From positions 1-16,634 of the forward strand of contig JANXBH010000022.1 of NCBI GenBank assembly GCA_025060695.1: a stretch of 16,634 bases of DNA. Reading direction: 5' to 3'. The translations under genes and the position numbers were made by a program. Numbering within the stretch: position 1 is the first letter of the stretch; every line of letters begins with the position of its first letter. The notes beneath the pieces were generated by a model. That model saw nothing but the letters and a program-made list of their open reading frames with translations, was not told where the DNA came from and searched no databases. The DNA comes from Caldifarciminota bacterium. GTDB lineage: Bacteria; Hydrothermota; Hydrothermia; LBFQ01; DSFT01. Shown here piece after piece: positions 1 through 16,634 of the stretch.

Positions 1-35
1 GTCAATTTCATAAAGATATTGAAAAATTTTCACAC

Positions 36-45
36 TTTAAAATTT
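36..45 (+). promoter_or_regulatory. -10-like box of the aldehyde dehydrogenase gene
   Basis: The box reads CTTTAAAATTT (with the C at 35) and ends 7 nt before the ATG at 53. No Shine-Dalgarno sequence lies between box and start. The same word precedes six other genes in this window. If it is the -10 element, transcription would begin at or very near the start codon, giving a leaderless mRNA. A TTGAAA at 19-24 is only 13 bp upstream of TAAAAT, too close for a normal -35, so no -35 is assigned. Confidence 0.6.
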
Positions 46-52
46 CCAAGCC

Positions 53-1534
53 ATGAAAGAATACAAAAATTACATAGGTGGGAAATATCAAGAATCAAGA
101 AGTGATGAAAAGTTTGAAAGTAGAAATCCAGCAAATTGGGAAGAAGTTATAGGTACATTTCCTGAGTCAAATGAAGAAGACTTAAATCTTGCTGTAGAAA
201 GTGCAAAGAAAGCGTTTAAATTATGGTCTAAAATACCTGCACCAAAAAGAGGAGAAATTATTAGAAAAGCCGGAGAAATCTTTTTAAAGAGAAAAAGAGA
301 AATTGCTATATTAATGAGCAAAGAAATAGGAAAGACGATAGTAGAAGCGGAAGGGGATATTCAAGAAGCGATAGATACAGCATTTTATGCTTCGGGAGAA
401 GGAAGGAGACTATTTTCATATATTACACCATCTGAACTTCCAAATAAATATGCACTAACATTTAAAAGACCTATTGGGGTAGTAGGAGTTATTACTGCTT
501 GGAATTTTCCCATTGCAGTTCCCTCTTGGAAAATCTTCCCTGCACTATTAGCAGGAAATACAATAGTATTTAAACCTGCTCCTGACGCGTCTGCAGTTGG
601 TTCTATATTTGCAGAGATATTTGAAGAAGCAGGACTACCTGAAGGTGTATTTAACATAGTATATGGGCATAAGATAGGAAAATACATAGTAGAGCATCCT
701 GACATAAAAGTTATAGCCTTTACTGGTGGGACCGAAACAGGAAAAATAATTTATCAAAATGCGAGTAAATATTTAAAGAGAGTTTCGCTTGAGCTTGGAG
801 GAAAAAATCCTCAGATTGTAATGCCTTCAGCAAATTTAGACCTTGCAGTAGATGGAGCAATATGGGGAGCTTTTGGAACGAGCGGTCAAAGATGTACTTC
901 TACCTCAAGACTAATACTACATGAAAAAATATACAGTGAATTCATGGAAAAATTTAAGAGTAGACTATCTGAAATAATAATTGGAGACCCATTAGATCCT
1001 AAAACCAATATGGGACCAATTATTAATCAAAATGCACTTGAAAAAATTAAAAAATATGTAGAGATTGGAAAACAAGAAGGAGCAATACTAACTTATGGAG
1101 GGAATGAACTAAAAGAAGGATATTACTCAAAGGGATTTTGGTTTGAAGCTACAATATTTGAAAATGTAAAAGAGAATATGAGAATATTTCAAGAAGAAAT
1201 CTTTGGACCTATTTTAAGCATTATTAAAGTTGGAAGTTTTGAAGAAGCGATTGAAGTTGCAAACAATTCAAAATATGGACTATCATCTTCTATTTATACA
1301 AACGATATAAATGAAGCAATGAAAGCTATTGAACTGATAGACTCAGGCATTACTTATATCAATGCACCGACAATTGGAGCGGAAAGCCACTTACCATTTG
1401 GTGGAGTAAAGGAAACAGGAAATGGTTATAGAGAAGGAGGCTGGACTGTATTTGATATATTTACTGAATGGAAAACTGTATATATAGACTTTTCACAGAA
1501 ACTACAAAAAGCCCAGATAGATACATGGAAGTAA
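53..1534 (+). CDS. NAD(P)-dependent aldehyde dehydrogenase
   Basis: This is a full-length 493-aa member of the aldehyde dehydrogenase superfamily, which oxidises an aldehyde to the acid with NAD(P)+ in the cytoplasm. Visible landmarks are the oxyanion Asn151 in AWNFP, cofactor-binding Lys174 in FKPAP, the Rossmann-fold FTGGTETG (223-230), general base Glu247 in LELGGKNP, nucleophile Cys281 in SGQRC and Glu382 in EEIFGP. The family's broad architecture is intact. By eye it looks closest to the semialdehyde/GbsA-like branch, but the substrate cannot be read from the sequence, so no symbol is given. The start at 53 is supported by a promoter box just upstream and by the normal N-terminus beginning near the YIGGKY motif. 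It is a single-gene unit that converges on the nucleotidyltransferase gene, with only 8 bp between stop codons. Confidence 0.95.
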   Translation: MKEYKNYIGGKYQESRSDEKFESRNPANWEEVIGTFPESNEEDLNLAVESAKKAFKLWSKIPAPKRGEIIRKAGEIFLKRKREIAILMSKEIGKTIVEAEGDIQEAIDTAFYASGEGRRLFSYITPSELPNKYALTFKRPIGVVGVITAWNFPIAVPSWKIFPALLAGNTIVFKPAPDASAVGSIFAEIFEEAGLPEGVFNIVYGHKIGKYIVEHPDIKVIAFTGGTETGKIIYQNASKYLKRVSLELGGKNPQIVMPSANLDLAVDGAIWGAFGTSGQRCTSTSRLILHEKIYSEFMEKFKSRLSEIIIGDPLDPKTNMGPIINQNALEKIKKYVEIGKQEGAILTYGGNELKEGYYSKGFWFEATIFENVKENMRIFQEEIFGPILSIIKVGSFEEAIEVANNSKYGLSSSIYTNDINEAMKAIELIDSGITYINAPTIGAESHLPFGGVKETGNGYREGGWTVFDIFTEWKTVYIDFSQKLQKAQIDTWK

Positions 1535-1542
1535 AATAAAAG

Positions 1543-2511
1543 CTATTTAGATATTAACTTACCAAAATCCCCCAATATAATTTCACCACTAAAGTTTACA
1601 ATTTTACAATTTGAACCAATTATAGAGTTTTCAATATTTGAATTTTCAATAATGGTATTTTCCATTATTATAGAGTTTTCTATGCTTGAGTTTTTAATTA
1701 TGCAATTTTGAGAAATATCAACAAATGGACCAATAGTTGAATTTTCAATATGACAATCTTTGTCTATAAACACTGGGTCTACAATAGTAGAACTTTCACT
1801 ACTTGAAAGGATATTAGTACCCTCTTTTTTTAAAATGTATAACATTGTTTCTAAGTAAGTTTCAACTTTTCCACAATCGTACCATTCATCAATCTTTATT
1901 GCCCTAATTTTGTTTTCTTTAATAAATATCCTTAAAGCATCAGTTAATTGATATTCATTTTTAGTCTTCACGTTCATCTCGTAGAGCTTTTTTATACTTT
2001 TTTCTAAATTCCTCGTATCCTTTATATAGTAAATACCAGAAATAGCAAGGTTGGTTTTTGGATTTTCAGGCTTTTCTTCTAAATCAATTACATAATTTCC
2101 ATCTAATATAACAATACCAAATCTTGTTGGGTCTTCTACTTCTTTAACCGCAATAAAATTCTCGCTAAAATCAAAACTTCCACTATATAATGCATCTGGT
2201 AAAACTATAAGAACGTCTTCCTCTATGTTATTTATACCTACATATACTGCATCCGCAAGACCAATCGTCTTTTCTTGAATTCTATAGGAAGTATTAGGAT
2301 AAATTGACTTTAAAAATTCATAAGTTTTATAGCCATTTTCATCTGGTGAAATAACTAATATAATCTCGTCAAAATTTGTCCATCTTTCAATACTTTCCAT
2401 AAGATGTTGTATAATTGGCTTTGAATATACTTTTAGTAATGATTTTGACCTATATAGACTAAATGGTCTTAACCTTGTTCCTTTTCCTGCTGTAGGAAGA
2501 ATAAGTTTCAT
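1543..2511 (-). CDS. Sugar-phosphate nucleotidyltransferase with C-terminal beta-helix repeats
   Basis: The 322-aa protein opens with the nucleotidyltransferase signature PTAGKGTRLRP (6-16), followed by KVYSKPII and LPDAL with the likely metal-binding Asp106. EEKPENP (145-151) and WYDCGK (210-215) are typical of RmlA/GlmU-like enzymes that join a sugar 1-phosphate to an NTP. Residues about 245-312 are hexapeptide-like repeats (NSTIGP, NSSIEN, NSIIME, NTIIEN, NSNIEN, NSIIGS), predicted to form a left-handed beta-helix. The repeats are visible at DNA level as recurrent ATAGAGTTTTC. The start overlaps the PAP2 stop in ATGA, so this is the last gene of the mreB operon and is probably translated by coupling. 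The sugar and the base are not determinable: glucose-1-phosphate thymidylyltransferase or uridylyltransferase activity, or another sugar 1-phosphate, are all possible. Confidence 0.9.
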   Translation of the reverse strand: MKLILPTAGKGTRLRPFSLYRSKSLLKVYSKPIIQHLMESIERWTNFDEIILVISPDENGYKTYEFLKSIYPNTSYRIQEKTIGLADAVYVGINNIEEDVLIVLPDALYSGSFDFSENFIAVKEVEDPTRFGIVILDGNYVIDLEEKPENPKTNLAISGIYYIKDTRNLEKSIKKLYEMNVKTKNEYQLTDALRIFIKENKIRAIKIDEWYDCGKVETYLETMLYILKKEGTNILSSSESSTIVDPVFIDKDCHIENSTIGPFVDISQNCIIKNSSIENSIIMENTIIENSNIENSIIGSNCKIVNFSGEIILGDFGKLISK

Positions 2512-3083
2512 CTTACTGTATTACCTACTAAAATCCCAAGTGTAGCACCACCTATAACGTCAGATAACCAATGCTGGTCTTTATAAATTCTTGCAAGACC
2601 TACACCAGTTGCTAATGAATATACAAAAATGCTAAAAACCTTATTTTTAAATTTATTTGATAAATAACTTGCGGTAGTAAATGCAATAATTGTATGACCT
2701 GATGGGAATGATTGATAGTCATTTTTTAAATTAAATGGTTTAAAAGATAAACTGCCTTCGTTCATGTATGGTCTTGATCTACCAAAAATAGTCTTCATGC
2801 AAAGAACTAAAGCACCACTAATTAAAAAACTTTTTATTCCATTAACTGAAAACTCTTCTAAGTCCTTGTTTTTCTTTATTTTTGAAAAAATATGAATTAA
2901 CGAATATCCTAAAATATGATATTGACCTTCACCGAATTTATCTATAATACTAAATGCCCTATCATAATATGAACTTTTTATGTTATTTGAGAAGCTTTTG
3001 ATATTTTGGTCAAAATTATACATGGAGTACGGAATGAATATATAACTTAGAGATAGTAAAGTTAAACTTGCATCAGTTGTCAT
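2508..3083 (-). CDS. PAP2-family membrane phosphatase
   Basis: This 191-aa multi-pass membrane protein carries all three PAP2 signatures: K97-x6-R104-P105 (KTIFGRSRP), PSGH (127-130) and R165-x5-H171-x3-D175. The catalytic residues are therefore complete. Hydrophobic stretches fall near residues 6-20, 84-96, 131-142, 150-164 and 176-188. Family members remove phosphate from lipid phosphates such as phosphatidate or undecaprenyl pyrophosphate at the membrane. Position in an mreB operon makes recycling of the wall or polysaccharide lipid carrier the attractive role, but this is inference. Both ends overlap neighbours by 4 nt (ATGA), with the FHA gene upstream and the nucleotidyltransferase downstream, which marks a tightly coupled operon. 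The first TM lies very near the N-terminus, so no separate signal peptide is called. Confidence 0.9.
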   Translation of the reverse strand: MTTDASLTLLSLSYIFIPYSMYNFDQNIKSFSNNIKSSYYDRAFSIIDKFGEGQYHILGYSLIHIFSKIKKNKDLEEFSVNGIKSFLISGALVLCMKTIFGRSRPYMNEGSLSFKPFNLKNDYQSFPSGHTIIAFTTASYLSNKFKNKVFSIFVYSLATGVGLARIYKDQHWLSDVIGGATLGILVGNTVR

Positions 3084-4639
3084 AACTTACTTCCTATTCT
3101 AACTACTGCTTTTTTTGCTCTAATATTATTAGGGTCTAATTTTAAAATACTTGACCAAACTTCCATTGCTTCTTTGTATCTTCCCTCATTTTCTAATTGA
3201 ATTGCCCTTGATTCCCTTTGCGCTAATTCTAAATAAAATTCTGCACTTGCATTGTTTGGTTCATTTTTTAATATTTCATTTGCAAGCTTAATCGTTTCCT
3301 CTAAATTTCCTTTATCTTGATATAGCTCCTTTAACCTCATTACCATGTCCAAAGAACCACTAAACCCTGCTTTTTGTTTTTCAGGCTTTATTTCAAAACC
3401 TCCAAGTTGTGGGACATCAATTTTAATATCTGAAATTAATTTGGGTTCTTCTATTTTCGTAGTCTTGACTTGTATCTTTTCCTCCTCTATAGTGCTTTTA
3501 AGTTCAATTGATTTCGTTTGAGTTATTTCAACTTCAGGTTTAGTTTCAACAATTTCCAAAATTTTCTTTACCTCTTCTTCTTTACCTTGTTCCTTCAACG
3601 CTCTTGCTACACTAAGATTTTCACTTATAAACCTTGCCCTAAGTATCTGACTATAGATTTCATTAAATAATCCGTCGTTAGACAAAAACTCTGACAGACT
3701 TTCCAATTTCCTCTTCACTTCATCTAAATTGCCCTTATTTAGTTCATTCTTTAGCATTAAAACCTCTTCCCAAGACTTTAGTCTTTTATTTGCTAAATTG
3801 ATTAGCTCATCTAAGTCTTGTAATTTTGCAAACCCCTTTGCTTTTTCAAATTCATATATGGCATACTTTAGAAGTTGTATTTTTTCTTCAATTTTTGAAG
3901 TTTCAAAAGCTCGAGATAAACTTTCTTTTCCACTATTGTAGTGAATGTAAAAATTATTTATCCTATATGATGTCCAAAAGTACGTTGCTAATACTGAAAT
4001 TAAAACAAAAACAGATAACAAAGCTATAAAAATTGGTCTTTTTGAAGGTTTTTTGTAAATTTCATGCTCTGGTTTTTGTATAGGGTCTATAAACATTAGT
4101 CTTGTTTTTCCAACAACAATCTCATCACCACTACTTAATTCTTTTGGGGTTTTATAAACTTTTCCATTTATTAGTGTTGGATTTTTTGCTTCAAAATCCA
4201 TCCATAAAACTTTATTATTTTCTATAGCTATTTTTGCATGCCTTCTTGAAACATATTCATCTTCTACTATATAGTCCGCACTTGGATCTCTACCAATAAT
4301 ACCAGATTTTTCAACCTTTATCATGCTTCCAGCATGATTTCCTACTAAAATTCTAAAATATGGCTTATTTAACGGAACAAACTTAACAACTATTTTTAAA
4401 TCTTCGTATTCAATTACATCTCCATCTTTTATTTCAGTTTTACCCATTAGTTTATTACCGTTTATAGTTATTTCAGAAATTGCATTTAAAATCCAGTTTC
4501 CCTCAATAAACGAAAAACTCATATGCTTTAAGGATAGTTTTTTATTAACATAATCACAATCATCACTACTTCCCAATACAAAGTGAGTTTTATTTACTTT
4601 TATTTCACTATCTCCAATTACTAAATGAAGTTCATTCAT
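3080..4639 (-). CDS. Tandem FHA domain, transmembrane, TPR protein in the mreBC operon
   Basis: The order of domains in this 519-aa protein is FHA-1 (about 1-88), FHA-2 (about 93-184), one transmembrane helix (about 202-222), a charged helical region rich in Glu/Lys (about 235-400), and TPR-like helices to the end (about 428-517, with the typical EPNNASAEFYLELA and DPNNIRAKKA). FHA-2 has the canonical phosphothreonine-binding residues: GR (116-117), SRRH (131-134) and NG (158-159). FHA-1 keeps NG (60-61) but has GSSDD where Gly-Arg is expected, so it may not bind phosphopeptide. Predicted topology puts the FHA domains in the cytoplasm and the TPR part outside. It follows mreC, where mreD is often found, suggesting a phosphorylation-responsive scaffold for the elongation machinery. 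A promoter box precedes it and there is no Shine-Dalgarno. The function is not established. Confidence 0.85.
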   Translation of the reverse strand: MNELHLVIGDSEIKVNKTHFVLGSSDDCDYVNKKLSLKHMSFSFIEGNWILNAISEITINGNKLMGKTEIKDGDVIEYEDLKIVVKFVPLNKPYFRILVGNHAGSMIKVEKSGIIGRDPSADYIVEDEYVSRRHAKIAIENNKVLWMDFEAKNPTLINGKVYKTPKELSSGDEIVVGKTRLMFIDPIQKPEHEIYKKPSKRPIFIALLSVFVLISVLATYFWTSYRINNFYIHYNSGKESLSRAFETSKIEEKIQLLKYAIYEFEKAKGFAKLQDLDELINLANKRLKSWEEVLMLKNELNKGNLDEVKRKLESLSEFLSNDGLFNEIYSQILRARFISENLSVARALKEQGKEEEVKKILEIVETKPEVEITQTKSIELKSTIEEEKIQVKTTKIEEPKLISDIKIDVPQLGGFEIKPEKQKAGFSGSLDMVMRLKELYQDKGNLEETIKLANEILKNEPNNASAEFYLELAQRESRAIQLENEGRYKEAMEVWSSILKLDPNNIRAKKAVVRIGSKL

Positions 4640-4645
4640 ATTTTT

Positions 4646-4655
4646 AAATTTTAAA
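4646..4655 (-). promoter_or_regulatory. -10-like box of the FHA gene, overlapping the mreC stop
   Basis: On the minus strand this reads CTTTAAAATTT, 6 nt before the ATG of the FHA gene. The TAA within it is the mreC stop codon. It matches the boxes before mreB, tonB and the aldehyde dehydrogenase gene exactly. It may give the distal three genes of the operon their own leaderless start in addition to read-through from mreB. Confidence 0.45.
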
Positions 4656-5295
4656 GCTTTCGTTTTAATATATTAAATAGTGCGAGTCTTTCAAATTTAT
4701 AAGGTAGTATTACTTCCCTTGCTTCAAAAGCACCTTTTTTTTCTATAACTTTCCCAACTATACCAATATAAAGTCCAAAAGGATACATATTATCTAATGA
4801 AGATGTAAAAATACTATCACCTTCTTTAATATCTGAACCCTCTGAAATATATGATATTCTTGGTATATCACCACCTTCCAATACCCCTAAGTAATTACTT
4901 CTTTTTATAATAATAGACGCGGAGAAATTCGTATTAAACATTGTAATAGCAATACTTGAGTTTTCATAAACCTCCGTAATTTTTCCAATTAGTATGTTTT
5001 TTATTAGTAAAACATCGCCATATTCAATATTTTCATTTTTACCTACATTTAAAACTATTTCCTTTGGCTTAATAGGGGGAATAAATGAAAGTCCATAAGC
5101 TTTAGTTAAATTTTCACTATCAACTAATATAAGCTTTTTAAAACTCTCCTCTAAATTCTGAATATGATATATAAAATTTGAAAGTTCAATTATAGGAAAA
5201 TAAAGAAATTTAAAATTTTCAAAAACTAAAACTCTTGGTAGTTTAAAAAAGAATAAGAGTGATAATACGAAAATTAAGATATCATTAAATTTCAC
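4651..5295 (-). CDS. mreC: Rod-shape-determining protein MreC
   Basis: At 214 aa this is shorter than many MreC proteins but shows the family plan. A short cytoplasmic N-terminus and one membrane helix (about 5-25) are followed by a brief helical stretch (about 36-66) and then the periplasmic beta-barrel region. The barrel has LNVGKNENIEYGD (82-94) and the second-barrel signature SEGSDIKEGDSIFTSS (151-166) with YPFGLYIGIVGKV (171-183). MreC links MreB filaments to the wall-synthesising enzymes. The helical segment between membrane and barrel looks shortened, which accounts for most of the missing length. It starts with GTG one base after the mreB stop; the only upstream hint of a Shine-Dalgarno is a weak AGGTAG. 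Next to mreB the identification is secure. mreD, rodA and the transpeptidase gene are not in the window. Confidence 0.93.
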   Translation of the reverse strand: MKFNDILIFVLSLLFFFKLPRVLVFENFKFLYFPIIELSNFIYHIQNLEESFKKLILVDSENLTKAYGLSFIPPIKPKEIVLNVGKNENIEYGDVLLIKNILIGKITEVYENSSIAITMFNTNFSASIIIKRSNYLGVLEGGDIPRISYISEGSDIKEGDSIFTSSLDNMYPFGLYIGIVGKVIEKKGAFEAREVILPYKFERLALFNILKRKL

Positions 5296-5296
5296 A

Positions 5297-6322
5297 CTAC
5301 CTAGATTTTAGAATTTTTTTACCTTTAGAAAGCAATGGTTTATATTTATTAAAGTCATCAACTATTTTTCCTATTCCTCTACCAACTGTTTCAAGTGGAT
5401 AGTCCACTCTATTAACCACTATATTTAACTCTTCCTTTATTCTCAAGTCTAAACCCTTTATAAGTGAACCTCCTCCTGTTAGATAGATACCATTTTCTAA
5501 TACATCTCTTAGCAAGTCTGCCTTTGAATTTTCAAATAATCTTGAAATTGCATTTATTATCTGATTTATAGGTCCATTCAAAGCTTCTCTTACTTCAGAC
5601 GAAGATATTTTAAATGTTTTAGTTCTATGTTGTATCACATCCCATCCCGAGATTTCCATATATTCTTCAGTTTCCTGAGGATATGCACTGCCTATTTTAA
5701 TTTTTATTTCTTCAGCAGTAAGGTAGCCAATGCTAATATTATATTTCCTTCTTATATACTCCATTATAGCTTCATCCATCTCATCACCAGCAACTTTAAT
5801 AGAATTTTGATGAGCTATTTGACTTAGAGAAATAATAGCTATTTCAGTTGTACCTCCCCCAATATCAACTATCATATAGCCCTTTGATTTGGATACATCC
5901 AAACCTATACCAATTGCAGATGCTATAGGTTCATAGACTAAATATACATCCCTTGCTCCTGCACCTAATCCTGCATCTATAACAGCTTTCTTTTCCACTT
6001 CATTTGCACTTGATGGAACACCAACTACAAGAACAGGACTAAAAAACCCTGAAAATCTTTTAATTATTCTATGTAAAAATTCTTGAACTAATTCAAGATT
6101 TTCTATTACTCCATCTTTTATTGGTTTTACTGCAATTATTCCTTCAGGTGTCTTTCCATACATCAATTTTGCTTCTTCTCCTATAGCTATTACCTCTTTC
6201 CTTTCCTTATCATAAGCAACCACTGATGGAATTCTTAGCACTATACCCTTACCTTTTTGATATACAAGGGTATATGCTGTTCCTAAGTCTATACCCAATG
6301 TAGAAGAAAAAAGGTTAAACAC
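5297..6322 (-). CDS. mreB: Cell-shape actin homologue MreB
   Basis: This 341-aa actin-fold ATPase has the phosphate-1 loop IDLGTAYT (11-18), catalytic Glu131 in YEPIASAIG, the phosphate-2 loop VDIGGGTTE (152-160) and the adenosine motif LTGGGSLIKG (281-290). The hydrophobic N-terminal MFNLFSS resembles the membrane-binding end of MreB. MreB forms membrane-attached filaments that orient peptidoglycan insertion. The start is GTG at 6322, matching the family N-terminus, with CTTTAAAATTT ending 9 nt upstream and no Shine-Dalgarno. It is the first gene of a leftward operon with mreC, the FHA gene, PAP2 and the nucleotidyltransferase. It is transcribed divergently from alr across just 38 bp. Confidence 0.97.
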   Translation of the reverse strand: MFNLFSSTLGIDLGTAYTLVYQKGKGIVLRIPSVVAYDKERKEVIAIGEEAKLMYGKTPEGIIAVKPIKDGVIENLELVQEFLHRIIKRFSGFFSPVLVVGVPSSANEVEKKAVIDAGLGAGARDVYLVYEPIASAIGIGLDVSKSKGYMIVDIGGGTTEIAIISLSQIAHQNSIKVAGDEMDEAIMEYIRRKYNISIGYLTAEEIKIKIGSAYPQETEEYMEISGWDVIQHRTKTFKISSSEVREALNGPINQIINAISRLFENSKADLLRDVLENGIYLTGGGSLIKGLDLRIKEELNIVVNRVDYPLETVGRGIGKIVDDFNKYKPLLSKGKKILKSR

Positions 6323-6331
6323 TGAGAGCCG

Positions 6332-6341
6332 AAATTTTAAA
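6332..6341 (-). promoter_or_regulatory. -10-like box of the mreB operon
   Basis: The minus strand reads GCTTTAAAATTT, with the box ending 9 nt before the GTG of mreB. Only 4 bp (6342-6345) separate it from the opposite-facing alr box, so the two promoters share upstream DNA. A convincing TTGACA-like -35 is not visible; GTGAAA lies too close. Confidence 0.55.
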
Positions 6342-6345
6342 GCAG

Positions 6346-6355
6346 TATAAAATTT
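6346..6355 (+). promoter_or_regulatory. -10-like box of alr
   Basis: TATAAAATTT ends 5 nt before the TTG start of alr. The expected -35 region falls at the very start of mreB (about 6323-6330) and has no consensus -35. The spacing implies an mRNA that begins at or within a nucleotide or two of the start codon. Confidence 0.55.
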
Positions 6356-6360
6356 TCACG

Positions 6361-7386
6361 TTGACCATAGCACAAATAAGCTCAGAGAATATTCTATATA
6401 ACCTAAATCAGTTTAAAAAATATACAAATACTTCTATAATCCCAGTTTTAAAGTCAAATGCTTATGGTCATGGCATAGAAGAAGTATTTAGGATAATTAG
6501 TAAAGAAGTAGATAAAATTGCTGTATTTGATTTAGATGAAGCACTTAAGATAAAATTTAGAAATATTCTTATCCTAAAGCCCATTTATACTACAGATGAA
6601 ATAATTACCGCCTATGAAAATGGTTTTATATTCAACCTGTGCTCATATAAACAACTTGAAGTTATAAAAAAATTAAATATAAAACCGAGAGTAGAAATTG
6701 AAGTAGATACAGGTATGAATAGAACAGGTATATGGTATGAAGAATTTGAGAATTTTTATAATAGTGCAAAAAATTTTGTTAAAATTGAGGGAGTTTATTC
6801 ACATTTTTCAAATGCAGATAATATGAACGATGAATTTAGTAATATTCAATATCAAAGATTTATTAGTGTTGTAAAGGACAAAAATTTAAAAAAGCATATA
6901 TCAAACACTTCTGCATCACTAAGATATAAATACTACTTAGATGCTATAAGAATTGGCATTGGTATTTATGGGGTTTATCCAAATAGATTCTTGTCAAAGT
7001 TCTTAGACTTAAAACCGGTAATGACACTAAAAAGTGAAGTTATTCAAGTTAAAACTTTAAAAAAAGGTGAAAGTGTAGGTTACTCAGGAACATTTAAGGC
7101 TAAAAGTAATATGAAAATAGCTATTATCTCCTTCGGTTATGCAGATGGATTTCCTATTGAGTGTTCTAATATTACAAGTGTATATGCAAAGGGTAGATTT
7201 AGAAAGGTTCTTGGAAGAATTTCTATGAACATGAGTGTAATAGAAGGAGAGGACCTAAAGGAAGGAGATATGGTTGAGATTTTTGGAGAAAACATAAATT
7301 TATTGGATATTTCCGAAAGTATTAATAAAATTCCATATGTAATATTATCTTCTATTGGAAGTAGAGTGAAGAGAGTAGTTGTGTGA
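6361..7386 (+). CDS. alr: Alanine racemase
   Basis: The 341-aa PLP enzyme interconverts L- and D-alanine for peptidoglycan. The PLP-binding Lys31 lies in VLKSNAYGHG, the second catalytic base Tyr241 in VGYSGTF, and further family motifs are DTGMNRTG (116-123), GYADGFP (259-265), GRISMNM (285-291) and the C-terminal SRVKRV. The start is TTG at 6361. No ATG exists before residue 118, and the TTG start places the family AxIxxxxxxxN pattern at the right distance. A TTG start 5 nt after a promoter box would be a leaderless non-ATG start, which is unusual. It is divergent from mreB and 19 nt upstream of the nicotinate phosphoribosyltransferase gene, which carries its own box. The protein is slightly shorter than typical Alr (about 360-380 aa) but no motif is missing. 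Confidence 0.95.
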   Translation: MTIAQISSENILYNLNQFKKYTNTSIIPVLKSNAYGHGIEEVFRIISKEVDKIAVFDLDEALKIKFRNILILKPIYTTDEIITAYENGFIFNLCSYKQLEVIKKLNIKPRVEIEVDTGMNRTGIWYEEFENFYNSAKNFVKIEGVYSHFSNADNMNDEFSNIQYQRFISVVKDKNLKKHISNTSASLRYKYYLDAIRIGIGIYGVYPNRFLSKFLDLKPVMTLKSEVIQVKTLKKGESVGYSGTFKAKSNMKIAIISFGYADGFPIECSNITSVYAKGRFRKVLGRISMNMSVIEGEDLKEGDMVEIFGENINLLDISESINKIPYVILSSIGSRVKRVVV

Positions 7387-7390
7387 AAAC

Positions 7391-7400
7391 TATAAAATTT
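7391..7400 (+). promoter_or_regulatory. -10-like box of the nicotinate phosphoribosyltransferase gene
   Basis: CTATAAAATTT (the C at 7390) sits in the 19-nt gap after the alr stop and ends 5 nt before the ATG at 7406. No Shine-Dalgarno is present. The gene may be made both by read-through from alr and from this site. Confidence 0.55.
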
Positions 7401-7405
7401 AAGAC

Positions 7406-8713
7406 ATGAATGTATCTATGCTTATGGACCTATATGAATTGACTATGGCATATAGCTATTTTAAATCAAGTAGAAATGAAATTTCTACATTTGAAGTATT
7501 TATAAGAAACTTGCCAGAGAATAGAAATTTTTTAGTTAGTGCAGGTATTGACGATATTATTGAAATTATCATAAATTTTCGTTTTGAAGAAGACGATATT
7601 AAATACTTAAGAAGTTTAAAAATATTTTCAGAGGATTTTCTTGAGTATTTAAAAAAATTTAAATTCACAGGTGATTTATATGCCATGCCTAATGGACAAA
7701 TTTACTTTCCAAATGAACCTGTAATAAGAATTACAGCACCAAGAATACAAGCACAAATGTTTGAGACCATAGTTTTAAATCAGTTCAATTTCCAATCAAT
7801 GATTGCAAGCAAGTGTGCAAGAATAACTTTAGCAAGTAGAAATATTCCATGTGTTGATTTTTCACCAAGAAGAGACCACGGTATAGATAGTGCAATAAAA
7901 GTAGCAAAAGTAAGCTATATGTGCGGTTTTATAGGAACATCTAATTTACTTGCAGGAAAGCTATACAATATACCTGTTTATGGGACAATGGCACATTCGT
8001 ATATCATGAGCTTTGATAGTGAAGAAGAAGCATTTAGAGAGTTTTTAAAGAGATTTAGTGAACCTGTTCTTTTAATTGATACTTACGACACTATTGAAGG
8101 TGCAAAAAAAGTTATAAAGTTATTAAAGGAAGGATATAGAATAAAGGGTGTGAGAATAGATAGTGGAGATTTGGTAAAGCTATCTAAGGAAGTAAAAAAA
8201 ATTTTTGAAAACGAAGGATTTGGAAATATTAAAATTTTCCTTTCCGGAGACTTAGATGAGTATGTAATTGAAAATATACTAAATGAAGGAGCAGTTGCAG
8301 ACTTCTTTGGTATTGGAACAAAAATGGGGACAAGCTCAGATGCACCATATTTAAATGGAGTATATAAACTTGTAGAGGATGAATATGGTTTTAAAATAAA
8401 AACATCACCACAAAAACTTACGCTTCCTGGGAAAAAGCAAGTATATAGAATTTATGAAAACGGACTTATGAAAGAGGATATAATTGTACTGGAGGATGAC
8501 AAAATAAATGGAGAACCACTATTAAAAAAGTATATAGAAAATGGGAAATTAGTAGAAAGGATAGCACTTGAAAGTTCAAGAAAATTATTCATGGAAAATT
8601 TATTAAAAATACCACCATACCTAAAGAATATAAAAACTCAAGAAATGGTCTACCCTGTAAAAATTAGCAAAAAACTATTAGAAATACAAGAAAGTCTAAT
8701 TAAATCCTTCTAA
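7406..8713 (+). CDS. pncB: Nicotinate phosphoribosyltransferase
   Basis: The 435-aa enzyme joins nicotinate and PRPP to give nicotinate mononucleotide in NAD salvage. Family landmarks are DLYELTM near the N-terminus (8-14), SPRRDHG (153-159), GTMAHSY with His197 (193-199), LIDTYDT (223-229), the PRPP-binding VRIDSGDL (249-256) and FGIGTKMGTS (301-310). A downstream region of about 110 residues completes the usual length. It follows alr by 19 nt on the same strand, but the two pathways are unrelated and it has its own promoter box. Its 3' end overlaps the end of the convergent glycosyltransferase gene by 14 bp, with no room for a terminator between them. Confidence 0.95.
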   Translation: MNVSMLMDLYELTMAYSYFKSSRNEISTFEVFIRNLPENRNFLVSAGIDDIIEIIINFRFEEDDIKYLRSLKIFSEDFLEYLKKFKFTGDLYAMPNGQIYFPNEPVIRITAPRIQAQMFETIVLNQFNFQSMIASKCARITLASRNIPCVDFSPRRDHGIDSAIKVAKVSYMCGFIGTSNLLAGKLYNIPVYGTMAHSYIMSFDSEEEAFREFLKRFSEPVLLIDTYDTIEGAKKVIKLLKEGYRIKGVRIDSGDLVKLSKEVKKIFENEGFGNIKIFLSGDLDEYVIENILNEGAVADFFGIGTKMGTSSDAPYLNGVYKLVEDEYGFKIKTSPQKLTLPGKKQVYRIYENGLMKEDIIVLEDDKINGEPLLKKYIENGKLVERIALESSRKLFMENLLKIPPYLKNIKTQEMVYPVKISKKLLEIQESLIKSF

Positions 8714-9785
8714 AAAATTCCATAAATTCTTTTATAAATCTCTCCTTTGAAAACCTTTCCGCATTCTTTCTTATTTCATACGGGTCAAAATTATTCTCTA
8801 TTTTTTCAAACCTTAATATTCCATCTATTAAACTTTCTTCATCTTGACTATTGAAGAATATTCCCGTTTTATTTTCTATTATAGTCTCAATAACACCACC
8901 TTTTCTATATGCTATTACTGGAGTGCCACAAGCTTGTGATTCAACAGGCAATATACCAAAGTCTTCCTCAGCCATAAATATAAAAGCTTTTGCTTTCTTT
9001 AAGTAATTTTTTAGATTTTCCTGAGTTTGATAACCTAAAATTTCCACATTCTTATTAGAAAGTTTTTTTATTTTTTTCATCTCAGGACCGCTTCCTATTA
9101 CTATAAGTTTTCTATCTTTTAATTTAGAAAATGCCTTAACTATAACATCTATTTTTTTATACGGGACCATCCTACCGATTGTAATATAAAAATCTTCTTT
9201 TTTCGTTTCAACTTCAAATTTTTCTATTTCTACAGGTGGATATATTACATGTGCTGGTTTGTTATATATTTTCTTTATTCTATTTGCAACAAAATTGGAA
9301 TTTGCTATAAAATAATCTATTCTTTGAGCTGAGATATAATCCCAAATTCTAATTTTATGCAAAAAGTAAGCTGAAAGAATTCTAAAAAATAAGTTTATAC
9401 TTTCCATATACTGAAAATATAAGTCCCAAGAGTATCTAATTGGCGTATGGCAATAGCAAATGTGAATTTGATGCGACTGCTTTAAAACACCTTTTATATA
9501 CGAGTGCGAGGAGCTAATTATAATATCGTATTTAGAAAGATTTATTTGTTCAACAATGATTGGATATAAAAAGAAGTAATATCTATATAGTTTTTTTGAA
9601 AAAGGTAGATATTGTGCAAGTGAATGAAATACTTTTCTGTCATTTATTCCTAATTTTTCAATACTTCTTTTATCATATACGATTGTCCAGATATCTGCAT
9701 CTTTGAATATTTCGCAAAGTGCTTTAAATACAACTTCTGAGCCTGCAATATCTATTATCCAGTCGTGAAGGAGAGCAATTTTCAC
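8700..9785 (-). CDS. GT4-family glycosyltransferase
   Basis: This 361-aa cytoplasmic or membrane-associated enzyme has the two-domain GT-B pattern. The N-terminal domain contains LLHDW (5-9), SSSHSYIKG (91-99) and CHTPIRYSWD (112-121), which are typical of WbaZ-like mannosyl/hexosyltransferases. The C-terminal domain has GRMVPYKK (204-211) and the retaining-GT motif E274-x7-E282 in EEDFGILPVE, followed by ACGTPV. It likely adds a hexose to a lipid-linked or envelope polysaccharide, though donor and acceptor are unknown. It starts with GTG in a GTGA overlap with the stop of the upstream thioredoxin-fold gene and is the last gene of the tonB operon. Confidence 0.9.
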   Translation of the reverse strand: MKIALLHDWIIDIAGSEVVFKALCEIFKDADIWTIVYDKRSIEKLGINDRKVFHSLAQYLPFSKKLYRYYFFLYPIIVEQINLSKYDIIISSSHSYIKGVLKQSHQIHICYCHTPIRYSWDLYFQYMESINLFFRILSAYFLHKIRIWDYISAQRIDYFIANSNFVANRIKKIYNKPAHVIYPPVEIEKFEVETKKEDFYITIGRMVPYKKIDVIVKAFSKLKDRKLIVIGSGPEMKKIKKLSNKNVEILGYQTQENLKNYLKKAKAFIFMAEEDFGILPVESQACGTPVIAYRKGGVIETIIENKTGIFFNSQDEESLIDGILRFEKIENNFDPYEIRKNAERFSKERFIKEFMEFFRRI

Positions 9786-10405
9786 CTTATGTATTTAACA
9801 AATTCATCGTATGGCAAATTTCCTTCTACTTTTTGATTATTGATAAAAAATGTTGGTGTAGCTTTTACCTCTCTCTTTAATGCTTCATTAGTTTCATTTA
9901 AAATTACATCTTTATACTTTTGACTATCAAAACACTCCCTAAACTTTATTGTATCTAAATTTAATTCGCTTGCAATTCTTATATAGTTTGCCCTGTTGTA
10001 TGAAAAAGGTCCGGATTTTAAAAATTCTTCAAATAGTCTTTTAGAATAGGACCAATATTTATTCTGTTCGTAAGCACATCTGCTTGCAAGTGCAGGATAA
10101 ATAGACTGAGGTCTAAGTAAAAAAATTTTAGATATAAACTTTAATTTTCCTGTTTTAATATACTCTTCATATAACTTAGGTAGGTTTTCTAAATGAAAGT
10201 TTGCACAATGAGGACAAGTAAAATCAAAGTATTCAACAATTGAATCTTTTGAATTTTCATATCCTAAAGTAGGACTTAAAGCATTCTTTATAATTATATC
10301 GTATTCTCTATAGTTGCTTTTCTTAGCATTGACACTAACAAAAGCAATTATACTAACTACTATTCCTGCTACTATACCAAGAATAATTATGTGTTTTTTT
10401 TTCAT
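9782..10405 (-). CDS. DsbA-like extracytoplasmic thioredoxin-fold protein
   Basis: The 207-aa protein has a lysine-rich N-terminus and a single hydrophobic helix (about 5-25) that is either a membrane anchor or a signal peptide. A DsbA/DsbG-type thioredoxin fold follows. The redox motif is CPHC (64-67) in FDFTCPHCANF, and the cis-proline loop is KATPTFF with Pro184. CPHC is the motif of E. coli DsbA, suggesting an oxidase or isomerase of disulfides outside the cytoplasm. Cys110 and Cys159 are additional. It begins 3 nt after the tonB stop with no clear Shine-Dalgarno, and its stop overlaps the glycosyltransferase start. No DsbB or VKOR partner is in the window. Confidence 0.88.
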   Translation of the reverse strand: MKKKHIIILGIVAGIVVSIIAFVSVNAKKSNYREYDIIIKNALSPTLGYENSKDSIVEYFDFTCPHCANFHLENLPKLYEEYIKTGKLKFISKIFLLRPQSIYPALASRCAYEQNKYWSYSKRLFEEFLKSGPFSYNRANYIRIASELNLDTIKFRECFDSQKYKDVILNETNEALKREVKATPTFFINNQKVEGNLPYDEFVKYIR

Positions 10406-10408
10406 TTT

Positions 10409-11230
10409 TTAACTTTGTAATTTAAATGCAAATGGTATTATTACCTTTACCTTAACTTTTTTATCTTTCATCATTCCGGGTTTAAATTTATAACCATAAG
10501 CTGCTTTTAAGGCGGCTTCATCAAAAACTTTATTGGAACTATTAATGACTTCCGCATGAATTACATTACCACTCTCATCAACTATTACAGCTACTGTAAC
10601 TCTTCCTTCAATACCTGCCTTTCTTGCAACTTCTGGATACTCAGGCAATACAGTTTTGACAGGCTCTGGTTTAACTTCTACTTTAAAAAAGTCATAGTAT
10701 TCGCCTATACCACCCCCTCCCCCACCTGTAATAGCAGGTAAAGCTTCAGTAGAAAGTAAATCACTAATATCTCTTTGATTCGTTATTCCAACTATTACAT
10801 CTGCGTTTTCATCAGTAGTCTCATCAAATTTTGCTTGACTCTCTAAATTCTTCAATATATCCTCTTCATTTATTTTAGCATTTTGTTGTTCTGGCTGAAT
10901 CGTCTTTTGTTTCATAAGCTCCTTTAGTATATCTTGCTTGATTTCTTTTCTTTGCTCTTGCTGAATAGGTTGTATCATTTCAATTGGTTTTCTATTTAGA
11001 AAGTCGGACTTTTCCTCTAATAGTTTTATTTCTTTTAATCTTGCCTCTTCAATAGCTCTTTTGACAACTTTGCTTCCAAAGAATAAACCAATTACTAAGT
11101 GAAATATTAATGCTACAAAAAGTAATACAATAATTCTTCTTTTTGTCCCCTTTTCCTCTTCCCACTCAGGAATTACTACTTTTCTTTTTCCTACTATTAT
11201 AATCTCCCCTTTAACATTCTTTTTTTCCAT
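10409..11230 (-). CDS. tonB: TonB-family energy transducer
   Basis: The 273-aa protein has a cytoplasmic N-terminus of about 31 residues, one transmembrane helix (about 32-51), a long charged, Gln/Glu-rich periplasmic spacer, a run of six glycines (169-174), and a C-terminal TonB domain. The latter has LPEYPEVARKAGIEG (195-209), VIVDESGNV, FDEAALKAA and the end motif IIPFAF. TonB proteins transmit proton-motive force from ExbB/ExbD to outer-membrane receptors, hence the inference of a diderm cell. I chose the ATG at 11230 over an in-frame GTG at 11239 because that GTG lies inside the Shine-Dalgarno. The spacer lacks a long Pro-rich stretch. ExbB/ExbD and receptors are not nearby. First gene of an operon with the DsbA-like and glycosyltransferase genes. 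Confidence 0.9.
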   Translation of the reverse strand: MEKKNVKGEIIIVGKRKVVIPEWEEEKGTKRRIIVLLFVALIFHLVIGLFFGSKVVKRAIEEARLKEIKLLEEKSDFLNRKPIEMIQPIQQEQRKEIKQDILKELMKQKTIQPEQQNAKINEEDILKNLESQAKFDETTDENADVIVGITNQRDISDLLSTEALPAITGGGGGGIGEYYDFFKVEVKPEPVKTVLPEYPEVARKAGIEGRVTVAVIVDESGNVIHAEVINSSNKVFDEAALKAAYGYKFKPGMMKDKKVKVKVIIPFAFKLQS

Positions 11231-11235
11231 ACTTA

Positions 11236-11246
11236 TCACCTCCTTT
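11236..11246 (-). promoter_or_regulatory. Strong Shine-Dalgarno of tonB
   Basis: The minus strand reads AAAGGAGGTGA followed by TAAGT and ATG, a near-perfect match to the 16S 3' end at ideal spacing. It is the only such site seen before a gene in this window, and it fixes the tonB start at 11230. Confidence 0.85.
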
Positions 11247-11257
11247 TAAGGCTCTCA

Positions 11258-11289
11258 AAATTTTAAAGCATTAACTATAAGATTTTCAA
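11258..11289 (-). promoter_or_regulatory. tonB promoter (-35 TTGAAA, -10 box TTTAAAATTT)
   Basis: On the minus strand TTGAAA (11284-11289) is followed after 16 bp by the octamer TTTAAAAT (11260-11267), i.e. 18 bp to TAAAAT. The box ends 27 nt before the ATG, so the transcript would carry a leader of roughly 20 nt holding the Shine-Dalgarno. The whole promoter lies in the 128-bp-plus gap between the Memo gene end and tonB. The rest of that gap (11290-11367) shows only weak AT-rich inverted repeats. Confidence 0.6.
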
Positions 11290-11367
11290 ATTATAAAAAA
11301 GCTTTTTGAAAAGTTAATGAACAGGTGTAATAATTTTCCTTAAGGGACTTAAAGCTCTAAATAGGTT

Positions 11368-12510
11368 TTAGATATAAAAACCAACAGAGCAATAGCTAAC
11401 ACCAGAGTCAGTTAAGCTTTCATAATAATTCCTATAGTCAATTAGTTTTCCCTTACTTGTTCCAATCATCTTTAAAACTTCTAAAAATACATAGTTCGTA
11501 AACTGTCCATCTATTCTAGTTTGATTTTCACACTTACTTAAAAAGTCAAATGCTTCATCATTCTTTAGATTAGACAGCATATCAATATACATTAAATCTA
11601 CCTCTTTTGTATCAAAATAGAATTTATCTCCGAACTTCTTTCCAACATGACTTAAATCTATACTTGATATAAAAAATATTTCATCCTTATATGGTTCTAT
11701 TGCTTTGTATATTCTCTCAGATATTATCTTTAAATCGTCCTTCTTATTTGTATAGGCAATGATTGATGGAATTATTGTTATATCTTCTAAGAAACTATCA
11801 AGAAATATTATGGGAAATTCCACTGAATGCTCGTTTCTATATGCAAGCACATCGTAGTCTATTTCATAGCCAAATTGTCTTTGTATTTTTTCTAATATTT
11901 CTTTGTTTACCCTCACTATTTTATCAGTATAGTAATCTCTTGGAAAGATTGAGAAAGGTGTAAGGTGCAAGCTATGAGCAACACCAAATATAAAAAATAT
12001 CCTTCTTTTAGTTTTTTTAATTTTTGCATATGTTTTTAAATATAAATCCATAGCAATTTTTACGTCAATGTGTGGAACTATTAAACCTATAAGGTTTTCC
12101 TCAGTTTCATCAGTTAGATTTTCCTTAATAAAATTCTTTAACTGAGTTATATTTTCAACAAGCGTTATTTTCTTATATTCTAAATTTAAAAGTTTTTTCC
12201 TCTCTTCCTCTACTTTATTTATAAATCTTTCATTGTAAAAAAGATAGTATTCATCCATCATTTTTATGAAGTCTACTATTTCTTGCTCTGAAAGTAAAAT
12301 GTTTGTTATTTTAAAAAATTCCGTTTTTACTTCATCTATTGTTCTATTTCCATTAAATAGAGAAAGAAGAATTATGGCATATTGTGTAAAGAAAAGGTCA
12401 TCAAAGAATCCAAATGGATCTCTTACAATAAAACCGTCCTCAATCTCTTCAAACTCAAAGTGCCTAGTCCTTAATTTTATATTCTTAAAATCAAACTTAG
12501 AAAAATCCAT
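11368..12510 (-). CDS. Memo-family protein (AmmeMemoRadiSam protein B) with N-terminal PqqD-like domain
   Basis: The 380-aa protein has two parts. Residues about 15-95 look like a small PqqD-like/winged-helix domain (GFIVRDPFGFF, then NGNRTIDEVKTEF). Residues about 140-380 are a Memo domain of the extradiol-dioxygenase-like fold. Candidate metal ligands are His147 (VPHID), His179 (GVAHS) and His288 (SIDLSHVG), with Cys327 as a possible fourth. The conserved EHSVEFPIIFL is at 227-237. In many prokaryotes Memo clusters with an AMMECR1 protein and a radical SAM enzyme; neither is here. The biochemical role of the family is unsettled. Its start lies inside the 3' end of the 70-aa gene (34-nt overlap), without Shine-Dalgarno or promoter box, so translation is probably coupled in the gyrB operon. 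Confidence 0.82.
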   Translation of the reverse strand: MDFSKFDFKNIKLRTRHFEFEEIEDGFIVRDPFGFFDDLFFTQYAIILLSLFNGNRTIDEVKTEFFKITNILLSEQEIVDFIKMMDEYYLFYNERFINKVEEERKKLLNLEYKKITLVENITQLKNFIKENLTDETEENLIGLIVPHIDVKIAMDLYLKTYAKIKKTKRRIFFIFGVAHSLHLTPFSIFPRDYYTDKIVRVNKEILEKIQRQFGYEIDYDVLAYRNEHSVEFPIIFLDSFLEDITIIPSIIAYTNKKDDLKIISERIYKAIEPYKDEIFFISSIDLSHVGKKFGDKFYFDTKEVDLMYIDMLSNLKNDEAFDFLSKCENQTRIDGQFTNYVFLEVLKMIGTSKGKLIDYRNYYESLTDSGVSYCSVGFYI

Positions 12511-12689
12511 ATCAAAACCAAGCTTAGCATAATGTTAATTATTAATAATAATAGACAAAAAACAAGCTGAAATTTAATTCTTGGACCTTGAAAAAGCATG
12601 TATTTAAAATATAAACTATTAATCTTTTCAAAGTTATTGTAAACTTCCTTCATACTTTGCTTTATTTCAATTAAACCTTTTATATTCAT
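12477..12689 (-). CDS. Small single-pass membrane protein of unknown function
   Basis: The gene encodes 70 residues: a polar N-terminal half of about 38 residues, predicted helical, then one very hydrophobic helix (about 41-68) running to the C-terminus. I recognise no family. Reality is supported by context: its ATG overlaps the gyrB stop in ATGA, it is in the same operon and orientation, and it fills what would otherwise be a 175-bp gap between gyrB and the Memo gene. Its last 34 nt overlap the Memo start in another frame. A tail-anchored topology is plausible. A chance ORF in AT-rich DNA is the alternative. Confidence 0.6.
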   Translation of the reverse strand: MNIKGLIEIKQSMKEVYNNFEKINSLYFKYMLFQGPRIKFQLVFCLLLLIINIMLSLVLIWIFLSLILRI

Positions 12690-14587
12690 ATGTCTAAGTC
12701 TTTAATACTTAATGCATATTTTTCAATAAATTCTTTTCTTGGTGCAACATCGAGTCCCATACATACTGAAAGCCACCTTTCCGCCTGAGCTGCATCTTCA
12801 ACCGTAACTCTTTTTAATATCCTTGTCTCTGGATTCATAGTAGTTTCCCATAATTGTTCAGGGTTCATCTCTCCAAGACCTTTATATCTTTGAATAATAA
12901 CATTATCGTCCTTAAACTCCTTTAGAATTTTGTGCAATTCTTCGTCAGAATATGCATATTTTATAGTTTTTGCTTTTTGTATTCTATATAGTGGAGGTTG
13001 TGCTATATATAACATCCCTGCTTCTATGAGATTATAGAAGTATCTATAAAATAATGTTAAAAGAAGAGTTCTAATATGTGCCCCGTCAATGTCTGCATCT
13101 GTCATTATAATAATTTTTCCATATCTTGATTCCTCAGGTTTACAACTGTCCTTTATACCGCATCCAATTGCAGAAATTATGGATCTTAACTCTTCGTTAT
13201 CCAATGCCTTATCTAATCCCTTCTTTTCTACATTAAGGATTTTTCCTTTCAGTGGAAGTATTGCTTGAAATTCTCTATTTCTTCCTTGTTTTGCAGAACC
13301 ACCTGCACTTTCACCCTCCACTATAAACAATTCGGAAATCTCCTTTTCTTTCGTTATGCAGTCCGCAAGCTTTCCCGGAAGAACATCACTTTCTATGAAA
13401 TTTTTTCTTCTTACTGCTTCTCTTGCTTTTCTTGCAGCAAGTCTTGCTCTTTGATTTTCAAGAGCTTTTTCTATAATAATTTGGGCAATTTTTGGATTTT
13501 CTTCTAACCACCTTGAAAATCTTTCATAAAATTCTTTTTCAATAAAACTTTTTACACTATCATTTGCGAGTTTTATTTTAGTTTGACCTTCAAATATAGG
13601 GTTAGATAGTTTTGCATGAATAATTGCAGTTAATCCTTCTCTTACATCATCTCCTTGAAGTGGTTCTTTTTTTATTAAATTCATCTTTCTTCCAATATCG
13701 TTTATTGACCTTGTTAATGATGACTTAAAGCCCGTAACGTGCGTTCCTCCTTCTTTAGTATTTACAGTGTTGACAAATGAAACTATAACTTCATCGTAGC
13801 TATCGTTATAACAAAGAGCTATCTCAACTTCCATAAATTCACTGCTATTAGAAATAAAAGTAGTTAAAAATATTGGTGTTATATGTTTTCTTGTAATATC
13901 CAAGTATTTTATAAAGTCCTTCAGACCTTCAGGACTATGGAATACTTGCTTTTTATTAGTTATTTCATCTACTAATTCTATTCTTACTTGTGGTACTAAG
14001 AATGAAATTTCTCTTAGTCTATCCGCTAAGTATTCGTAATCAAATTCTAACTTTGGATATTCTGTAAAGATTTCTGGATCAGGTTTAAACCTTACAATAG
14101 TTCCTGTATCTTTTGCATCTGATATTACCTTTAAATCTTCAACTTTTTTGCCTTTTGAGAATTTTATTTTATAAGTTTTATTGTTCCTCTTTACTAATAC
14201 ATCTGTCCATTCTGAAAGAGCATTTACTACACTCGCACCAACCCCATGCAATCCACCTGATATTTTATATACGCTATTTTCAAATTTCCCACCCGCATGA
14301 AGCTCCATAAATACTACTTCAATAGCAGGAGTGTTAGTCTCAGGATGTATATCAACAGGAATACCTCTTCCATTATCCTCTACTGATATACTCCCATCTT
14401 TATGTATGGTAATTTTTACATAGTTTGCATATCTTGCTAATACTTCATCTATTGCATTGTCTATAATTTCAAATGCTAAATGATGAAAACCCTTCTTCCC
14501 AACATCCCCTATATACATCGCAGGTCTTTTCCTAACTCCCTCAAGACCCTTTAAACGCTTTATACTTTCTGCGGTATATTCAAACAT
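12686..14587 (-). CDS. gyrB: DNA gyrase subunit B
   Basis: The 633-aa type IIA topoisomerase ATPase subunit is complete. The GHKL ATPase domain shows IIDNAIDE (41-48), EDNGRGIP (70-77) and GGLHGVG (111-117), and the transducer has the switch-lysine loop EGQTK (333-337). The Toprim domain has EGES (424-427) and DADIDGAHI (497-505), and the tail has QRYKGLGEMNPEQLWETTM. With GyrA it supercoils DNA using ATP. The ATG at 14587 is chosen because MFEYTAESIKRLKGLEGVRKRP matches the family N-terminus and a promoter box ends 5 nt upstream; an in-frame TTG at 14614 would add nine unrelated residues. ParE is an alternative that motifs alone cannot fully exclude, but no parC is present and GyrB is the default. 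It leads an operon with the 70-aa and Memo genes. Confidence 0.94.
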   Translation of the reverse strand: MFEYTAESIKRLKGLEGVRKRPAMYIGDVGKKGFHHLAFEIIDNAIDEVLARYANYVKITIHKDGSISVEDNGRGIPVDIHPETNTPAIEVVFMELHAGGKFENSVYKISGGLHGVGASVVNALSEWTDVLVKRNNKTYKIKFSKGKKVEDLKVISDAKDTGTIVRFKPDPEIFTEYPKLEFDYEYLADRLREISFLVPQVRIELVDEITNKKQVFHSPEGLKDFIKYLDITRKHITPIFLTTFISNSSEFMEVEIALCYNDSYDEVIVSFVNTVNTKEGGTHVTGFKSSLTRSINDIGRKMNLIKKEPLQGDDVREGLTAIIHAKLSNPIFEGQTKIKLANDSVKSFIEKEFYERFSRWLEENPKIAQIIIEKALENQRARLAARKAREAVRRKNFIESDVLPGKLADCITKEKEISELFIVEGESAGGSAKQGRNREFQAILPLKGKILNVEKKGLDKALDNEELRSIISAIGCGIKDSCKPEESRYGKIIIMTDADIDGAHIRTLLLTLFYRYFYNLIEAGMLYIAQPPLYRIQKAKTIKYAYSDEELHKILKEFKDDNVIIQRYKGLGEMNPEQLWETTMNPETRILKRVTVEDAAQAERWLSVCMGLDVAPRKEFIEKYALSIKDLDI

Positions 14588-14592
14588 TTCTA

Positions 14593-14602
14593 TAATTTTA
14601 AA
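14593..14602 (-). promoter_or_regulatory. -10-like box of gyrB
   Basis: The minus strand reads ATTTAAAATTA, ending 5 nt before the ATG at 14587. It differs from the other boxes at the first and last base. No -35 consensus is seen at normal distance; TTGTCA (14635-14640, minus) is about 30 bp away. There is no Shine-Dalgarno. Confidence 0.5.
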
Positions 14603-15152
14603 TCCTAATCTCAAAAAGAAGTTTTTACTTAATTTGACAAATTTAATATTGACAATTTAGAAAAATAAATAACTGTTTACCAATAACTTAGACTTTTATA
14701 AAGCTTAAAAATATCATTTTTACGAAAAAATTTTTATTTCATTCAATTTTAAATTGTCATTTTAGGAACATTATTTTTTATTGATTTACAACAATTTAAC
14801 ATAGATAATTCCAACTGCTTAATTAATCACTTTAAAATAAAACTCTATTACTTTGAAGTTTTTCTAATTTGTCAATATTTCTCAATCTCTATTTGCAATC
14901 AACTTTAAATTAAATATCCAATTTAAACAAGAATTTTATCAATAATACCTAATTCGACACGATATTATAAAATAGTTTCTATCTCCATTTGCTGGATGTC
15001 CATTGAAATATGAAACTTTTGTTAAATTTTTAATTTGTATAAATTAAAGCTAATAAAGAATACACCTTAATTAGACCTCTTTCGGGAACCTACTTTCAAA
15101 ATTTAACTAAAAATAAAAAATTAAAACAAAATGTATATCTCTAACTATGACC

Positions 15153-15234
15153 AGTAAATGATTTTATGATTTTTTTAAAGATAAAAATTTTCGGTTTTTT
15201 CTATTTTAGTAAACTATTGATAGTAAATGATTTT
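15153..15234 (+). repeat. 13-bp direct repeat pair in the leader-side region
   Basis: AGTAAATGATTTT occurs at 15153-15165 and again at 15222-15234, 69 bp apart start to start. A shorter relative, TAGTAAACTATTG, lies at 15208-15220. The pair could be a binding site for a leader protein, or chance in AT-rich DNA. Confidence 0.45.
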
Positions 15235-15238
15235 TATT

Positions 15239-15268
15239 TTGAAATTTGACAATTTATAAATATAAAAT
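15239..15268 (+). promoter_or_regulatory. Candidate promoter of the CRISPR precursor transcript
   Basis: TTGAAA (15239-15244) is followed after 16 bp by TATAAAAT (15261-15268), exactly the spacing seen at the tonB promoter. Transcription would start near 15275 and run through about 130 nt of leader into the array, in the direction expected from the repeat. A second TTGACA at 15246 is too close to be the -35. Confidence 0.5.
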
Positions 15269-15389
15269 TCTTCATTTGAGGAGGGTGGGGGGAGATTTCC
15301 GAAAATAGAAGTTGAAAAATTGAAATTTTGTACTTTAAACTTTTAGAACTTAAACATCTTGCTGTATGGATGTTAGTTAAAGGTTAAAG

Positions 15390-15422
15390 GGGACGAAAAA
15401 AGGCACGGGTTTTTATCGTCCC
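15390..15422 (+). repeat. Inverted repeat joining leader end to first CRISPR repeat
   Basis: GGGACGA in the leader (15390-15396) is the exact complement of TCGTCCC in repeat 1 (15416-15422). After one A-A mismatch, four more A:T pairs extend the stem, leaving a loop of about 8-9 nt (GGCACGGG). This leader-proximal hairpin would compete with the repeat's own internal stem. Confidence 0.55.
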
Positions 15423-15609
15423 TATGAGGGATTGAAACTCCCATACAAAACGTCAACTACTGTTTCCCTATTTTCCTCGTTTTTATCGTCCCTATGAGGG
15501 ATTGAAACTTACTTCCCATAATCCGAAATAGTTCTTGTAGAGAGTTTTTATCGTCCCTATGAGGGATTGAAACTTTGCAAGCTTTCAGGCATCAGTGGAA
15601 ATCCAACCC

Positions 15610-15639
15610 GTTTTTATCGTCCCTATGAGGGATTGAAGC
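15610..15639 (+). repeat. Variant CRISPR repeat (repeat 4)
   Basis: Position 29 of this repeat is G instead of A (ATTGAAGC rather than ATTGAAAC), changing the second-last base of the crRNA 5' handle for the following spacer. The sequence after it reads TTTTAGCGACC. Repeats 1-3, which should be younger, are canonical. Confidence 0.9.
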
Positions 15640-16538
15640 TTTTAGCGACCATAATCACAATTATAACAGCAGGGAGTTTTTATCGTCCCTATGAGGGATT
15701 GAAACTTTCAGAAGAGGAATCAGAGGAATCAGAGTGGAAGCGGAGTTTTTATCGTCCCTATGAGGGATTGAAACAATGCGCTTGGTATTGATTTAGAAAT
15801 AAAAGATGGCAAGTTTTTATCGTCCCTATGAGGGATTGAAACACTGGAAAATAGTTGTAGTTGCGATGATACTCGTTTTTGTTTTTATCGTCCCTATGAG
15901 GGATTGAAACTTTGCGTGGTGCATATATACATTCTTGTTTTTGCAATGTTTTTATCGTCCCTATGAGGGATTGAAACGGGAATGAAAATCATAATTCAAC
16001 AATCCAGAGACCGGTTTTTATCGTCCCTATGAGGGATTGAAACTTGAAATTGTTCCAAAAGTAGCTTCAATAAATAATAGTCATGCGTTTTTATCGTCCC
16101 TATGAGGGATTGAAACTATTTTTGTATTTCAGATCTCTGCCTTTTTATCTCGTGGTTTTTATCGTCCCTATGAGGGATTGAAACTTTCCCGTGCAAAAAT
16201 ATTATTTCCAGAGTTGTTCCTGTTTTTATCGTCCCTATGAGGGATTGAAACATGTATGGCTTCTAAAAAGGAGGAGGTAAGAATATGAGGTTTTTATCGT
16301 CCCTATGAGGGATTGAAACCAAGAAATATTGACAATTCCACAAGAAGAATTTATTGTTTTTATCGTCCCTATGAGGGATTGAAACATATATTTGCAAGCC
16401 CTGAAATATAAAGATGTAAAAGAGTTTTTATCGTCCCTATGAGGGATTGAAACCCGATTCATAGAAATAATTTTCAAGGTGAATAGACATGGTTTTTATC
16501 GTCCCTATGAGGGATTGAAACCGATATGCGTCAACTTT

Positions 16539-16624
16539 GTGATGATCCAATAGCCGTGTTTTTATCGTCCCTATGAGGGATTGAAACTAGTTCCACTTTG
16601 ATTGGACGGCTATTGGATCATCAC
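16539..16624. repeat. 19-bp inverted repeat shared by the last two spacers
   Basis: The 3' end of spacer 17 (16539-16557, gtgatgatccaatagccgt) is the exact reverse complement of the 3' end of spacer 18 (16606-16624, acggctattggatcatcac). The arms are separated by repeat 18 and the first 18 nt of spacer 18. The spacers thus derive from one locus, on opposite strands. Confidence 0.97.
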
Positions 16625-16634
16625 GTTTTTATCG

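What the first reader, a model, noticed from the sequence alone, without database searches (positions are those of the whole stretch)
16522..16624. Adjacent spacers 17 and 18 come from overlapping protospacers on opposite strands
Seen directly: the last 19 nt of spacer 17 are the perfect reverse complement of the last 19 nt of spacer 18. Merged, the two define one 54-nt invader locus. Neighbouring spacers are acquired consecutively, so this records two captures from the same site, facing each other. Known mechanisms that could do this are primed adaptation, where a first spacer directs new uptake nearby on either strand, or repeated capture of a free DNA end or terminus. A functional consequence is also possible: in the precursor RNA the two 19-nt arms can pair around repeat 18, forming a long hairpin that could hide the repeat from processing or create double-stranded RNA. 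The two crRNAs would also be mutually complementary over their 3' halves.
Basis: partly seen in the sequence, partly recalled or inferred. Interest (0 to 1): 0.72.

Follow-up and report, generated by a model that had tools for sequence, protein, structure and literature searches.

The report
Two CRISPR spacers from one site
Two neighbouring entries in this bacterium's CRISPR immune memory were copied from overlapping stretches of the same invader DNA, one from each strand, which is most simply what the known "primed" form of spacer uptake in type I-B systems produces; it is a neat but ordinary record of a repeated encounter.

Summary
Spacer 17 (16522-16557) and spacer 18 (16588-16624) share 19 nt, exact, in opposite orientation, and merge to 54 nt. 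No other pair among the genome's 59 readable spacers shares more than 12 nt; chance for this pair is about 5e-8. The host system is type I-B (Cas8b, Cas7, Cas4, Cas1b, Cas2, Cas3 found). Most likely history: two captures from one invader site (or close variants), spacer 18 first, then spacer 17 by primed or interference-driven uptake. The geometry (3' ends overlapping, PAM sides outward) is the downstream, opposite-strand pattern reported for I-B priming, but one pair cannot exclude two unprimed captures from a small element. The source was not found in viral, phage, plasmid or genome collections, so PAMs are untested. Concealment of repeat 18 by a hairpin is contradicted in silico: the 19-bp helix forms, but repeat 18 keeps its own stem-loop, at about the highest predicted probability of any repeat. 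The contig ends 10 nt into the next repeat, so nothing to the right can be read. A relative's array also holds overlapping spacers from opposite strands; this is ordinary biology.

The parts
14629..15408 (+). leader-side region of the array, AT-rich, repeated in part at two other contig ends of the genome
   Evidence: 77% identical over 760 bp to the end of contig C44, and first ~190 bp 80% identical to the region downstream of cas2 on contig C16
15409..16634 (+). CRISPR array: 18 full repeats GTTTTTATCGTCCCTATGAGGGATTGAAAC plus 10 nt of a 19th, 18 spacers; cut by the contig end
   Evidence: the ATTGAAAC 3' end gives the transcription direction
16492..16521 (+). repeat 17
16522..16557 (+). spacer 17, 36 nt; last 19 nt (16539-16557) complementary to the end of spacer 18
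16558..16587 (+). repeat 18, lying in the loop of the predicted spacer 17/18 hairpin; its own stem-loop is predicted intact
16588..16624 (+). spacer 18, 37 nt; last 19 nt (16606-16624) complementary to the end of spacer 17
16625..16634 (+). first 10 nt of repeat 19, end of contig

Best explanation
Spacers 17 and 18 are two successive records of the same 54-bp site in one invader (or in close variants of it), made by the host's type I-B CRISPR-Cas system. Spacer 18, further from the leader, was taken first. When the invader returned or persisted, crRNA 18 guided the Cas8b/Cas7 complex to its protospacer, Cas3 opened and cut the DNA there, and a fragment covering the PAM-distal half of that protospacer and 17 further bp was captured from the opposite strand as spacer 17 (primed or interference-driven adaptation). 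Shown: the overlap, orientation, array order and presence of the machinery. Inferred: identity of the source, correct PAMs at the outer ends, and that crRNA 18 triggered the second capture.
For: Exact 19-nt opposed overlap, unique among 59 spacers. Type I-B genes: Cas7/Csh2, Cas8b/Csh1, Cas4, Cas1b, Cas2 on contig C16, each above the NCBIfam cut-off; a Cas3 core match above cut-off on C2; no match to the one Cas10 family tried. Published I-B priming in Haloarcula hispanica: 25 of 28 downstream protospacers lie on the target strand, counter to the priming protospacer (PMC3936756); Haloferax volcanii I-B shows the same strand rule, with frequency falling with distance from the target (PMC7521656); type I-F also clusters near the primed site on both strands (PMC4117759). 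Spacers 17 and 18 lie in that downstream, opposite-strand relation, whichever was first. No other exact shared word of 13 nt or more was seen in 257 adjacent spacer pairs from 15 genomes and plasmids, and a relative (G069) holds three spacers stacked on one site on both strands.
Against: One pair only. Under a uniform draw from one element, the chance of at least one such pair among 57 adjacent pairs is 0.19 for 5 kb and 0.025 for 40 kb, so a small element would not need priming. From the Haloarcula counts, the observed geometry is only slightly more probable under priming than under random choice (25/86 against 1/4; my arithmetic). No protospacer, PAM or source was found.
Confidence: 0.62

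Rival explanations
1. Two independent (unprimed) captures that happened to overlap because the source was small or present in many copies, such as a small plasmid or satellite, or because the site is a hotspot of PAMs.
For: With a 3-5 kb source, the chance of at least one such pair among 57 adjacent pairs is 0.29-0.19.
Against: No other overlaps among the 59 spacers of this genome, although a small repeatedly sampled element should give more. I-B adaptation to a virus in Haloarcula strictly required priming (PMC3936756).
Confidence: 0.22
2. Repeated capture from a free DNA end or terminus of the invader, which makes one site a hotspot on both strands.
For: Would also give opposed overlapping spacers.
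Against: No terminus evidence and no source found; in Haloferax I-B, breaks made by a homing endonuclease gave no strong hotspots (PMC7521656). The merged 54 bp is one continuous sequence across the overlap, so no end lies inside the overlap.
Confidence: 0.06
3. The two spacers come from two distant loci or two different elements sharing a 19-bp sequence in inverted orientation.
For: Cannot be excluded without the source.
Against: The shared word reaches exactly to the 3' end of both spacers, as two overlapping protospacers must; a shared repeat would normally end at arbitrary places within them.
Confidence: 0.06
4. Assembly artefact at the contig end.
For: The contig ends 10 nt after spacer 18, and the arrays of this genome are cut by contig ends.
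Against: A fold-back would continue into the complement of the 5' half of spacer 17; instead a normal repeat follows at normal spacing, and 18 nt of spacer 18 are unrelated to spacer 17.
Confidence: 0.03

Closest known systems
Primed adaptation in type I-B systems (Haloarcula hispanica, PMC3936756; Haloferax volcanii self-targeting, PMC7521656)
   Same: type I-B genes; second protospacer downstream of the first, on the opposite strand, very near
   Different: here the two protospacers overlap by 19 bp, only one pair is seen, and neither source nor PAM is known
Primed and interference-driven acquisition in type I-F (Pectobacterium atrosepticum, PMC4117759, PMC5059440)
   Same: new spacers from both strands, clustered at the targeted protospacer
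   Different: different subtype (Cas2-3 fusion) and a different strand distribution around the primed site
Oppositely oriented (flipped) spacers in E. coli type I-E (Shmakov et al. 2014; title seen only in a reference list; content from memory)
   Same: complementary spacers in both orientations
   Different: flipping uses the same protospacer boundaries; here the two are offset by 17-18 nt, so they are two distinct captures

Membership tests
Type I-B CRISPR-Cas system | Cas8b/Csh1 and Cas7/Csh2 effector genes | tested here: met
   TIGR02591 and TIGR02590 above cut-off on contig C16
Type I-B CRISPR-Cas system | Cas3 helicase-nuclease | tested here: met
   cas3_core TIGR01587 over cut-off at C2:1135-2181; HD domain not checked
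Type I-B CRISPR-Cas system | Cas1b, Cas2, Cas4 adaptation genes | tested here: met
   TIGR03641, TIGR01573, TIGR00372 above cut-off
Type I-B CRISPR-Cas system | Cas5b and Cas6b genes | not tested
   contig C16 ends next to cas7; no search made
Type I-B CRISPR-Cas system | array repeat ending in ATTGAAAC (5' handle) | tested here: met
   repeat sequence; motif described in PMC8482600
Primed / interference-driven adaptation | second protospacer close to the first | tested here: met
   19-bp overlap, on the assumption of one source
Primed / interference-driven adaptation | I-B strand rule: downstream protospacers on the strand opposite to the priming one | tested here: met
   3' ends overlap, 5' ends outward; a single pair, weak discrimination
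Primed / interference-driven adaptation | functional PAM at the 5' side of both protospacers | tested here: inconclusive
   no source sequence found
Primed / interference-driven adaptation | dependence of the new capture on Cas3, effector and pre-existing spacer | not testable with these tools
   needs experiment
Flipped spacer pair | both spacers have the same protospacer boundaries | tested here: not met
   boundaries offset by 17 and 18 nt

The most novel reading that the evidence does not exclude
The 19-bp helix between spacers 17 and 18 in the precursor RNA alters crRNA maturation at this position, by presenting repeat 18 to Cas6 better than other repeats or by leaving a duplex of two crRNAs, so that acquisition of opposed overlapping spacers has a regulatory side effect.
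Probability: 0.06. Interest if true: 0.4.

Novelty: new member of a known kind. Interest (0 to 1): 0.2.

Why it matters
It is a readable trace, in a little-studied bacterium, of two captures from one invader site in a type I-B system, and so a natural example of behaviour mostly known from a few laboratory strains. Collected over many I-B arrays, such opposed overlapping pairs could measure how local primed uptake is in nature. Alone it changes nothing.

Tried and rejected
Source search: the exact 19-mer, both spacer 5' halves, and degenerate patterns of the two frames open through the 54 bp found nothing in 2.9 million viral contigs, nor did parts of spacers 1 and 16. Blastn of the 54-mer in phages and plasmids gave only partial matches at E 0.3 or worse, and the whole array in phages one match at E 0.4. 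In 84,980 genomes the 19-mer hits once, in a Pseudomonas MAG, with unrelated flanks, as expected by chance. In 147 genomes of the phylum the two 2-mismatch hits lie in frames that look like ClpP, with unrelated flanks, and are no more than the reversed-pattern control gives. The open frame SSTLIGRLLDHHKVDAY recalls a P-loop GTPase, but lacks the P-loop lysine at the expected place and found no relative; not used. The first repeat pattern across the phylum had one N too many and found nothing; the corrected one worked. Repeat concealment by the hairpin: rejected on the folding result.

Full report
The window is the whole of contig C14 of a 1.5-Mb genome in 77 contigs. Its right end is a CRISPR array from 15409: 18 complete 30-nt repeats, one of them with one substitution (15610), and 10 nt of a nineteenth before the contig ends at 16634. 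The last 19 nt of spacer 17 (16539-16557) and of spacer 18 (16606-16624) are exact reverse complements. Merged, they give a 54-nt sequence. The 5' ends of the two spacers point outward, so in a type I system the PAM side of each protospacer would lie outside the overlap (inference from the repeat orientation).

It is not chance. The three readable arrays of the genome (C2, C4, C14) hold 59 spacers. The longest word shared by any other pair, on either strand, is 12 nt. At the base composition of the spacers a 19-nt opposed match has an expectation of 4.5e-8 for this pair and 8e-5 for all pairs. The 19-mer occurs nowhere else in the genome with up to three mismatches, so there is no self-target in the assembled part. 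A fold-back artefact would read on into the complement of the 5' half of spacer 17; instead a normal repeat starts at normal spacing. A misjoin at a repeat could in principle have made the two neighbours, but it could not have made them overlap.

The machinery is type I-B. Contig C16 encodes Cas7/Csh2, Cas8b/Csh1, Cas4, Cas1b and Cas2, each above its NCBIfam cut-off. A Cas3 core match above cut-off lies on C2. The one Cas10 family tried gave no match, which is not a full exclusion of type III. The repeat ends in ATTGAAAC, the 5' handle motif shared by many type I and III repeats (PMC8482600). The array is therefore read left to right, its leader is on the left, and spacer 18 is older than spacer 17 (inference from leader-end insertion, established for CRISPR arrays in general). 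A 760-bp leader-side block is repeated at 77% identity at the end of C44, and its start at 80% behind cas2 at the end of C16, which supports the leader assignment and may explain why the assembly breaks at these arrays.

The best explanation is primed or interference-driven uptake. In Haloarcula hispanica I-B, 25 of 28 protospacers downstream of the priming one lie on its target strand, counter to its orientation (PMC3936756). In Haloferax volcanii I-B the same strand rule holds, and uptake falls with distance from the target (PMC7521656). Spacers 17 and 18 stand in that relation, and because the arrangement is symmetric the argument does not depend on which came first. The strength should not be overstated. 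From the Haloarcula counts this arrangement is expected in 25 of 86 cases, against one in four at random, so geometry alone hardly discriminates (my arithmetic). Closeness is the better evidence, and its weight depends on the unknown size of the source: with uniform capture from one element the chance of at least one such pair among 57 adjacent pairs is 0.29 for 3 kb, 0.19 for 5 kb, 0.025 for 40 kb and 0.01 for 100 kb. I therefore give primed or interference-driven uptake 0.62 and unprimed repeated capture 0.22.

How rare is it? Arrays of this genome, of relatives in the phylum and of three cyanobacterial plasmids gave 257 adjacent pairs; none shared an exact word of 13 nt or more (the pair 17/18 itself was not counted there, because spacer 18 has no complete closing repeat). 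Non-adjacent overlaps do exist. In G069, spacers 15 and 24 tile one site on the same strand and spacer 10 covers part of it on the opposite strand, with a few mismatches, and two further spacers are diverged versions of each other. Overlapping and opposed spacers are thus uncommon but not peculiar to this array.

The RNA question. In the folded 1.25-kb array transcript the two arms pair with probability about 0.99 or more over most of their length at 37 C, and nearly as well at 65 C. Repeat 18 sits in the loop and forms its own stem, its central pairs with probability 0.98, the highest among the 18 repeats (next 0.93); most others are far lower because they pair elsewhere. The fold therefore speaks against concealment of the repeat. 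It is a thermodynamic prediction without proteins or co-transcriptional folding. Once cut, the two crRNAs would carry complementary spacer ends, but bound in their complexes they need not meet; no effect is shown.

The source was not found. Exact and codon-degenerate patterns in viral contigs, blastn in phages and plasmids, an exact scan of 84,980 genomes and a 2-mismatch scan of 147 genomes of the phylum gave only chance hits. Hence the PAM, the identity of the invader, and whether the 54 bp are really contiguous in it remain open. Contiguity is nevertheless strongly suggested, because the shared word runs exactly to the end of both spacers.

Verdict: confirmed observation, ordinary mechanism, mildly interesting.

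Noticed in passing
14629-15386; contigs C44:99315-100034 and C16:4817-5008 (loci L045, L041): A long leader-side block, about 760 bp, is shared at 77% identity between two arrays and begins again behind cas2; the two other copies run into contig ends, so the genome has at least three arrays with related long leaders.
   Followed up: partly
L013 (C77) 2536-2941: A lone canonical repeat forms the 3' end of a DNA-methyltransferase-like frame (1474-2562); about 280 bp later come degenerate repeats (2844, 2912). The stretch between holds the start of a glutamyl-tRNA-synthetase-like frame (MKRVKTRFAPSPTGQIH). It looks like the remnant of a collapsed array.
   Followed up: partly
L051 (G069) array, spacers 10, 15, 24 and 1, 21: Three spacers stack on one invader site, two on one strand and one on the other, with a few mismatches; two other spacers are diverged versions of each other, as if variants of one invader were recorded repeatedly.
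   Followed up: partly
L052 (G090) spacers 2 and 5; L071 (G025) spacers 1 and 4: A duplicated spacer three positions apart, and a near-duplicate (one mismatch in 37) three positions apart, in two relatives.
   Followed up: no
15610-15639: Repeat 4 carries an A to G change at its next-to-last base (GAAGC for GAAAC), in the crRNA handle; every other full repeat of this array is identical.
   Followed up: no
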